Origin: Flavobacteriales bacterium
GTDB lineage: Bacteria > Bacteroidota > Bacteroidia > Flavobacteriales_E > Vicingaceae
Reading direction: 5' to 3'
DNA: 64,000 nt
NCBI GenBank assembly: GCA_020853105.1
Contig: JADYZM010000007.1
Location: 1-64,000, forward strand
Shown here piece after piece: positions 1-64,000 of this stretch. The notes under the pieces are model-generated. The model was not told the origin of the DNA. It saw only the letters and a list, made by a program, of their open reading frames with translations, and ran no database searches. How positions within the stretch are numbered: the first letter of the stretch is position 1; the number at the start of each line of letters is the position of its first letter. The position numbers and the translations under genes are program-made.

Positions 1-92
1 AGCTTTGGAGAGAAGATTACAACAATAATCATCCGCATGCAGGAATTGGAAATTATACACCGTATGAACTAAAAAATAAAAAAATTGTCTAA
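1..92 (+). CDS. IS3-family transposase (OrfB), C-terminal end only
   Basis: Frame 3 is open from the left window edge to a TAA at 90-92. It encodes 29 residues containing D-Y-N-N...H-P-H...G-I-G...T-P-Y-E, the usual C-terminal signature of the IS3-family integrase-type transposase (DDE superfamily), where the pattern is YN..RPH..LG..TP. This protein cuts and joins the ends of the insertion sequence. Everything upstream, including the catalytic residues, lies outside the window. The terminal inverted repeat follows about 30 bases after the stop. The IS3-family call is from this motif alone; the subgroup cannot be decided here. Confidence 0.75.
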   Translation, partial: LWREDYNNNHPHAGIGNYTPYELKNKKIV

Positions 93-124
93 TTTAGACC
101 TGTTGAAAAAATGGGGGACTTACA
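1..124 (+). mobile_element. Right end of an IS3-family insertion sequence
   Basis: The element contains the transposase C-terminus and appears to end at 124 in ...GGGGGACTTACA, which read inward begins TGTAAGTCCCCC, a TG...CA terminus of IS3 type. The boundary is supported independently. Read on the minus strand, the neighbouring secreted protein runs to K-L-F-Q-N at 125-139, exactly where T9SS proteins usually continue with NPNPF, and then changes into unrelated residues encoded by the IS end. The left end and any target duplication are outside the window. Confidence 0.7.
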
Positions 125-927
125 GTTTTGGAATAGTTTGCTAAAAGTTAAACCTACTGTAGAATTAAGTAAAGTGAAATCTTTTCTTTTAATTAGATCT
201 ATTTCCTCTTTTAAATATTCAATAGTATTATTATGAATTTTTATTTGTTCAATCAATATCGGTATAAATCCTATATAATCAATACCCAAATATCTTTCAT
301 CATCTTCATAAACTAATTCAGGAAATATTTCTTTTACTTCTTGAGCAATGAATCCAAAATGTTTTCTATTATCTTCGTTTATTTTTTTCCAATTATTTTA
401 TTTGGGTTTAATGTTTTTGTATCTAAATCGGTTCCTATCATATCATTTTTCTTAAAATTATAGCTTATACCTCTTAATTTATACAAACTACTATCTTCAG
501 TAATATCAATTACATTCTCTTTAAATCTTGAATCTGATGAATATATTGTAGTATTAACTCTTAAATCTCCATCAACATCAAGTTTGTACGAAGGAGCTCT
601 ACCAATACCAACATACCCCCAACTAAAAAAGGTCATAATTGGGCTAGGTCCATTGATATTTTTATAAATATGACCAGCACCATTTTCATCAACACCTAAA
701 CCATAAGCAAACAGTCCATTTATTGTCCAAAGTCTGGAAATATCAGTTGTTGTTGAAAAAATACGCATTTCTGTTTGTCCTGATTTTGCTACCAATAAGT
801 CACCACCTGATGGATATGGTGTTGCGGAACCAATCTTTACTGAGCCGTTTGTGTTAACTTTTAGTTGTGCATGGACTCTGATTACAAACAGAGTTGTAAA
901 AATGAAAAATAAATTTCTTAGTTTCAT
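89..927 (-). pseudogene. Secreted S74 (intramolecular chaperone) protein, frameshifted and truncated by an IS
   Basis: The start at 927 gives a signal peptide ending near VHAQ, then a beta-rich region with the VGIGRAPSYKLDVDGDL motif seen before S74 chaperone domains. The chaperone domain begins at S-S-D-S-R-F-K-E-N-V, which holds the Ser and Lys of the self-cleaving endosialidase-type peptidase. The reading frame stops at 379 after G-K-K. Adding one base to the A7 run at about 382-388 restores a frame reading I-N-E-D-N-R-K-H-F-G-F-I-A-Q-E-V, the conserved second half of the domain, followed by the terminal coiled coil (EQIKIHNNTIEYLKEEI). The restored frame ends in F-S-K-L-F-Q-N, the usual beginning of a T9SS type A signal, and is then cut by the IS end at 124. 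The gene lies 11 bases downstream of the GH16 gene on the same strand, so the two were probably co-transcribed. It is most likely dead. Confidence 0.8.
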
Positions 928-938
928 ATTTTTAGTGT

Positions 939-1035
939 TTAATTACAAGGAGTTGGTATAAGATTCAATTCTGCACCTAGTTGTACGATAAAACTTCCAT
1001 TCAAAGTCAATTCATTAGAAAATCTGAAGTTCTAT
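939..1035 (-). pseudogene. Displaced C-terminal tail of the GH16 protein
   Basis: In the frame shifted by one base from the GH16 stop, the minus strand encodes R-F-S-N-E-L-T-L-N-G-S-F followed by I-V-Q-L-G-A-E-L-N-L-I-P-T-P and ends C-N at a TAA (939-941). This fits the pattern hxhNGsFxVxhGAEhxL that normally completes the short beta domain beginning in the intact frame at D-A-F-I-T-S-N-T-E-L-N-N. The alternative frame is blocked by a stop further upstream, so the shift (one extra base) must lie at about 1023-1036, outside any long homopolymer. The next gene (start 927) begins 11 bases after the restored stop. Confidence 0.7.
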
Positions 1036-2010
1036 TTTTTGATTTGGAAATAGATAAACAGATGGCAACCCATTACCTATCGTTATGTTTCTTTTTACTT
1101 GAAAAATAAAGTTGTTTAATTCCGTGTTTGAGGTAATAAAAGCATCATTGTTACAGTTTTGATTTAGTTCGTAATACCTAAAGTATTTCACTTTCATTTG
1201 TAACGTATCTTCAGGTGGTTGTTGCCAACAAAGATTTTCACATACTGTCAATTGAAAATCAATCATTACCCTCATAGGAACATCAGGAATAGAATGGTGA
1301 TTATTAATAGAATAAAACGGAACATCGTCGAAATAAAAAACTATTTTATTTGGCAACCATTCGGCAGCGTATTTATGGTAATCTTCGAAAAGAGGTGGTA
1401 AATTATCATTTTCGAAACCAAATGAATGGTCGCCTATGTATTGACATTCATTTGAGTTATTTGGATTAGGATAATTTGGATTAGTTTTCTCATCCCAAAC
1501 ATTGACAGCGTTTGCATTTGCATTAAAATATGTACATCCTGATGGCTCTAATATATCAATTTCATCATGTTTTGTTAAACATCCATTTTGAGATTCTAAG
1601 TAATATAGCCAAAATGTAGGCCAAAAACCTCTTCCAGTTGGTGTCCCACTTTCGTAATAACCTGGCAGCTTTGCATATATTTCATAATATCCATAAGAAA
1701 AATCAAAATTAATAGACTTTATACCTCCTGTTTGATGTTTATAGGTTTGCCCAGGAAAATATTGATAATCTAACACCAATTCTCCATTTGACAACCATTT
1801 TCTATTATTTGAAAATATATAAACTCCACACCAATCTGATCCGAATCCAGTAGCTTGTAAGTATGGAAAAGAAATATCATACCATTTATTAGAATTTATT
1901 AATGTTCCGTCAAATTCATCACTTTTAGCTGTATCTAAAACCCAATTACCATCTAATGTTGGTGGTATTTGAGTGAAAGCTGTGTCAAATACTGTTATTA
2001 GGATAAACAT
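1015..2010 (-). CDS. GH16-family secreted glycanase (laminarinase-like), C-terminal tail frameshifted
   Basis: Residues of about 20-250 match glycoside hydrolase family 16, which cleaves beta-1,3 or beta-1,3/1,4 glycans such as laminarin. The active-site motif H-D-E-I-D-I-L-E (E-I-D-x-x-E) carries the nucleophile, the assisting Asp and the acid/base Glu. An N-terminal hydrophobic stretch ending near TQ suggests export, although it contains an Asp and is weak. An in-frame stop 18 bases upstream fixes the start near 2010. The catalytic domain looks complete. After K-I-E-L-Q-I-F the frame stops, while the next frame continues for about 28 residues (see 939-1035). The substrate within GH16 cannot be assigned. 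Confidence 0.85.
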   Translation of the reverse strand: MFILITVFDTAFTQIPPTLDGNWVLDTAKSDEFDGTLINSNKWYDISFPYLQATGFGSDWCGVYIFSNNRKWLSNGELVLDYQYFPGQTYKHQTGGIKSINFDFSYGYYEIYAKLPGYYESGTPTGRGFWPTFWLYYLESQNGCLTKHDEIDILEPSGCTYFNANANAVNVWDEKTNPNYPNPNNSNECQYIGDHSFGFENDNLPPLFEDYHKYAAEWLPNKIVFYFDDVPFYSINNHHSIPDVPMRVMIDFQLTVCENLCWQQPPEDTLQMKVKYFRYYELNQNCNNDAFITSNTELNNFIFQVKRNITIGNGLPSVYLFPNQKIELQIF

Positions 2011-2127
2011 TAAAAATGCTTGTAATTACTTATTTTTGGATTCAGTTCTAACTGCCATATAGTAAATTTGTATAGCAGCAAAAGAATAAGCTTTTTTACA
2101 ATCAATTTTTGTAAAAACAATGAAAAA

Positions 2128-2159
2128 TTGTAAAAAACAAAAAAATTAGTTTACGTTTG
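2128..2159 (+). promoter_or_regulatory. Bacteroidota-type promoter for the XRE regulator
   Basis: TTG at 2128-2130, a 21-base spacer, and TACGTTTG at 2152-2159 fit the phylum's sigma-70 consensus (TTG, about 19-21 bases, TAnnTTTG). The ATG at 2167 is only 7 bases beyond the TTTG, so the transcript should start at or next to the start codon. Confidence 0.55.
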
Positions 2160-2166
2160 TGTCATT

Positions 2167-2532
2167 ATGGAGAGTTCTATACCAAATAGAATAAGATTAT
2201 TCAGAACAGCTTTAGGTTATAGTCAAGAATATGTGGCAAAAAAACTTCACATAACTCAACAAGCAAATTCCTTAATAGAAAGTAACCCAGAAAAAGCTAC
2301 ACTTGAAAGGTTAAAAAAACTAGAAGAATTACTTCGGGTAGATTTGTTCACTTTAATTGGAGAAGATAAATCTCTTGTATTAAACAATATTAATCAAAAA
2401 GGAGGAAACGCAGCGACACAAATGGTTTTCCATACTGAGAAAGATTTGAATTCCTTATACGAAAACCATATGAAAGAATTAAAAAATCAAATTGACTTTT
2501 TAAAAGGTTTATTGTCGAAAGAGTATAGATAA
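2167..2532 (+). CDS. XRE-family helix-turn-helix transcriptional regulator
   Basis: The 121-residue protein has an HTH_3/XRE DNA-binding domain at about residues 6-62 (R-I-R-L-F-R...L-G-Y-S-Q-E-Y-V-A-K-K-L-H-I-T-Q-Q-A), followed by a linker and a C-terminal predicted coiled coil (about 90-118, L-Y-E-N-H-M-K-E-L-K) that probably mediates dimerisation. Such domain pairs are typical of small stand-alone regulators. The gene is divergent from the GH16 gene (gap about 156 bases) and 37 bases upstream of the lamin-tail protein gene, so either could be a target, but no operator was recognised. The promoter placement suggests a leaderless message. Confidence 0.85.
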   Translation: MESSIPNRIRLFRTALGYSQEYVAKKLHITQQANSLIESNPEKATLERLKKLEELLRVDLFTLIGEDKSLVLNNINQKGGNAATQMVFHTEKDLNSLYENHMKELKNQIDFLKGLLSKEYR

Positions 2533-2569
2533 TACTACTAAATTAGCATAGTTAGATTAACTCAAAATT

Positions 2570-5500
2570 TTGAAAAAACTTTTATTTTTATTTGTTCTTC
2601 TTTGTGCTTTCGAAGTTAAAGCACAATTTTTTGACGACTTTTCAGATGGAGATTTTACAGCAAACCCAACTTGGTCAGGAGATACTTCCCTTTTCACAAT
2701 CACATCTGGACAACTGAACTCTAAAAGCCCAACAGCAGCCACATATTCAATCAGCACCCCCTCAAGTTTAAGCACAAATGTTGAATTTATCTTTGATATT
2801 AATTTAAAATTTGCCACATCAGGATCAAATTATGTTGATGTTTTATTAATGAGTGACAGTGCTTTGCTAACCACAACTCAAAACGGCTATTTTGTCAGGA
2901 TTGGAAGCACTCAAGACGACTTAAAACTTTATAAAATTGTGTCAGGCGTTGAAACCCTTTTAATTGATGGGGCTGACGGTAGTGTTAACAGCAGTACAAA
3001 CAATTCATTTCGTATAAAAGTAACTAGAGATGCTTCAGATGTATGGACATTGTTGTATGACGACGGTATTCTAGGAACCTATACCAATGCCGGAACAATT
3101 AGTGATAATTCTGTTAACTCTTCATCTTTTTTTGGATTTAAAATTATTCAATCTTCGGCTGCCTCAGTTGTAAACAATCACTTTTTTGATACTATTTATG
3201 TAGGAACAATTGGGGCTGATTTGACTCCACCTTCAATTCTTTCCATATCCGTTATTGATTCAACCAAAATTGATGTGTTCTTTAGTGAAACAATTGAATT
3301 AATTTCAGCTCAAAATAATTCAAATTATTTAGCAGATAATGGACTGGGAAATCCGATATCAGCTATAAGAGATGCAGTTGATTCATCACTTGTACATTTG
3401 ATATTTTCAACCGCCTTTGCTAACTCTATTACAAACACTTTAACCATCAATAATGTTGAAGATTTGAGCGGAAATCCATTAATAAATGGCATAAAAACAT
3501 TTATTTATTCTGTTGTATCTATCCCATCATTAAGAGATGTTGTTATCAATGAAATATTTGCCGACCCAAGCCCGCAAATAGGACTGCCAAATGCTGAATT
3601 TGTAGAACTTTATAACGTCTCCAATCAGGCTTTCAATTTATCGGGCTGGAAGTTTATCAATTCAACAACAGCCAAATCTCTTCCAAATTATATTTTACCT
3701 CCCAATGGATTTGTTATCTTATGCAACAGTACAGACACTGCCCTTTACTCCTCTTACGGTTCAGTAATTGGAATATCGTCTTTTACAGCATTAACCAATG
3801 GTGGAGATAGCCTAACGCTGACTGATAGTTTAGGAAATTTGCTTGATGTAGTTTCTTACGATTTAAGCTGGTATCAAGATCCTGTTAAAGATGACGGTGG
3901 ATATACGCTTGAATTGATTAATCCTATTGCAAATTGCAGCGGTGCATTAAACTGGATAGGCTCTTTTAGCACAGATGGTGGAACACCAGGTTCTCAAAAT
4001 TCTGTATATGACATATCTCCTGACATGTTAAACCCAAAAATTACCAATGTAGATGTAGTTTCTTTAACTCAACTTACTGTATTTTTTGATGAAACTATGG
4101 ATAGTTCTAGTTTAGCAAATACCAATATCATTATTGATAATGGAATTAATGTAATGACTAGAACGATAACTTCAACACCAAATAAAATTGATATTTCTTT
4201 TTCTCCTGCTATTGATTCATCAACAGTTTATACCATTCAATTGGGAAATGCAACTGATTGCAGCGGAAATATACTGACTCCTGACAGCATTAAATTCGGA
4301 ATTGGAGTTTCTCCAAATCCAACTGAAATAGTTATTACAGAATTGTTTCCGGATTATGAACCTTCTATTGGATTGCCGCTATACGAATATGTTGAACTTT
4401 ACAACAACACATCAAAAGTAATCAATTTGAGCAATCTCAAATTATCAGACCCACTTACTACCAGCGGAACATTAAGTGGAAAATTAATGCCAAACGAATA
4501 TTTAATTGTTTGTGGAACAAGCTCAGTTAATCAATTTTCTCCCTACGGAAAAACCTGTGGAATTAGTAGTTTTCCATCATTAAACAATTCTGACGATGAA
4601 ATAAAGTTGGTTACCTCTTCTGGAACAATCATCCATCAGGTAAATTATTTCGACTCATGGTATCAAGACGAATCTAAAAAAGACGGTGGTTGGAGCTTAG
4701 AAATGGTTGACCCAAATAATCCTTGCGGAGAAATCAACAATTGGAGAGCTTCTACAAAATGGTTCGGCGGAACTCCAGGAACACAAAATTCTGTGTATGG
4801 AACTAACCCTGACATCGCTCCCCCAACAATTTTGTCGATTTATGCAACCAGCGATTCTACTGTTCAAATAACCTTTAATGAGTCTTTGTTTTTTGATTCT
4901 ATTTATATCAATACTGCCGTTTTGATTGATTCTGTAATTTATTCAAACAGCAAGACACTAACAGTTTATCTAACAACCAAATTACTGCCCCAAACAACCT
5001 ATCTTGTTTCAATATTCAATGTAACAGATTGTGTGGGTAATGTTCAAACGCTCAATTCTTCATTCTCATTGCCCGAGCAAGGAATTTTAGGGGATATTGT
5101 TATCAATGAGGTGTTATTTAATCCTTTTACCGGAGGAAGTGATTTTGTGGAAATTTACAATAAATCAGACAAATACATCAGTTTACAAAATTGGGAATTG
5201 GCAAACTACGATAACGATAGTATTTCTAACCGAAAAATTATTTCATCAAGTCCATTATTACTACTTCCTAAACAGTTTTTAGTACTCACTAAAGATAAAG
5301 CAAATATCAAAACCGAATATATTCTTGCCAAAGATGACAGAATACTTCAGATAGATGCACTACCCACATATAATAACGATAAAGGAAACGTGTATTTACA
5401 AAACAATATAAACCAAACCGTTGACAATTTTGGTTATTCAGAAAAAATGCATTTTGCTCTTTTAAATGATTTTAAAGGAGTTTCTCTTGAAAGAATAGAT

Positions 5501-5923
5501 TACGACAGACCAAGTAACGAGCTAACGAATTGGCATTCAGCAGCAGAGGATGTTGGGTATGCAACTCCCGGTTATGAAAACTCTCAATATAAAAATGTTG
5601 AACCATCAAGTGAAGTGAGCCTTGACCCTGAAACTTTTTCACCCGACAACGACGGGTTTGATGATGTATTAAACATCTCATATCAATTTGAAAAAGAGGG
5701 ATATGTTGCCAATATAGTAATCTATGATGTTAAAGGAAGACTTATTCGTAATTTAATATTAAATCAATTGTTAGGAACAAAAGGCACATTTAGCTGGGAT
5801 GGGATAAACGACAACAATGAAAAAGCTGCTATTGGAATTTATATTGTTTATTTTGAAGCTTTTAAAGTAGATGGGGAAACAAAGAAAATTAAAAAAACTG
5901 CTGTTTTAGGTGGACATTTGTAA
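2570..5923 (+). CDS. Large secreted protein with three lamin-tail domains and Ig-like domains
   Basis: The start is TTG at 2570: an in-frame stop lies just upstream and the codon opens a good signal peptide (KKLLFLFVLLCAFEVKAQ). The protein alternates SbsA-type Ig-like domains (about 217-315, 483-580, 745-835; each with P-x-I-x-x-h...D-x-x-x-h-x-V-x-F-x-E-x) with lamin-tail domains (about 322-480, 586-745, 841-1000; each opening I-x-I-N/T-E-h-h...E-F/Y-V-E-L-Y-N). The C-terminus (about 1010-1117) resembles a FlgD-type Ig domain: F-S-P-D-N-D-G-F-D-D...I-Y-D-V-K-G-R-L...W-D-G. Lamin-tail proteins of this kind are cell-surface or extracellular in Bacteroidota, sometimes with nucleases, but no catalytic domain is visible. 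The end (T-A-V-L-G-G-H-L) is not a classical T9SS type A or B signal. Confidence 0.8.
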   Translation: MKKLLFLFVLLCAFEVKAQFFDDFSDGDFTANPTWSGDTSLFTITSGQLNSKSPTAATYSISTPSSLSTNVEFIFDINLKFATSGSNYVDVLLMSDSALLTTTQNGYFVRIGSTQDDLKLYKIVSGVETLLIDGADGSVNSSTNNSFRIKVTRDASDVWTLLYDDGILGTYTNAGTISDNSVNSSSFFGFKIIQSSAASVVNNHFFDTIYVGTIGADLTPPSILSISVIDSTKIDVFFSETIELISAQNNSNYLADNGLGNPISAIRDAVDSSLVHLIFSTAFANSITNTLTINNVEDLSGNPLINGIKTFIYSVVSIPSLRDVVINEIFADPSPQIGLPNAEFVELYNVSNQAFNLSGWKFINSTTAKSLPNYILPPNGFVILCNSTDTALYSSYGSVIGISSFTALTNGGDSLTLTDSLGNLLDVVSYDLSWYQDPVKDDGGYTLELINPIANCSGALNWIGSFSTDGGTPGSQNSVYDISPDMLNPKITNVDVVSLTQLTVFFDETMDSSSLANTNIIIDNGINVMTRTITSTPNKIDISFSPAIDSSTVYTIQLGNATDCSGNILTPDSIKFGIGVSPNPTEIVITELFPDYEPSIGLPLYEYVELYNNTSKVINLSNLKLSDPLTTSGTLSGKLMPNEYLIVCGTSSVNQFSPYGKTCGISSFPSLNNSDDEIKLVTSSGTIIHQVNYFDSWYQDESKKDGGWSLEMVDPNNPCGEINNWRASTKWFGGTPGTQNSVYGTNPDIAPPTILSIYATSDSTVQITFNESLFFDSIYINTAVLIDSVIYSNSKTLTVYLTTKLLPQTTYLVSIFNVTDCVGNVQTLNSSFSLPEQGILGDIVINEVLFNPFTGGSDFVEIYNKSDKYISLQNWELANYDNDSISNRKIISSSPLLLLPKQFLVLTKDKANIKTEYILAKDDRILQIDALPTYNNDKGNVYLQNNINQTVDNFGYSEKMHFALLNDFKGVSLERIDYDRPSNELTNWHSAAEDVGYATPGYENSQYKNVEPSSEVSLDPETFSPDNDGFDDVLNISYQFEKEGYVANIVIYDVKGRLIRNLILNQLLGTKGTFSWDGINDNNEKAAIGIYIVYFEAFKVDGETKKIKKTAVLGGHL

Positions 5924-5932
5924 AGCATAATA

Positions 5933-6856
5933 ATGGAAGAAAAAAATCCCGTGTTTCAGAAACCTTCAATGCAACTGCTGTTGATTGCAGGGCTATGCCT
6001 ACTATCCTCAATCGTGTTTTCAACTATTGCAGGAATTTTAACAGCATTGTTTTTTAACTTGAATTTAAGCGGTTTTACTGATTATAATGACCCAAATGTA
6101 ATTTCCGGGCTTAAGTTTTTTCAATTGATGAGTGCTATCGGGCTTTTTATTATTCCACCTATTATTTATGGTTTTCTAATAACAAAAAAACCTCTCGTTG
6201 CTTTATCAATACATAACTTTTCAACTCCCATCAATTGGCTAATAATTCTTCTGATTATGATTGTTTCAATGCCAATAATGTCATGGTTGGTAGAATTTAA
6301 CAGTACCCTTTCACTCCCTGAATTTTTATCGCCGCTGGAACTTTGGATGAAACAAAGCGAATCTCAAGCAGAAAAATTAACCCATGCATTTCTTTCATTC
6401 TACGGTTGGAGCGAATTTTTATACGTATTTTTAATAGTTGCTATAATTCCTGCCTTTGGCGAAGAATTTTTATTTAGAGGAGTTTTACAACCTATTTTTA
6501 CTAGGTGGACCAAAAATTATCATCTTGCAATATGGATTACAGCTATTTTGTTTAGTGCACTTCACATGCAATTTTATGGATTTATTCCCAGAATGGTGTT
6601 GGGAGCTTTGTTTGGATATGTGTTTTATTGGTCCGGATCACTGTGGCTCCCAATCTTTGGTCACCTTATTAATAATGGTAGTGTAGTTACCATTAGTTTT
6701 CTATTCCCCGAAATGATAGAAAACTCAGAAATTAAATTATTTGGAGAAAAAATAAATATTATTGCAACTGTAACCAGTGCTATCGTGGTTTTTGTCCTAC
6801 TTTTTCTGTTTTATTCGCACAGTAAAAAAATTGAGAAAATACCAAGAAACTCTTAA
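5933..6856 (+). CDS. CPBP-family intramembrane metalloprotease (CAAX protease/Abi)
   Basis: This 307-residue polytopic membrane protein has about eight hydrophobic segments and the three signatures of the CPBP (Rce1-like) family: E-E-F-L-F-R (EExxxR, E177/E178/R182), F-S-A-L-H (H211) and H-L-I-N-N (H244, N248). These residues bind and activate the catalytic water in Rce1. Bacterial members process peptides or other membrane proteins, or have immunity-like roles; nothing here identifies a substrate. The gene starts 9 bases after the lamin-tail gene and is probably co-transcribed with it. Confidence 0.9.
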   Translation: MEEKNPVFQKPSMQLLLIAGLCLLSSIVFSTIAGILTALFFNLNLSGFTDYNDPNVISGLKFFQLMSAIGLFIIPPIIYGFLITKKPLVALSIHNFSTPINWLIILLIMIVSMPIMSWLVEFNSTLSLPEFLSPLELWMKQSESQAEKLTHAFLSFYGWSEFLYVFLIVAIIPAFGEEFLFRGVLQPIFTRWTKNYHLAIWITAILFSALHMQFYGFIPRMVLGALFGYVFYWSGSLWLPIFGHLINNGSVVTISFLFPEMIENSEIKLFGEKINIIATVTSAIVVFVLLFLFYSHSKKIEKIPRNS

Positions 6857-6893
6857 AAATTCATAACTCAACCCACTTTCATTAATGCCAAAT

Positions 6894-6911
6894 TTTTAGT
6901 TTCAACTAAAA
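6894..6911. promoter_or_regulatory. Palindrome before tatA
   Basis: TTTTAGTT, two bases, AACTAAAA is a perfect 8-bp inverted repeat just upstream of a TACTTTTG element (6916-6923). It has no T-tract, so an operator is as likely as a weak hairpin. Confidence 0.3.
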
Positions 6912-6915
6912 TTCG

Positions 6916-6923
6916 TACTTTTG
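6916..6923 (+). promoter_or_regulatory. Promoter -7 element for tatA
   Basis: TACTTTTG matches TAnnTTTG and lies 46 bases before the tatA start. No well-spaced TTG was seen upstream. Confidence 0.45.
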
Positions 6924-6969
6924 GACACTTTACAACTACCGCTTGTTGCTGTAGTATAAACAATAAACC

Positions 6970-7167
6970 ATGAAAACAGTATTATTGGGCTTGTTAGGAA
7001 CAAATGAAATTATTCTTATTGCTATTGTGCTAATTCTAATGTTCGGAGCAAAAAAAATCCCTCAATTGATGAGAGGAGTCGGTTCCGGCATAAAAGAGTT
7101 TAAAGACGGCATGAAAGAAGGTCAACAAACTAACACTGAAGGAGACCAACAAAATCAATTGAAATAA
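6970..7167 (+). CDS. tatA: Sec-independent translocase subunit TatA/E
   Basis: The 65-residue protein has the TatA layout: a short N-terminal transmembrane helix (about 10-26), the F-G hinge (F-G-A-K-K-I-P), an amphipathic helix (P-Q-L-M-R-G-V-G-S-G-I-K-E-F-K) and a polar Gln/Asn-rich tail. TatA oligomers form the passage for folded twin-arginine proteins across the inner membrane, working with TatC, which is not in this window. The gene has its own promoter element and is followed by the transglycosylase gene on the same strand after 85 bases. Confidence 0.92.
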   Translation: MKTVLLGLLGTNEIILIAIVLILMFGAKKIPQLMRGVGSGIKEFKDGMKEGQQTNTEGDQQNQLK

Positions 7168-7252
7168 GTTGATTTTTATTCGATTTGTTAAGAATAGAAT
7201 TTATTCTACTCTACTAATTGGTTTAATGTGAACTATGGTTTGATATTTTTGA

Positions 7253-8761
7253 ATGAAGCAAAAAAGTTATTATATATTCCTTTACATTTTTCTTTTTGTA
7301 CAAGCTGTTTTTGCTAATCCTGATACATTATTAACAAATAGATATGAGCTTACGCCTGATAATCCGGTACTTTCTCTAATTGATAGTGCTGTTGCTGCTG
7401 GTTATTACGAAAGTTTAGGCATAGGCGATGAAATGCCTAAATCTGCAAAGTTTAGATATAGCGTTGATTCTGTTCCAGAATTTGATAACGAAACCTATAT
7501 AAGAAGATTTAAAAAACTTGATTCAGGCTCACCCATCAAATTTGTATATAATGCTCATGTTAAAGCATACATTAATCTTTATGCCAAACGCAGAAAAAAA
7601 ATTACTGCTAAAATGTTAGGATTGGCACCTGTATATTTCCCGATTTTTGAAGAACAATTAGACAGGCACGGCATTCCATTAGAACTAAAATATTTAGCAA
7701 TTGTTGAATCTGCTTTAAACCCCAAAGCAAAATCTAGAGTTGGTGCATCAGGGCTTTGGCAATTTATGTATGAAACAGGAAAAATGTACGGATTAGATGT
7801 ATCATCCTATCATGACGAACGAAGCGATGTTTACCTATCAACAGAAGCAGCATGCCGATATTTAAAAGATTTATACAAAATGTATAACAATTGGGATTTG
7901 GTTCTAGCAGCATACAATTGTGGACCTGGAAATGTAAATAAAGCCATTCGGCGATCCGGAGGTAAAACAGATTTTTGGGAAATCATGCCTTTTTTACCCC
8001 GCGAAACCAATGGCTATGTTCCGGCATTTATGGCTGTTGTATATGTAATGAACTTTGCTGCCGAACATAATATACAGCCTATAAAACCTAACATTTCTTG
8101 CTTTAAAGTAGATACTGTTCAAATTCAAAGTCAACTAACTTTTGCCCAGATTTCACAGGCTCTAAACATCCCCATTGAATATTTAGAATACATAAACCCA
8201 ACTTACAAACACAATTACATACCGGCTACAGCAAAAGCGAATACCCTTTGTTTGCCTTACGACAAAATAGGACTATTTTTAACAAATGAAGCTATGCTTT
8301 ATGACCAAAATAAAGTGAAAAAACCAACAGAAAAAGAAACTCCTGAACTAAACATTACTGTTGAACCTCAACGAAACGAATCAGTAGTATATAAAGTAAA
8401 AAGTGGTGATGGGCTCTCTAAAATTGCACAAAAATACAATTGTAGAGCTACCCAAATTAAAGAATGGAACAACTTAAAAAGTGATAGATTACAGGTAGGA
8501 CAAACCCTTTATTTGTATCCAAAATCAAGTTCTGCAACCCAGCAAAAAATGCAAGAGGTTAAAGCCGCCCAAATGACTGCAAATAAATCTACCTCTGATG
8601 GAGAATTCGTATATTATACTGTGAAACCAGGAGATACATTTTTTAAAATTGCTGCAAAATTTGATGGTACCTCTGTAGAAGATATTATAAAATTAAATAA
8701 AGGCTTAGACCCAAGAAGCCTAAAACAAGGAGCTAAAATAAAAATTAAACCGGTTGGCTAA
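7253..8761 (+). CDS. MltD-like membrane-bound lytic transglycosylase with LysM domains
   Basis: A signal peptide (to about residue 21) leads a periplasmic protein. The SLT domain (about 125-245) includes V-E-S-A-L-N-P with the catalytic Glu152, then G-A-S-G-L-W-Q-F-M and A-A-Y-N-C-G-P-G-N-V. Two LysM peptidoglycan-binding modules follow near the C-terminus (about 383-428 and 453-500), both starting with Y-x-V-K-x-G-D. The enzyme cleaves the MurNAc-GlcNAc bond with formation of 1,6-anhydro-MurNAc, remodelling the wall. The layout (SLT, then C-terminal LysM) is that of MltD. Its stop overlaps the start region of the DUF4837 gene, so the two form an operon. Confidence 0.93.
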   Translation: MKQKSYYIFLYIFLFVQAVFANPDTLLTNRYELTPDNPVLSLIDSAVAAGYYESLGIGDEMPKSAKFRYSVDSVPEFDNETYIRRFKKLDSGSPIKFVYNAHVKAYINLYAKRRKKITAKMLGLAPVYFPIFEEQLDRHGIPLELKYLAIVESALNPKAKSRVGASGLWQFMYETGKMYGLDVSSYHDERSDVYLSTEAACRYLKDLYKMYNNWDLVLAAYNCGPGNVNKAIRRSGGKTDFWEIMPFLPRETNGYVPAFMAVVYVMNFAAEHNIQPIKPNISCFKVDTVQIQSQLTFAQISQALNIPIEYLEYINPTYKHNYIPATAKANTLCLPYDKIGLFLTNEAMLYDQNKVKKPTEKETPELNITVEPQRNESVVYKVKSGDGLSKIAQKYNCRATQIKEWNNLKSDRLQVGQTLYLYPKSSSATQQKMQEVKAAQMTANKSTSDGEFVYYTVKPGDTFFKIAAKFDGTSVEDIIKLNKGLDPRSLKQGAKIKIKPVG

Positions 8762-9761
8762 TCAATTGAAATTATTTTATTTTGGGGTTATTATTGCTGT
8801 AACTCCCTTATTTTATTCCTGTGAAGGATTAAACGAGAAAGTTTTACCCAGACCAACCGGCAATTCAGGGTCGTTACTCGTTATTGTTGATTCATCATAC
8901 TGGCAAAGCAAAACAGGAAAAGCAATAATGGAAGTATTTGCTCAAGAACAAATGGGGCTACCACAAAGAGAGCCTCTTTTTGATATTGTTCAGCTTGCAC
9001 ATGAAAATTTTGTTCAAATATTTAAAACAAACAGAAATATTTTGGTTGTTGATATTAACCCAAGTGAAAAAAATAAGATTTCTATAAATGCTGATGTTTG
9101 GTCTTCAACTCAGCTTGTTGTAACTATTTCTGCCGTGAACGATGAAGTTGCTGCAGAAACAATTTACAAAAACAAGCAAACTTTGATAGACTATTTTAAC
9201 AACAAAGAAATTGAACGTTTAAAACTACGTTATATCGAAAACAAAAATCCAGAAGCAGATGCTATTTTAAAAAAGAAGTTTAATCTTTCCATGAACCTGG
9301 AAAGTTATTACCGTATAGCTTCTGAAGACACAAACTTTGTTTGGTTTAGAAAAGATAAAAGAGCCGGAGAACACCCAATCAATCAAGGAATAATGGTTTA
9401 TAGTTATCCTTACACAAGCGATTCAACATTTTCAATTAGTGGTTTGGTTGCCGCACGAAATGAAATCACAAAAAGATATATTCATGGAACGTATGATTCT
9501 ACATATATGCAAACCTATTCTGAATTTCTACCTGCAGAAAAAGAAATCAATTTAAATGGATTGTACGCTAAAGAACTTAGGGGGTTGTGGTATTTAAAAG
9601 GTGATTTTATGGGTGGTCCTTTTGTAAATTACACGTTTGTTGACGAAAAAAAGGCTCGTGTTATTTGTATTGATGGTTATGTTTTTGCTCCAAAGTTTGA
9701 TAAAAGAGAGTATCTTAGAGAATTAGAAGCTTTTGTTTACACAGCTAAAATCAACAATTAG
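8754..9761 (+). CDS. DUF4837 family lipoprotein
   Basis: The protein carries a lipoprotein signal: a hydrophobic stretch ending F-Y-S-C. The body matches the DUF4837 pattern: L-P-R-P-T-G...G-S-L-L-V-I-V-D-S-S-Y-W near residue 35, then L-P-Q-R-E-P-L-F-D-I. The family is found in Bacteroidota and its function is unknown. Two TTG codons could start it. The one at 8754 overlaps the upstream gene by 8 bases; the one at 8766 gives a more normal signal (KLFYFGVIIAVTPLFYSC). The stop at 9759-9761 overlaps the convergent urea transporter stop. Coupling to an MltD-like gene suggests an envelope role (inference). Confidence 0.85.
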   Translation: MANQLKLFYFGVIIAVTPLFYSCEGLNEKVLPRPTGNSGSLLVIVDSSYWQSKTGKAIMEVFAQEQMGLPQREPLFDIVQLAHENFVQIFKTNRNILVVDINPSEKNKISINADVWSSTQLVVTISAVNDEVAAETIYKNKQTLIDYFNNKEIERLKLRYIENKNPEADAILKKKFNLSMNLESYYRIASEDTNFVWFRKDKRAGEHPINQGIMVYSYPYTSDSTFSISGLVAARNEITKRYIHGTYDSTYMQTYSEFLPAEKEINLNGLYAKELRGLWYLKGDFMGGPFVNYTFVDEKKARVICIDGYVFAPKFDKREYLRELEAFVYTAKINN

Positions 9762-10624
9762 ATTGATTTTTTTTCACTTGAATTTTTTAGAATTACTAAA
9801 ATAGCAGAGGCAGCAACGAACGGAAAAGTGAGTTGTATGAGTTGATAATGACTCATAAAAAGCCCTATAAATAATGACAAAACGATAGCTCCAAAACTCC
9901 ACAATCCATCTTTAGGCTTGTCTCCGGCAAATACTATTGCACACAAAACAGCATTATAACTCAAAAGCCCGGAGGCAATTTGGTTTGTATCAACAAAGAA
10001 ATAAGTTGCCAAAACCCCTGCTGTTATACTACCTAACAATCCATATAAAGATGCTAAAGGAGAACTAATAAAAACTGCAATAAAAAATATAATTCCTGAT
10101 ACCAATCCGCCTTGAAAAATAACTTGACCATACCCTTTAAAAGGAAAAGATAGAAAATCAAGTGGGGTTTGTGTTGGGCTTACTATCAAGCTTCTTTCTA
10201 AAAATGGAAAATACGTTGAAACAGCTAGAAAAAACCATGTAACCAAAACAAATGGAAGTGTAAAAGCAGGAAATTGAATTCGGATAAACATATTTTGCAA
10301 CACAGTTGCTAAAACAGAACCGATTACAATTGAAATCCAACACAATATAAAAGATTTAAAGAAGAGTATTAAAGCAACTCCAACCAATGCAGCACTAAAA
10401 CCATAAATTCCTTCAGAAATTTTTTCAGAATTGTATTTAAAGAATTTTGCAGTTAATGTTCCTGTCAGAGTGGCAATTGTTGCTGCAATTCCCATTTCTA
10501 GAGAACCTAAACTAATTCCTATCAAAAAAAGCACACCTGTTATTGCATTGTTTTGCAACATAATTTGACCTACCCCACGAAGCACTATTTTAATAAAATC
10601 AAAAAAAATTGAAGATTGAGACAT
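9758..10624 (-). CDS. Urea transporter (UT family)
   Basis: The 288-residue, roughly ten-helix membrane protein shows the two-fold repeat of UT-family urea channels: an N-terminal L-R-G-V-G-Q-I-M-L-Q-N-N-A-I-T-G-V segment, its partner G-Y-G-Q-V-I-F-Q-G-G-L-V-S-G-I, and the P-A-F-T-L-P-F-V-L-V-T-W motif. These channels carry urea passively across the inner membrane. No urease genes are in the window, so its nitrogen role is inferred. It lies 16 bases after dprA on the same strand, and its stop codon overlaps the convergent DUF4837 stop. Confidence 0.88.
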   Translation of the reverse strand: MSQSSIFFDFIKIVLRGVGQIMLQNNAITGVLFLIGISLGSLEMGIAATIATLTGTLTAKFFKYNSEKISEGIYGFSAALVGVALILFFKSFILCWISIVIGSVLATVLQNMFIRIQFPAFTLPFVLVTWFFLAVSTYFPFLERSLIVSPTQTPLDFLSFPFKGYGQVIFQGGLVSGIIFFIAVFISSPLASLYGLLGSITAGVLATYFFVDTNQIASGLLSYNAVLCAIVFAGDKPKDGLWSFGAIVLSLFIGLFMSHYQLIQLTFPFVAASAILVILKNSSEKKSI

Positions 10625-10640
10625 GATTTGGATTTATGCG

Positions 10641-11744
10641 TTAGGCTAATTTATACATTTTTCCAGGCAATGATTTTATTACATTTTTTAACTCCAGTTC
10701 CAGCAATATTCCGGCAGTTTTACTCATTGGAAATTTTGCAAGTAAAGAAATATCGTCAATCCCTATTTTCTCATAGGTTTTAAGTAAATCCACTAAATTT
10801 TTTTCTTCGCTGGATAATTCTACAAAAAGTTGGGTTTGTATTGAAGAAACAGCCCCCTCGGCTTTCCACCCCATAATGTATTCTATATCTTTTACAGACT
10901 GAATCAAATGAGCTTTGTTGCTTTTTATCAAAGCATTACAACCTTCTGACTGTGAGTCAGTAGTTCTTCCAGGTACCGCAAAAACATCTCGATTGTATCC
11001 ATTAGCTAAGTCGGCTGTTATTAAAGAACCGCCTTTTCGGCTAGATTCAACAACTACAACTGCATCAGCCATACCAGCAACAATTCGGTTTCTTTCCGGG
11101 AAATTTTCTTTGTTTGGAATGGTTTTACTTCTGTAATCCGAAATTAAACCGCCATTTTTTAGCATTTGTTCTGCTGTTGATTTATGTACACTAGGATAGA
11201 TACTATCTAACCCGTGTGCCAAAACTGCTACAGTCGGTAAGTTGCTCGCAATAGCTGATTTATGTGCATAAATATCAATACCAAATGCCAATCCACTAAC
11301 AATTAAAGGTTGATGCGGCTTTAATTCCTCGATAAGCTTTTCACAGAAATCTTTACCATAACTCGTCGCTTTTCTTGTTCCAACAATGCTAATCACTTTT
11401 TGAGCATTAAAATCAACATTTCCTTTTGAAAAAATTATCAATGGGCTGTCTTCACAATGAGTCAATCGCTTTGGATATTCTTTGCTGTAAAAACTGAGTG
11501 CATCAATATTATGCTTTGAAATAAATTCCATTTCAGCCTCTGCAACTCGTAAAGCATCATTTTTATTTTGTAAAATACATTGAGTAATTACTTCTCCAAT
11601 GCCGGGAATTTTTTCTAATGTTTGTTTTTTCTCAATAAAAACTTGTTCGGCACTACCACAAAATGCAATCAATCTTTTAGCAGTAATGCTTCCAATGTTC
11701 GGAATTGCAGTTATGCCTATTAGATGCAAAAGGGTTTTCTCCAT
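10641..11744 (-). CDS. dprA: DNA-processing protein DprA
   Basis: The 367-residue protein has an N-terminal helix-hairpin-helix-like region (I-P-N-I-G-S-I-T-A-K-R-L...I-P-G-I-G), the Rossmann-like DprA/Smf domain (about 110-300; V-G-T-R-K-A-T-S-Y-G, S-G-L-A-F-G-I-D, N-F-P-E-R-N-R-I-V-A-G, G-S-L-I-T-A) and a C-terminal winged-helix segment. DprA binds incoming single-stranded DNA and loads RecA during natural transformation. A ComF-like protein is also in the window (32246-32926), though DprA is widespread in species with no known competence. First gene of a two-gene operon with the urea transporter. Confidence 0.95.
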   Translation of the reverse strand: MEKTLLHLIGITAIPNIGSITAKRLIAFCGSAEQVFIEKKQTLEKIPGIGEVITQCILQNKNDALRVAEAEMEFISKHNIDALSFYSKEYPKRLTHCEDSPLIIFSKGNVDFNAQKVISIVGTRKATSYGKDFCEKLIEELKPHQPLIVSGLAFGIDIYAHKSAIASNLPTVAVLAHGLDSIYPSVHKSTAEQMLKNGGLISDYRSKTIPNKENFPERNRIVAGMADAVVVVESSRKGGSLITADLANGYNRDVFAVPGRTTDSQSEGCNALIKSNKAHLIQSVKDIEYIMGWKAEGAVSSIQTQLFVELSSEEKNLVDLLKTYEKIGIDDISLLAKFPMSKTAGILLELELKNVIKSLPGKMYKLA

Positions 11745-11832
11745 ACTATGGGTTTAATTTGGTAAAAATAATAATTAGATTTACAGCATGATTGAAGCCG
11801 GCATCTTATCTTTTATCAAAAATTAGGTACGC

Positions 11833-12564
11833 ATGAAAGAATGCTTAATTATTATACCTTGTTACAACGAAGCCAACAGACTTATTGCAACTGAATTTAT
11901 TGAATTTGCAATTATTCATCAACATTTTTCATTTCTATTTATAAATGATGGTAGCACGGACCAAACTTTGAAGGTTTTAGAAAAAATAGCAATTGCCCCA
12001 CAAATAAATTTTCTTTCTTTTGAAAAAAATGCAGGAAAAGCGGAAGCCGTGAGAAAAGGAATTTTAGAAGGATTAAAAAACAATACATATAGTTATTTTG
12101 CATATTTAGATGCTGATTTAGCTATACCATTAGAAGAATTTGAACGATTGTATAAAATTACAACTGATGATTCTCAATATGAATTTACTTTTTTATCTAA
12201 AATTCCTAGAAAAGACGCAGAAGTAAATCAGCCTTTTAAAAGATATTTTATAGGAAGAGTTTTGGCATTTTTTAATAGAATCAGCCTTAAATTGCCTATT
12301 TATGATACACAATGCGGATGTAAAATTATGACTAGAGAAGTTGCTACATTAATCTCAGCAACTCCATTTATTAGTGCATGGCTGTTTGATGTAGAAATAT
12401 TTTGGAGAATAATCAATACGTATGGAAGAGTTTATTTTTCTAAACATATTCTTGAAGTACCACTGAATAAGTTAATTGAAAGAGGTCCATCAAGCATAAG
12501 CGGTAAATCTCTGCTTAAATTGCCTTTTGAATACCTAAAAATTCATTTCGCTTATAAAAAATGA
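11833..12564 (+). CDS. Family 2 glycosyltransferase (dolichyl-phosphate glucosyltransferase-like)
   Basis: The 243-residue GT-A enzyme opens with the nucleotide-sugar motif I-I-I-P-C-Y-N-E-A-N-R-L, followed by I-N-D-G-S-T-D and the metal-binding Y-L-D-A-D-L. The region after it (Q-C-G-C-K-I-M-T-R-E...W-L-F-D-V-E-I) fits the DPG_synthase/Alg5-like group, which moves glucose or a related sugar to a polyprenyl phosphate on the cytoplasmic membrane face. The stop overlaps the next start by 4 bases (ATGA), so a link to the multi-membrane-span partner is likely: it may use the lipid-linked sugar outside the membrane (inference). Confidence 0.85.
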   Translation: MKECLIIIPCYNEANRLIATEFIEFAIIHQHFSFLFINDGSTDQTLKVLEKIAIAPQINFLSFEKNAGKAEAVRKGILEGLKNNTYSYFAYLDADLAIPLEEFERLYKITTDDSQYEFTFLSKIPRKDAEVNQPFKRYFIGRVLAFFNRISLKLPIYDTQCGCKIMTREVATLISATPFISAWLFDVEIFWRIINTYGRVYFSKHILEVPLNKLIERGPSSISGKSLLKLPFEYLKIHFAYKK

Positions 12565-14708
12565 AGATGAAAATACTCAATAAAATAACTGAATTTATTG
12601 CTTTATACAAGTATCAAATAATGCTTGTGTTGTTTATTTTATTGGTTTTATACCCCTTGAGTTTGTTTATTTATGTGCCCAAGTGGGACAATATAAATGG
12701 ATACTTGCCCTATCGTTATTTTATTAGCGACTATTTGTGGAATGGACATCTGCCCCTTTGGAATCCGTTTCAACGATTCGGTTATCCAGGATACGCTGAT
12801 TTACAAAGCGGTTGCTGGTATCCTCTTGTATGGATTTTGATGCTTTTTGGTAAGTATGATATTACCTCATTGATTATTGAGTTGTTAAGCTGTTATATTA
12901 TCGCCGGATTAGGAATGTTCAAGTTGAGTTGTTTCATGCATGAGGATAAAAAAACAGCATTCATACTTGGATTAGCCTATGCCTTATCTGGATTTATGAT
13001 GGGTTCCGCACAACTCATGGTCTTTTTAGTAGGTGTGGCATGGTTGCCTTGGTGTATTTGGTCAATATTGCTTTTTTTTAAGAACTATCACGTTAAATAT
13101 GCCTTTTTAACTGCACTTTTTTGTGCCCTTCACATTACCTCAGCAAGTCCAGCATTTACAATAGTTCTAGGATATATTTTACTTGGAATTTTTATATACA
13201 AAGCATGGAAAAACAGAACATCAACTTTTGCTATTAAAAAAATTATTTTAGGAGGAACTGTAATTTCTTTGCTTTTAGTAATCCTTATCCTTCCATACAT
13301 CAAATCATTTATAGATTTTGCTCCGTATTTTAACAGGACAGACAAGTTGGAATATTCTGGATTTTTATTAGCAAACCCAACTGTAGTTGCAGATTATTGG
13401 TCTTTTATGTTTCCATACACAGTTATTTCAAACTCAGAATGGTTTAAGTTAACGGATTTATCTATGCGAAATGCATACTTTGGATTATTTGTGTTTGTTG
13501 CTTTTATATTCGCACTATTTCGGAAAGATATACCCAAACCATTTAAAACGCCATTATTAATAGGAACAGTATTGTTTTTAATTCTATCGTTTGGCGACCA
13601 AATTTCTATATACAAATGGTTCTACAATCTTCCCGGATTTGGATTATTCCGACATCCATCTTTTTTTAGAATTTTTGCCATGTTCTGTATGATGCTTTTG
13701 TCCGGTTTCTGGATTAAAACGTTTTTAGCAACAGAAATATTAAATACCATTGAAAAAATCATTCTATGGACAATCTCTATCGGAGTTGTCATATTGATTC
13801 CATTTGCTTACATTAATTCAAATCCAAATGAAATTGAAAAAAATTGGTTTGAAATTGTTGAAATCATAGAATTCCATAACACAGGTTTTTATTCCCATCT
13901 GTTTATTAATTGTGTCGCATTAACCGTTCTTTTTTTCATACTGTTATTATTAAAAAAAGGCACAAAATTTTCAATATTTCAACTGATTGTAAGTTTCGTC
14001 TTGCTAGATTTGACCATTCAATCTCGATTAACAGCACCATCAACTATTCATTATGATATTAACTATTCAGAGTTTAAGACGTATTTTGAAAATTTACCAA
14101 TTGAGTTGAACCAACAATTCAACAACACGCCTTTTGGGAAGTTAGATGATACTCAAGGATTAAAATCAACCAAAGGAATATGGCAAAACGTAGCTACTTA
14201 TAACAAAACCATTTCGTGTGAAGGAACAAATCCAATGCGATTTAAGTTGTTTGATGAGGCTGTAAAAAATGGAAAAATAGATTTTATCAAACAAAATCCA
14301 TTGTTTTATTTTCCAACCAGACAGCTTCATTCAGAAGATTCCTTGAGTTCAGGATATATATGGGGGATTCCAAAACAGCTTTTATTTGAAAATAATCTGA
14401 CAACTATAGAAAATAGTACTGTGGGCTATAATTCTTTTATTGCAAACATTCAAAATCATGCGTCAGTGTCCCAAACATTAATTCTTAATCAAAATCACCA
14501 TCATTTATGGAAAGCCTTTTATAATAATCAAGAAATTCCTGTTTTTCAAGTAAATGAGATGGTAATGGGAGTTGAAATTCCTGCTAAATCAGGAGGTCAA
14601 ATAGAATTTTTATACTCATCACCCAAACTTATTTACACTTTTTTTATTAGTTTGTTGGGATACATTTTGGTTTTCTATCTTTTGATTTTTCGCTACAACA
14701 AAGCGTAG
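12561..14708 (+). CDS. YfhO-like polytopic membrane protein
   Basis: The 715-residue protein has about a dozen hydrophobic helices in residues 15-480 and near the C-terminus, with a soluble portion of about 200 residues before the last helix. The first periplasmic loop (P-Y-R-Y-F...G-H-L-P-L-W-N-P) and overall layout match the YfhO/GT-C-like family, whose Gram-positive members modify teichoic acids with sugar. Translational coupling (ATGA) to a dolichyl-phosphate-type glycosyltransferase supports a transfer of a lipid-linked sugar to an envelope acceptor, but the acceptor is unknown. A strong terminator follows. Confidence 0.7.
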   Translation: MKMKILNKITEFIALYKYQIMLVLFILLVLYPLSLFIYVPKWDNINGYLPYRYFISDYLWNGHLPLWNPFQRFGYPGYADLQSGCWYPLVWILMLFGKYDITSLIIELLSCYIIAGLGMFKLSCFMHEDKKTAFILGLAYALSGFMMGSAQLMVFLVGVAWLPWCIWSILLFFKNYHVKYAFLTALFCALHITSASPAFTIVLGYILLGIFIYKAWKNRTSTFAIKKIILGGTVISLLLVILILPYIKSFIDFAPYFNRTDKLEYSGFLLANPTVVADYWSFMFPYTVISNSEWFKLTDLSMRNAYFGLFVFVAFIFALFRKDIPKPFKTPLLIGTVLFLILSFGDQISIYKWFYNLPGFGLFRHPSFFRIFAMFCMMLLSGFWIKTFLATEILNTIEKIILWTISIGVVILIPFAYINSNPNEIEKNWFEIVEIIEFHNTGFYSHLFINCVALTVLFFILLLLKKGTKFSIFQLIVSFVLLDLTIQSRLTAPSTIHYDINYSEFKTYFENLPIELNQQFNNTPFGKLDDTQGLKSTKGIWQNVATYNKTISCEGTNPMRFKLFDEAVKNGKIDFIKQNPLFYFPTRQLHSEDSLSSGYIWGIPKQLLFENNLTTIENSTVGYNSFIANIQNHASVSQTLILNQNHHHLWKAFYNNQEIPVFQVNEMVMGVEIPAKSGGQIEFLYSSPKLIYTFFISLLGYILVFYLLIFRYNKA

Positions 14709-14742
14709 TAAAGAAATACTTAATTAAAAAAAACCTAAAAGA

Positions 14743-14772
14743 AAAAAGGCTTGAATTTCTTCAAGCCTTTTT
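14743..14772. terminator. Bidirectional intrinsic terminator
   Basis: A perfect 13-bp stem (AAAAAGGCTTGAA / TTCAAGCCTTTTT) with a TTTC loop lies between the convergent YfhO-like and FN3 genes and has a T-run on both strands. Confidence 0.9.
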
Positions 14773-14792
14773 AATTGATAATAGAATCTAAA

Positions 14793-17700
14793 CTATTGTA
14801 ATATCACTTTTTGAATTTCAACACCCTTTGGAGTTGAAACAGAAACAAAGTAAACACCTTTTGCTTGTCCGCTCATATCAATAATTTGCGAATTGCTGTT
14901 CAATGTGTTTTTGTAAACTACTTTTCCTTGTAGATTACTGATTTCTATTGTTCCATTGTTACTAGTTGATGTTCTAACTGTAATCAACCCATTACTTGGG
15001 TTTGGATATACTGCAAAGTGAGCATTATCAGATTCTTTAATGCCAACACATACACTAAATGTAACATTTATGGCATCATTGTATTGACATTGAGTAATAA
15101 AATCGATTACAACCACTGAAACGTTATATGTACCTGCACCTCCAAAAGTTGACGTATCAACAGTGATACTTGAAGTTGTTTCACTTGTTGACCAAGCATA
15201 ACTCCAAGGTCCTCCGGCTGGAGCACTAAGGGTTAATGACTCATCTAAACAAAGAGTTGTATCATTTCCTAATTCTAAGCCAATAGGAGTACAAGGTGGT
15301 GTCATAAAGTCATAAGGCCCAACCCATACGCTTGTATCTCCCATGCCGCATGTTGCTCTAACATAGAAACTGTATGGTGTTCCCGGCTGTAATGGTTGTA
15401 GCACGTATGGTTTTGATAAAACATGAACAACTGTTCCTGTACCTTGTGTAAATCCTTGGTTGCCCCACTCGATATCCCACTCAGTAGCAGTTCCATTTTC
15501 AGTCCAATCTAATGTAGCAGAAGTTTGGGTGATGTTAAAAGCAGTTAAATTTGAAGGAGCAGAACATGGTGCAGCGCCTTCTTTAATTGCTACTTCATCA
15601 ACAACGTTAGCACGACCGTAATTATTAATTCCTTCAAATGCAATTTGATAAGTTGCACTTGGATTAGGAAGTGATAAAGTTTTTGCAGTCCATGCAGCAA
15701 CATTTAATGAATCATAGAAAATTTCAACCCATGGGTCAGAACTACTGATTCTGTAATACACTTTCAATTTATTTTGATCCGGTGACCAAATTTCTTGTCC
15801 GTAATAGAAGGATAATTCAGGAGTAGTTAATGAAGTTAAATCAAAAACCGGACTTACCAATTTTGTTATTGGTGAATTTGTACCTGATAGACTTACAAAA
15901 CGAGCATTTAATAAACCGCTTTGTGCTGTTGTAATTGAACCACCACTAGAACCAGCTGCATAAGTCCATGTGCCTACTCCAGTTTCTTGTATTTGACCCC
16001 AACAAGATCGAGAGGGGCTCGTAACTTCAAATGTTTCTAGGAATGGGAAAGTGTTTAAAGCTGCACAAAGAGTTGTGAAACTAAATGGTCCTGACCAAGT
16101 GCTACTTCCGTTACCGCCACAATCCGCTTGTACATAAAACTCATAACTCGTGTTTGCTGATAAACCGGAAAGTGCATGAGGGTTTGTTGTAGCTCCAATA
16201 ATTAAAGTTCCCGACCCTGGCGTAAATCCTGTAGTACCCCACTCAATGTTCCAAGTAGTAGCTGTACCGTTTTCTGTCCATCCTAAATTAGCTGAAGTTG
16301 AAGTAATTCCTGTTGCTGTTAAAGCTGATGGTGCTGAGCAAAAACTAGCAGCATCTACAATCATTACTTCATCAACAACGTTTGCACGTCCGAAATTGTT
16401 AATTCCTTCAAATGCAATTTGATACGTTGCACTTGGATTAGGTAGTGATAAAGTTTTTGCAGTCCATGCAGCAACATTTAATGAATCGTAGAATATTTCA
16501 ACCCATGGGTCAGAACTGCTGATTCTGTAATACACTTTCAATTTGTTTTGATCTCCCGCCCAATCCTCTTGTCCGTAATAAAAAGATAATTCAGGAGTAG
16601 TTAATGATGTTAAATCAAAAACTGGGCTAATCAATTTAGTTACAGGAGAATTTGTTCCTGATTGACTTACAAATCTTGCATTCATTGTTCCGGCATAAGC
16701 AGAAGTAATTGTACCACCACCTGCTCCCGTAGCATAAGTCCAATTTGCAGCACCTGCAACTTGTTGTTGAGTCCAGCAAGCTCTTGATGCACTCATAGTT
16801 TCAAAGGTTTCTGTGAATGGGAAAGTGTTAAAAGCAGCACAAAGAGTTGTAAAACTAAATGGTCCTGACCAAGTACTACTTCCATTACCACCACAATCTG
16901 CTTGTACATAAAATTCATAACTTGTGTTTGGAGATAAACCGGAAAGTGCTTGAGGGTTTGTTGTAGTTCCCGTAATTAAAGTTCCTGATCCGGGCGTAAA
17001 TCCAGTAGTGCCCCACTCAATGTTCCAAGTAGTAGCTGTACCGTTTTCTGTCCATCCTAAATTAGCTGAAGTTGAAGTAATTCCTGTTGCTGTTAAAACT
17101 GATGGTGGCAAACAAGAAGGTGGTGTAACAACAGCAATAGTATAATCTTCAAACTCACCTGTTGATATAGCAGCACAAGGTAAACTTGGATTTGAACTGT
17201 TATAATCAACAGCAACTCTCATTCTGTAGTTTCCTATTGGAGTACCCATAGGCACTGTAATAGTTGCACTAAAAGGACCATTTGAATAACTGGTTGTGTT
17301 GAATACCTTTTCAGTAGCATTATCTAAAATAAGGTTATTGTTCCAATCCACCCAAATAGAAAATCCGGCAGTGCCACCAACAATTACACCGTTAAAATCA
17401 AAAGTGCTGTTAGCATATCTACTAACAACTTGAGATGTACCGTCAAAATATCCGCCGGTTGTATAACCAGAAGCAAGATTAGAAATATTTAAAAATCCGT
17501 TTGTTGTTGAAAAGTTATTTATGTAAGTAGTTGAATTAGTGCTAGAAGGTTTACAATATCCAGTGAAGAAACTAAATGGTCCTATCCAAACGCTATTTCC
17601 ATTACCACCACAATCTGCTTGTACATAAAATTCATAACTTGTGTTTGGAGATAATCCGGAAAGTGTATGTGGATTTGTTGTAGTTCCCGCAATTAAAGTT

Positions 17701-18563
17701 CCTGATCCAGGTGTAAATCCTGTAGTGCCCCACTCAATGTTCCAAGCAGTAGCTGTGCCGTTTTCTGTCCATCCTAAATTTGCAGAATTAAAAGTAATTC
17801 CTGTTGCTGTTAGAGCTGATGGTGCTGGGCAAAGAGGTGGTGGTGGTGGTAAAAAGATTAATTTTTTTCCGACAAGTCCTACAGTTGATGAAATAGTGTT
17901 ATTAGCTGTTACACTAGAAACCGTTGAAACCATTCCAGGTGTTACACTTAAGAATGAACCAGTACCATTAATCCCAACAGATGCAGTTAAAGTTCCTGCA
18001 GGATCCATTGTTGGACCATAAATAAACTCAATTGCATGAGTTGTTTCGTAAATTCGTAACTTATAAGAAGCAAGTAGGGTCGAACTTGTGCTTCCGCCAC
18101 CTCCAATATTGATTGAATCCCAACCAACTTCAAAAATTCTATTTGGAGCAATTCCACTTGTAGCGTATTCAATTTTTCCGGTATTTCTATGATTATCATC
18201 CCAAAATGGAGCCAACAATGGGCGTTGAGGTGCGGCGTTACCAAGATTATTTGACCATGGAGAACCACCTATATTACTTCCTAATCGAACAAAACCATTG
18301 GTATTGATGCTTAAAGTGGTGTAAGTAATACCCTCAAACTTGAAAACAAAAGGAATAGCGACTGCATTTTCACTACCGTCATCACCGGTAGCTGTTGAAT
18401 TTGTTCCTACTACTGGAACATAGGTCTCTGTAGTTTCTGAGAAACTATACAGCGACGCCTGTTGTTGTGCATTTAATCGTGTGGTCAGTGCACTTGTAAA
18501 AAACAATGCCGACACAAGGCTAAATGACAGAATTTCGTTAATTTTTCTGTACATTTTTTTCAT
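14793..18563 (-). CDS. Secreted fibronectin type III / GEVED protein with T9SS type A signal
   Basis: The 1,256-residue protein begins with a signal peptide (to about 33, ending NAQQ). An N-terminal beta domain is followed by four fibronectin III domains (each with L-x-W-T-E-N-G-T-A-T-x-W and Y-x-F-Y-V-x-A), a GEVED domain after the first (W-V-D-W-N-N-N...G-E-F-E-D-Y), and two nearly identical MAM/choice-of-anchor-like domains (S-P-V-F-D-L...P-E-L-S-F-Y-Y-G-Q-E). The last 80 residues (F-A-V-Y-P-N-P-S-N-G-L...G-V-Y-F-V-S-V...K-V-I-L-Q) are a clear T9SS type A sorting domain, so it crosses the outer membrane. No catalytic domain is visible; adhesion or surface binding is likely. Repeats have been kept alike at DNA level. 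Confidence 0.9.
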   Translation of the reverse strand: MKKMYRKINEILSFSLVSALFFTSALTTRLNAQQQASLYSFSETTETYVPVVGTNSTATGDDGSENAVAIPFVFKFEGITYTTLSINTNGFVRLGSNIGGSPWSNNLGNAAPQRPLLAPFWDDNHRNTGKIEYATSGIAPNRIFEVGWDSINIGGGGSTSSTLLASYKLRIYETTHAIEFIYGPTMDPAGTLTASVGINGTGSFLSVTPGMVSTVSSVTANNTISSTVGLVGKKLIFLPPPPPLCPAPSALTATGITFNSANLGWTENGTATAWNIEWGTTGFTPGSGTLIAGTTTNPHTLSGLSPNTSYEFYVQADCGGNGNSVWIGPFSFFTGYCKPSSTNSTTYINNFSTTNGFLNISNLASGYTTGGYFDGTSQVVSRYANSTFDFNGVIVGGTAGFSIWVDWNNNLILDNATEKVFNTTSYSNGPFSATITVPMGTPIGNYRMRVAVDYNSSNPSLPCAAISTGEFEDYTIAVVTPPSCLPPSVLTATGITSTSANLGWTENGTATTWNIEWGTTGFTPGSGTLITGTTTNPQALSGLSPNTSYEFYVQADCGGNGSSTWSGPFSFTTLCAAFNTFPFTETFETMSASRACWTQQQVAGAANWTYATGAGGGTITSAYAGTMNARFVSQSGTNSPVTKLISPVFDLTSLTTPELSFYYGQEDWAGDQNKLKVYYRISSSDPWVEIFYDSLNVAAWTAKTLSLPNPSATYQIAFEGINNFGRANVVDEVMIVDAASFCSAPSALTATGITSTSANLGWTENGTATTWNIEWGTTGFTPGSGTLIIGATTNPHALSGLSANTSYEFYVQADCGGNGSSTWSGPFSFTTLCAALNTFPFLETFEVTSPSRSCWGQIQETGVGTWTYAAGSSGGSITTAQSGLLNARFVSLSGTNSPITKLVSPVFDLTSLTTPELSFYYGQEIWSPDQNKLKVYYRISSSDPWVEIFYDSLNVAAWTAKTLSLPNPSATYQIAFEGINNYGRANVVDEVAIKEGAAPCSAPSNLTAFNITQTSATLDWTENGTATEWDIEWGNQGFTQGTGTVVHVLSKPYVLQPLQPGTPYSFYVRATCGMGDTSVWVGPYDFMTPPCTPIGLELGNDTTLCLDESLTLSAPAGGPWSYAWSTSETTSSITVDTSTFGGAGTYNVSVVVIDFITQCQYNDAINVTFSVCVGIKESDNAHFAVYPNPSNGLITVRTSTSNNGTIEISNLQGKVVYKNTLNSNSQIIDMSGQAKGVYFVSVSTPKGVEIQKVILQ
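16237..17097. repeat. 87-bp exact direct repeat inside the FN3 gene (two copies, 774 bp apart)
   Basis: The bases at 16237-16323 and 17011-17097 are identical. They encode the same part of the second and third fibronectin III domains. Longer, less exact similarity flanks them, including the two MAM-like units at about 15590-15900 and 16350-16680. Confidence 0.85.
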
Positions 18564-18612
18564 AATTAATGGATTTAGTTTATTGCGAATTTTAATTTTA
18601 AAATTTAAACAA

Positions 18613-18620
18613 CAAATGTA
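18613..18620 (-). promoter_or_regulatory. Promoter -7 element for the FN3 gene
   Basis: CAAATGTA on the plus strand reads TACATTTG on the minus strand, a TAnnTTTG match about 50 bases before the start at 18563. The palindrome 18641-18658 lies 20 bases upstream of it. Confidence 0.55.
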
Positions 18621-18640
18621 ATTTAAAAAACAAACAAAAT

Positions 18641-18658
18641 TTATGACTTATGTCATAA
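18641..18658. promoter_or_regulatory. CRP/FNR-like palindrome TTATGAC-N4-GTCATAA (copy 1)
   Basis: Two perfect 7-base arms separated by four bases (TTAT). A second copy with the same arms and a different spacer lies at 48843-48860. The centre is about 41-42 bases upstream of the start predicted from TACATTTG at 18613-18620, the position of a class II activator site. Confidence 0.55.
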
Positions 18659-18688
18659 TTTAACAAATACTAAGGTTAAAAAAGTAAA

Positions 18689-19801
18689 TTAAATAAATAC
18701 TCGTTTTACTCTTGGTGAGATAGAAGAAAGAATTTCATAAGGTATAGTTTGTAGAACGGAAGACAATTGTTTTGTTGAATCTTGGTTATAAAAAAAATAG
18801 ATTTCATCATCTTCCTTGCATTCAATACCGGTAACATCAATCATACACATATCCATACAAACAGACCCTACAGTTGGAGCAAACTTATTGTGTAGCTTTA
18901 CTTTCCAATTACCATTACCTATACGTCTGCTAATTCCATCGGCATAGCCAAGCGGCACGGTGGCAATGGTAAGTTGTTTAGTGGCTTTTCCTTTTCTGCC
19001 GTATCCAATAGAATCACCTTTTGGAATAGTTTTGAGTTGTGCAATTTTTGTTTTTAAGACAGCAACATTTTTTATGTGTTTTGTATGCTTTGATTCTGAA
19101 ACAAAGCCATATAAACCAATGCCTAATCGAACCATATCAAATTGGGCGTCCGGAAAACGCAACGCTCCATTTGAGTTTAAAATATGCTTATCAAAACGGT
19201 AGTGAATTGTTTTTTCCATTTCTGAAATTACCTCTTTGAATCGAATGATTTGTAGCTTAGTGAAATCATCATGGTTTTTTTCATCTGATGCTGCAAGATG
19301 AGAAAAAACTCCCTCAACTTTTATTTGTGGAGCTTTTTTTAATGCCAAAAGAAGGTCAGGAATTTCATTTGGGCTAAACCCTAAACGATGCATTCCGGTG
19401 TCGATTTTTATATTAATTTGAAAAGAATCAATTTTTTTAGGATGTTTTTTTAACGCTTTTAGTAACGACCGAAAGGAATAGAAAGAAAAAATAACCGGAC
19501 TTAATTTGTGTTCAATAATTAGGTCAAAACTTTCTAATTCAGGCTTCATAATCATAATTGGCAGTTTAATTCCTACTTTTCGAAGCTCAACACCTTCTAA
19601 AATATTAGCAACACCCAAATAATTTACTCCATTTTCTTCCAACAATTTAGCTACTCCAAAAGGACCAAGTCCATAGCCGTATGCTTTTACCATTCCCATA
19701 ATTTTGGTTGTTGGTAATAGTTGCGACCTAAAATAATTCAAATTTGAAATTAAGTTTTTAGAATGGATTTCAAGGGTAGTATCGTATTTTAATTTTCTCA
19801 C
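18689..19801 (-). CDS. alr: Alanine racemase
   Basis: This PLP enzyme interconverts L- and D-alanine for peptidoglycan. The motif M-V-K-A-Y-G-Y-G holds the PLP lysine near the N-terminus; [10 protein letters not shown] and [10 protein letters not shown] hold the second-site tyrosine region and the C-terminal domain signature. I prefer the GTG at 19801, which overlaps the tdk stop as GTGA and gives about 370 residues beginning [12 protein letters not shown]; the upstream ATG at 19840 would overlap tdk by 43 bases and add 13 unusual residues. The overlap suggests translational coupling to tdk. Confidence 0.93.
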
Positions 19802-20382
19802 TTGTTCATTTTTTGAATGGTAGTAAAACAACTTCTGCATAGTGGTTCATAGGCGTCAGTTTCTCCCAAGTGAACTAATTTTTTTTCTTCAACAATTCTG
19901 TGAGAATGATGGGCAAGTTCGCCACATTTTACACAAATAGCATGAACTTTTGTAACATATTCGGCACATGCCATGATAGCCGGAATAGGACCAAATGGGA
20001 TACCTTTGAAATCCATATCAAGACCTGCAACAATTACTCTTATCCCACTATTTGCTAATTGATTACAAACATTTACCAATTCATCATCAAAGAACTGAGC
20101 TTCGTCAATACCAACAACATCAACATTATTCGCCAATAAAACAATATTAGCAGAAGATGGAACGGGTGTAGAATGAATCTCATTAGAATCGTGCGAAACT
20201 ACTTTTTCTGAATCGTATCGGGTGTCAATCTCGGGTTTAAATATTTCCACTTTTTGCTTGGCAAATTGAGCACGTTTCATTCGCCGAATCAACTCTTCGG
20301 TTTTTCCGGAAAACATAGAACCGCAAATCACTTCTATCCAGCCTCTTTTTTTTATCGGTTTTGAAGTATTTTCTAAAAACAT
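19798..20382 (-). CDS. tdk: Thymidine kinase
   Basis: The 194-residue type II thymidine kinase phosphorylates thymidine (salvage) with ATP in the cytoplasm. It shows the P-loop (C-G-S-M-F-S-G-K-T), the Walker B-like V-G-I-D-E-A-Q-F-F, and the zinc cysteines C-V-K-C and C-R-S-C in the C-terminal lasso region. It is the first gene of an operon with alr. The promoter element TACTTTTG (minus strand, 20415-20408) forms half of a palindrome with the promoter of the divergent gene. Confidence 0.95.
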
Positions 20383-20395
20383 GCGTTAAACTTGT

Positions 20396-20415
20396 TACTT
20401 TTGTTTCCAAAAGTA
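20396..20415. promoter_or_regulatory. Palindromic pair of face-to-face promoter elements
   Basis: TACTTTTG (plus, 20396-20403), TTTC, CAAAAGTA (the same element on the minus strand, 20415-20408). The plus copy serves the gene at 20439 and the minus copy serves tdk at 20382. Each predicted transcription start falls within the other element. No clear TTG at -33 was found for either. Confidence 0.6.
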
Positions 20416-20438
20416 GCATTTTTTAAACTCTCAGCCCT

Positions 20439-21062
20439 ATGGAAGTAAAACAATTGAGAAAAGAATTTAACCAACTTTTAGAAAACATCAACAAACATTC
20501 TGAACAGTTTACAAATAGTGAACATCTCCCAGCATTAGAAGTTAGCGTGATGATGTCTAAACTTCATAAATTACTTGAAGTTGCAACAGTTCTAAAGTTT
20601 GTTTTGATTAAAAATGAGTCGGTTCATAAAGTGCTTTTGCACAAAGAATACACCAGTCATGTTCAGGAAACAACAAGTAGTGTTGAAAAAGAAGCTTCTA
20701 CCGAAAAAATTGAAATAAAAGTGATTTCGGAACAAGTTGCTAAACCGGAAGTTGAAACAAAGAATCTATCTGTTGAAGAAAAAATAGAACCTTCAAAAAT
20801 TGCTGTTGCAGATAAGTTTGCCTCAACTGCCATTCATTCACTTAAAGACGCATTCTCGTTAAACGATAGGTATTTGTTTGCTAACGAAATGTTCGGTAAG
20901 GATATGCAACTGTTTTCTGATACTGTTAAAAAAATTGACCTATGCGGTTCTCACGCTGAGGCTCAACAAATTTTATCAGAATGCCTATCAAAATTCAATT
21001 GGGATAAAGAAAACGAGCGTGTGGCTTCATTTTATCATTTAGTTGAACGTAGATTTATGTAA
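20439..21062 (+). CDS. Conserved hypothetical protein
   Basis: The 207-residue protein has no signal peptide. Residues 1-75 are mainly helical, about 76-130 are a charged low-complexity linker (Glu/Lys/Val rich), and about 130-207 form a compact conserved-looking C-terminal domain (A-F-S-L-N-D-R-Y-L-F-A-N-E-M-F...W-D-K-E-N-E-R-V-A-S-F...V-E-R-R-F). I have seen this C-terminal pattern in Bacteroidota proteins of unknown function. It begins the operon leading to the M28 peptidase and is divergent from tdk. No function is assigned. Confidence 0.75.
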   Translation: MEVKQLRKEFNQLLENINKHSEQFTNSEHLPALEVSVMMSKLHKLLEVATVLKFVLIKNESVHKVLLHKEYTSHVQETTSSVEKEASTEKIEIKVISEQVAKPEVETKNLSVEEKIEPSKIAVADKFASTAIHSLKDAFSLNDRYLFANEMFGKDMQLFSDTVKKIDLCGSHAEAQQILSECLSKFNWDKENERVASFYHLVERRFM

Positions 21063-21069
21063 CCCTATA

Positions 21070-22329
21070 ATGAATAAGGTATTCGGGTCAATAATTTTGA
21101 TTTTTTTGTGTCAACTTTGCTCTGCACAAGATATTAAATACTCCCGATTTATTATAGATACACTTACCTCCGAATACTTTGCCGGAAGAGGGGTTGTGGA
21201 TAGTGGTGAGGCAAAAGCAGCCCAATTTATTAGTAATGAATTTAAAAGAATTGGATTAGAGCCTTTTGGGAAAAGCTATAATCAATCTTTCTCTTATGCT
21301 ATTAATACTTTTCCGGGAAAATTATCGATTTCTATTGATGGAAAACCGATAACACCCGGAGTAGATTTTTTAGTAGCCCCAAATTCGTGTAAAATTCATG
21401 GTGATTATAAGTTGATTTGGTATAACGAATCCAATATACCAACAGTTAAACAATTAAAAAAGTTAGCCAACGAACATTTTTTTGAAAGCCGATTTGTTGT
21501 AATCGACAATATTGGAGCAACAACAAAAACCAAAGAGTTTGAAATGTTAAAAATAAATTCAGTTGGAGCTGCCGGTATCATTCGTTTGGAAGAAAAAAAA
21601 TTAACTCATCGACTGTCATTAACAGTAACTGATTACGTTACTTTACACATTCTTCGTTCATCAATTAACAGCAATTCAAAAAATATTTTTCTCGACATAG
21701 ATCAGCATTTTGAGAAAAATTATACATCTCAAAATATTATTGGAAAAATAGTAGGAAAAACCAATCCTGATTCAATAATTGTTTTTTCTGCACATTACGA
21801 CCATTTAGGAAAAATGGGAGTAGAAACGTATTTTCCGGGAGCAAATGACAACGCAAGCGGAATAGCAATGCTGCTTAGTTTGGCTAATTATTACAGTCTA
21901 AACAAACCCAAAAAAACTATTGTTTTTATGGCTTTTGGAGCTGAAGAATCCGGAATTATAGGCTCTAAATATTATACTGAAAATCCACTTTTTCCATTAA
22001 ATCAAATTAATTTTTTGTTGAATCTGGATTTGATGGGAACAGGAGAAGATGGAATACAAGTTGTTAATGGCTCTGTATTTTCTAATCACTTTTTAAAACT
22101 CAATGATATCAATCAATCGCAACAATTACTAAAAGAAATTAAAACCAGAGGAAAGGCAGCAAATAGCGACCATTACTGGTTTACGGAAAATGGAGTACCT
22201 TCATTTTTTATCTATACTCTAGGTGGTGTAGCAGCCTATCACGACATCTATGATAAATCCATAACACTACCTTTAAATGAGTTTGAAGATTGTTTTAAAC
22301 TTTTAGTCTTATTTGTTGGTGAATTGTAG
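21070..22329 (+). CDS. Secreted M28-family metallopeptidase
   Basis: The ATG at 21070 opens a signal peptide (M-N-K-V-F-G-S...C-S-A-Q) and is preferred over a TTG nine codons upstream. The zinc ligands of family M28 are visible: S-A-H-Y-D-H-L-G, G-A-N-D-N-A-S-G, G-A-E-E-S-G, N-L-D-L-M-G and a late H in Y-H-D-I-Y-D. The N-terminal part carries a PA-like insert. These are dizinc aminopeptidases acting in the periplasm or outside the cell. It starts 7 bases after the preceding gene. Confidence 0.92.
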   Translation: MNKVFGSIILIFLCQLCSAQDIKYSRFIIDTLTSEYFAGRGVVDSGEAKAAQFISNEFKRIGLEPFGKSYNQSFSYAINTFPGKLSISIDGKPITPGVDFLVAPNSCKIHGDYKLIWYNESNIPTVKQLKKLANEHFFESRFVVIDNIGATTKTKEFEMLKINSVGAAGIIRLEEKKLTHRLSLTVTDYVTLHILRSSINSNSKNIFLDIDQHFEKNYTSQNIIGKIVGKTNPDSIIVFSAHYDHLGKMGVETYFPGANDNASGIAMLLSLANYYSLNKPKKTIVFMAFGAEESGIIGSKYYTENPLFPLNQINFLLNLDLMGTGEDGIQVVNGSVFSNHFLKLNDINQSQQLLKEIKTRGKAANSDHYWFTENGVPSFFIYTLGGVAAYHDIYDKSITLPLNEFEDCFKLLVLFVGEL

Positions 22330-22350
22330 TTAGCTTTGCAATAAAAAATC

Positions 22351-22863
22351 ATGAATAAAACCAAGAAAGCATCTGAAACTTTGACCATTATGACCGAGAT
22401 TGTATTACCCAATGATACCAATACTTTGGGTAATTTGATGGGAGGAAAACTTTTGCATTGGATGGATATATGCGCTGCTATTTCAGCTCACAGGTGCAGC
22501 AATAGAGTAACTGTTACCGCTTCTGTAAACCATGTGTCATTCTCTCACCCAATAGGGTTAGGCGATATTGTTACTCTTGAATCCAAAGTATCTCGTACGT
22601 TTAATTCATCAATGGAAGTTTTCATTGACGTTTTTGTAGAAGATCATCGTGACGGCACAAGAAAACAATGCAACAATGCAATTTATACTTTTGTAGCTGT
22701 TGACCAAATCGGAAACCCCATTAGTGTTCCTGATGTTATCCCTGAAACTGATGTTGAAAAAAGCAGATACGACGGAGCCTTACGACGAAGACAATTGAGT
22801 TTGATTTTAGCCGGTAAAATGAAACCGGAAGAGGCTACTGAGTTGAAAAAATTATTTGTCTAA
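22351..22863 (+). CDS. Acyl-CoA thioesterase (hotdog fold)
   Basis: The 170-residue protein matches the YciA/BFIT-type acyl-CoA hydrolases: P-N-D-T-N-T-L-G-N-L-M-G-G-K-L-L-H-W-M-D near residues 21-40 contains the catalytic Asn/Asp region, and N-H-V-S-F-S-H-P-I-G-L-G-D-I-V follows. It hydrolyses acyl-CoA to free acid and CoA in the cytoplasm. Chain-length preference cannot be read from sequence. It lies 21 bases after the M28 gene and runs up to the nitrilase gene. Confidence 0.92.
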   Translation: MNKTKKASETLTIMTEIVLPNDTNTLGNLMGGKLLHWMDICAAISAHRCSNRVTVTASVNHVSFSHPIGLGDIVTLESKVSRTFNSSMEVFIDVFVEDHRDGTRKQCNNAIYTFVAVDQIGNPISVPDVIPETDVEKSRYDGALRRRQLSLILAGKMKPEEATELKKLFV

Positions 22864-22882
22864 GGTTGTTTTAACTGAGAAT

Positions 22883-23695
22883 ATGAAAAGCTTAAAAATA
22901 TCCTTGATACAATCTGAGCTTTTTTGGGAAAATCCTATTAAAAATAAAGAGCTTTTTACAGAAAAAATCAATTCCATTTCAGAACAAGTTGATGTAATTG
23001 TTTTGCCTGAGATGTTCACAACAGGATTTACAATGAATACAGAGGCTTGTGGAGAGGTTATGAGTGGAGAGACCATTGAATGGATGAAACATCAAGCAGC
23101 TAAAAAAAATGCAGCAGTTACAGGTAGCTTAATAATAACCTATGAAGGAAACTATTATAATCGTTTAATTTGGGCACAACCAGACGGTAAAATTTTTCAC
23201 TACGATAAAAGACATTTGTTCAGAATGGCAAATGAGCATAATTTTTATTCATCCGGGAAAAATAGATTGGTTATTGAATGGCGAGGTTGGAAAATTTTTC
23301 CATTGATATGCTATGATTTACGTTTTCCTGTTTGGAGCAGAAATAGAGTTATGGAAGCTGGAGAACAAATACAATACGAATATGATTGCCTTATAAATGT
23401 CGCCAATTGGCCAGATGTTAGAAAATCTGCATGGTGTAAACTATTAGAAGCAAGAGCAATTGAAAATCAATCGTATGTTGTAGGGGTAAATCGAGTTGGA
23501 ACCGATGAGAATCAAAAAAAATATTCCGGAAATTCAAGAGCAATTGATTTCTTGGGAAACATTATAAATGAATTGCAAGAATATGAAAATGCAATTCAAA
23601 CAGTAGAACTTAACTTAACTGAGCTATCAAATTATAGAGCCAAGTTCCCTGCAGGAATGGATGCAGACAATTTTATTATAACCGATATTCTGTGA
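22883..23695 (+). CDS. Nitrilase-family amidohydrolase (omega-amidase/YafV-like)
   Basis: The Glu-Lys-Cys triad of carbon-nitrogen hydrolases is visible: L-P-E-M-F-T-T-G-F (Glu), Y-D-K-R-H-L-F (Lys) and I-C-Y-D-L-R-F-P-V-W (Cys). The opening (K-I-S-L-I-Q-S-E-L-F-W-E-N-P) and length (270 residues) match YafV/Nit2-type omega-amidases, which hydrolyse alpha-ketoglutaramate and related amides. I choose ATG at 22883; a longer frame from TTG at 22856 adds nine poor residues overlapping the previous gene. The stop overlaps the next GTG start. Confidence 0.9.
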   Translation: MKSLKISLIQSELFWENPIKNKELFTEKINSISEQVDVIVLPEMFTTGFTMNTEACGEVMSGETIEWMKHQAAKKNAAVTGSLIITYEGNYYNRLIWAQPDGKIFHYDKRHLFRMANEHNFYSSGKNRLVIEWRGWKIFPLICYDLRFPVWSRNRVMEAGEQIQYEYDCLINVANWPDVRKSAWCKLLEARAIENQSYVVGVNRVGTDENQKKYSGNSRAIDFLGNIINELQEYENAIQTVELNLTELSNYRAKFPAGMDADNFIITDIL

Positions 23696-24645
23696 GCAAA
23701 CTATCAAAAGTATTATTTATTGATTCTGTCCATCCAATTTTGGAAGAAAGGCTCGTAACACTTGGAATTCATTGTGAGCACGATTACCATAGCTCTAAAT
23801 CTCAGTTGGAAAATACCATTCAAAACTATCAGGGAATAGTAATCAGAAGCAGATTTACAATTGATAAGGTATTTATTGATAAAGCAAAACAACTAAAATT
23901 TATAGCCCGTTCGGGTGCCGGATTGGAAAATATTGATGTTGAATATGCTGAAAAATCAGGAATTAAAATTATCAATTCGCCCGAAGGAAACAGAAACGCT
24001 GTTGGAGAACATGCTTTAGGAATGTTGTTGATGCTGTTTAATCAACTGAAAAAAGGAGACCATGAAGTTCGAAATCAAATATGGGACAGAGAGGGAAATA
24101 GAGGATTAGAGATTGAAGGAAAAACAGTAGGAATAATAGGCTATGGAAACACAGGAAGTTCTTTTGCAAAAAAACTAAGCGGATTTGATTGTAGAGTTAT
24201 TGCTTTTGATAAATACAAATCCGTTGAAAGCAAATTTGCAGAAAATGTTACTTTAGATTATCTAAAAAATTGTTCGGACATCATTAGTATTCATTTACCA
24301 TTAACCAAAGAAACAGAGTTTTTTATTGATGAAACCTTTATTGATTCGTGTTCAAAACCCTTCTATTTAATAAATACTGCCCGAGGAAACCATGTTAAAA
24401 CAGCAGATTTAATTAATGGACTTCGAACCAAAAAAGTATTAGGAGCGTGCTTAGATGTGTTGGAATATGAAACAAAATCGTTTGAAACTATAGCTTCAGA
24501 TAATTTGCCCGAAGATTTTTTATTTCTTTCCAAATCTGAACAAGTTGTTTTATCTCCTCACGTTGCCGGGTGGACAATTGAGTCATATAAAAAGTTGTCG
24601 TCAGTATTGGCTGATAAAATCGAACAATTATTTTTTAAAAACTGA
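23692..24645 (+). CDS. D-2-hydroxyacid dehydrogenase (phosphoglycerate dehydrogenase-like)
   Basis: The GTG start overlaps the upstream TGA by 4 bases (GTGA). The protein shows the NAD-binding G-I-I-G-Y-G-N-T-G-S, then N-T-A-R-G-N (catalytic Arg) and L-S-P-H-V-A-G-W-T (catalytic His). The N-terminal catalytic part includes I-A-R-S-G-A-G-L-E-N-I-D. At 317 residues it lacks the ACT domain of long SerA enzymes. It reduces or oxidises a 2-keto/2-hydroxy acid with NAD; phosphoglycerate or hydroxypyruvate are the likeliest substrates. Neighbouring omega-amidase activity also yields keto acids. Confidence 0.88.
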   Translation: MSKLSKVLFIDSVHPILEERLVTLGIHCEHDYHSSKSQLENTIQNYQGIVIRSRFTIDKVFIDKAKQLKFIARSGAGLENIDVEYAEKSGIKIINSPEGNRNAVGEHALGMLLMLFNQLKKGDHEVRNQIWDREGNRGLEIEGKTVGIIGYGNTGSSFAKKLSGFDCRVIAFDKYKSVESKFAENVTLDYLKNCSDIISIHLPLTKETEFFIDETFIDSCSKPFYLINTARGNHVKTADLINGLRTKKVLGACLDVLEYETKSFETIASDNLPEDFLFLSKSEQVVLSPHVAGWTIESYKKLSSVLADKIEQLFFKN

Positions 24646-24655
24646 GGGATAGGAT

Positions 24656-24680
24656 ATTTATTAAGGAATTCCTAATAAAT
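24656..24680. repeat. Imperfect 24-bp palindrome between convergent genes
   Basis: ATTTATTA, A, GGAATTCC, TAATAAAT: complete dyad symmetry apart from one extra A. It has no T-run and starts 11 bases after the dehydrogenase stop. Confidence 0.5.
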
Positions 24681-24688
24681 TTAGAGGC

Positions 24689-24707
24689 AAACCAAAATGG
24701 TTTTTTT
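24689..24707 (+). terminator. Weak intrinsic terminator
   Basis: AAACC, AAAAT, GGTTT followed by further T residues lies after the 20439-24645 operon. The stem is only 5 bp. Confidence 0.45.
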
Positions 24708-24742
24708 AAAATTTTCTACTCCTTCAAAAAAAATAAAAAAGT

Positions 24743-26971
24743 TTAAGCCCTTACCCCAATAACGCAAACATCGTCCACTTGATCTTGACTTCCTTGCCAA
24801 GTAATAAATGCCTGATTGAGTTTTTCTCGTTGTTCGTTCATTTCTAAATGAGCATTTGACAGAAGTAACTCTTTGAGTTGTTTATACATAAACTTTTTGC
24901 CCTTTTCTCCACCAAACTGGTCAGCAAATCCATCGGTAAAAATATAAATTGTATCACCCGTATTGAGTTCAACCTCATGAGATGTAAATGGACTGTATCC
25001 CTCTGACTTCCCAATGGGTTGTTTGTTGGCTTTTATTTCTTCCACTTCTTTTCCATTTTTTCGGATAATCCACAGTGGGTTATTGGCTCCGCTCCATTGC
25101 AATTGGTTGTTAGAAATTCTACACAGAGAAATATCCATTCCGTCCTTAACATTCTCGTCATTTTTGGTAAAGCGTTCCACAACCAATTCTCGTGTTCTGT
25201 CAAGCAATTTACCTGTTTCCGTTTGATTTTCTTCCAAAAGAGCTTTACTCAGTGCGTTTGCACAAACCACACTGACCATCGCTCCAGGCACACCATGCCC
25301 GGTACAGTCGGCAGCAGCAAAATAAATGGATTCCTTGTGTTTTTCCAACCAATAAAAATCACCACTCACAATGTCTTTGGGTTTGTAGAACACAAAACCA
25401 TTTTTGAGGTGCTCAGTAAGTGAAAATCGAGAAGGCAAAATGGCTTCCTGAATACGCTTAGCATAGGTTATTGAATCAGAAATTTCTTTGTTTTTCTCTT
25501 CAACAATATTTTTTTGATGAAGGATTTCGGCATTTTTTTGTGCCAAAAGAAGATTTGCTTTTTTTCTAAGTCTATTGTTTCTCACAACAACACCAACAAA
25601 AATTAACAAAACAAATCCAATTGCTATAGCCCCATAAAGTTGAATTGATTTTCTTTTGCTTTCCTCACCTGCTTTTGCCAATTCAATATCTTTTATTTCG
25701 TTGGTTTTATTGAGTAAGGCAATTTCTTTTTCTTTTTTCTCCGACTGAAATTTCTTTTCCATTTCTGAAATCATTTCAGCATTATCTTTATTGGTTACGC
25801 TATCATTAAGTAGTATATAATTATTTTGGTGATGAAAAGCACTTTTAAAATCTCCTAATTTTTCAAATGTTTTGTATAGCCCCTGATGTGATTTAATGAT
25901 ATATTCAACGTAATTCGTATTCGTTGCATTGGTGAGAGCCTCATTGTAGTATTTTTTTGCCAGCGAATAATTTCCTTTTTTAAAATAGATTTTTGCAGCA
26001 GATATCTGAGATACTGCAATTTTTCCCATGCTTCCAATCTCTTTTTTTATTTGAATGGATTTTAAGGCATAATCTAATGATTTGTCATCTTCATTTGTTA
26101 AATCATAATTTGCACTCAAATTTGTGTAACACTGTGCAATCATGGGTTTATCATTGATTTCAACAAACAACTCAAGAGCCTTGTAATATGATTTTCTTGC
26201 TTCATCTAATTTGTTTAACATATCTAAGGCAGTTCCGGCACTAGATAATGCAACACCAAGCAGTTTTTTATTGTTGATTTTTTTAGCCAAAAATTGTTGT
26301 TTTTCGTAGATTTTTAAGGCATCGACATAGTTTTTTTGTCCAAAATAAATTAAGCCGATATTGGTCATTGTGCCAATCTGTAGCGATGTATCTTTTGCAT
26401 TTTCATAAATTGTTAATGCTCGAATATATAGCTTTAATGCACCTGTAGGGTTTCCTGAAATATCGCACATAATCCCTGTATTATTAAACGATTGTCCAGC
26501 TCCAATACTATCGCCAATCTCTATTCGTTGAATTCCTGATTTTTCAAAATAAATTTTTGCCTTTTCATAATCTCCGGCATAATAATACACAACGCCCAAA
26601 TCATTGTTTATGTTAGCTGCTTCTTCTTTATTTTTTGCCGATTCAAATGTTTTTAGTGCTTTTTGGTAATAAGAAACAGCCAAAGGGTAATCATCATTAG
26701 CTTGTGCTGTTAGTGCATATTCTCTATAAGCAATGGCTATGGAATAATAATTTTTTGTTAGATTGGCAAAATCAATTGCTTTTTGGTTGTAATAAAAGGC
26801 GGTATCTTTTTGACTCTCTCTGTAATTGATGGCAATTAATTCATAAATATTGGCTTTTATTGAATCGTTCTTTGTTTTTCTTAACACTTGAAAAAGACTG
26901 TCAACTTGTGTGTTTCCAAAAGAAATACTACAAATAGAGATTATTAAAAGTGTTACTAAAGTTCTTTTCAT
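24743..26971 (-). CDS. TPR-domain membrane protein with SpoIIE/PP2C-type phosphatase domain
   Basis: The ATG at 26971 gives a signal peptide (K-R-T-L-V-T-L-L-I-I-S...F-G-N); a longer frame to 27061 adds 30 residues that are not needed. Residues of about 35-400 are tetratricopeptide repeats (many A-x-x-Y-x-x-A-L units). A transmembrane helix (about 445-463) and a coiled coil follow, then a SpoIIE/RsbU phosphatase domain (about 540-742; V-S-G-D-F-Y-W...A-D-C-T-G-H-G-V-P-G-A-M-V-S...F-T-D-G). So periplasmic TPRs appear linked to a cytoplasmic serine phosphatase, a common Bacteroidota signalling layout. Targets are probably anti-sigma-antagonist-like proteins (family knowledge), none seen here. 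Confidence 0.9.
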   Translation of the reverse strand: MKRTLVTLLIISICSISFGNTQVDSLFQVLRKTKNDSIKANIYELIAINYRESQKDTAFYYNQKAIDFANLTKNYYSIAIAYREYALTAQANDDYPLAVSYYQKALKTFESAKNKEEAANINNDLGVVYYYAGDYEKAKIYFEKSGIQRIEIGDSIGAGQSFNNTGIMCDISGNPTGALKLYIRALTIYENAKDTSLQIGTMTNIGLIYFGQKNYVDALKIYEKQQFLAKKINNKKLLGVALSSAGTALDMLNKLDEARKSYYKALELFVEINDKPMIAQCYTNLSANYDLTNEDDKSLDYALKSIQIKKEIGSMGKIAVSQISAAKIYFKKGNYSLAKKYYNEALTNATNTNYVEYIIKSHQGLYKTFEKLGDFKSAFHHQNNYILLNDSVTNKDNAEMISEMEKKFQSEKKEKEIALLNKTNEIKDIELAKAGEESKRKSIQLYGAIAIGFVLLIFVGVVVRNNRLRKKANLLLAQKNAEILHQKNIVEEKNKEISDSITYAKRIQEAILPSRFSLTEHLKNGFVFYKPKDIVSGDFYWLEKHKESIYFAAADCTGHGVPGAMVSVVCANALSKALLEENQTETGKLLDRTRELVVERFTKNDENVKDGMDISLCRISNNQLQWSGANNPLWIIRKNGKEVEEIKANKQPIGKSEGYSPFTSHEVELNTGDTIYIFTDGFADQFGGEKGKKFMYKQLKELLLSNAHLEMNEQREKLNQAFITWQGSQDQVDDVCVIGVRA

Positions 26972-27125
26972 TTTCAATTGTACTAAAAAAAGAAGTATAA
27001 AATTATAAAGTTGTGAAACAATAAATATAAAAATTACTCTTTGGTTAAACAAATTCTTCAAATTTGTTTTTTTAAAGTTCTATTAAAAACATTATTAACT
27101 ATAATTTTTTATCAAATTTGTATAT

Positions 27126-29771
27126 ATGAAAATTCCAATATCAATGGTAAAACAGTTTATTTTTCCTACAATCTTACTAATCGTTTTAAATGCTTGTAAA
27201 ACATCAAAACCTATAGATTTACCCGAATATACAGTAGAACTAAATAATCCAAACACAGTTCCCAACCAATCTGTTTATCAAGCTTCCAATACCCGATATT
27301 TTGACTTATTACACACCAAACTAGATGTTAAATTCAACTGGGATAAATCGTATTTATACGGAAAGGCTGAATTGACTTTAAAACCGTACTTTGAGCCAAC
27401 AAATAAATTGACACTCAATGCCCGAGGGCAAGATATCAATAAAGTTCTATTGATAGATGGGGGGAACCAAAAGGAATTAACTTACATGTACGACGGATAT
27501 CTTTTAACTGTTTATCTTGATAAAATCTATTCAAGAAACGAACAAGTAAAGGTATTTATCGACTATACTTCAAAACCCGAAGAGCTTGTAATAAATGGTA
27601 GTGCAGCTATAAAATCTGATAAAGGTCTATATTTTATCAATCCAAAAGGAGAAGAAAAAAATAAACCAAGTCAGATATGGACGCAGGGAGAAACAGAATC
27701 GAGTCAAGTTTGGTTTCCAACAATTGACTCACCAAATGAGCGTTGCACAGGAGAAATTGCAATTACTGTTGAAGAAAAATATAAAACACTTTCGAATGGA
27801 TTGTTAACTCACCAAGAGTTAAATGGCGACGGTACTCGTACAGATTTTTGGGAAATGGACCAACCGCACGCCCCCTACCTTTTTATGATGGCAATAGGTG
27901 ATTTTGCTGTAGTAAAAGACAAATGGGAAAACATGGAAGTTTCGTATTATGTTGAACCGGAATATGAAAAAGACGCTAGAGCCATATTCGGGCTCACCCC
28001 AGAAATGATTTCTTTTTTCTCTCAAAAATTAGGAGTAAAATACCCTTGGAAAAAATACAGTCAAGTGGTTGTTAGAGATTATGTTTCTGGAGCTATGGAA
28101 AACACAACTGCAGTAATACACGGCGATTTCGTTCAACAAACAACTCGAGAACTAATCGACGGAAGTGCTGGTGAAGATGTAATTTCTCACGAATTGTTTC
28201 ACCACTGGTTTGGCGATTTGGTTACATGTGAATCATGGTCTAATTTGCCGCTTAATGAATCTTTTGCTACTTATGGTGAATATCTATGGAAAGAATACAA
28301 ATACGGTAAAGATTACGCCGATTTTGCATTGCTTTCTGATTTCGAATCCTACTTAGCAGAATCAGAAGAAAAAAAGGTGGATTTAATTCGTTTTGATTAC
28401 GAAAAGCGTGAAGATATGTTTGACGCTCATTCCTATCAAAAAGGAGGATTGGTATTGAATATGCTCAGAAATTACTTGGGCGATGATGCTTTTTTTGAGT
28501 CATTAAAATATTACTTAAACAAACACCAATATACTGATGTTGAAATGCATGAATTTAGAATAGCTTGTGAAGATATTTCAGGTAAAGATTTAAATTGGTT
28601 TTTTAATCAGTGGTTTTATTCTAGCGGGCACCCTGAGTTAAATATTTCATATTATTTCAACGATACCACAAATACACAAATTGTAAATATTGAACAAACA
28701 CAAGATTTTAGAACTACTCCACTATACAAATTACCGTTGAAAGTAGATATTTATGTTGACGGTAAAGTACAAACTCATTCTGTAAATGCTGATGAAGCTA
28801 TAAATTCGTTTGTTTTTAATGTTTCAAAAAAACCGGATTTTGTAAATGTAGATGCCGATAATTATCTTTTAGCAGAAAAAATTGATACTAAAACTGATTC
28901 TTCTGAATGGGCATATTTATTTTTAAACTCCAAAAATTTTATAGACCGTTTTAAAGCATTACTTATACTCTCCGAAATTTCAGCACCATACGCTCAAGAA
29001 TGTATTGTAAAGGCAATTTCCGATTCTAATTACAATATACAAAAACTAGCCCTTGAAAGTTTGAATCCGAGTATTGTTAAAGCAACTCCAAATCTTAAAG
29101 AATCATTAGTAAAAATTGCAAAAAACGGGGCAAAAACATCAGTCAGAGCAGCAGCAATTGAAGCTCTATCACTTTATTATCAAAACGATACTGATTTGAT
29201 GAAAATTTACGAGAGTGGCTTACTTGAAGAATCCTACTTAGTATCATCATATTCTCTGCGAGCAATAGCGAATCTAAACCAAGAATTAGCTATGGAAAAA
29301 GCCAAATCACTACAAGATGAAAAAAATTCAAATGTATCAAAATCAGTGTCTTATGTTTATGAAAAGTTTGGTGGATATAACGAACACGAATATTTTAAAA
29401 AAATATTGATGGAAGATAACGATGTTTACGGAAAGTATTATGCAATTTCATCATACGGAAACTATTTAAAACGTCAAGAAATAGAAACCATATCTGAATC
29501 AGTTGAATTACTAGATTCAATCGCATTGAAAAACAAATCTTGGTGGAATAGGTTATCTGGTATAAGCGTTGTAGCAGACCTTGAGAATTTTTTAAACCAA
29601 CAAGTTGATTCAATATCTACTCAACTTAAAAAAGCAGACGGCGACAAAACTGCCCTTGAAAGTAAATTAGAGAAAACAAAACAAACTCAAAAACAATTCT
29701 TCGATATCATTAGGCAAGCAATAGAAACTGAAAAGCACCCCTATATAAAAATGGCTCTGGGCACAAAATAA
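27126..29771 (+). CDS. M1-family aminopeptidase, lipoprotein
   Basis: The N-terminus (F-P-T-I-L-L-I-V-L-N-A-C) is a lipoprotein signal, placing the enzyme on a membrane facing the periplasm or outside. The M1 fold is shown by S-G-A-M-E-N (GxMEN, about residue 321) and the zinc motif H-E-L-F-H-H-W at about 355 with N-E-S-F-A 18 residues later. These enzymes remove N-terminal residues from peptides. The last 290 residues are helical, in HEAT-like arrangement, and end in a coiled coil. Total length of 881 residues is usual for bacterial M1 proteins. The gene is convergent with the response regulator gene (12-base gap, no terminator seen). Confidence 0.95.
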   Translation: MKIPISMVKQFIFPTILLIVLNACKTSKPIDLPEYTVELNNPNTVPNQSVYQASNTRYFDLLHTKLDVKFNWDKSYLYGKAELTLKPYFEPTNKLTLNARGQDINKVLLIDGGNQKELTYMYDGYLLTVYLDKIYSRNEQVKVFIDYTSKPEELVINGSAAIKSDKGLYFINPKGEEKNKPSQIWTQGETESSQVWFPTIDSPNERCTGEIAITVEEKYKTLSNGLLTHQELNGDGTRTDFWEMDQPHAPYLFMMAIGDFAVVKDKWENMEVSYYVEPEYEKDARAIFGLTPEMISFFSQKLGVKYPWKKYSQVVVRDYVSGAMENTTAVIHGDFVQQTTRELIDGSAGEDVISHELFHHWFGDLVTCESWSNLPLNESFATYGEYLWKEYKYGKDYADFALLSDFESYLAESEEKKVDLIRFDYEKREDMFDAHSYQKGGLVLNMLRNYLGDDAFFESLKYYLNKHQYTDVEMHEFRIACEDISGKDLNWFFNQWFYSSGHPELNISYYFNDTTNTQIVNIEQTQDFRTTPLYKLPLKVDIYVDGKVQTHSVNADEAINSFVFNVSKKPDFVNVDADNYLLAEKIDTKTDSSEWAYLFLNSKNFIDRFKALLILSEISAPYAQECIVKAISDSNYNIQKLALESLNPSIVKATPNLKESLVKIAKNGAKTSVRAAAIEALSLYYQNDTDLMKIYESGLLEESYLVSSYSLRAIANLNQELAMEKAKSLQDEKNSNVSKSVSYVYEKFGGYNEHEYFKKILMEDNDVYGKYYAISSYGNYLKRQEIETISESVELLDSIALKNKSWWNRLSGISVVADLENFLNQQVDSISTQLKKADGDKTALESKLEKTKQTQKQFFDIIRQAIETEKHPYIKMALGTK

Positions 29772-29783
29772 TGAAGATTTATG

Positions 29784-30476
29784 TTATTCGTGTACAAAAA
29801 AGCGGAATCCTCTTCCATGTACATTCATGATTTCGATACGACTGTCTTCTTGCAACAGTTTTCGTAGTTTAGCAATATAAACATCCATACTTCTGGCATT
29901 AAAGTAGTTATCATCTTCCCAAATGGCTTTTAAAGCAAAAGTTCTTTCAAGCATTTTTCCTTGATTTAAACAAAGCAAACGCAACAATTCATTTTCTTTT
30001 GAGGTAAGTTTGTGTTCATTCCCACTGTTGCTTAGAATTCTTCTTTGATAGTCAAACTGGTAACTTCCAATGGTAAAGGTAGTTGCCAATTCTTCTGTTT
30101 GTTGAGGTATATATCTCCTCAACACAGCATTTATCCTTGCAAGAAGCTCTTCCATGCTGAAAGGTTTTGTAATGTAATCATCTGCTCCCGAACTAAACCC
30201 TTGCAAGGTATCTTCTTTCATGGATTTTGCCGTTAAAAAGATAATTGGAATAGTTTCGTTTACTTTTCTAATTTCTTTTGCAACTGTAAAGCCGTCTTTA
30301 ATTGGCATCATAACATCTAGTAAACACAACTGAAATCCACCCTTTGCAAAAAAAGTAAAAGCTTCATCACCATTTTTTGCTAAAACGGTATCAAAACCCT
30401 TTGCTTTTAAATAATCACTTAATAAATTGCCTAGATTCATATCGTCTTCGGCAAGTAAAATTTTAGGTTTTTTCAT
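29784..30476 (-). CDS. OmpR-family response regulator
   Basis: The receiver domain (about 1-120) shows the acidic pair E10-D11-D12, the phospho-acceptor D54 (C-L-L-D-V-M-M-P), the switch Thr (F-L-T-A-K) and Lys (I-T-K-P-F). A winged-helix trans_reg_C domain (about 135-228; L-T-S-K-E-N-E-L-L-R-L-L and R-S-M-D-V-Y-I-A-K-L-R-K-L-L) follows. It is transcribed 12 bases downstream of its histidine kinase. Regulators of this family bind direct repeats with 10-11 bp spacing, and such an array is present before the operon (32104-32139). Confidence 0.95.
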   Translation of the reverse strand: MKKPKILLAEDDMNLGNLLSDYLKAKGFDTVLAKNGDEAFTFFAKGGFQLCLLDVMMPIKDGFTVAKEIRKVNETIPIIFLTAKSMKEDTLQGFSSGADDYITKPFSMEELLARINAVLRRYIPQQTEELATTFTIGSYQFDYQRRILSNSGNEHKLTSKENELLRLLCLNQGKMLERTFALKAIWEDDNYFNARSMDVYIAKLRKLLQEDSRIEIMNVHGRGFRFFVHE

Positions 30477-30488
30477 GATTTATTGTTT

Positions 30489-32063
30489 TTATTTTCGAAC
30501 GTGAGATATTGGTAAATAAATTTTAAAACACGAACCTTTCCCAAGGTCGCTAATAACTTGAATTTCTCCTCCGTGCTTCTCTACAATGGCTTTCACATAA
30601 TTTAATCCTAACCCAAAACCTTTAACATTATGCACGTTTCCTGTAGGAACTCTATAAAACTTATCAAATATTTTATTGATATTTTCTTTTTTGAGACCAA
30701 TTCCGTTATCAATAACTTGAATCAATATCCCATCTTTGTAATTCTCTGTTTGAACTTTTATAATAGGCTGGTTTATTGTGTATTTGTTTGCATTGTCCAA
30801 TAAATTATACAATACATTCGTAATGTGAACCTTATCTCCTTCTATGAAGTGCTTATCGGCGTTTAATTCTTCTGAAATAATTCCATTTCTGCTGGTTATT
30901 TGTATAGAAATATTTTTTATCACATCTTTAATGGTGGAATGAATATCAATATTTTCAACCTTAAGCTTTAATTCAGCCTTATCCCATGTGGCACTTTTAA
31001 GAACACTTTCAACAAGCATTCCTAGTCTTTTGTTTTCTTGATTAATCATGTTAACATAGTTCGACTTTGCTTCATTATTAGTACATAAATCTGTATCATT
31101 TAGTGCTTCACAAGCTAGTGAAATAGTAGAAATTGGAGTTTTTAATTCGTGTGTCATGTTGCTGATAAAGTCATTTTTTATCTCCGATAGTTTCTTTTGT
31201 TTGAAAATAGTTAGAATAGTAAATGTAAAAGCAAAAACAATTATCATCAGCAATAAAACTGAAATCCATAAAATTCCGGACATGGTTTGAATCAGATAGT
31301 TTTTTTGATTGGGAAAATAAATACTTAAAAAATGAGGAATTTCTATCGTCTCACTAGGAAATAGTTGGGTATAAAAACTAGACTGCAAAATTTTATTGAT
31401 GTTATTGGTAGAATCTGCCAAAAGAGTGTTACCATCGTAATCAAAAATAGCAAATTCATATTTTGCATCAATATTTCTATTTTTTAGCTCCTGTTTTAAT
31501 AATGAATCTAACATTTTAGGTTCAATTCGCTCTAAAATTGGCTTGTAACGATTGGTTTGATACAAACTTGCCAACATTCCATCAAGCATTAAACGCTTTT
31601 CATTTTGTTGGTAAGATAAAACAGAATCATTCGTATTGATATTTCCTTGATACCCAATTCGAACATGAACTTCAGAATTTCCATTATGAGCAACAGATTC
31701 AACAGTTTTTTGGTACAAACTGCCTTCCTTAGAAGTTCTTACTTTTTCGTTTATATGATAATGTACGCCATCTTTCTCGAATACAGAAGTAGAATCTAAT
31801 GATTGTGGGTGATCTGGATTATATAGTTGAGCTGCTTTTTCTCTATATAATTGTTGATTCTCTTGAAACTCTTTGATTTGTTTCATGGATTCAATTCGTT
31901 CCAATTTTCCGGCAACAGTATATAACGATGATTTGACATCTCTAAAAAATTCTTCTTCTTTCAACGTAATAGCACTGTTTATCCAATAGAACTGTATAAA
32001 CACAAAACCAATCAGTGCTAAAGTGATTGTTACAATTAATAAATAGATGAATTTTTTACTCAT
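30489..32063 (-). CDS. Sensor histidine kinase
   Basis: The 524-residue membrane kinase has an N-terminal transmembrane helix (about 6-28), a periplasmic sensor region of about 230 residues without a recognised domain, a second helix (about 262-285), an HisKA domain with the phospho-acceptor His in F-I-S-N-M-T-H-E-L-K-T-P, and a HATPase domain (N-box D-N-A-N-K-Y; G-boxes D-N-G-I-G-L and G-F-G-L-G-L). It phosphorylates the response regulator encoded just downstream. The predicted promoter TACCTTTG (32075-32068) is only 4 bases from the ATG, indicating a leaderless message. Confidence 0.95.
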   Translation of the reverse strand: MSKKFIYLLIVTITLALIGFVFIQFYWINSAITLKEEEFFRDVKSSLYTVAGKLERIESMKQIKEFQENQQLYREKAAQLYNPDHPQSLDSTSVFEKDGVHYHINEKVRTSKEGSLYQKTVESVAHNGNSEVHVRIGYQGNINTNDSVLSYQQNEKRLMLDGMLASLYQTNRYKPILERIEPKMLDSLLKQELKNRNIDAKYEFAIFDYDGNTLLADSTNNINKILQSSFYTQLFPSETIEIPHFLSIYFPNQKNYLIQTMSGILWISVLLLMIIVFAFTFTILTIFKQKKLSEIKNDFISNMTHELKTPISTISLACEALNDTDLCTNNEAKSNYVNMINQENKRLGMLVESVLKSATWDKAELKLKVENIDIHSTIKDVIKNISIQITSRNGIISEELNADKHFIEGDKVHITNVLYNLLDNANKYTINQPIIKVQTENYKDGILIQVIDNGIGLKKENINKIFDKFYRVPTGNVHNVKGFGLGLNYVKAIVEKHGGEIQVISDLGKGSCFKIYLPISHVRK

Positions 32064-32067
32064 TGAA

Positions 32068-32075
32068 CAAAGGTA
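32068..32075 (-). promoter_or_regulatory. Promoter -7 element for the two-component operon
   Basis: CAAAGGTA on the plus strand reads TACCTTTG on the minus strand. No TTG is seen at -33, as expected for a promoter that needs an activator; the TTAAC array lies upstream. Confidence 0.55.
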
Positions 32076-32103
32076 AACTTAAACCCTATTAACCCTTTGA
32101 GGT

Positions 32104-32139
32104 TTAACACTTTTTAACACTCGTTAACGTACATTTAAC
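32104..32139. promoter_or_regulatory. Array of four TTAAC repeats at 10-11 bp spacing
   Basis: TTAAC occurs at 32104-32108, 32114-32118, 32124-32128 and 32135-32139, all in one orientation (periods 10, 10, 11). A fifth copy, at 32089-32093, is out of phase (15 bases). The array is about 40-75 bases upstream of the predicted start of the kinase/regulator operon. Confidence 0.6.
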
Positions 32140-32218
32140 AATTATTAATTGGGTTCATATCTAATTTTGAATCAAAATCCTACCTCAATAAACATCCTGT
32201 TTAGTTAGTGCAATTTAG

Positions 32219-32248
32219 AAAAACCTGCTTCGAGCGGGTTTTTTTTTA
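32219..32248. terminator. Terminator hairpin after the ComF gene
   Basis: AAAAACCTGCT, TCG, AGCGGGTTTTT forms an 11-bp stem with one G-T pair. It sits directly on the ComF stop codon and has T-runs in both directions (longer on the plus strand). Confidence 0.75.
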
Positions 32249-32926
32249 TTGTGTACTTGCAATTGCAGCTACCGAAACCCTTATTTGTTTTGCTTTCAAA
32301 ACTCTGGCACAAGCTTCAATTGTAGCTCCGGTTGTTATTACATCATCTACCAATAATATGTGCCTATGATTGAATTGAATGTTGTTTTCGTCTGCACAAA
32401 ATATTTCTGAAACATTTTCCCAACGATTAAATCTGTTTTTCTTGGTTTGTGTTTCAGAATTAACAGCTCTTGTAAGTAGTTTAGTATTGAATGGAATATT
32501 CAACGTTTGCGACAAACCTATAGCAAAACTTTCGCTTTGGTTATATCCTCTTTTTTTTAACTTTTTTGGGTGTAAAGGAACTGGCACAATAAAATCTATT
32601 TCTTTACAAAATACTGAATTAATCAACTCTTGTCCATACAATTGACCAATTTTTTCACCCAACTTTTGAGCACCTTTATATTTGAGCTGGTGTAGCATGT
32701 GCTGAACCTTGTTACCTTTATGAAAATGATAATATGCAAAAGCATTCTCAATCTCAATTCTTCCCCAAAAAATTTTCGCTACAGGATTTCCCTGAATTTT
32801 ATGAAAATCGGTTTTAGGTAATTGAACCGTACAAGCCAAGCAAATTTCTTGTTCGAGCTTGAGCAAAACTTCGCCACATGCCGCACAAACACGAGGAAAT
32901 AGTATATTAATTAAATCGAAAAACAC
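32246..32926 (-). CDS. ComF-family phosphoribosyltransferase-like protein
   Basis: The 226-residue protein has an N-terminal four-cysteine zinc knuckle (C-A-A-C...C-L-A-C) and a type I phosphoribosyltransferase domain with the PRPP motif I-L-L-V-D-D-V-I-T-T-G-A-T near residue 195. The P-V-P-L-H-P-K-K-L-K-K-R-G-Y-N-Q-S motif is diagnostic of the ComF family. ComF proteins take part in DNA uptake in competent bacteria; the biochemical role is unresolved. It pairs functionally with dprA in the same window, although the genes are 20 kb apart. Confidence 0.92.
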   Translation of the reverse strand: MFFDLINILFPRVCAACGEVLLKLEQEICLACTVQLPKTDFHKIQGNPVAKIFWGRIEIENAFAYYHFHKGNKVQHMLHQLKYKGAQKLGEKIGQLYGQELINSVFCKEIDFIVPVPLHPKKLKKRGYNQSESFAIGLSQTLNIPFNTKLLTRAVNSETQTKKNRFNRWENVSEIFCADENNIQFNHRHILLVDDVITTGATIEACARVLKAKQIRVSVAAIASTQ

Positions 32927-33038
32927 AACAATTTATACACACATTAAATTGAATAACTTTTTAAAACGGTGAAAATCTTCCAACAAATTAAAAATAATTT
33001 TGATTCGTTATAGTAAAAATACTTTTATTTTATCGAAT

Positions 33039-33944
33039 ATGGAAAACAATCAAATTCCGACTAGCAAAGTGAACAAAATACTTGTTGGTCTAATTATTAT
33101 ACTTTTAGGGTTTTGTGGGTTTTTAATTTGGCAAATTCAAGACTTGAAACAAGTTATTGTTGAAAAAGAAATTGTATATGTAGATGTTTCTACAGAAAAA
33201 GACAAGTTAAAAGCAGAATTGGAAGATATGTTGGTTCAATATAACGCTCTTGAAACTACCAATGGAGAAATTAAAGCTGATTTAGAGGCAGAAAAGGCAA
33301 AAATAGAAGACCTTTTAAAAAACATGAAAAATAAAGATTGGACTATCGCCAAACTGAAAAAAGAAACAGAAACTCTGCGTACAATAATGAAAGGATTTGT
33401 AGTGCAAATAGATTCTTTAAACACTGTAAACAAAGAGCTTAGAGCCGAAAAAGAAGTTGTTCAAAACGAATTGAAAACCGAAAAAAGTAGAACAGAAACT
33501 TTATCTAAAGAAAAAGAAAGTTTAACCAATAAAGTAACCATTGCTTCTTATTTAAAAACAACAGCTTTAAAATCGTATGGTATTAAAGTGAAAGGCGACA
33601 ACACCGGAAAAGAAAACGATAAAGCAAAACGTATAGATAAAATACGGACAGAATTTACTTTGCTGAAAAATGAAATCACTCCACCAGGAGATAAATATGT
33701 TTATGTTCGCATATTAACTCCCGACGGAAAAGTATTGTCTGAAAAAACAGATGACTCCAACAAATTTGATTTCAATGGAGTAAAAGGGCTCTACAGTGCT
33801 AAAAAACAAGTTAACTATCAAAACCAAGAAATGAAAGTAACCATTGACTGGAAAAAAATAGATGAATTCCCTATTGGAGAATACAATGTTGAAGTATATG
33901 CTGACGGCGTTGACATTGGTAAAACAAAGTTTAAACTTAAATAG
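33039..33944 (+). CDS. Membrane-anchored coiled-coil protein of unknown function
   Basis: The ATG at 33039 is preferred over a TTG 13 codons upstream; it gives M-E-N-N-Q-I-P followed by a single transmembrane helix (about 13-33). Residues of about 40-180 form a long coiled coil rich in Glu and Lys with Leu spacing. The last 110 residues look like a beta-sandwich domain (Y-V-R-I-L-T-P-D-G-K...Y-N-V-E-V-Y-A-D-G). It should sit in the inner membrane with the coiled coil in the periplasm. No catalytic motif was seen and no function is assigned. It lies 50 bases before mscL. Confidence 0.75.
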   Translation: MENNQIPTSKVNKILVGLIIILLGFCGFLIWQIQDLKQVIVEKEIVYVDVSTEKDKLKAELEDMLVQYNALETTNGEIKADLEAEKAKIEDLLKNMKNKDWTIAKLKKETETLRTIMKGFVVQIDSLNTVNKELRAEKEVVQNELKTEKSRTETLSKEKESLTNKVTIASYLKTTALKSYGIKVKGDNTGKENDKAKRIDKIRTEFTLLKNEITPPGDKYVYVRILTPDGKVLSEKTDDSNKFDFNGVKGLYSAKKQVNYQNQEMKVTIDWKKIDEFPIGEYNVEVYADGVDIGKTKFKLK

Positions 33945-33994
33945 AAATTATGTTGTAAAACAATTTTTAGTAATCTTGCCAAAAAAATATAAAA

Positions 33995-34438
33995 ATGGGT
34001 TTTATTAAAGAATTTAAAGAATTTGCAGTCAAAGGCAACGTGCTTGATATGGCTGTGGGTATCATCATTGGTGGTGCATTTGGTAAAATTGTTTCTTCGT
34101 TTGTGAGCGATGTGGTTATGCCTCCAATTGGTGTTTTATTAGGTGGTGTTGATTTCAAAGATTTAAAAGTAATTATTAAAGATGCCCAACCTGCCGTGAT
34201 GGAAGGTGATAAGGTAATTTCAGAAGCAGTATCAGAAGTAGCTCTCAATTACGGAGCATTCATCAATACAATAATTGATTTTACCATTATAGCATTTGCT
34301 GTTTTTATGATGGTTAAAGCAGTGAATTATGCTAAAAGAAAAGAGGTCGAACAACCTACTGCTGCACCTGAGCCTCCGAAACCAACAAATGAAGAGGTGC
34401 TATTAACAGAAATCAGAGACCTTTTAAAAAATAAATAA
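33995..34438 (+). CDS. mscL: Large-conductance mechanosensitive channel
   Basis: The 147-residue inner membrane channel opens under membrane tension after hypo-osmotic shock. The N-terminal [22 protein letters not shown] and the pore-lining [12 protein letters not shown] are the MscL signature. The second helix is at about 84-108, and the C-terminal helix ([14 protein letters not shown]) is complete. The length is normal for the family. Confidence 0.97.
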
Positions 34439-34464
34439 AATCCATAATCTTATTTGAATTACAC

Positions 34465-35436
34465 ATGAAAAAAGTTGTATTGGCAATCGTTTGCCTAACC
34501 ATATTCAATATTTCATACTCTCAAGTAATTTCAGAAGAAAATTCTGAAGCAGAAAAAAAGTTAAAAGTTCAAAAAGTAGATTCAATCCAAGGATGGAAAA
34601 CAGGTGGAGTTTTTTCACTTAATTTTTCACAAGTAAGCCTCACAAACTGGGCTGCCGGTGGTGACAATTCAGTTTCATTAAACGGTCTTACCAATGTTTT
34701 TGCCAATTATAAGAAAGGCAACTCAACTTGGGATAACACTCTTGATTTGGCTTATGGATTAATCAAACAAGGAAAACAAGGGGTTAGAAAAACCGATGAT
34801 AAAATTGACTTTATGTCCAAATACGGACAAAGAGCTTTTAAAGATTGGTACTATGCAGCACTTATCAATTTTAAAACTCAAATGGCTCCAGGATACAACT
34901 ATCCTGACGACTCAACCAAAATTTCAAACTTTTTGGCACCAGCCTATATTTTAGGAGCGATTGGTATGGACTACAAACCAAACGATAATTTTAACTTATT
35001 TGTTTCTCCAATTACGATGAGGGCAACTATTGTTAATGATACTAAACTTGCTGATGCCGGGGCTTTTGGAGTAAAAAAAGCAGAATACGACAACAAAGGA
35101 AACAAAATTAAAAATGGTGAAAAATCAAGAGCTGAATACGGAGGTTATTTGAGATCCTTGTTAAAAGCCGACATCATGGAAAATGTTAAACTGGTTTCTA
35201 AAGTAGATTTGTTTTCCAACTATTCAGATCATCCCGAAAGAATTGATGTGAACTGGGAATTACTTATAGCTCTTAAAGTGAATCAGTATATTTCAGCAAC
35301 AGTTTCCACAAGTTTAATTTATGACCACGATGTTGATATTGCCGTTGATAATGACGGCGATGGGGTTTTTGATGCTTTTGGACCTAGAGTTCAATTCAAG
35401 GAAGTACTTGGTATTGGATTGACATATAAATTTTAA
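34465..35436 (+). CDS. DUF3078 outer-membrane-type protein
   Basis: The 323-residue protein has a signal peptide (to about residue 20, N-I-S-Y-S-Q) and matches the Bacteroidota DUF3078 family: G-W-K-T-G-G-V-F-S-L-N-F-S-Q-V-S-L-T-N-W-A-A-G-G-D with alternating beta strands and an aromatic C-terminus (G-I-G-L-T-Y-K-F), as in outer membrane beta-barrels. The function is unknown. It follows mscL by 26 bases and is closed by a terminator. Confidence 0.88.
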   Translation: MKKVVLAIVCLTIFNISYSQVISEENSEAEKKLKVQKVDSIQGWKTGGVFSLNFSQVSLTNWAAGGDNSVSLNGLTNVFANYKKGNSTWDNTLDLAYGLIKQGKQGVRKTDDKIDFMSKYGQRAFKDWYYAALINFKTQMAPGYNYPDDSTKISNFLAPAYILGAIGMDYKPNDNFNLFVSPITMRATIVNDTKLADAGAFGVKKAEYDNKGNKIKNGEKSRAEYGGYLRSLLKADIMENVKLVSKVDLFSNYSDHPERIDVNWELLIALKVNQYISATVSTSLIYDHDVDIAVDNDGDGVFDAFGPRVQFKEVLGIGLTYKF

Positions 35437-35461
35437 AATCTACATTTAGTAAATTAAAACT

Positions 35462-35488
35462 GCCCGAATGAAACTTCGGGCTTTTTTT
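35462..35488 (+). terminator. Intrinsic terminator
   Basis: GCCCGAA, TGAAAC, TTCGGGC followed by seven T residues, downstream of the DUF3078 gene. Confidence 0.93.
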
Positions 35489-35571
35489 ATTAAAAAATTC
35501 GGGATAATTTCACTTCTTGTATTTAGAAAGGCAACCTAAAAGTTCAACTTTCGTCTTTATTATCAAATGAA

Positions 35572-36144
35572 ATGAATCTTGCAAATCAAGACATACTTAA
35601 AAACATTATTGAACAGTGTATAAAAGAAGACAGAAAAGCTCAGAAACAGCTTTACACGTTATACTACGGTAAAATGATGAATGTGTGTTTAAGATACACA
35701 AAAAATGCTGATGATGCACAAGATTTGTTGCAAGACGGATTTGTGAAAGTGTTTAAACATTTAAAGGAGTATGACTTTAAAGGTTCTTTTGAAGGTTGGG
35801 TTAGGAGAATAGTTGTTAATACTGCTATTGATTTCTATAGAAAATATAAAGATGTGAATTTTGTTGATGACAGCGACAATCGCATACTGGAAATTTCAAA
35901 AGTAGAAAGTGCAGACAGTATTTACAGCAATTTTGGAGTTGAAGAAATAATGGTTTCCATTCAACAACTCTCTCCGGTATATAGAACAGTGTTCAATATG
36001 TATGTTTTAGATGGGTTCTCTCACAAAGAAATTTCTGAAGAATTAAATATTTCTGAAGGAACATCTAAATCTAACCTCTCAAAAGCAAAGCATAACCTGC
36101 AAGAAATATTATTAAGTAGAGCTAAAGTAAAGCAACATGGATAA
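35572..36144 (+). CDS. ECF-type RNA polymerase sigma factor
   Basis: The 190-residue protein has sigma region 2 (about 20-90; Y-T-K-N-A-D-D-A-Q-D-L-L-Q-D-G-F-V-K-V-F) and region 4 (about 125-180; L-S-P-V-Y-R-T-V-F-N-M-Y...G-F-S-H-K-E-I-S-E-E-L-N-I-S-E-G-T-S-K-S-N-L). No region 1 or 3 is present, as in ECF sigmas of Bacteroidota. It overlaps the next gene by 8 bases, the usual layout of a sigma/anti-sigma pair. A nearby giant adhesin gene is a plausible target (inference). Confidence 0.95.
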   Translation: MNLANQDILKNIIEQCIKEDRKAQKQLYTLYYGKMMNVCLRYTKNADDAQDLLQDGFVKVFKHLKEYDFKGSFEGWVRRIVVNTAIDFYRKYKDVNFVDDSDNRILEISKVESADSIYSNFGVEEIMVSIQQLSPVYRTVFNMYVLDGFSHKEISEELNISEGTSKSNLSKAKHNLQEILLSRAKVKQHG

Positions 36145-37393
36145 TTTTGAAAAACTAATAAAACAAAAGGTAGAGCAGTTTGAACCCAAGTTCAATGAAG
36201 CTCACTGGAATGCTCTTGACCAGAAATTAACTACTCTAAAAAGAATTCGTATAATTAAAACTTCAGTTATATCAACACTTTCTGCTGTTGCTGTGGCTGT
36301 TGGTGTTTATTTTGCATCAAACAATCAACCAAAAAACAATAACCAAACCATTACAAATGTCAACACAGAAAAATCGGATATTGTTTTAGAGCAAACATCA
36401 AAGTCAACTAACAAAACTATCACAACCGAAAAAAGTACCTTAAAATCAACCACACACACAGAAAAAGAAATTAGCCACGAAAACAAAATAAGTAATTCAG
36501 AAGAATCACCACAAAATACAACTACACTCTCACAAATTATACAAAATAATCCCCAAAATCCTGTAAAAGAGATTCAAAAAAATCAATCTACTGATTCTCA
36601 AGAAGTTTTAGCCCAATTTTCTGTTTCAGAAAATAAAGTTTGTGTTGGACAAGAAATCCAATTTTACACTCAAACAGAAGGCAATACACTCGCTTATGTT
36701 TGGGATTTTGGAGATGGTAATTATTCCAACAAAATGAATCCAAAAATAAGCTATAAAAATGCAGGCACATACAATTCAACTTTAACTGTTACCAATAAAA
36801 GAACCGGTATAGAAAGTAAGTCGAGCCAAACAATTATTGTTTTACCATTGCCAAACACAGACTTTTCATATTCTGAAATTTCATTGCAATTTGACGACAA
36901 TAAACTCAAATATCCCCAAACAGTTTTTAGTTGCAAAGGAGAACCTACAGACACTTATGAGTGGAATTTTATGGGAACTAAAACTTCAAATGAAAGGCAA
37001 CCTGCAATAATCTTTGAAAAAGCAGGCGATTATCAAGTAACTTTAACCTCAAAGGGAAAAAATGGTTGTAAAAATTCTGCTACAAAAACCATAACCATTC
37101 AAAACTCATTTGAATTATTTGCTCCAACAGCTTTTACCCCAAATTTTGATGGTAATAATGATAATTTCTTACCTGAAGCCATCTCAACATGGGATATTAA
37201 ATTCGAAATGATTGTTAAAAATAAATCAGGAAATGTTGTATATAAAACAACAGATAAAAATAGTCCATGGAATGGTAGTCTAAACAATTCCGGAAATATT
37301 CTGGAAGAAGGTATCTATTTTTGGCAAGTTATTACTTATGACGTTGAAGGAAAACCTTTTCAACACGTAGGTAAATTAACCTTGATGAAATAA
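36137..37393 (+). CDS. Putative membrane anti-sigma factor with PKD domains and T9SS type B C-terminal domain
   Basis: Residues 1-39 are charged and cytoplasm-like (F-E-K-L-I-K-Q-K-V-E...W-N-A-L-D-Q-K-L), resembling the sigma-binding ends of Bacteroidota anti-sigma proteins. A single helix lies at about 40-60, then a Ser/Thr/Asn/Lys-rich linker to 155. A PKD domain (about 160-238; Y-V-W-D-F-G-D-G) and a second PKD-like domain (about 243-323; Y-E-W-N-F-M-G) follow. The end (about 326-418; A-F-T-P-N-F-D-G-N-N-D-N-F and G-K-L-T-L-M-K) is the gliding-motility/T9SS type B domain. There is no cleavable signal peptide, so the protein is probably held in the inner membrane. The anti-sigma role is inferred from position and the N-terminus. 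Confidence 0.75.
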   Translation: MDNFEKLIKQKVEQFEPKFNEAHWNALDQKLTTLKRIRIIKTSVISTLSAVAVAVGVYFASNNQPKNNNQTITNVNTEKSDIVLEQTSKSTNKTITTEKSTLKSTTHTEKEISHENKISNSEESPQNTTTLSQIIQNNPQNPVKEIQKNQSTDSQEVLAQFSVSENKVCVGQEIQFYTQTEGNTLAYVWDFGDGNYSNKMNPKISYKNAGTYNSTLTVTNKRTGIESKSSQTIIVLPLPNTDFSYSEISLQFDDNKLKYPQTVFSCKGEPTDTYEWNFMGTKTSNERQPAIIFEKAGDYQVTLTSKGKNGCKNSATKTITIQNSFELFAPTAFTPNFDGNNDNFLPEAISTWDIKFEMIVKNKSGNVVYKTTDKNSPWNGSLNNSGNILEEGIYFWQVITYDVEGKPFQHVGKLTLMK

Positions 37394-37515
37394 AAAGTTT
37401 AACCACTTGAATTTTTGGATAAAAATTTTGTTGAAAATTTAAAAAATCTTATTTGATTTTTTATGTATAAAATTAGTATATTGGTACCTTGCGAATTAAC
37501 TAAAACACGAATGTT

Positions 37516-37914
37516 ATGAAATTAAATGTATTAAAAATAGTGTGTTTTTCTTTAGCATTATTTTTTAACGGATTGTTAAATCCTTTATTGTCTCAAAACT
37601 ATAAAATTAAAGATGGATACAAAACCCACTACGAAATTAAAAATCTCAACAGTTACTCAAACCCTGATAATGTAGTTATAGCCGCCGAAGAATGTACTTC
37701 TTTTGATAAAATCAGATATATAGACAAAAGAAGGTCTGTCCGATTGAAAAATTCAGATGTAATTATTGAACTTTATTCTGCATTGGAATTAAAAGAAATG
37801 TATGGTAAAGAAGTGTGTTTGTTAAATATTGACTCCAACAAGCTCCACACTGAAGTAGAGTTGATTTTTGTTAATAGTAAACACCCCATTTTTGAAATAA
37901 TTGAAATAAAATAA
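37516..37914 (+). CDS. Small secreted protein of unknown function
   Basis: The 132-residue protein has a good signal peptide (to about residue 27, N-P-L-L-S-Q) and a mature part of about 105 residues with no known motif, two Cys residues and mixed charge. Its stop overlaps the possible upstream ATG of the giant adhesin (TAATG), so it is translated together with the adhesin and may help its secretion or folding (inference). It is preceded by about 120 bases of AT-rich sequence that holds a TAnnTTTG-like element (TATATTGG, 37477-37484). Confidence 0.7.
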   Translation: MKLNVLKIVCFSLALFFNGLLNPLLSQNYKIKDGYKTHYEIKNLNSYSNPDNVVIAAEECTSFDKIRYIDKRRSVRLKNSDVIIELYSALELKEMYGKEVCLLNIDSNKLHTEVELIFVNSKHPIFEIIEIK

Positions 37915-37922
37915 TGATACTT

Positions 37923-40900
37923 ATGAAGAAAAAGCACTTAAAACTCAGTTGGATTGTTATTTTTTTTCTTTTTACTTTCCATGCCTATACTCAAACATAC
38001 AGCCCCGGTAGTAATAACTCATACAACACCTGTTCTGGGACTTTTTATGATTCCGGCGGATCGGGTGGAAATTATGGATTTAGTCAAAATTATACTGTAA
38101 CTTTTTGCTCAAACAACGGACAACCGATTTGGTTAAATTTCACATCATTTCAAACAGAAAATACTTGGGATTATTTATACATTTATAATGGTAGCACAAC
38201 AGGTGCACCACTTATGGGAACATATACAGGAACAAATAGTCCTGGTGTAGTGGTAGCCTCTGGAACATGTATAACTGTTCGTTTTACTAGTGATGCATCG
38301 GTTGCTTATGCAGGTTGGGCTGCAACTGTTGGTTGTGGAACACCACCACCGCCACCGCCATGTACACCATCTGCCCCAACAAACTTTCCTCCCGGTTGTA
38401 GCACAGCCCTTCCATTTTGTACAGGTTCAACCGTTACTTTCCCAAATTCAACAGGTACGGGTAGTGCAGGTACATATGATTGCCTCTTTACAACGCCAAA
38501 TCCATTTTGGTATTATTTAGAAATTGCTACTCCTGGTAACATTGATATCTCTATTCAACAAGTAAATGGTGGAGGTGGAGGTCTCGATGTGGATTTTGCG
38601 TTGATGGGACCCTATACAAGCGTTGCTGCTGCTTGCGCAAATCCGGCGGCCGGTTGTGTCGAAGATTGTAGTTACTCTGCCTCAGCCACTGAAACTGCTA
38701 ATATAACAGGTGCTCAAGTTGGCGAGGTATATATGCTGTTACTTACAAATTATGCAAATCAGGCAGGAACCATTTCTTTCAGTCAAACAGGTGGAGCAGG
38801 AGCAACCGATTGTTCGATTGTTAATCCCACATGTGATATTTCTAATGTTACTGCAACACCAAGTGCTTGTAATGCTTCAAATCAATATTCAGTTTCCGGT
38901 CAAGTTACATTTACCGATCCACCTGCCTCAGGAACACTTACAGTAACTTCTTCTTGCGGAGGCTCACAAACTTTTAATGCCCCCTTTACTTCTCCTTTAG
39001 CTTATAATATTACAGGAATTGCTGCAAATGGTGCTGCTTGTAATGTTACAGCAACATTCTCAGCTGATGCTGCATGTACTTACACAAGAAATTATTCATC
39101 TCCTAGTGTAATCACACCAACATTTAATGCTGTAGGTCCTTATTGTAATGGTGCTGCTATTCCTGCTCTCCCTACAACTTCAACTAATGGAATTACAGGA
39201 TCTTGGGCTCCTGCTATCAACAACACTGCTACAACAACCTACACATTCACTCCAACAGTTGGTCAATGTGCCACAACAACAACTTTAACCATCACTATTA
39301 CCCCAAAAACTACACCAACACTTAACGCTGTAGGTCCTTATTGTAATGGTGCTGCTATTCCTGCTCTACCAACAACATCAACCAATGGAGTTACAGGAAC
39401 TTGGGCTCCTGCAATCAATAATACAGCAACAACAACTTATACTTTTACACCTACTGCCGGGCTTTGTGCCAATACGACAACATTAACTATTACAATTACT
39501 CCAAAAACAACTCCTACCTTCACTGCAGTTCCACCTATTTGTAGTGGAGATGCACTAGCCGCCCTGTCAACAACTTCAAACAATGGAGTTACAGGGACAT
39601 GGTCGCCTGCAATGAATAACACAGCAACAACAACATATACTTTTACCCCCACTGCCGGGCTTTGTGCCAACACAACAACCATGACTATTACTGTTAACCC
39701 AAAAGTTACACCAACTTTTGCCGCTGTTGGTCCTTATTGTACTGGAGATGCAATACCTGCTCTACCAACAACATCAACAAATGGAATTCCAGGGACATGG
39801 TCGCCTGCAATAAACAATACAACTACAACAACATATACTTTCACCCCATCTGTTGGTCAATGTGCTAATACTACAACTCTTACAATTACCGTTGGTCCAA
39901 AAGTTACACCAACTTTTACTGCTGTTACACCCATTTGTAGTGGAGCAGCACTTTCTGCCTTACCAACTACATCAACCAACGGAGTTACAGGAACTTGGTC
40001 GCCCGCAATAAACAACACAGCAACAACAACATATACTTTTACCCCCACTGCCGGGCTTTGTGCCAACACAACAACCATGACTATTACAGTTAATCCTAAT
40101 CCTGTTGTTTCTGCAACAGCAGATAGTGTTTTGTGTAACGGAGGTTCAACTGGATCTGCAACTGTTACAAGTGTAACTAATAGTGTAGGACCATATACTT
40201 ACACATGGAACTCTGCACCTGTACAAAACACAGCTACAGCATCAGGATTGCCAATTGGTTCTTATACAGTAACAGTTCGTGATAATAATACTTTATGTCA
40301 AGGTCAAGCAACAGTACAAGTTTATCAACCTACATTGCTAACTTCAACTGAAAATCATGTAAATCCCACTTGTGCTCAGGGGACAAATGGTTCTGCTACT
40401 GTTTCTCCAAGTGGAGGAACCTTGCCATATTCGTATTCATGGAATACTTCTCCGATTCAAAACACAGTTACAGCAACTGGACTTACTCAAGGGACTTATA
40501 CTGCAACAGTTACCGATGGAAATGGTTGTGTAACTACAGCTATATCAAATATTGTTGACCCTGCAGGTATGGTTTTAGGAACTTCAATGACTCCTGCAGA
40601 TTGCGGAATGCCAACTGGAACTGCTACCGTGAATGTAAACTCCGGAGGTAGTGGAAACTTTTCGTATTCTTGGAATACAATTCCCGTACAAAATGTAGCA
40701 ACAGCTACAGCAATTCCGGCAGGAACATATATTGCTACAGTAACAGATAACACATTTGGTTGCGTTTCAACTGATACAATCACTGTAACAACTACAGTTG
40801 GAGTTACAGCAAATACTGTTTTAATCAATGATGCTCTTTGTAATGGTTCTAATGATGGAAAAGCTTATGCTTACCCAACTGGAGGAACATCTCCATATAC

Positions 40901-43900
40901 ATATTCATGGAACTCAACACCGGTTCAAAACAACGACACTCTAACAGCAGGAAATGGTACATATACTGTAACTATAACCGACAATGTTGGTTGTACAGGA
41001 ACAGCTACTATTACTATTGGACAACCAACAGCAGTATCTGCATCAATTTCAGGAAGTACTAATGAAACGTGCTTAGGAGCTAATAATGGTACTGCCACAG
41101 CTTCAGGATTGGGAGGAACTGGTTCATATACCTACTCATGGAATACAACTCCGGTTCAAACAACTCAAACAGCAACGGGATTAGCTCCAGGTGGTTATAT
41201 TGTTACAATTACAGACGCGAATTTATGCTCTTCCACAGCAAACATTACTATAAATACTGGCTCTTCAATGACAGCAACACATACTTATACAAATGTTTCA
41301 TGTTTTGGTGGTACTAATGGGTCTATTAATGTAACAGTTGGTGGTGCTCCTGGCGTAATTACTTACAATTGGATGCCTGGTAATATTGCTTCTGAAGATC
41401 CAGTGGGTCTTGCCGCAGGAACATATACTTTAACAGCTTCAAGCATGGGATGTTCTGTAAATGATACTGTTACTATTTCTCAACCGACTCAAATAGTTGC
41501 TGTTATTGATTCTGTGAGTGATGTTGTTTGTACAGGTGAATCCACAGGAAATATCTATGCATCTGCATCTGGTGGTACAGGAACTTTAACTTATTCTTGG
41601 AATACCACTCCAATTCAAAATACTCCAATAGCTTCAGATATACCTTTAGGCTCTTATGTATTAACTGTTACAGATTCATTAGGTTGTCAAAATACAATAA
41701 ATGCAAATGTGAATGAACCTGCTCCATTTGCTGTTAATCTTGGTTCTGTTGCTGCATATTGTAGTTTAAATCAAGGTACAATTTGGGCATTTCCAACAAA
41801 TGGAGTTGCTCCATATATTTATATGTGGGATACTGCGTCTGTAAATATCGGTTCAACAGATACTATTCATGGGCTATATCCGGGAACCTATAACATACAA
41901 GTTCAAGATGCTAACAACTGTAAATTTTTTGGAAATGTTTCAGTTGTTGGTTCGCCTGCTGGAACAGCAACAATATCTACTACAACAGATGTGAGTTGCT
42001 TTAATGGAAATGATGGAGCTGCAACTGTTTCAGTTTCAGGTGCATTTCCTGCTTATACTTACCTATGGGACGCAGCAGCAGGAAATCAAATAACAAATCC
42101 TGCAACAAACTTACAAGCAGGCACTTATTCAGTTGTAGTTACTGATAGTTTAGGATGTGTTATGAACACAAGCACAACAATAAATGAACCACTAGTTTTA
42201 AGCACAACATCTACACAAGGAAATACTGTTTGTCCTAACTCCTGTGACGGAACAGCAACTACAACTCCAACGGGAGGAACATCTCCCTACTCATATCTTT
42301 GGAATGATCCATCTACACAAGTAACAGCTACTGCTATTAATTTGTGTCAAGGAACATTTACAGTACAAATTAACGATGCTAATGGATGCTCAATTTCTGA
42401 TAGTTTAACAATTAGCAACCCTTTAGCCATGAATGTGGATAGTGTAGTGTTTGCTGCAAATTGTAATCAATCAGATGGGGCAGCAGAGGCTTTTGTATCT
42501 GCAAACGGGCAAGCTCCTTTTACATACGAATGGACCGATGGAACAAACACATTAAGTACAACCTATCAATTAACAGGTGTTGTAGCCGGAACTTATTATG
42601 TAACAGCTACTGATTTTTATGGTTGTACAGTTACTATTCCTGTTACAATTCCAAACATGGCGGGTCCACAAATTGACTCAACCAGTAAAGTTGATGTGTT
42701 GTGTTTTGGTGATAATACAGGGTCAGCAACTGTTCACGTTTCAGGAGGAACAATGCCATATTCATATATTTGGGATGATGCTTTATCGCAAACAAACCCT
42801 TCTGCAGTTAATTTAATTGCAGGCAGCTACATTGTAAATGTTACTGATGGCAACGGATGTAATTTATCTACCTCTGTTACAATTAGCCAACCGACACAAA
42901 TGGTACTAAGCTCAGGAAACATTGACCCAACTTGTTTTGGATATAGCGACGGAGCTGTTTATGTAAATACAGTTGGAGGAATCACACCATATTCGTATTC
43001 ATGGAACGACGCATTAGCTCAAACCAATGATACAGCCACCGGATTAAATCAAGGAAATTACACAGTAACTGTAACTGATGCAAATGGTTGTATTCAAACA
43101 GCCAATGCAACATTAACGGACCCTGCAATTTTTACTGTAAATGTTACAGGTACTGATGTTAGTTGTTTTGGTGGAAATGACGGAACAGCAGTTGTATCTG
43201 AAAATAACGGAGTATCTCCTTTTACATATTTGTGGAGTGATGTTTCAGCACAATCAACCCAAACTGCTACTGGTTTAATTGCAAATACATACACAGTTAC
43301 AGCAACTGATAATAGCGGTTGTGTAGCTAATGGCTCAGTTACAATCAATGAGCCCTCTGAATTGATTTTATCACTTGACACTTCCTTAGATGTGTCCTGT
43401 TATGGACTTTCAGACGGGTTTGCATCTCTTGATGTAATTGGAGGAACTGGTGCTTACACTTTTACTTGGGACTTAAATGGTAATTTAGTTTCAACTTTCC
43501 AATCACCAAACAACTTATCAGCAGGAACATATTCAGTAACAGTTACAGATGGAAATGGCTGTACAGACCAGATATTTGTTACAATTAACCAACCTTCAGT
43601 ATTTACAGCATCATTTGTTGCTGTTAACGCATTGTGTGCAGGAGATAATTCCGGATATGCTTATGTTCTTCCGAGTGGTGGTGTTGCACCTTATTCATAT
43701 CAATGGAATGCAGCAGCTGCATTACAGCAAACAGATACAGCATTCAATCTAATTGCAGGTACCTATGGTGTTGATGTAACAGACAGCAATGGATGTATAA
43801 TTCCAATTACGGGTATTGTAATCAATCAACCCCAACCATTAACTATGACAACAAGCACTGTTTCTTCAACATGTGGAAATAATAATGGAGAAGCTAGTGT

Positions 43901-46550
43901 AAGCGTGGGTGGTGGTTCTGGAAATTATAACTACAATTGGAATTCTAACCCTACTCAATCAACTGCACTCGCAACAAATCTTTTTGCAGGAAACTATACT
44001 ATTGTTGTTACTGACCAAAATGGCTGTGTTGATTCAACTAATGTTAATGTAACGGATTTAGGTAGTCCTACAGTAACAATACCAACTACTACAAATGTTA
44101 GCTGTAATGGAGCTGCAGATGGTACTGCAACAGCAAATGTTACAGGTGGTACTACTCCATATACCTATTCTTGGAATACTAACCCGGTTCAAAATACAAT
44201 TACTGCAACAGGTTTAAATGCACAAACCTATTCAATAACAGTTACTGATAGTAATGGTTGTATTGCTTCTGCATCAACTACAATTCAACAGGCAAATGCA
44301 TTAATTGCTGTTATTGGCACACCAATACCTGTGAGTTGTAATGGAGGTACTGACGGTGAAGCTACAGTAATGGTGGCTGGTGGAATTTTACCATATTCAT
44401 ACACTTGGAATGATGCTGCTACACAAACAACAACTACAGCATCAAACTTGACTGCTGGAACATATATAGTAACAGTTGCCGACAGTAATAACTGTACAGC
44501 TCTAGATACAGTTACAATCATTGAACCTGCTGTATTGGTTGTAGGATTAGATTCATTGAAGAACATCAACTGTAATGGAGGCTCTGATGGATTTATTGAT
44601 ATTAATGCAACCGGAGGTAACTTTCCATATATTTCTTATGCATGGACACCAAATATCAGTTCTGGTCAAACCGCTTCAGGATTAACACCTGGTACATATT
44701 CAGTTATTGTTACTGATAATAAAGGGTGTACAGCAACAAACAACTATACTATAACTGAACCAACTGCATTAGTAATAACCTTGTCAAGCAATCCTTCAAC
44801 GTGTGGAAATAGCAACGGTAGTGCTCAAGTATCATCAACAGTTGGCGGAACTTCGCCATATTCATACAATTGGAATGATCCATCTAACCAACAAACAGCT
44901 TTGGCATCAAATTTATCTGCAAATCTATATACTGTTACAGTTAGAGATAACAACAACTGTACAGTAACAGATACAATTTCTGTAATTGATCTTGCAGGCC
45001 CTGTGATTGATTCGATTGTAAAAACTAATGTAATTTGTTTTGGAGAATCAAATGGTACAGCTACAGTACATGCCTCAGGGAACGGATTAAATTATTTGTG
45101 GAATCCATCATCTCAAATATCACAACAAGCAACAGGTTTACCAATTGGTGTTTATACAATAACAGTAACAGATATAAATGGTTGCACAGCATCACAAGGC
45201 GGAATAACAATTTCTCAACCCACAGCACTTACTGCTGATATAAATATGCCAGCAACTGCTTGTTATGGGCAAACTATCCAACTATATGGAATTGGAGGTG
45301 GCGGAGTTCCTTTTGCTCCTCCAGCAAGTTCATACACAGTATTATGGGGGCCTCCATTTAGTACAACAACCCCTGGTCCTTTGTTTGATACTGTAACTTC
45401 AAATACTACATATAACATTGTGGTTCAAGATGCAAATGGATGTACAAAATTCTATAACGAAAGTGTTGTTGTTGGACAGCCATTAAATATCACTTCCTCA
45501 AACAAACAAATTTGTTTGGGAGAATTTGCTGCACTATCTGCATCAACAACCGGAGGAAACACAAATAATACTTTTAATTATTATTGGAATGAATATGACT
45601 CAACGTCGGGTACTTATACTACCCCTACGGGCGTTATAAATCCGATGGATTATCCACATGTTAATCCTACACAAACAACAACATACATGGTTTATGTAAG
45701 TGACGGCTGCTCAAGAAACGATTCTACTTTCTTTGTTGTAACTGTTAAAGACACAAGTATTGTTTTGATTACTTCAGATATTGAAGAAGGTTGTGTTCCA
45801 TTAAAAGTTAAGTTTTACACATCTTCAAGTGATAGTAATTTAACATACTCATGGGATTTTGATGGAAATGGTTCTATCAATCAAACAACTTTACTGGATT
45901 CTACAACATATACCTACACAAGTTCAGGAATATATGAAGTTTACCTAACAGTTACGAATTCTGATGGTTGTAAATCGTTGATAAAGAAACCAAAAAATAT
46001 ACAAGTACATGAAAACCCTGTAGCTGATTTTGTTCCTAACCCTGATATTGCTACTATTTTGAATCCTGAAATTCAATTCACTGATATATCATCATCAGAT
46101 GTAATCAATTGGGAATGGTATTTTGGAGATGGTGAAACGGATTTAACAAATCAGCACCCTCTTCACGAATACTCAGACACAGGACATTATGCAGTAACAT
46201 TAATCGTATCGAACTTGTATTGTACAGATACTGTTATGAAATATGTTATAATCAAACCGGATATTTTCTTTGCAATTCCAAATACATTTACACCAAATGG
46301 TGATGGATTAAATGATATTTTTAAACCAGGAACTTTGGTTGGTGTTTCGCCAAACGATTATAATTTTTTAATTTTTGACAGATGGGGAGATAAAATTTGG
46401 GAAGGACATGACTTAAATTCAGGATGGGACGGTAAAGCAAATGATGGAAGTGAAATAGCTCAAACCGGTACTTATGTGTGGTTAATTAAACTAAAAGGTA
46501 TAGATGGGCTGGTCAGAGAATATAGAGGACATGTTAATTTATTAAAATAA
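37923..46550 (+). CDS. Giant SprB-like surface adhesin, T9SS type B cargo
   Basis: I choose ATG at 37923 (M-K-K-K-H-L-K..., signal peptide to about Y-T-Q); ATG at 37914 adds M-I-L. The layout is: a CUB domain (about 32-143; S-G-T-F-Y-D-S-G-G...W-D-Y-L-Y-I-Y-N-G), a second beta region (to about 390), five nearly identical Ig-like repeats of about 65 residues (39115-40105), then about 22 SprB-type repeats of about 77 residues (to 45230; each with C-x-G...G-G-x-x-P-Y-x-Y-x-W...G-x-Y-x-V-x-V-T-D-x-x-G-C), a divergent unit, two PKD domains (W-D-F-D-G-N-G; W-Y-F-G-D-G) and the type B C-terminal domain (N-T-F-T-P-N-G-D-G-L-N-D-I-F). SprB of Flavobacterium is the moving adhesin of gliding. No SprF homologue follows this gene. 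Confidence 0.92.
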   Translation: MKKKHLKLSWIVIFFLFTFHAYTQTYSPGSNNSYNTCSGTFYDSGGSGGNYGFSQNYTVTFCSNNGQPIWLNFTSFQTENTWDYLYIYNGSTTGAPLMGTYTGTNSPGVVVASGTCITVRFTSDASVAYAGWAATVGCGTPPPPPPCTPSAPTNFPPGCSTALPFCTGSTVTFPNSTGTGSAGTYDCLFTTPNPFWYYLEIATPGNIDISIQQVNGGGGGLDVDFALMGPYTSVAAACANPAAGCVEDCSYSASATETANITGAQVGEVYMLLLTNYANQAGTISFSQTGGAGATDCSIVNPTCDISNVTATPSACNASNQYSVSGQVTFTDPPASGTLTVTSSCGGSQTFNAPFTSPLAYNITGIAANGAACNVTATFSADAACTYTRNYSSPSVITPTFNAVGPYCNGAAIPALPTTSTNGITGSWAPAINNTATTTYTFTPTVGQCATTTTLTITITPKTTPTLNAVGPYCNGAAIPALPTTSTNGVTGTWAPAINNTATTTYTFTPTAGLCANTTTLTITITPKTTPTFTAVPPICSGDALAALSTTSNNGVTGTWSPAMNNTATTTYTFTPTAGLCANTTTMTITVNPKVTPTFAAVGPYCTGDAIPALPTTSTNGIPGTWSPAINNTTTTTYTFTPSVGQCANTTTLTITVGPKVTPTFTAVTPICSGAALSALPTTSTNGVTGTWSPAINNTATTTYTFTPTAGLCANTTTMTITVNPNPVVSATADSVLCNGGSTGSATVTSVTNSVGPYTYTWNSAPVQNTATASGLPIGSYTVTVRDNNTLCQGQATVQVYQPTLLTSTENHVNPTCAQGTNGSATVSPSGGTLPYSYSWNTSPIQNTVTATGLTQGTYTATVTDGNGCVTTAISNIVDPAGMVLGTSMTPADCGMPTGTATVNVNSGGSGNFSYSWNTIPVQNVATATAIPAGTYIATVTDNTFGCVSTDTITVTTTVGVTANTVLINDALCNGSNDGKAYAYPTGGTSPYTYSWNSTPVQNNDTLTAGNGTYTVTITDNVGCTGTATITIGQPTAVSASISGSTNETCLGANNGTATASGLGGTGSYTYSWNTTPVQTTQTATGLAPGGYIVTITDANLCSSTANITINTGSSMTATHTYTNVSCFGGTNGSINVTVGGAPGVITYNWMPGNIASEDPVGLAAGTYTLTASSMGCSVNDTVTISQPTQIVAVIDSVSDVVCTGESTGNIYASASGGTGTLTYSWNTTPIQNTPIASDIPLGSYVLTVTDSLGCQNTINANVNEPAPFAVNLGSVAAYCSLNQGTIWAFPTNGVAPYIYMWDTASVNIGSTDTIHGLYPGTYNIQVQDANNCKFFGNVSVVGSPAGTATISTTTDVSCFNGNDGAATVSVSGAFPAYTYLWDAAAGNQITNPATNLQAGTYSVVVTDSLGCVMNTSTTINEPLVLSTTSTQGNTVCPNSCDGTATTTPTGGTSPYSYLWNDPSTQVTATAINLCQGTFTVQINDANGCSISDSLTISNPLAMNVDSVVFAANCNQSDGAAEAFVSANGQAPFTYEWTDGTNTLSTTYQLTGVVAGTYYVTATDFYGCTVTIPVTIPNMAGPQIDSTSKVDVLCFGDNTGSATVHVSGGTMPYSYIWDDALSQTNPSAVNLIAGSYIVNVTDGNGCNLSTSVTISQPTQMVLSSGNIDPTCFGYSDGAVYVNTVGGITPYSYSWNDALAQTNDTATGLNQGNYTVTVTDANGCIQTANATLTDPAIFTVNVTGTDVSCFGGNDGTAVVSENNGVSPFTYLWSDVSAQSTQTATGLIANTYTVTATDNSGCVANGSVTINEPSELILSLDTSLDVSCYGLSDGFASLDVIGGTGAYTFTWDLNGNLVSTFQSPNNLSAGTYSVTVTDGNGCTDQIFVTINQPSVFTASFVAVNALCAGDNSGYAYVLPSGGVAPYSYQWNAAAALQQTDTAFNLIAGTYGVDVTDSNGCIIPITGIVINQPQPLTMTTSTVSSTCGNNNGEASVSVGGGSGNYNYNWNSNPTQSTALATNLFAGNYTIVVTDQNGCVDSTNVNVTDLGSPTVTIPTTTNVSCNGAADGTATANVTGGTTPYTYSWNTNPVQNTITATGLNAQTYSITVTDSNGCIASASTTIQQANALIAVIGTPIPVSCNGGTDGEATVMVAGGILPYSYTWNDAATQTTTTASNLTAGTYIVTVADSNNCTALDTVTIIEPAVLVVGLDSLKNINCNGGSDGFIDINATGGNFPYISYAWTPNISSGQTASGLTPGTYSVIVTDNKGCTATNNYTITEPTALVITLSSNPSTCGNSNGSAQVSSTVGGTSPYSYNWNDPSNQQTALASNLSANLYTVTVRDNNNCTVTDTISVIDLAGPVIDSIVKTNVICFGESNGTATVHASGNGLNYLWNPSSQISQQATGLPIGVYTITVTDINGCTASQGGITISQPTALTADINMPATACYGQTIQLYGIGGGGVPFAPPASSYTVLWGPPFSTTTPGPLFDTVTSNTTYNIVVQDANGCTKFYNESVVVGQPLNITSSNKQICLGEFAALSASTTGGNTNNTFNYYWNEYDSTSGTYTTPTGVINPMDYPHVNPTQTTTYMVYVSDGCSRNDSTFFVVTVKDTSIVLITSDIEEGCVPLKVKFYTSSSDSNLTYSWDFDGNGSINQTTLLDSTTYTYTSSGIYEVYLTVTNSDGCKSLIKKPKNIQVHENPVADFVPNPDIATILNPEIQFTDISSSDVINWEWYFGDGETDLTNQHPLHEYSDTGHYAVTLIVSNLYCTDTVMKYVIIKPDIFFAIPNTFTPNGDGLNDIFKPGTLVGVSPNDYNFLIFDRWGDKIWEGHDLNSGWDGKANDGSEIAQTGTYVWLIKLKGIDGLVREYRGHVNLLK
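39115..40105 (+). repeat. Five tandem Ig-like coding repeats of about 195-198 bp
   Basis: Each unit encodes P-x-C-x-G-x-A-x-x-A-L-x-T-T-S-x-N-G...W-x-P-A. A 74-bp stretch is identical at 39618-39691 and 40014-40087 (396 bp, two units apart), which suggests recent recombination or conversion. Confidence 0.9.
40106..45230 (+). repeat. About 22 SprB-type coding repeats of about 230 bp
   Basis: Repeats of about 76-80 codons share the Cys...Trp-Asn...Thr-Asp...Gly-Cys frame. They differ much more from each other than the Ig-like units do, and are therefore older. Confidence 0.88.
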
Positions 46551-46551
46551 T

Positions 46552-46579
46552 AAAGGAGGTCAAGAGACCTCCTTTTTTT
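46552..46579 (+). terminator. Strong intrinsic terminator after the adhesin gene
   Basis: A perfect 10-bp stem (AAAGGAGGTC, AAGA, GACCTCCTTT) followed by a T-run, immediately after the stop at 46550. Confidence 0.95.
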
Positions 46580-46634
46580 ATTTTAAACAATGGAAATAAT
46601 TAACAATAAAATGTTGAAATTTAAGGAGACCCAC

Positions 46635-46665
46635 TTGTTTCAAAAATTGAAAACAGTTAACTTTG
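46635..46665 (+). promoter_or_regulatory. Promoter for the small gene at 46672
   Basis: TTG at 46635-46637, a 20-base spacer and TAACTTTG at 46658-46665 match the phylum consensus closely. The ATG at 46672 is 6 bases past TTTG, indicating a leaderless message. Confidence 0.65.
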
Positions 46666-46671
46666 CGTTTG

Positions 46672-46941
46672 ATGAGTAACGACATTCGACAACATATTTC
46701 AAATCAAAAAGGACTTTTAAAAAGCGAATTAAGCATCAATGATTTGAGAGAATTTGAATATAAAGGAATCGTATTAACTACTCAACAAAGATTAGCTGTA
46801 ATAAATTTTGACAGATACAGAATAAAACAATTAAACAGCCAAACCACAGAACAAAAATTTCATCAAAAATACATGCAACTTCAAGTGATGGCAAATTTAT
46901 CCCCCTTTGAAGAATTTTTGAAAGAAGAGTATTTTTTGTAA
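46672..46941 (+). CDS. Small hypothetical protein
   Basis: The ATG at 46672 gives 89 residues, without a signal peptide or membrane segment: M-S-N-D-I-R-Q-H-I-S-N-Q-K-G-L-L. It is rich in Gln, Lys and Glu and predicted mostly helical; the C-terminus is acidic and aromatic (F-E-E-F-L-K-E-E-Y-F-L). A TTG three codons upstream is possible but lies in the promoter's TTTG region. I do not recognise the family. The close promoter match supports that it is expressed. Confidence 0.65.
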   Translation: MSNDIRQHISNQKGLLKSELSINDLREFEYKGIVLTTQQRLAVINFDRYRIKQLNSQTTEQKFHQKYMQLQVMANLSPFEEFLKEEYFL

Positions 46942-46964
46942 TTTTATCTCAAAATCAAAAGTTT

Positions 46965-48050
46965 ATGAAAAAAAATATTTTTGCTGCATTACTATTTATT
47001 AGTATGTCGTTTTGTTCAATTGCTCAACCTGTTTTAACACAGAGTAACCATATTATTCCTTTCTTAGATTCAACACTTTACTATGTTGCAGATACAAATT
47101 CGGTTTTAAATGACACAACAGGAGCAGATATAGTGATTGACTATGCTTATTTAAGAGGATACGGTGTTACACAAAAAGCGTACTATATTGACCCAACAAC
47201 CACACCACAAACATCAGATTTCCCTACAGCTACTTTAGCCGAGCAAACCAGTCTATCTACCCAAAATGTAATATATTCATTGAGTACATCTACTGAAATT
47301 AAAAATTTAGGTTTCGTTGCTGATATTACTGGTTTTGGTGTAACAACAGCTAAATACAATACAGATCCGGAAGAAATTATAAGATTTCCTTTTGCTTATG
47401 GTGACTCATACACTGATCCTTATGCAGGAGTTTTTAGTGTAAATACCGGTTTTGGTACAGTAAATACCAATGCTGCAGGGAATGTAACCGTTCAAGCAGA
47501 TGCTTGGGGTAAATTAGTATTAGAAACAATTACAATTGATTCTGTTTTACGCATAAAAAGAGTTGAGAATATGGTAACAGACCCAATTGTAATGCCTTCA
47601 CCACTACCAACAATATCACCTATCACAGTAGATGTTTCTATGGTTAATTATTACAAACCCAGCTTGAGCAAAGCTCCATTAATTTCTTTTGTGGTTTCAT
47701 CATACTCTCAAAACGGTTCAGTTGTACAAAGTAACAAAACAATTTTGTCGCAATACCCAATGAGTTTTGTTTCAGTTGAAGAGATAAAAATTGCGGAAAG
47801 CATCAGTATTTTCCCAAATCCAACAAACGGAAATTCTTCTCTTTCAATACAACTTGAAAAACCAACACAAGTGAAAATTGAAGTGCTTAATTTATTAGGT
47901 CAGCAAGTTTTTGAAATTCAAAACAAAACGCTTCAAAGCGGAAAACACAATGTGAATTTTGAATTATCAGGATTATCATCAGGAACATATTTGGTTTCTA
48001 TACTACTAAACAATAAAACAAAAATTGCTAAGAAATTAATTCTTGAGTAA
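46965..48050 (+). CDS. Secreted protein with T9SS type A sorting domain
   Basis: A signal peptide (to about residue 20, C-S-I-A-Q) leads a 361-residue protein. The middle (about 25-270) is beta-rich without a known catalytic motif. The C-terminal 80 residues (I-S-I-F-P-N-P-T-N-G-N...L-G-Q-Q-V-F...G-L-S-S-G-T-Y-L-V-S-I...K-K-L-I-L-E) form a type A T9SS domain, so it is exported across the outer membrane and probably anchored at the surface. A 7-bp hairpin (48054-48073) follows its stop, but without a T-run. Confidence 0.9.
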   Translation: MKKNIFAALLFISMSFCSIAQPVLTQSNHIIPFLDSTLYYVADTNSVLNDTTGADIVIDYAYLRGYGVTQKAYYIDPTTTPQTSDFPTATLAEQTSLSTQNVIYSLSTSTEIKNLGFVADITGFGVTTAKYNTDPEEIIRFPFAYGDSYTDPYAGVFSVNTGFGTVNTNAAGNVTVQADAWGKLVLETITIDSVLRIKRVENMVTDPIVMPSPLPTISPITVDVSMVNYYKPSLSKAPLISFVVSSYSQNGSVVQSNKTILSQYPMSFVSVEEIKIAESISIFPNPTNGNSSLSIQLEKPTQVKIEVLNLLGQQVFEIQNKTLQSGKHNVNFELSGLSSGTYLVSILLNNKTKIAKKLILE

Positions 48051-48187
48051 TTCCATTCAACAATTTTTGAATGCTATAAAAAGTTTATTCTTCTCAGAAT
48101 TAGACAATTCTTATCAATTTCTTAAAAATTCGGTAATCTAATTGTAGAATGAATAAATTTGTGTTCCGTTGATAAAATATTCTCTAC

Positions 48188-48826
48188 ATGGAAAAAGCAT
48201 TCTATAAAAGTTTGATTGACAACAACAGAGCATGGGTTGAAAGGCGTTTATCACAAGATTCCGAATATTTTACAAAGTTAGCTCATGGGCAACAGCCACC
48301 TTTGTTATGGATTGGTTGTGCAGATAGTAGAGTTCCGGCAAATGAACTTATTGGCGCCCAGCCCGGTGAAGTTTTTGTTCATAGAAATATTGCTAATATG
48401 GTAATCCATACTGATATGAACTTGCTGAGTGTTTTGGATTATGCTGTTAATACTCTAAAAGTAAGACATATAATAGTTTGTGGTCATTATGGTTGTGGTG
48501 GAATCAGAACTGCAATGGGAAATCAGCATGTAGGCATAATTGATAACTGGATTTTACATATAAAAGATGTTTACCGTTTTCACAAAACCGAATTAGATAA
48601 TATTCAAGATTTCGACAAACGGTTCGACAGATTTGCTGAACTTAATGTAATTGAACAAGTTTATGATTTGGCAAAAACGTCAATCGTGCAAAACGCATGG
48701 GAATCAAAACAAGAACTTCATATACACGGTTGGATATATAATATTGGCTCCGGACTGGTTCAAGACTTAAATGTTAATTTTCATGATAACAATGACTTGG
48801 ACGAAGTTTATCAATTAAACTTTTAA
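48188..48826 (+). CDS. can: Beta-class carbonic anhydrase
   Basis: The 212-residue enzyme interconverts CO2 and bicarbonate. The zinc ligands and catalytic dyad are visible: C44, D46 and R48 in W-I-G-C-A-D-S-R-V-P, and H100/C103 in C-G-H-Y-G-C-G-G. The E-V-F-V-H-R-N-I-A-N segment follows. The length fits the E. coli Can type. A TAAATTTG element at 48154-48161 may be its promoter. The palindrome at 48843 lies 17 bases after its stop. Confidence 0.96.
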   Translation: MEKAFYKSLIDNNRAWVERRLSQDSEYFTKLAHGQQPPLLWIGCADSRVPANELIGAQPGEVFVHRNIANMVIHTDMNLLSVLDYAVNTLKVRHIIVCGHYGCGGIRTAMGNQHVGIIDNWILHIKDVYRFHKTELDNIQDFDKRFDRFAELNVIEQVYDLAKTSIVQNAWESKQELHIHGWIYNIGSGLVQDLNVNFHDNNDLDEVYQLNF

Positions 48827-48842
48827 TTCATATAAGTTATTT

Positions 48843-48860
48843 TTATGACAGTAGTCATAA
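48843..48860. promoter_or_regulatory. CRP/FNR-like palindrome TTATGAC-N4-GTCATAA (copy 2)
   Basis: It has the same 7-base arms as 18641-18658, with spacer AGTA. It lies between the carbonic anhydrase stop and the acyl-CoA dehydrogenase promoter, about 90 bases upstream of the predicted start of the latter. Confidence 0.55.
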
Positions 48861-48928
48861 CTTTTTCAATTCTCAATAAAATCTCACAAAATAACTGAAG
48901 CAACAGTTTTTTCTTTCCTTAGAATACC

Positions 48929-48936
48929 TACTTTTG
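48929..48936 (+). promoter_or_regulatory. Promoter -7 element for the acyl-CoA dehydrogenase
   Basis: TACTTTTG matches TAnnTTTG and ends 14 bases before the ATG at 48951. Confidence 0.55.
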
Positions 48937-48950
48937 CCAAAAAAAATATT

Positions 48951-50147
48951 ATGGCAGAAGATAGATTTCAAGCACCGGATTATTATAATCTAGATGAGTT
49001 GTTAACTGAAGAACATAAATTAATTAGAGAAACTGTTCGGGCATGGGTAAAGAAAGAAGTTTCTCCAATTATTGAAGAATACGCACAAAAAGCACAATTT
49101 CCTAAACAAATAATAGCCGGCTTAGCAGAGGTAGGCGGATTTGGTCCCTATATTCCTACAGAATATGGAGGACCTGGATTAGACCAAATATCCTACGGGC
49201 TGATTATGCAAGAATTGGAACGATGTGACTCGGGAGTTCGGTCAACATCTTCTGTTCAAAGCTCATTGGTTATGTATCCTATTTGGAAATACGGCAACGA
49301 AGAACAAAGAAAAAAATACTTACCAAAACTAGCAACAGGCGAATTTATAGGATGTTTTGGGTTAACAGAACCCGACCACGGTTCAAACCCGGGAGGAATG
49401 ATTACCAATTTCAAAGACATGGGCGACCATTATTTATTAAATGGGGCTAAAATGTGGATTACTAATGCACCTATAGCTGATATTGCTGTTGTTTGGGCAA
49501 AAAATGAACAAGGGAGAATTCACGGTTTAATTGTAGAACGTGGAATGGAAGGATTTACTACTCCTGAAACTCATGATAAGTGGTCGTTACGAGCTTCTGT
49601 TACAGGAGAATTGGTATTTGATAATGTTAAAGTTCCTAAAGCTAATTTATTACCAAACAAATCGGGATTAGGAGCTCCACTTGGTTGCTTAGATTCTGCC
49701 AGATATGGAATAGCATGGGGAGCAATTGGTGCAGCAATGGATTGTTATGATTCAGCACTTCGCTACTCTAAAGAAAGAAAACAATTTGGGGTGCCAATCG
49801 CGTCGTTTCAACTCACTCAAAAAAAATTGGCTGAAATGATTACAGAAATTACAAAAGCACAGTTATTAACATGGAGGTTAGGTGTATTGCGTAACGAAGG
49901 TAAAGCAACTTCAGCCCAAATTTCAATGGCAAAACGAAACAATGTGGATATGGCTCTTAAAATTGCTAGAGAAGCTAGGCAAATTCATGGAGCAATGGGT
50001 ATTACAGGAGAATATTCCATAATGCGACACATGGCTAATTTAGAATCGGTTGTTACTTATGAAGGTACTCACGATATTCATTTACTAATAACAGGAATGG
50101 ATGTTACTGGATTAAGTGCATTTAAAAACGATGGGACTCAGTTTTAA
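48951..50147 (+). CDS. gcdH: Glutaryl-CoA dehydrogenase-like acyl-CoA dehydrogenase
   Basis: The 398-residue FAD enzyme has the acyl-CoA dehydrogenase N-, middle and C-terminal domains. C-F-G-L-T-E-P-D-H-G-S-N-P is the flavin-binding segment, and the catalytic base is Glu371 in T-Y-E-G-T-H-D-I-H, the form typical of glutaryl-CoA dehydrogenases. R-S-T-S-S-V-Q-S-S-L-V also fits GCDH. This enzyme oxidises and decarboxylates glutaryl-CoA to crotonyl-CoA in lysine and tryptophan breakdown. No other enzyme of that pathway is close by. It has its own promoter and a strong terminator. Confidence 0.9.
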   Translation: MAEDRFQAPDYYNLDELLTEEHKLIRETVRAWVKKEVSPIIEEYAQKAQFPKQIIAGLAEVGGFGPYIPTEYGGPGLDQISYGLIMQELERCDSGVRSTSSVQSSLVMYPIWKYGNEEQRKKYLPKLATGEFIGCFGLTEPDHGSNPGGMITNFKDMGDHYLLNGAKMWITNAPIADIAVVWAKNEQGRIHGLIVERGMEGFTTPETHDKWSLRASVTGELVFDNVKVPKANLLPNKSGLGAPLGCLDSARYGIAWGAIGAAMDCYDSALRYSKERKQFGVPIASFQLTQKKLAEMITEITKAQLLTWRLGVLRNEGKATSAQISMAKRNNVDMALKIAREARQIHGAMGITGEYSIMRHMANLESVVTYEGTHDIHLLITGMDVTGLSAFKNDGTQF

Positions 50148-50160
50148 TAAATTAATACGT

Positions 50161-50206
50161 TTTAAACAAAAAAAGACAAGAAAAATCTTGTCTTTTTTTG
50201 TTTAAA
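50161..50206. terminator. Bidirectional terminator with perfect 20-bp arms
   Basis: The arms 50161-50180 and 50187-50206 are exact inverted copies (core GACAAG / CTTGTC, flanked by A7/T7 and TTTAAAC / GTTTAAA) around the 6-base loop AAAAAT. It includes the stop codon of the M23 gene (50202-50204) and serves both convergent genes. Confidence 0.93.
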
Positions 50207-51068
50207 ACAGCATGTATTCTTCTGGATTTAGCGGAATACCATTAAACCACAATTCAAAGTGCAAATGAGGACCTGAAGAAAACTCTCCTGTATTTCCCAC
50301 AATTGCAACAACATCACCGGCTTTTACTTTATCGCCTTGCTTTTTATGTAAAACTGAATTGTGTTTGTAAATAGAAATTAAATCATTGCTGTGTTGAATT
50401 TCAATCACATACCCAGTTTCTGAAGTCCACTCAGCAAAAATAACTGTACCGTCCAAGGTTGCTTTAATCGCTTCATTTTTTGGAGCAACCAAATCAACTC
50501 CAAAATGCTGTTTTTTAGGATTAAATTGTTCGGTTATAATTCCTTTGATGGGATTAAAAAATATTAAACTACTGATACTGTTAGGTGTTCTTCCTGCAGA
50601 TTTAAAAAGATTGTATTTTTCTTCTGTTTCTATCATAACTCTCAGAAGTGAATCTTGAGGAATTTTTTCATTGATAATATTTTTATAATTTATTGTTGAA
50701 TCGATGAATACAGAATCATTAAACATTATAGGCTCACCTTGAATAATTCGGTTGATATTATCCAAATACTGTTCTTTCAATTTTAATGTTCTTTCAAGCG
50801 AGTCTAAACGCAAAGTGTTTTCAATACCTGTTTTTCTGATGGTTACATCGGTATATCCCGGTATAAATTCACGAAGAGGAGTAAATGCAATTAGAACAGT
50901 AACTAATACAATCAAAAACAAAGTTCCAACGCCAAAAACAGTATAGACATTTAATCGCGATAACTTAAAACTGAGTTTTTCTTCAAAAGTTTCATCATTC
51001 AGAATAACAAACCGATACTTGTGTTTTAGTTTGCTGACCTTTTTTTTATTTTCTTCTGAAACACTCAT
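50202..51068 (-). CDS. M23-family (LytM-type) metallopeptidase
   Basis: The 288-residue protein has a short cytoplasmic N-terminus, one transmembrane helix (about 37-60), a coiled-coil stretch and a C-terminal peptidase_M23 domain (about 185-285) with zinc ligands in H-F-G-V-D-L-V-A-P and the H-x-H motif G-P-H-L-H-F-E-L. It acts on peptidoglycan cross-links, or activates amidases if catalysis is lost, though all visible ligands are present. The promoter matches the consensus well. Confidence 0.94.
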   Translation of the reverse strand: MSVSEENKKKVSKLKHKYRFVILNDETFEEKLSFKLSRLNVYTVFGVGTLFLIVLVTVLIAFTPLREFIPGYTDVTIRKTGIENTLRLDSLERTLKLKEQYLDNINRIIQGEPIMFNDSVFIDSTINYKNIINEKIPQDSLLRVMIETEEKYNLFKSAGRTPNSISSLIFFNPIKGIITEQFNPKKQHFGVDLVAPKNEAIKATLDGTVIFAEWTSETGYVIEIQHSNDLISIYKHNSVLHKKQGDKVKAGDVVAIVGNTGEFSSGPHLHFELWFNGIPLNPEEYMLF

Positions 51069-51087
51069 TTGATGAAGTTAATGAGTT

Positions 51088-51117
51088 CAAAATTAGCTTT
51101 TTTAAGTGTTAATACAA
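51088..51117 (-). promoter_or_regulatory. Promoter for the M23 peptidase gene
   Basis: On the minus strand, TTG (51117-51115), a 19-base spacer and TAATTTTG (51095-51088) form a consensus Bacteroidota promoter 20 bases upstream of the ATG. Confidence 0.65.
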
Positions 51118-51135
51118 GTTTATGGTTTGAATGAC

Positions 51136-52158
51136 TTATTCTGAGGCTAAAGTTTTTTCCCATAACCATGCTGATTTCATCATTTCATCTAAATTAAATT
51201 TAGGAACCCAATTGAGTATTTTTTCAGCTTTTGTTTTATTTGCAAAAATAGCTTCAACATCGCCTGACCTTCTTTCACCGATTTGATAGTTCAGTTTTTC
51301 TCCGCTTACTTTTTCAAAGGCTTTTATTACTTCAAGAACGCTGACTCCGTTTCCGGTTCCTAAGTTTATTATCGTGTGTTTTTCTTTAATCGCTTGATTT
51401 AAAAGTTTTTGCAAAGCTTGAATATGGGCAGTTGCAATATCGCACACATGAACATAATCTCTGATGCAGGTTCCATCGGGCGTATTGTAGTTGTCACCAT
51501 AAACAGTAAGTTGTTTTAATTTTCCAATTGCTGTTTGAGTAATAAACGGCACTAGATTATTTGGTGTAGAAAGTGGTAATTCACCATTTTGTCCACTTTT
51601 ATGAGCTCCAACCGGATTAAAATATCGAAGAGAAATAGCCTTAAAATCAGAATTTGATTTAATAAAATCATCAACAATTTTTTCCCCATTTTGTTTAGTA
51701 TAAGCATAAGGTGATTCTGCTACTGATAGAGGGGTTTCTTCTGTTACCGGTAATTTTTCAATATTTCCATAAACTGAACAAGATGATGAAAATATGAGAT
51801 TTGGTATATTAAATTTCTTTTGGCAAGCTAAAATAGTAAGAAGTGAATTGTTGTTATTTCTGTAATAAAGTAGTGGCTTCGCAACTGATTCCGGGACGGA
51901 TTTAAACGCAGCAAAATGAATTATTCCTATAATATCAGGATTTTCGTTAAAAATAGACGCTGTTTTGTTATAGTCGGTTAAGTCAATAGTGTATGTTTTG
52001 ATATCTTTTCCGGTGATTGCTTTTATTCTTTTATAAGTTTTGGGAGTAGAATTTGAAAAATTATCTACTGCTATAACTTCCCAATCTGTGTTTTCAATAA
52101 TTTCAATAATTGTATGTGAACCTATGTATCCTGCGGCACCTGTGATTAGTATTTTCAT
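51136..52158 (-). CDS. galE: UDP-glucose 4-epimerase
   Basis: The ATG at 52158 gives M-K-I-L-I-T-G-A-A-G-Y-I-G-S-H-T, the NAD-binding Rossmann start; a longer frame to 52230 adds 24 unneeded residues in the divergent promoter region. The catalytic Ser and Y-x-x-x-K are in S-S-S-C-S-V-Y-G and Y-A-Y-T-K. It interconverts UDP-glucose and UDP-galactose (or the N-acetyl forms), supplying the polysaccharide genes nearby. Length of 340 residues is normal. Confidence 0.95.
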   Translation of the reverse strand: MKILITGAAGYIGSHTIIEIIENTDWEVIAVDNFSNSTPKTYKRIKAITGKDIKTYTIDLTDYNKTASIFNENPDIIGIIHFAAFKSVPESVAKPLLYYRNNNNSLLTILACQKKFNIPNLIFSSSCSVYGNIEKLPVTEETPLSVAESPYAYTKQNGEKIVDDFIKSNSDFKAISLRYFNPVGAHKSGQNGELPLSTPNNLVPFITQTAIGKLKQLTVYGDNYNTPDGTCIRDYVHVCDIATAHIQALQKLLNQAIKEKHTIINLGTGNGVSVLEVIKAFEKVSGEKLNYQIGERRSGDVEAIFANKTKAEKILNWVPKFNLDEMMKSAWLWEKTLASE

Positions 52159-52209
52159 TTCAAATTTGAATAAAAAGTTAGTGGTAATAAAATCTTTGTT
52201 TCGATTACT

Positions 52210-52217
52210 TACTTTTG
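52210..52217 (+). promoter_or_regulatory. Promoter -7 element for the methyltransferase
   Basis: TACTTTTG lies 29 bases before the proposed TTG start at 52247, so any start further upstream would precede the transcript. Confidence 0.5.
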
Positions 52218-52246
52218 TAAATGTAACCATTCTATTAAAAATTATT

Positions 52247-53113
52247 TTGCATCATAAGAGTTGTTTAATTACACAATCTAAAGATTTATATCCATTAAAA
52301 GGGTATGAGAAAAACTATTTGGTTAAAAGTAAGTCGAGTGGTTTTGTGTTCTGTTCTAAAATTCCAACCGAAGCAGAAATACTGAAACATTATTCAAACT
52401 ACCCAATAGGATATGGGACAGATTCTAAAATAACCACCATTAGAATTCATGAGGCGTTAGATGAATTTGAAAAATACAGAAAAACCAATAGATTGTTAGA
52501 TGTAGGCTGTGGACCAGGACTGTTTTTAATTGAAGCCCAAAAAAGAGGTTGGGAAGTTTTTGGAACCGAATTTACAGACAAACAACTGGCATATCTCAAT
52601 GAAAAAGGAATTACTACAGTTAAGGGCAAGCTTACTGAATCATCATTTGAACCTGATTTTTTTGACGTAATTATTTCCAGTGAAGTAATTGAACATATAA
52701 ATAACCCCATTGAAGAAATGAAGCATTTTTACCGTCTGTTAAGGAAAGGAGGGTTAGTTTATATTACCACCCCTAACTTTAATGCAATAGAACGGTTTAT
52801 CTTGAAAGGAGACTACAACATAATTGAATATCCTGAGCATTTATGCTATTATACACCTGATACTATCAATTTATTGCTAACAAAAAGTGGGTTTCAAAAA
52901 GTAAAAATTACTACAACCGGAATCAGTGTTGCACGTTTAAAAAACAGTAAACAAAAAAAATCTTCTGAAAATTCCGGAGAAAAAGCCAATGATGAACATT
53001 TGAGAGAACAATTGGAGGTTGGTTATAAAAGAAAAATCAAAAATATTGTAAATGGGTTGTTAAATTTTTTTGGAGTTGGTAACTCATTAAAAGCATGGTA
53101 TGTAAAAATCTAA
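52247..53113 (+). CDS. Class I SAM-dependent methyltransferase (Methyltransf_23-like)
   Basis: I start at the TTG 52247, since the frame upstream runs antisense through galE and the promoter element is at 52210-52217. The SAM-binding motif L-L-D-V-G-C-G-P-G-L-F-L-I-E-A and V-I-I-S-S-E-V-I-E-H-I-N-N-P (post-I) are typical of Methyltransf_23. The N-terminus (G-F-V-F-C-S-K-I-P-T) resembles enzymes with an N-terminal cysteine-motif, here reduced. Many such enzymes methylate sugars or sugar intermediates of surface polysaccharide (inference from context). Its stop overlaps the stop of the convergent glycosyltransferase gene by 4 bases. Confidence 0.85.
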   Translation: MHHKSCLITQSKDLYPLKGYEKNYLVKSKSSGFVFCSKIPTEAEILKHYSNYPIGYGTDSKITTIRIHEALDEFEKYRKTNRLLDVGCGPGLFLIEAQKRGWEVFGTEFTDKQLAYLNEKGITTVKGKLTESSFEPDFFDVIISSEVIEHINNPIEEMKHFYRLLRKGGLVYITTPNFNAIERFILKGDYNIIEYPEHLCYYTPDTINLLLTKSGFQKVKITTTGISVARLKNSKQKKSSENSGEKANDEHLREQLEVGYKRKIKNIVNGLLNFFGVGNSLKAWYVKI

Positions 53114-55575
53114 TTTACCCCTATTTTATATATTTTTTTATAGATTTTTTCTGCAAGTTCCATGTTCCGATATTTTTCTGCAATGGGTCTTATTTTAAAG
53201 TAAAGTTCTTCGCGTGAGTTACTGATAAGTAGATTGTTGATTTCCAAAATCGAATTTTTATATCCTTCACTGTCGAGTGTTTCAATTACACTTCCAATTT
53301 TGTTTGTTTTAATAATATCAGAATCATCAGAAATATTTTTTGTAATCACAACTGGAAGTCCCATTGCCCAATATTCACCATCTTTTATTGATGTACAATA
53401 GCGTTTTGAAGGTATGGGGTTAACGAAATTCAAGGCAAAATCTGCTATTTGAAGGTAGTTATTAACCTCTTTATGAGAAACAAAGTTTGTTATTACCGAA
53501 AAAGAGTTTATTTTTTTTTTTGAAATATAGTGATTAATTATACTTTCACTTGTATCTGTTAAAAAGTAAAAATGTAGTCTATTGCCCCAAAAATCGTCGG
53601 CAACTTTTAAAAAGTCAAAAAATTCTTCCTTTAAATAGATTCCACCTAATTTACCGGCATAAACACCAACTATTTTGTTCTCTAAATTTTGACTTGCTCT
53701 CAACTGCTTGTATTTTGATATTTCAAACTGTATTGAATTTAACTCTATTAAAGCTGGTTTTGTAAAATAGTTTTTAAAGTGAGCTTGATATATATTGAGA
53801 GCATATTCCGGAGTTTTGTCAGTTAATCCAATTATGGTTTTTGCATGATTGCTTTGCTTTTTCTCAAACCAATACAGTAGTTTAAACTTTAAACTGTCTT
53901 TACTCCAAGTTCCATTTTCAACCATTGATTCTGCATGAGGTTCATAGCTGTCGATAATTAAGTTTTTACCAGTTGTTTTTGAAAGTATATAACCCAATAC
54001 TCCAGCAGGTGTACACCACACATGAATTGTTTGAATATTATTAGCATAAATTTTTACTGTCAAAAATGAAAATGCTTTCATCAAAGTAAAAATCATTTTA
54101 AATCCAAACTTTGAGTAATTATACTTAATCAGATGAATGTTTTCTTTAGCTAATTTATTTTTTTCTAATTCCCACTCTTCATCCGACATTTTAAAAAGTT
54201 CTTGTTCTAATGTTACTAAAAACAACTTCTGGTTACAGGTTAAATTATTCTTAATCAATCTAACATAGGGTAATGTATATGTTTGTATCAACGCATCTTT
54301 ATAGCTCCAGTAAGTTAAAACTAACACGTTTCCAGGTACGGGGTTGTTGATTAGCTGCTTTCCATACAACTCTTCATACACTTTTTCAGCTATCTCAAAA
54401 TTTCTGTTTTGTTTTGCATGCTCAGTAATTTTTAGTGAAACAGCTTCATCTTTAATAAGCGTTGAGATATGATTTATAGCTTTTTGAAGTTCGTTTTCAG
54501 ATAAATCATTCAAAACATACCCAAAATTGTTCTTTTCAATAATTTCAGAATCATCAGAAATATTTTTTGGTATTATTACGGGCAATCCCATTGCCAAATA
54601 CTCACTATTTTTTATAGGTGAACCATATCTTTTTGACGGAACAGGAATGAATGCAGAAACTGCAAAGTCTGCTAATCCCATGTATTTGGGAACTTCTTGG
54701 TGAGAAACAAATAAATGGATAACTGTTTCTTGGTTGATGTTAAATTTTTGAATTTGTTCTCGAATAAATTCAACTGGATGCACCGATAGAATAATAAATC
54801 TAAAATTGTTCTTTCCCCAATAATCTTCACCCAACTTGATTAATTCAAAAACCTCATCTTTAAGATAACTTCCTCCAAATTTTCCGACATATACACCAAT
54901 GGTTTTGTCAATTAATTTATATTTTGTTAGCAGTTCTTTGTTTTTTGATTGTTCAGCATTAAATAGTTCAAAATCTATACATGCTGGTTTTGTATGATAA
55001 TTTTTTAAATCAAAATCAAATTTTTCTTTGACATAGATATCCATTGATTTCACACATGTAATCACTTTCTCTGCACGTTGCAATTGTTTTTTTTCTAGCC
55101 AAAAAAGGATTTTAAAGCTAAGACTTTCTTTCTTCCATGTATTGCTTTCCGACATCGGTTCTGCATGAGGCTCATAGCTATCCAGAATTAATTTTTTTCT
55201 TGTTATTACTGATAGCAGATAGCCTATTGAACCTGCCGGAGTACACCAAGCGTGTATGTGGCTTATCTTGTTTGTAAATATTATATATAATAAATTAATA
55301 AAAATAAAAGGAAACTTAAGAAGCACAAACAATCCAAAATTTGAATACTTGAATCGGATTAAATAGATATTTTGTTTGTTTAATACTTCTTCTTCTAATT
55401 TGAGTTCATTATTTGATAGCTCTTTCCCTTTTTGTTCGAAGCAAACAAGAAAAATTTTTTGATTGTCGGATAGTTGTTTTTTGATGAGTTTAATATAGGG
55501 CAATGTATAGGTTTGTATCAAAGCATCTTTATAGCTCCAATAGGTAATTATAAGTATGTTTTTAAAAATGTCCAA
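53110..55575 (-). CDS. Internally duplicated glycosyltransferase (two GT4-like copies in one protein)
   Basis: The 821-residue protein is two homologous copies of about 410 residues joined near residue 411 (about 54340). Both begin with L-x-I/L-T-Y-W-S-Y-K-D-A-L-I-Q-T-Y-T-L-P-Y, and share W-C-T-P-A-G, D-S-Y-E-P-H-A-E and, near the end, A-M-G-L-P-V-V/I-I. The GT-B fold with a C-terminal donor-binding G-E-Y/S-E-Y...M-G-L-P suggests GT4-like sugar transfer. The TTG start at 55575 is one base after the GT2 stop. Each copy is complete, so they may make two successive linkages. The acceptor is unknown. Confidence 0.8.
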   Translation of the reverse strand: MDIFKNILIITYWSYKDALIQTYTLPYIKLIKKQLSDNQKIFLVCFEQKGKELSNNELKLEEEVLNKQNIYLIRFKYSNFGLFVLLKFPFIFINLLYIIFTNKISHIHAWCTPAGSIGYLLSVITRKKLILDSYEPHAEPMSESNTWKKESLSFKILFWLEKKQLQRAEKVITCVKSMDIYVKEKFDFDLKNYHTKPACIDFELFNAEQSKNKELLTKYKLIDKTIGVYVGKFGGSYLKDEVFELIKLGEDYWGKNNFRFIILSVHPVEFIREQIQKFNINQETVIHLFVSHQEVPKYMGLADFAVSAFIPVPSKRYGSPIKNSEYLAMGLPVIIPKNISDDSEIIEKNNFGYVLNDLSENELQKAINHISTLIKDEAVSLKITEHAKQNRNFEIAEKVYEELYGKQLINNPVPGNVLVLTYWSYKDALIQTYTLPYVRLIKNNLTCNQKLFLVTLEQELFKMSDEEWELEKNKLAKENIHLIKYNYSKFGFKMIFTLMKAFSFLTVKIYANNIQTIHVWCTPAGVLGYILSKTTGKNLIIDSYEPHAESMVENGTWSKDSLKFKLLYWFEKKQSNHAKTIIGLTDKTPEYALNIYQAHFKNYFTKPALIELNSIQFEISKYKQLRASQNLENKIVGVYAGKLGGIYLKEEFFDFLKVADDFWGNRLHFYFLTDTSESIINHYISKKKINSFSVITNFVSHKEVNNYLQIADFALNFVNPIPSKRYCTSIKDGEYWAMGLPVVITKNISDDSDIIKTNKIGSVIETLDSEGYKNSILEINNLLISNSREELYFKIRPIAEKYRNMELAEKIYKKIYKIGVN

Positions 55576-55576
55576 A

Positions 55577-56452
55577 TCAGGAAATTTTTTTTATAAGATT
55601 GAATACTTGCGGAGGGTAATTAACAATAGATAAGCAAATAAAATATAACCCTCGCAACTTATTATTTCCATTTTTCCACCAACTACCGGCCAACATCAAA
55701 TACATGTTGGAAAAACACTTTTGTTCGAACCAATAAGAATTAAACAATTTCTGCTTTGAGCATTTATGAAAAAGATATAGAGTATCCTTTTCGAGGGTTG
55801 AAACATTTTTTGACATGTTATTGTTGTGGATTCTATAATCCCATAAAATTTCATCAATATAACCAATTGAATATCCTTGAGATAACATCTGAATTAAAAT
55901 ATCCTGATCGGCATTGTTTGATAGCTGAATGTCAAATCCACTTACTTTTTCAAAGCAACTTCTTTTATAAACTATGCCCGATGGATTGGTATTATAATTG
56001 AATTTTTGAACCAGAAAGTCGTTTAGTTGAGGATTGTTTTCTCCACGAATTTGTTTGTTTAATTCGTTTCCAAACTCATCAATTAGTTTTGTGGCTGTAT
56101 ATGACAATGTGCTATTTGTACTTAGCAATATGTCAATCTGCTTTTCTAGATATTCATTATGCCAAATATCATCAGCATCTAAAAAAGCTATAAATTCACC
56201 TTGTGATTTTTCTAACCCATAATTTCTTGAATCTGAAACCCCCGTGTTTTTTTTATTATAAACCAATAAACGATTTTCATTTGATGCTAAATCTTCAATA
56301 ATTTGTTTGGAATTATCTGAAGAGCCGTCATTAACAACTATTAATTCCCAGTTTGTATAGGTTTGGTTTAATACAGATTGTATAGTTTTTTCAATATATT
56401 TTTCTGCATTGTAGCAGGGTATGATAATGGAGACTAGTAAATTCAAATTCAA
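55577..56452 (-). CDS. Family 2 glycosyltransferase
   Basis: This GT-A enzyme shows S-I-I-I-P-C-Y-N-A-E-K-Y-I and V-V-N-D-G-S-S-D-N-S, with the metal site L-D-A-D-D and a later Q-D-I-L-I-Q-M catalytic-base region. The start is a TTG at 56452 (or the TTG two codons later), since no ATG is nearby and the fold starts at residue 7. It adds one sugar during synthesis of a polysaccharide unit at the inner membrane. It precedes the duplicated GT gene by one base. Confidence 0.92.
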   Translation of the reverse strand: MNLNLLVSIIIPCYNAEKYIEKTIQSVLNQTYTNWELIVVNDGSSDNSKQIIEDLASNENRLLVYNKKNTGVSDSRNYGLEKSQGEFIAFLDADDIWHNEYLEKQIDILLSTNSTLSYTATKLIDEFGNELNKQIRGENNPQLNDFLVQKFNYNTNPSGIVYKRSCFEKVSGFDIQLSNNADQDILIQMLSQGYSIGYIDEILWDYRIHNNNMSKNVSTLEKDTLYLFHKCSKQKLFNSYWFEQKCFSNMYLMLAGSWWKNGNNKLRGLYFICLSIVNYPPQVFNLIKKIS

Positions 56453-56479
56453 TCAATTATATTATTGGTGTTTTCAAAA

Positions 56480-58696
56480 TCAATTGTTTTCGTACAATTT
56501 AATGAAATTTGAATACATCAATTCAAAATTATACATTTCGAGTGCTTTTTGTTTTGCTTTTTCTTTAAAATCAATACCGTTTTCTAATGCAAAACAAATT
56601 CCTTCAGCTAAAGAATCGGCATCTTTATATTTAGCTAAATAACCGTTTTCTTTGTGTTTAATTATATCTAAGGCTGCACCTGTAGGTGTTGAAACGATAG
56701 GGGCACCACTCATCATTGCTTCTGGTATAACAAAACCAAAAGGTTCAAAACTAGCAGCATGTACATAAACATCAAGCAGGGAATATAGCGACGGAATATA
56801 ATTTCGTTCTACCCATCCTGTAAAAATAATATAATCCAACACATGGTGTTTTTTAGCTAATGCGATGAGCTCTTCTTTTTGATCACCTGTTCCTACAAAT
56901 AAAAATTGAGCATTAGGATATTTTTTAACAACATTGGGAATAGCTTCAATGATATAGCGATAGCCTTTCCATTCGATTAATCGGGCAACGGTTCCTATAA
57001 CTTTTTTTCCTTCGAGTTGGTATTTTTGAATAAGAGCGGATTGATATTCTTCTGATTGTTTTGTAAAAATCTCTGGAGGAATGCCATGATGAATCATAGT
57101 AATTTTATTTACAGGTGCTTTTTCTACCTCAACAATAAATCTTTCAGCTTCTTTTGATGGAGGAATAATATGTGTAGCGTTCCAATTATTAAATTGATCT
57201 GCTTTTACCCATTCAGGAGTGTGGAAATAATGAAAAGTAGTATCTCCTTTGGTAATTATTCTTTTTTTAATTCCTGCCAACCGTGCAGCTATCAAACCAG
57301 GCAAAGAATCATCAAATAAATGGGTGTGAACCACATCCGGCTTTAACTTTTTAAACAGACGACACAATTGAAAAAAAGCTTTTATTGTGCCTCTTTTCTG
57401 ATGTTGATGGTCATAATAAATCCAATGACAATCCCAGCCGTATTCTCCAACATCTTCAATCATTTTTGGAATATTATTACAAAGGGCAACAAAAGTGATT
57501 TTTATTTTTTTATTTCTATACGCTGCTTCTGCAAACCAGTTGAAATACGGAACACTGTCGGTTTGGTTTGCCATAGTAAATACTACATGTGCAACTGTTT
57601 CTGTCTCAAGATGTTTTAAAATTTGACTTATCAATGAACTGTATTTTCTTTTTATTAATTCTGTGGTAATTGAATCCCTGTTAACATCCAATTTATTTTC
57701 AATTCCATCTTGAAGAATTTTTATAAAATCCGGAATATTTTTAGCTGTGAAAATAGCTTTGTTTTTTAATTCTAAAAATTCTCCATCAAGAGTAGAAACA
57801 ATCGGTTTTTGACCAGCTAAATAATTCAGAATTTTTAATGACGATTGGTGAGGATGGTTGAAATTATAGGCTACAATACAAATCTTTGATGCAGAAATCC
57901 AATTTTTAATCTCTTGTCCGGGTACAACTCCGATGTGAACTATATTTTTAATTGATTTTAGTCTCTCCCACTTTTCTTTATCTATGGCCGACAAACTGAT
58001 GTCTGACCCAATAATCAGAAGCGGAATAGTAGCTTTTTTTGCAATTTCTTCTAAGAGGGTAAATTCAACAGATTCATTAATGGTTCCTACCAACAATAGA
58101 AAATCATTATATTTTCGTTTGATAGCTTCGACGGATTCAATGTCTGAATAAAATTCGTCTTCAGATATTCCGTGTGGAACATGAATTACTTTTTTTGATG
58201 GGTGTCGGCTTGTGTAATATTCTATATGACTAATGCTTGTACATACTATCAAGTCAGAATATTTAGCAATTACATTATCATTTGAATGCCACATCAGAGG
58301 GTCAGTTACATGCCAAATTCGTTTTTGATTAGGAAAGAAAAATAGTTTCTCAAATCGAAAAACATCAAATTGCCAGACTAAAATTTTTTCATTGGAGTGT
58401 ATAACTTTAGTTAGCTTATATGAATTGATTATATCATTTAAAACTGAAAAAAATCGCTTAAAAATAGTAATCGGAAAGTTATTTTTATAATTTACTACAA
58501 TCAGATTTTTGTTTATGGTATTTGTTGTTGTTCTAAAACTGAACAAATTTGAAAATCTCCATTTATAAGAAGGATTAACAAAATAAACTGTATGACCAAG
58601 TTTAGAAAGTTCATTTGCATAGTGGTGTTTTGAATACCAAATATTACCCCATGGTTCATTGGAGAAAACAATAACTTTTTCTACTTCTTGAGTCAT
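56480..58696 (-). CDS. Fusion of two GT-B glycosyltransferases
   Basis: The 738-residue protein has two different GT-B halves. Residues of about 1-365 form a GT4-like unit starting V-I-V-F-S-N-E-P-W-G-N-I-W-Y-S-K. Residues of about 368-738 form a second, clearly separate GT4 enzyme with E-W-K-G-Y-R-Y-I-I-E-A and the C-terminal E-P-F-G-F-V-I-P-E-A-M nucleotide-sugar motif. Unlike the gene below it, the halves are not a recent duplication. It overlaps the amidotransferase gene by 4 bases (ATGA). Confidence 0.85.
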   Translation of the reverse strand: MTQEVEKVIVFSNEPWGNIWYSKHHYANELSKLGHTVYFVNPSYKWRFSNLFSFRTTTNTINKNLIVVNYKNNFPITIFKRFFSVLNDIINSYKLTKVIHSNEKILVWQFDVFRFEKLFFFPNQKRIWHVTDPLMWHSNDNVIAKYSDLIVCTSISHIEYYTSRHPSKKVIHVPHGISEDEFYSDIESVEAIKRKYNDFLLLVGTINESVEFTLLEEIAKKATIPLLIIGSDISLSAIDKEKWERLKSIKNIVHIGVVPGQEIKNWISASKICIVAYNFNHPHQSSLKILNYLAGQKPIVSTLDGEFLELKNKAIFTAKNIPDFIKILQDGIENKLDVNRDSITTELIKRKYSSLISQILKHLETETVAHVVFTMANQTDSVPYFNWFAEAAYRNKKIKITFVALCNNIPKMIEDVGEYGWDCHWIYYDHQHQKRGTIKAFFQLCRLFKKLKPDVVHTHLFDDSLPGLIAARLAGIKKRIITKGDTTFHYFHTPEWVKADQFNNWNATHIIPPSKEAERFIVEVEKAPVNKITMIHHGIPPEIFTKQSEEYQSALIQKYQLEGKKVIGTVARLIEWKGYRYIIEAIPNVVKKYPNAQFLFVGTGDQKEELIALAKKHHVLDYIIFTGWVERNYIPSLYSLLDVYVHAASFEPFGFVIPEAMMSGAPIVSTPTGAALDIIKHKENGYLAKYKDADSLAEGICFALENGIDFKEKAKQKALEMYNFELMYSNFIKLYENN

Positions 58697-59817
58697 TTTC
58701 TTCCAAAAAACTTTTTAATATTTTTTACAATTCTATCGTGCTTGGTTAAATAACTGGAATAGTTGAAATGCGATACTGGTTTTTCTTTCATCCAATTGTC
58801 AAATTCTTGCATTGTAACATCTAATTTTTTAATCACAAATTGTTTGTCTTCAATAGTTTTATTTGATTTCCAAGGTTCAAATTTTAATTCAGCAACAGCT
58901 TCTTCTCGGGTGATTTGACCCGAACAAATTAGGGAAGATAAATGAGCTTTACGCTTATCGATGTTGAACTTTACTGGTAAAATATAGCTTTGATAAAATC
59001 GGGTAAATACAGATTCGTGATGTTTGTCGCCATAATCTTTCCAATCGAATTTTTCTTGTAATACCTTTTCTGCCTCTGATTTATTATAGTTTAAGTAATC
59101 CAAAGCTAAAATATGTTTTGTTTTTCTGAATTTGATATGCCAATATTCTTGGAAATACGTAAGAAAAGGATATGTTTTTAACTTGATTTTTCCAAATTTT
59201 GAGTGTATGGATTTAATATTTAAAACGTCGTGTTTCCAATGTATCCAAGATTTTGGCAGTATTGACTCTGAAGAAGAATTTACTCCATGAAAAATATATT
59301 TGGTATTAAATTTAATGGAGAGTTTGTTTAAAACTGCACTTATTGCTTGGTCTGTTAATAGTTCTATATCTACCACACCGGCTTTTAAAAACGAAAGTTG
59401 TAAATCTTTAAATTCTTCCCAATCAATAACGTAGGTGTATAAATCCACTTTAAGACAAGTTAGTATCTTTTCTAAATTACTAACTGCGATTTCACTATTC
59501 CAACCGTTGTCAACATGAATTGCTAGGGGTCTTAATCCCATTTCAACCATTTTATAAACCAAATAAGCACTATCAATGCCTCCACTGACTCCAACAATAC
59601 AATCATATTTTCGATTTTTGCCTTTGAGCTTAATTTCTTCAATTAAATGAAAAAATTGTTGTATATTTTTTTCAGTAATCGATATGGGTATTTTAGAATG
59701 AGAAAAATAGTCCGAGCAATGATTACAATGCCCATTTGAATCAAAAACAATCTCTTTGTCTGTTGTGTCCATCACACATCGGTTGCATTGCCTATATTCT
59801 CTCTCGATTTGCCCCAA
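58693..59817 (-). CDS. N-acetyl sugar amidotransferase (WbpG/PseA-like)
   Basis: The 374-residue protein begins with C-N-R-C-V-M-D-T-T...C-N-H-C, a zinc-type motif, followed by the PP-loop ATP site V-G-V-S-G-G-I-D-S-A-Y. This is the N-acetyl sugar amidotransferase family that converts acetamido groups to amidines on O-antigen or flagellin sugars with ammonia supplied by a separate glutaminase. The start is TTG at 59817; no ATG exists before the first Cys pair. HisH- and HisF-like partner genes are absent in the visible part of the operon. It is 39 bases downstream of the GT4 gene. Confidence 0.85.
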   Translation of the reverse strand: MGQIEREYRQCNRCVMDTTDKEIVFDSNGHCNHCSDYFSHSKIPISITEKNIQQFFHLIEEIKLKGKNRKYDCIVGVSGGIDSAYLVYKMVEMGLRPLAIHVDNGWNSEIAVSNLEKILTCLKVDLYTYVIDWEEFKDLQLSFLKAGVVDIELLTDQAISAVLNKLSIKFNTKYIFHGVNSSSESILPKSWIHWKHDVLNIKSIHSKFGKIKLKTYPFLTYFQEYWHIKFRKTKHILALDYLNYNKSEAEKVLQEKFDWKDYGDKHHESVFTRFYQSYILPVKFNIDKRKAHLSSLICSGQITREEAVAELKFEPWKSNKTIEDKQFVIKKLDVTMQEFDNWMKEKPVSHFNYSSYLTKHDRIVKNIKKFFGRK

Positions 59818-59856
59818 ATTAAAGTATGTATATAATTAACGTAAATATAAAAAAAA

Positions 59857-60993
59857 TTACTCTTTTTGGTTAGTGATAATTGTGTTGTAAAATTGTTTGA
59901 TTGTAAAAACAGAATTAGTCAAACTTGCATGTTTTTCAACCAAACTGTGGCTTGATTCTATTTTTTCTATATTTTCATTTCTTTTTAAAAATTCTAATTC
60001 GATTGCTTTGGATAAATACTCTACCGTATTTTCAGGGAGTGTGGTTAGCTTTGAAAATAAATCAGTATCATAATCATATTCACCAATAATAATCGGTTTT
60101 TTAGCTAGCATTGCTTCTAAAACAGAATTAGGAGTTCCGTCCGAATTTGGAATACTGACTATTATGGTTGAATTTTTATACCAATAAATCATTTGTTCAG
60201 GAGTTTGTTTTGGAATAACGAGAACTCTGTCTTTTAGGTTTTTTTGTGCTAATTTTTTCTCGATTTTTTTCCAATACTCGGATTGAGGAAATTCATTAAT
60301 TAGAACCAACATACAATTTTCTATTTTATCTTTAACTAAATCGAAGGCATCTACAATAGTATCAATATTATAAAGTTCTTTCATGGCTCGCGGAGAGAAA
60401 ATTAGATTTGTATTCGGATAATCTATTGGTGTAGATTCAAAAATTGATTTATACTTTTCAATATCAATTCCTGTTCGAATCACTTCTATAGGGATATTTT
60501 GTTTTACAAAGGTTTCAACCACTTTTTTTTGTTTGTAGGAGGTGCAAGTAATTAATTTCGCATTATTAAATGATAAGTGAAATAACTTGATGAAGTAGCT
60601 ATCTATTTTATTGCCATTTTTTGCTCCATCATCTGTTTTTTTATAATCAATTAACATGTCAGATCCTCTGGTCGTAATAACATGATTCTTGAAATTAATT
60701 AGTTCTGCCCAAAATGCATAGGGGTATGCATACATACTGTGTATGATATCTATTTTATAATAAAAAATATAAAATTTTAAAAGAATTAGGTGATACCATC
60801 TTTTGAGGAAGTTACGTCTGGGAAATTGATCCGGTAAAATTTTGAGTATTTTTATATTTGAATTTAAGTAGCTAGACCATTCGCTAGAGAATGGGAAGCA
60901 AATGACTATTACTTCAAATTCATTTGCTAATAAATTTATCCATTTAGCATCATGTATGGAGAATGGTTCGGCTATAAATCCAATGGTTTTCAT
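59857..60993 (-). CDS. Family 4 glycosyltransferase
   Basis: A GT-B enzyme of 378 residues: N-terminal G-F-I-A-E-P-F-S-I-H-D-A-K-W, and C-terminal donor-binding E-A-M-L-A-K-K-P-I-I (with S-D-G-T-P-N-S-V-L). A TTG lies one codon before the ATG at 60993. The ATG overlaps the AsnB stop as TGATG, so translation is coupled. Sugar and linkage unknown. Confidence 0.9.
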   Translation of the reverse strand: MKTIGFIAEPFSIHDAKWINLLANEFEVIVICFPFSSEWSSYLNSNIKILKILPDQFPRRNFLKRWYHLILLKFYIFYYKIDIIHSMYAYPYAFWAELINFKNHVITTRGSDMLIDYKKTDDGAKNGNKIDSYFIKLFHLSFNNAKLITCTSYKQKKVVETFVKQNIPIEVIRTGIDIEKYKSIFESTPIDYPNTNLIFSPRAMKELYNIDTIVDAFDLVKDKIENCMLVLINEFPQSEYWKKIEKKLAQKNLKDRVLVIPKQTPEQMIYWYKNSTIIVSIPNSDGTPNSVLEAMLAKKPIIIGEYDYDTDLFSKLTTLPENTVEYLSKAIELEFLKRNENIEKIESSHSLVEKHASLTNSVFTIKQFYNTIITNQKE

Positions 60994-62867
60994 CAATTCA
61001 AATTATTTTCGAACCACATTTCTAATATAAGTAAAGCCCAAATTTTATCGGTTTGGTTGTGATTTTTTTTATGGGAATTTATCAAAAACTCTACTTGTTT
61101 GGCATCAAATAATCCTCTAGCATTTATTCGTTTTGAATTTAAAAATTCATCAACAAGAGGTTTTAGTTCATTGTTTAGCCAATATACAATTGGAATTCCA
61201 AATCCTTGTTTTTTTCTATTAAAAATTTCAGAATCAAAATACTTTTGTGCTAATTTCTTAAGAATATATTTTCTGTTTCCATCTTTCATCAGAATGGAAT
61301 TTGGAATTGATGATGTTAGTTTTGCTAAATCGTAGTCTAAAAATGGAGAGCGTACTTCCAAAGAATTCAGCATACTTGCCCTATCAATTTTTACTAAGTA
61401 ATCATTAATCAATCGAGTATCAAATGATGAATTAAAAAGTGCATTTAGATTGCTCGAAGTAAACGTTTTTTTCCAGATTTGGGTTAAGTAATTTGTTGTG
61501 AAACGAGTGGCATTTTTAAGCTCGGGGTGCGAATATAAATTTAGTTTCTCTTCGTTTGAGAACCCCATAGTTCTGAATAATTTGGTGTCGGGAGTTGAAT
61601 TTGCAAATTCATAGTAATACCCTAGGTTGACGTGAGATTTATTTAGTTTATGAAGAATTTTACTACTGCTTACATTCAGAAAATTCAGTGAACCTTTTTG
61701 AGAAAAATGGTCAGCCCAAAAAGCAGTTTCGTATTCATGATATCCTCCAAAAATTTCATCACCACCATCACCAGATAAGGCAACTGTAATATTTTTTTTT
61801 ATTTCTTTAGTTATTAAGTATGATGGAATAATGCTGGAATCAGCAAACGGTTCTCCCATAAATTTGCTTATTGAAATGATTGTTTCAATAAGGTTTGAAT
61901 CAATTTTTATTTCGTGGTGTTCAGTATTGTATCTTAAGGCGACAGATTTAGCCAATTCAAATTCATTAAAGTCATCGTAGTCAAATCCAAGTGTAAATGT
62001 TTTAATTTTTTTTCCAGAGTTTGATGCCAGTATGGAGGTTACTAGCCCTGAGTCAATACCTCCGCTCAAAAAACACCCCAACGACACATCTGATATAGCC
62101 CTTTTTGTAACAGAATTTATTATTAGTTTTTCTACTTCTTCAACAGCTTCTTTTTCGGATATTTCGACTTTGTTGTTGTATGAAAATTCTTTTATAGATT
62201 GGGAAATTGAATACGTATTTGTTTGGATATCAAAGGCTAGATATGAGTTTCTTGGGATTTGTTTTATTTCTTTCCAAATGGTATTAGGTTGGGGCATTGA
62301 TAATTCTGTCAAGTAATAATCCAAAGAATTGTAGTCAATGGTTAATTTGTTTTTCAATATTTTGCTTAGTGGATTTATTTCAGAAGAAAAGATAAATCTT
62401 TTTGAATCTTGATAATAATAGAGAGGCTTTTTACCAAAATAATCTCTGGCTAAATACATCTCTTTTTTAGATTTATCAACAAGTGAAAACGCATACATTC
62501 CCCTAATTAAGGATAGTGTTTTCTCAATACCCCATACTTCGTAGGCTGAAATTAGAACCTCAGTATCTGAATTTGTAATAAAATGATAGCCCTCATTCTT
62601 TAAATTGTTTTTTAATTCTAAAAAGTTATAGATTTCACCATTGAATACAATAGCAACATCTTTATTTTTTGAATAGAATGGCTGGTTAGCTAAGTTTGTT
62701 AAGTCAATAATACTTAATCTGTTATGTGTAAACCCAATATTCTCAGATATTAATAACGAAGACTGATAATCTGGTCCCCTATGAAAATTTGTTTTTGAAA
62801 TTATCTCTAAGTCGCTGAGTATATCTATATCCCGATTAAAAGCAATTTCGCCACCAATATTACACAT
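60993..62867 (-). CDS. asnB: Asparagine synthase (glutamine-hydrolysing), AsnB-type
   Basis: The class II glutaminase domain begins M-C-N-I-G-G, with the catalytic Cys2 (the usual third residue Gly is Asn here). The synthetase domain has the ATP loop F-L-S-G-G-I-D-S-G. Polysaccharide loci often carry AsnB-like enzymes that amidate uronic acids or similar sugars rather than make asparagine. It follows the methyltransferase gene by 5 bases. Confidence 0.9.
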   Translation of the reverse strand: MCNIGGEIAFNRDIDILSDLEIISKTNFHRGPDYQSSLLISENIGFTHNRLSIIDLTNLANQPFYSKNKDVAIVFNGEIYNFLELKNNLKNEGYHFITNSDTEVLISAYEVWGIEKTLSLIRGMYAFSLVDKSKKEMYLARDYFGKKPLYYYQDSKRFIFSSEINPLSKILKNKLTIDYNSLDYYLTELSMPQPNTIWKEIKQIPRNSYLAFDIQTNTYSISQSIKEFSYNNKVEISEKEAVEEVEKLIINSVTKRAISDVSLGCFLSGGIDSGLVTSILASNSGKKIKTFTLGFDYDDFNEFELAKSVALRYNTEHHEIKIDSNLIETIISISKFMGEPFADSSIIPSYLITKEIKKNITVALSGDGGDEIFGGYHEYETAFWADHFSQKGSLNFLNVSSSKILHKLNKSHVNLGYYYEFANSTPDTKLFRTMGFSNEEKLNLYSHPELKNATRFTTNYLTQIWKKTFTSSNLNALFNSSFDTRLINDYLVKIDRASMLNSLEVRSPFLDYDLAKLTSSIPNSILMKDGNRKYILKKLAQKYFDSEIFNRKKQGFGIPIVYWLNNELKPLVDEFLNSKRINARGLFDAKQVEFLINSHKKNHNQTDKIWALLILEMWFENNLN

Positions 62868-62872
62868 ACGTG

Positions 62873-63550
62873 TTATTTCTTAAAGGAGAAAAAAGATTTT
62901 TTTGCAGCTACTGGATTTGGAACAAATTCAAAAGGGAGAGTAAAAACAAATAATTCGTAATCGCGGTTGTCCCAAATATTGGTATATTTAAATTCTTCTA
63001 GTCTTAAACCGGCATTTTTTGCTTTATTAATAAGTTCAGATTCACAAAGAGGCTGGTCAATAATTTGCATCAACTCGGGGCAATTTATTTCGCTGTATTT
63101 TATGATTTCTTTGGTGGGAATATGGATAATCAATTTTGATTTGGAATCCATATGGGAATATATTTTTTTAAAAATAGATTCGTGGTGTTCTTGAGGTACA
63201 TGCTCCAAAATATCAAAAAGAACTATGTATTCGAAAATCTGTGGTTTGTACTCAAATAGAGCTAAATCAGACACAATTAGTTCAATATTTTCTGAAACAT
63301 TGTGTTTTTTTGAATGATTAATACTTTCTTCACTGATATCAACAGAAACAATCTTCCCTTTTTTGACAGTTTTATTAATAAGTGACGTTATAACTCCAAT
63401 ACCACAACCCAATTCCAATACATTTGAATCAGTCTTAAGCCCTCTTTCAAGCATACTGTTATACAAGTATTTATGCCTTTCGTTATAGCTTTGAGCAATT
63501 TGGTTTTTTATATATTCATCGTAAAAAACCGATACTTTATTTTTTTCCAC
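62873..63550 (-). CDS. Class I SAM-dependent methyltransferase
   Basis: The 225-residue protein has the SAM motif V-L-E-L-G-C-G-I-G-V-I-T-S and the acidic V-S-V-D-I-S-E-E-S-I, then Y-I-V-L-F-D-I-L-E-H-V-P. It starts with GTG at 63550, overlapping the flippase gene by 14 bases. It probably methylates a sugar or lipid-linked intermediate of the polysaccharide (context inference). Confidence 0.88.
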   Translation of the reverse strand: MEKNKVSVFYDEYIKNQIAQSYNERHKYLYNSMLERGLKTDSNVLELGCGIGVITSLINKTVKKGKIVSVDISEESINHSKKHNVSENIELIVSDLALFEYKPQIFEYIVLFDILEHVPQEHHESIFKKIYSHMDSKSKLIIHIPTKEIIKYSEINCPELMQIIDQPLCESELINKAKNAGLRLEEFKYTNIWDNRDYELFVFTLPFEFVPNPVAAKKSFFSFKK

Positions 63551-64000
63551 TTGAAATTATTGTTTTTAACATTTTATAATCAACTAAATTAGGAATAAAA
63601 AAATTTAGTCTCATCGAGTTGTTCAACTTTAAAGTTTTATAGAATACAAAAGCGAAAATACTAAAATAGGTTACTAAAGAAGTAATTGATGCTCCAACAA
63701 TTCCGATTTTTGGGACAAGATATGTATTCAAAGAAAAAGTAATTATAAATCCAATGATGGTGGCATAGAGGTTATATGAAACTTTGTCTTCTGAAGCCAA
63801 ATATGAAGCAAATATTTTTGTTAATCCCATGAAAATTGTAGCAAAAATCATAATCTTGAATGAGGATATAGAATTAATAAATTCCTGACCGTAAATCGTT
63901 GGAATAATGAATTCACTTGTAAAAAACATAAAAAAAGCTCCTATAATTAGTGATAAAGTATTTATTCTGCTTAGTAAACCAACAAGACTTATTTTTTTCA
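63537..64000 (-). CDS. Polysaccharide flippase (Wzx/MATE-like), C-terminal part
   Basis: The minus-strand frame is open from the window edge to the stop at 63537; the visible 154 residues are the C-terminal end and the start lies outside. Several long hydrophobic helices and the E-F-I-I-P-T-I-Y-G-Q-E-F loop fit the polysaccharide biosynthesis/MATE exporter family (typical 400-480 residues). It moves lipid-linked repeat units across the inner membrane. It is the first visible gene of the operon that runs down to 53110. Confidence 0.8.
   Translation of the reverse strand, partial: KKISLVGLLSRINTLSLIIGAFFMFFTSEFIIPTIYGQEFINSISSFKIMIFATIFMGLTKIFASYLASEDKVSYNLYATIIGFIITFSLNTYLVPKIGIVGASITSLVTYFSIFAFVFYKTLKLNNSMRLNFFIPNLVDYKMLKTIISSGKK

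Follow-up and report, generated by a model that had tools for sequence, protein, structure and literature searches.

A Dma-like sigma/anti-sigma pair bearing a type IX cargo tag as a candidate sensor of secretion traffic in Bacteroidota

The idea of an anti-sigma factor that spans both membranes comes from the Dma proteins, which consist of an N-terminal sigma-binding domain, a membrane helix, a disordered tether and a beta-barrel, and one of which, Dma2, has been proposed to sense glycan (PMC13088901). The type B C-terminal domains (CTDs) carried by cargo of the type IX secretion system (T9SS) bind cognate PorP/SprF proteins, which serve them as shuttle or anchor and are partners known from experiment (PMC9143113, PMC12618676). 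Beyond PorXY-SigP of Porphyromonas gingivalis and one promoter class of Flavobacterium psychrophilum little was found in the literature on the control of the T9SS, and no explanation was found there of how the supply of large adhesins is matched to T9SS capacity in Bacteroidota.

The window (the whole stretch of 64,000 nucleotides that was analysed, from a Flavobacteriales bacterium) contains an ECF sigma factor gene followed by the gene of a membrane protein, here called the partner, which ends in a type B CTD. The partner is probably best explained as a Dma-like transmembrane unit, an anti-sigma that would mimic a cargo tag and tune the expression of T9SS cargo.

The locus and the architecture of the partner

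A first-pass annotation had delimited four genes at this locus, and all four were borne out in the window, on the + strand. The sigma and partner genes share 8 nt. The features are:

35462..35481, + strand: terminator-like hairpin between the upstream DUF3078 gene and the sigma gene
35530..35555, + strand: ECF-type promoter, GGCAACC-N15-CGTC, 16 nt before the sigma start codon
35572..36144, + strand: ECF sigma factor gene (190 aa; Sigma70_r2 9e-18, r4_2 3e-16)
36137..37393, + strand: gene of the anti-sigma-like membrane protein with type B CTD, the partner (418 aa)
36137..36247, + strand: candidate sigma-binding cytoplasmic part of the partner, residues 1-37, in which helices 2-15 and 21-35 flank the invariant W24 (the "W motif")
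36251..36319, + strand: transmembrane (TM) helix of the partner, residues 39-61 (Kyte-Doolittle)
36326..36598, + strand: disordered periplasmic tether of the partner, residues ~64-154, rich in T, N, S, Q, K and E and of low pLDDT
36599..37102, + strand: two PKD/Ig-like domains of the partner, residues 155-237 and 241-322 (Pfam, AlphaFold2 model)
37121..37390, + strand: T9SS type B CTD of the partner, residues 329-418, without the RWG motif of cargo CTDs (Pfam, CTD alignment)
37516..37914, + strand: small secreted protein gene (132 aa)
37914..46550, + strand: giant surface adhesin gene (2878 aa; type B CTD at residues 2787-2877)

The small secreted protein had no match in Pfam or NCBIfam, and a homologue (63%) adjoins the adhesin in a genome of the same genus (L031). 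Elsewhere in the window (2570-5923) a further long protein of 1117 aa is encoded, with a CHU_C match barely over the cut-off (29.5 bits).

The PKD and type B domains beyond the partner's TM helix had been described as the same parts that end the giant adhesin, and this is confirmed by the alignment of residues 153-418 with the last 266 residues of the adhesin (2613-2878; 28% identity, E 3e-18). Two PKD domains were found in the partner by Pfam (3e-23), together with a CHU_C type IX signal over residues 329-401 that scores 42.7 bits against a cut-off of 27, but the narrower model TIGR04131 stays under its cut-off (26.9 against 35), and the partner's CTD is thus a divergent one. There was no match to the FecR periplasmic domain in the partner (Pfam). 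The absence of an N-terminal signal peptide, likewise annotated at the outset, holds on grounds of composition, as the sole hydrophobic segment (39-61) comes after 38 residues that are mostly polar and charged; the Kyte-Doolittle maximum is 1.87, at residues 39-57, and past residue 70 the next best value is 0.69.

An AlphaFold2 model of the partner built with 43 aligned relatives has N-terminal helices at 2-15 and 21-35 and confident beta-sandwiches from residue 155 to the C-terminus, with pLDDT below 50 over 38-138 and 146-151. The best Foldseek matches to this model were fragments of the giant grappling-hook protein GhpA from Aureispira, and VIA-align gave Z 13 for residues 155-237 against PKD domains. 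W24 is invariant in the alignments and tandem copies of the W motif occur in relatives. At the 76 loci of the survey described below the gene after sigma usually encodes a TM helix preceded by at least one short W motif, and this motif is likely to be the sigma-binding unit. The RWG motif is missing in all 31 anti-sigma CTDs aligned and present in nearly all the type B cargo CTDs compared, and the anti-sigma CTDs have a signature of their own in common, F.PKAL ... WNG..NN.G. Together these features suggest a domain specialised away from export, and one whose binding to a shuttle, with RWG missing, may not be the same as that of cargo.

Conservation of the pair and its relatives

When 60 relatives were searched with the partner protein, the matches comprised many partial ones to adhesins and a separate full-length class. 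In the first 30 loci sigma lay directly upstream of 25/25 full-length partner genes and of 0/5 partial adhesin matches, and at the 31 mapped loci the two genes had the same orientation and were spaced by -26 to +75 nt. A sigma profile detected an ortholog, well above paralogs, in 35 of the 37 family genomes. A survey of genomes for ECF genes overlapping TM-PKD-type B genes had been proposed in the first-pass annotation, and across genomes the sensor layout proved to be conserved in many genera. When named genomes were surveyed starting from sigma, blind to the partner and its CTD, the next gene could be read at 76 loci, of which 44 encode a W-TM-CTD protein next to sigma and 32 have other next genes, at least three of the latter (L084, L115, L116) resembling cut or broken CTD forms. 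Two forms without PKD domains (L098, 217 aa, with a CTD below the Pfam cut-off, and L129, 298 aa) retain W, TM and CTD; these are therefore the constant parts, and the constant end is the CTD rather than the PKD pair.

A phylum-wide search with a partner profile (296 genomes) was dominated by ordinary PKD-CTD adhesins and, among the best five candidates per genome, gave a near full-length match only in the window's own genome and one other. Dependence on the T9SS was also sought through co-occurrence with SprA, which proved uninformative since SprA is found in nearly all relatives (all 60 except one 84%-complete genome). Four sigma genes from records labelled Glaciecola, Kuenenia, Polynucleobacter and Chryseobacterium (L109, CP034120.1; L077; L084; L087) group with a Crocinitomicaceae-rich set, and the record labels look wrong.

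The link of the sensor to the T9SS made in the first-pass annotation gains support from related anti-sigmas with a PorP/SprF domain or beside a PorP/SprF gene. The window's own genome has 9 PorP/SprF matches. In one family (f12) a PorP/SprF domain (Pfam E 1.5e-21, 1.9e-19 and 2.7e-23) follows the several W motifs, the TM helix and the linker of the anti-sigma, and directly 3' of this gene is encoded a lipoprotein-like protein of ~211-218 aa with a type B CTD-like end, CHU_C being confirmed in two. At three further loci (L099, L113, L402) the anti-sigma is a short W-TM form, and after it comes a complete PorP/SprF gene (E 1e-62 to 1e-65), which bears its own copy of the promoter motif. In relatives from the Saprospiraceae, Cytophagales and Bacteroidales the end of the anti-sigma is formed by generic barrel domains of the outer membrane (OMP_b-brl). 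A tree of 96 sigmas places the CTD, PorP and most barrel types together, with two paralog groups elsewhere, the branch that joins the CTD, PorP and barrel types being weak (77/88). Stand-alone pairs of PorP/SprF and CTD-lipoprotein genes, without a sigma gene, were also seen (L455, 1180-2848; L456, 761-2379) and are a possible source of the f12 fusion.

Promoter motif and predicted targets

The site at 35530-35555, GGCAACCTAAAAGTTCAACTTTCGTC, has the form GGCAACC-N14-16-CGT(C/T), which is the general shape of an ECF promoter. No second exact copy occurs in the window, where 0.01 would be expected, and a matching site lies 5' of 28/31 mapped and 32/44 named related sigma genes, compared with 0.08% of shuffled upstreams, part of the missing matches being due to start codons called too early. 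It is most likely, to judge from these upstream regions, that sigma drives its own operon. Two further pairs are present in the window's own genome. A paralogous pair (L388, G000:C77:90800-95400; sigma 1075-1617, partner 1625-2734) has a partner of 369 aa likewise ending in PKD and type B CTD, and its promoter, TGCAACC-N16-CATCT, is found almost exclusively at its own sigma gene. The GGCAACC motif therefore fits the window's sigma (sigma 1) and not this paralog (sigma 2), and a CTD on the anti-sigma does not always mean a cargo regulon. The third pair (L389, G000:C35:18200-22500) has a 470-aa partner with tandem W motifs and no CTD match.

The predicted regulon was defined by exact matches to the pattern GGCAACC-N14-16-CGTC, which gave 84 copies in 25 family genomes, 19 of them at the sigma gene itself. 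Among the non-sigma loci fetched, 33/48 copies were intergenic and no more than 100 nt from a start codon, a fraction that is an upper bound because about a dozen further sites with GC-rich, random-looking spacers lie outside the 48 and count as failures. A reversed control motif was in promoter position in 0/32 cases and inside genes in 29/32. The complete targets are dominated by cargo: 27/30 proteins end in a CTD (21 type B and 6 type A; Pfam), and two non-CTD targets among the 30 are MbnP-like lipoproteins. Left out of this count were two complete frames close to motif copies, one for a DNA-binding-like protein 96 nt from the motif (G017:C18) and one with the motif inside the gene (G023:C6). 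The whole of the window's own genome has just 34 type B CTD matches above the cut-off, so that the CTD enrichment among targets is large. In that genome the sole exact cargo target is a 1813-aa type B adhesin, and three copies of a looser motif lie 5' of genes for secreted proteins, one of these being a type B protein of 328 aa. As far as sequence goes, the predicted link of the sigma pair to T9SS cargo is a strong one.

One genome rated 100% complete (G022) has three motif-bearing cargo genes and no sigma ortholog was found in it, for which either an assembly gap or the use of a paralog may account. At two loci (L221, 369-2283; L242, 1802-3761) a motif-driven gene for an MbnP-like lipoprotein is followed by a cytochrome-peroxidase-like gene, and such gene pairs are possibly a non-T9SS part of the regulon. 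A looser motif tried in six distant genomes gave sites mostly within genes or mixed, and was dropped.

Proposed mechanism and comparison with described systems

It is proposed that the partner acts as an inner-membrane anti-sigma, whose two-helix N-terminus would hold sigma and whose tethered periplasmic end would mimic a type B cargo tag. A tether of ~90 residues plus two domains should be long enough to span the periplasm, and the mimic would dock at the outer-membrane site of cargo tags, most likely a PorP/SprF-type shuttle or the adjoining translocon; a barrel of this sort could in turn serve as the docking place of the CTD that replaces a barrel here. The docking state would set whether the anti-sigma keeps or frees sigma, probably by way of proteolysis of the anti-sigma, by analogy with other membrane anti-sigmas, and free sigma would act on its own operon and on scattered genes whose products are T9SS surface proteins, for the most part type B adhesins. 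As most of the targets are cargo, the simplest scheme is a negative feedback in which cargo competes with the mimic. Vacant shuttles would leave the mimic engaged and the adhesin genes on, and cargo filling the shuttles would displace the mimic and turn the genes off. A circuit that gauges the occupancy of the secretion route in this manner, with T9SS cargo competing with the mimic for PorP/SprF and so setting the rate of its own synthesis, and with PorP/SprF placed on the anti-sigma in related lineages, is put forward tentatively.

The main rival comes from the one clade with a shuttle gene under the same motif (L099/L113/L402) and gives the control the opposite sign. The CTD would normally be docked and shielded, and where shuttles are overloaded or missing the displaced anti-sigma would be degraded and sigma turned on, the extra shuttle then relieving the jam. 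In TonB-dependent transducers, too, an anti-sigma is protected from proteolysis by its outer-membrane partner (PMC11637429). The targets in the family of the window are mostly cargo, however, and a jam answered with more cargo would reinforce itself through positive feedback, which leaves a jam response unlikely. Slightly less likely again is that the surface or envelope is sensed and not secretion, the PKD domains and CTD having been borrowed from adhesins as spacer and binding domain for a ligand, the cell wall or envelope stress. Such a sensor would agree with the generic outer-membrane barrels that end other related anti-sigmas, with the glycan-sensing proposal for Dma2 (PMC13088901) and with the missing RWG motif, but the CTD is kept where both PKD domains are lost, PorP/SprF takes its place in related pairs, a swap visible in the sequences themselves, and the target set is almost all T9SS cargo.

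Two other readings are far less probable. The first-pass annotation had coupled the adjacent giant adhesin specifically to the pair, and a dedicated adhesin locus, in which sigma gene and giant adhesin belong together and the pair serves mainly that adhesin, would fit the single strand, the failure to find a terminator-like site in the stretch from the partner gene to the adhesin genes, the same gene order in the genus-mate L031 and the cargo-like genes 3' of the pair in 10/44 named loci, distant ones included. That coupling was not upheld. The adhesin is absent beside the pair in most relatives, which have other neighbours there, e.g. malate dehydrogenase, the window has no motif at the adhesin, and the motif targets are dispersed; as a general rule the dedicated locus was rejected because the neighbours differ in most relatives, and as a reading of the pair it is very unlikely. 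Adjacency of adhesin and pair appears to recur and not to be the rule. Having no motif of its own, the adhesin could be controlled by the pair only via read-through, and it is a possible read-through target of the sigma operon. The claim that adhesin output is tuned thus survives in part, being well supported by sequence for the dispersed T9SS adhesin genes fronted by the motif but not for the neighbouring adhesin. The least probable reading is that the periplasmic part is cut from the TM helix and exported as ordinary T9SS cargo, sigma control being a by-product or absent; a recognisable CHU_C domain above the cut-off would permit export, but the partner is without a signal peptide and the RWG motif, and its coupling to an autoregulated ECF sigma gene is conserved.

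The conservation of the pair in many relatives and the recurrence of the sigma promoter in front of tag-bearing surface proteins suggest that these bacteria may monitor the traffic through their own T9SS and set adhesin production accordingly. The pair is a tangible candidate for such a sensor and is widely conserved, and it comes with a defined motif for its promoter, predicted targets and a predicted class of partner, PorP/SprF.

Control of the T9SS by an ECF sigma factor had been related at first to PorX-SigP of Porphyromonas. A precedent that went unnamed there is PorA, a protein with a T9SS signal that feeds an ECF pathway (PMC7712824). PorA-PorY-PorX-SigP of P. gingivalis resembles the present case in that a CTD protein influences an autoregulated T9SS-linked ECF sigma, but PorA is a secreted surface protein acting via a two-component system, whereas in the present pair the presumed anti-sigma itself bears the CTD, and SigP, which PorX activates, controls genes of the machinery, whereas here the motif marks cargo genes (PMC7712824, PMC4800418). 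The adjacent anti-sigma-like gene argues for a type other than PorX-activated SigP. The SM6 ECF regulon of Flavobacterium psychrophilum shares the class of CGT -10 box, with an ECF/anti-sigma pair and T9SS genes, but these encode machinery (GldN, PorU) and not cargo (PMC9723704). Type B cargo with PorP/SprF shuttles (SprB-SprF, PG1035-PorP) has, like the partner, a CHU_C-type CTD after PKD (PMC9143113, PMC12618676); unlike such cargo the partner is membrane-anchored, without signal peptide or RWG, and coupled to a sigma factor.

The layout had been thought not to be described. It is real and conserved in many genera, but its architecture has a precedent in the Dma anti-sigmas (PMC13088901), which the first-pass annotation did not name. 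Dma and the partner have in common their occurrence in Bacteroidota, an adjacent sigma gene, an N-terminal sigma-binding part (a candidate one here), one TM helix and a long disordered tether, and some of the related pairs likewise have OMP_b-brl domains at their end. They differ in the C-terminal part for the outer membrane, which is a barrel in Dma and PKD-PKD-type B CTD in the partner, and in the regulon, which comprises vesiculation or polysaccharide loci for Dma and, as predicted, T9SS cargo for the partner. Judged by sequence comparison, the pair is a real and conserved Dma-like variant with the CTD in place of the barrel as its new element, and the Dma idea would thereby be extended to an outer-membrane end exchangeable among barrel, shuttle and cargo tag.
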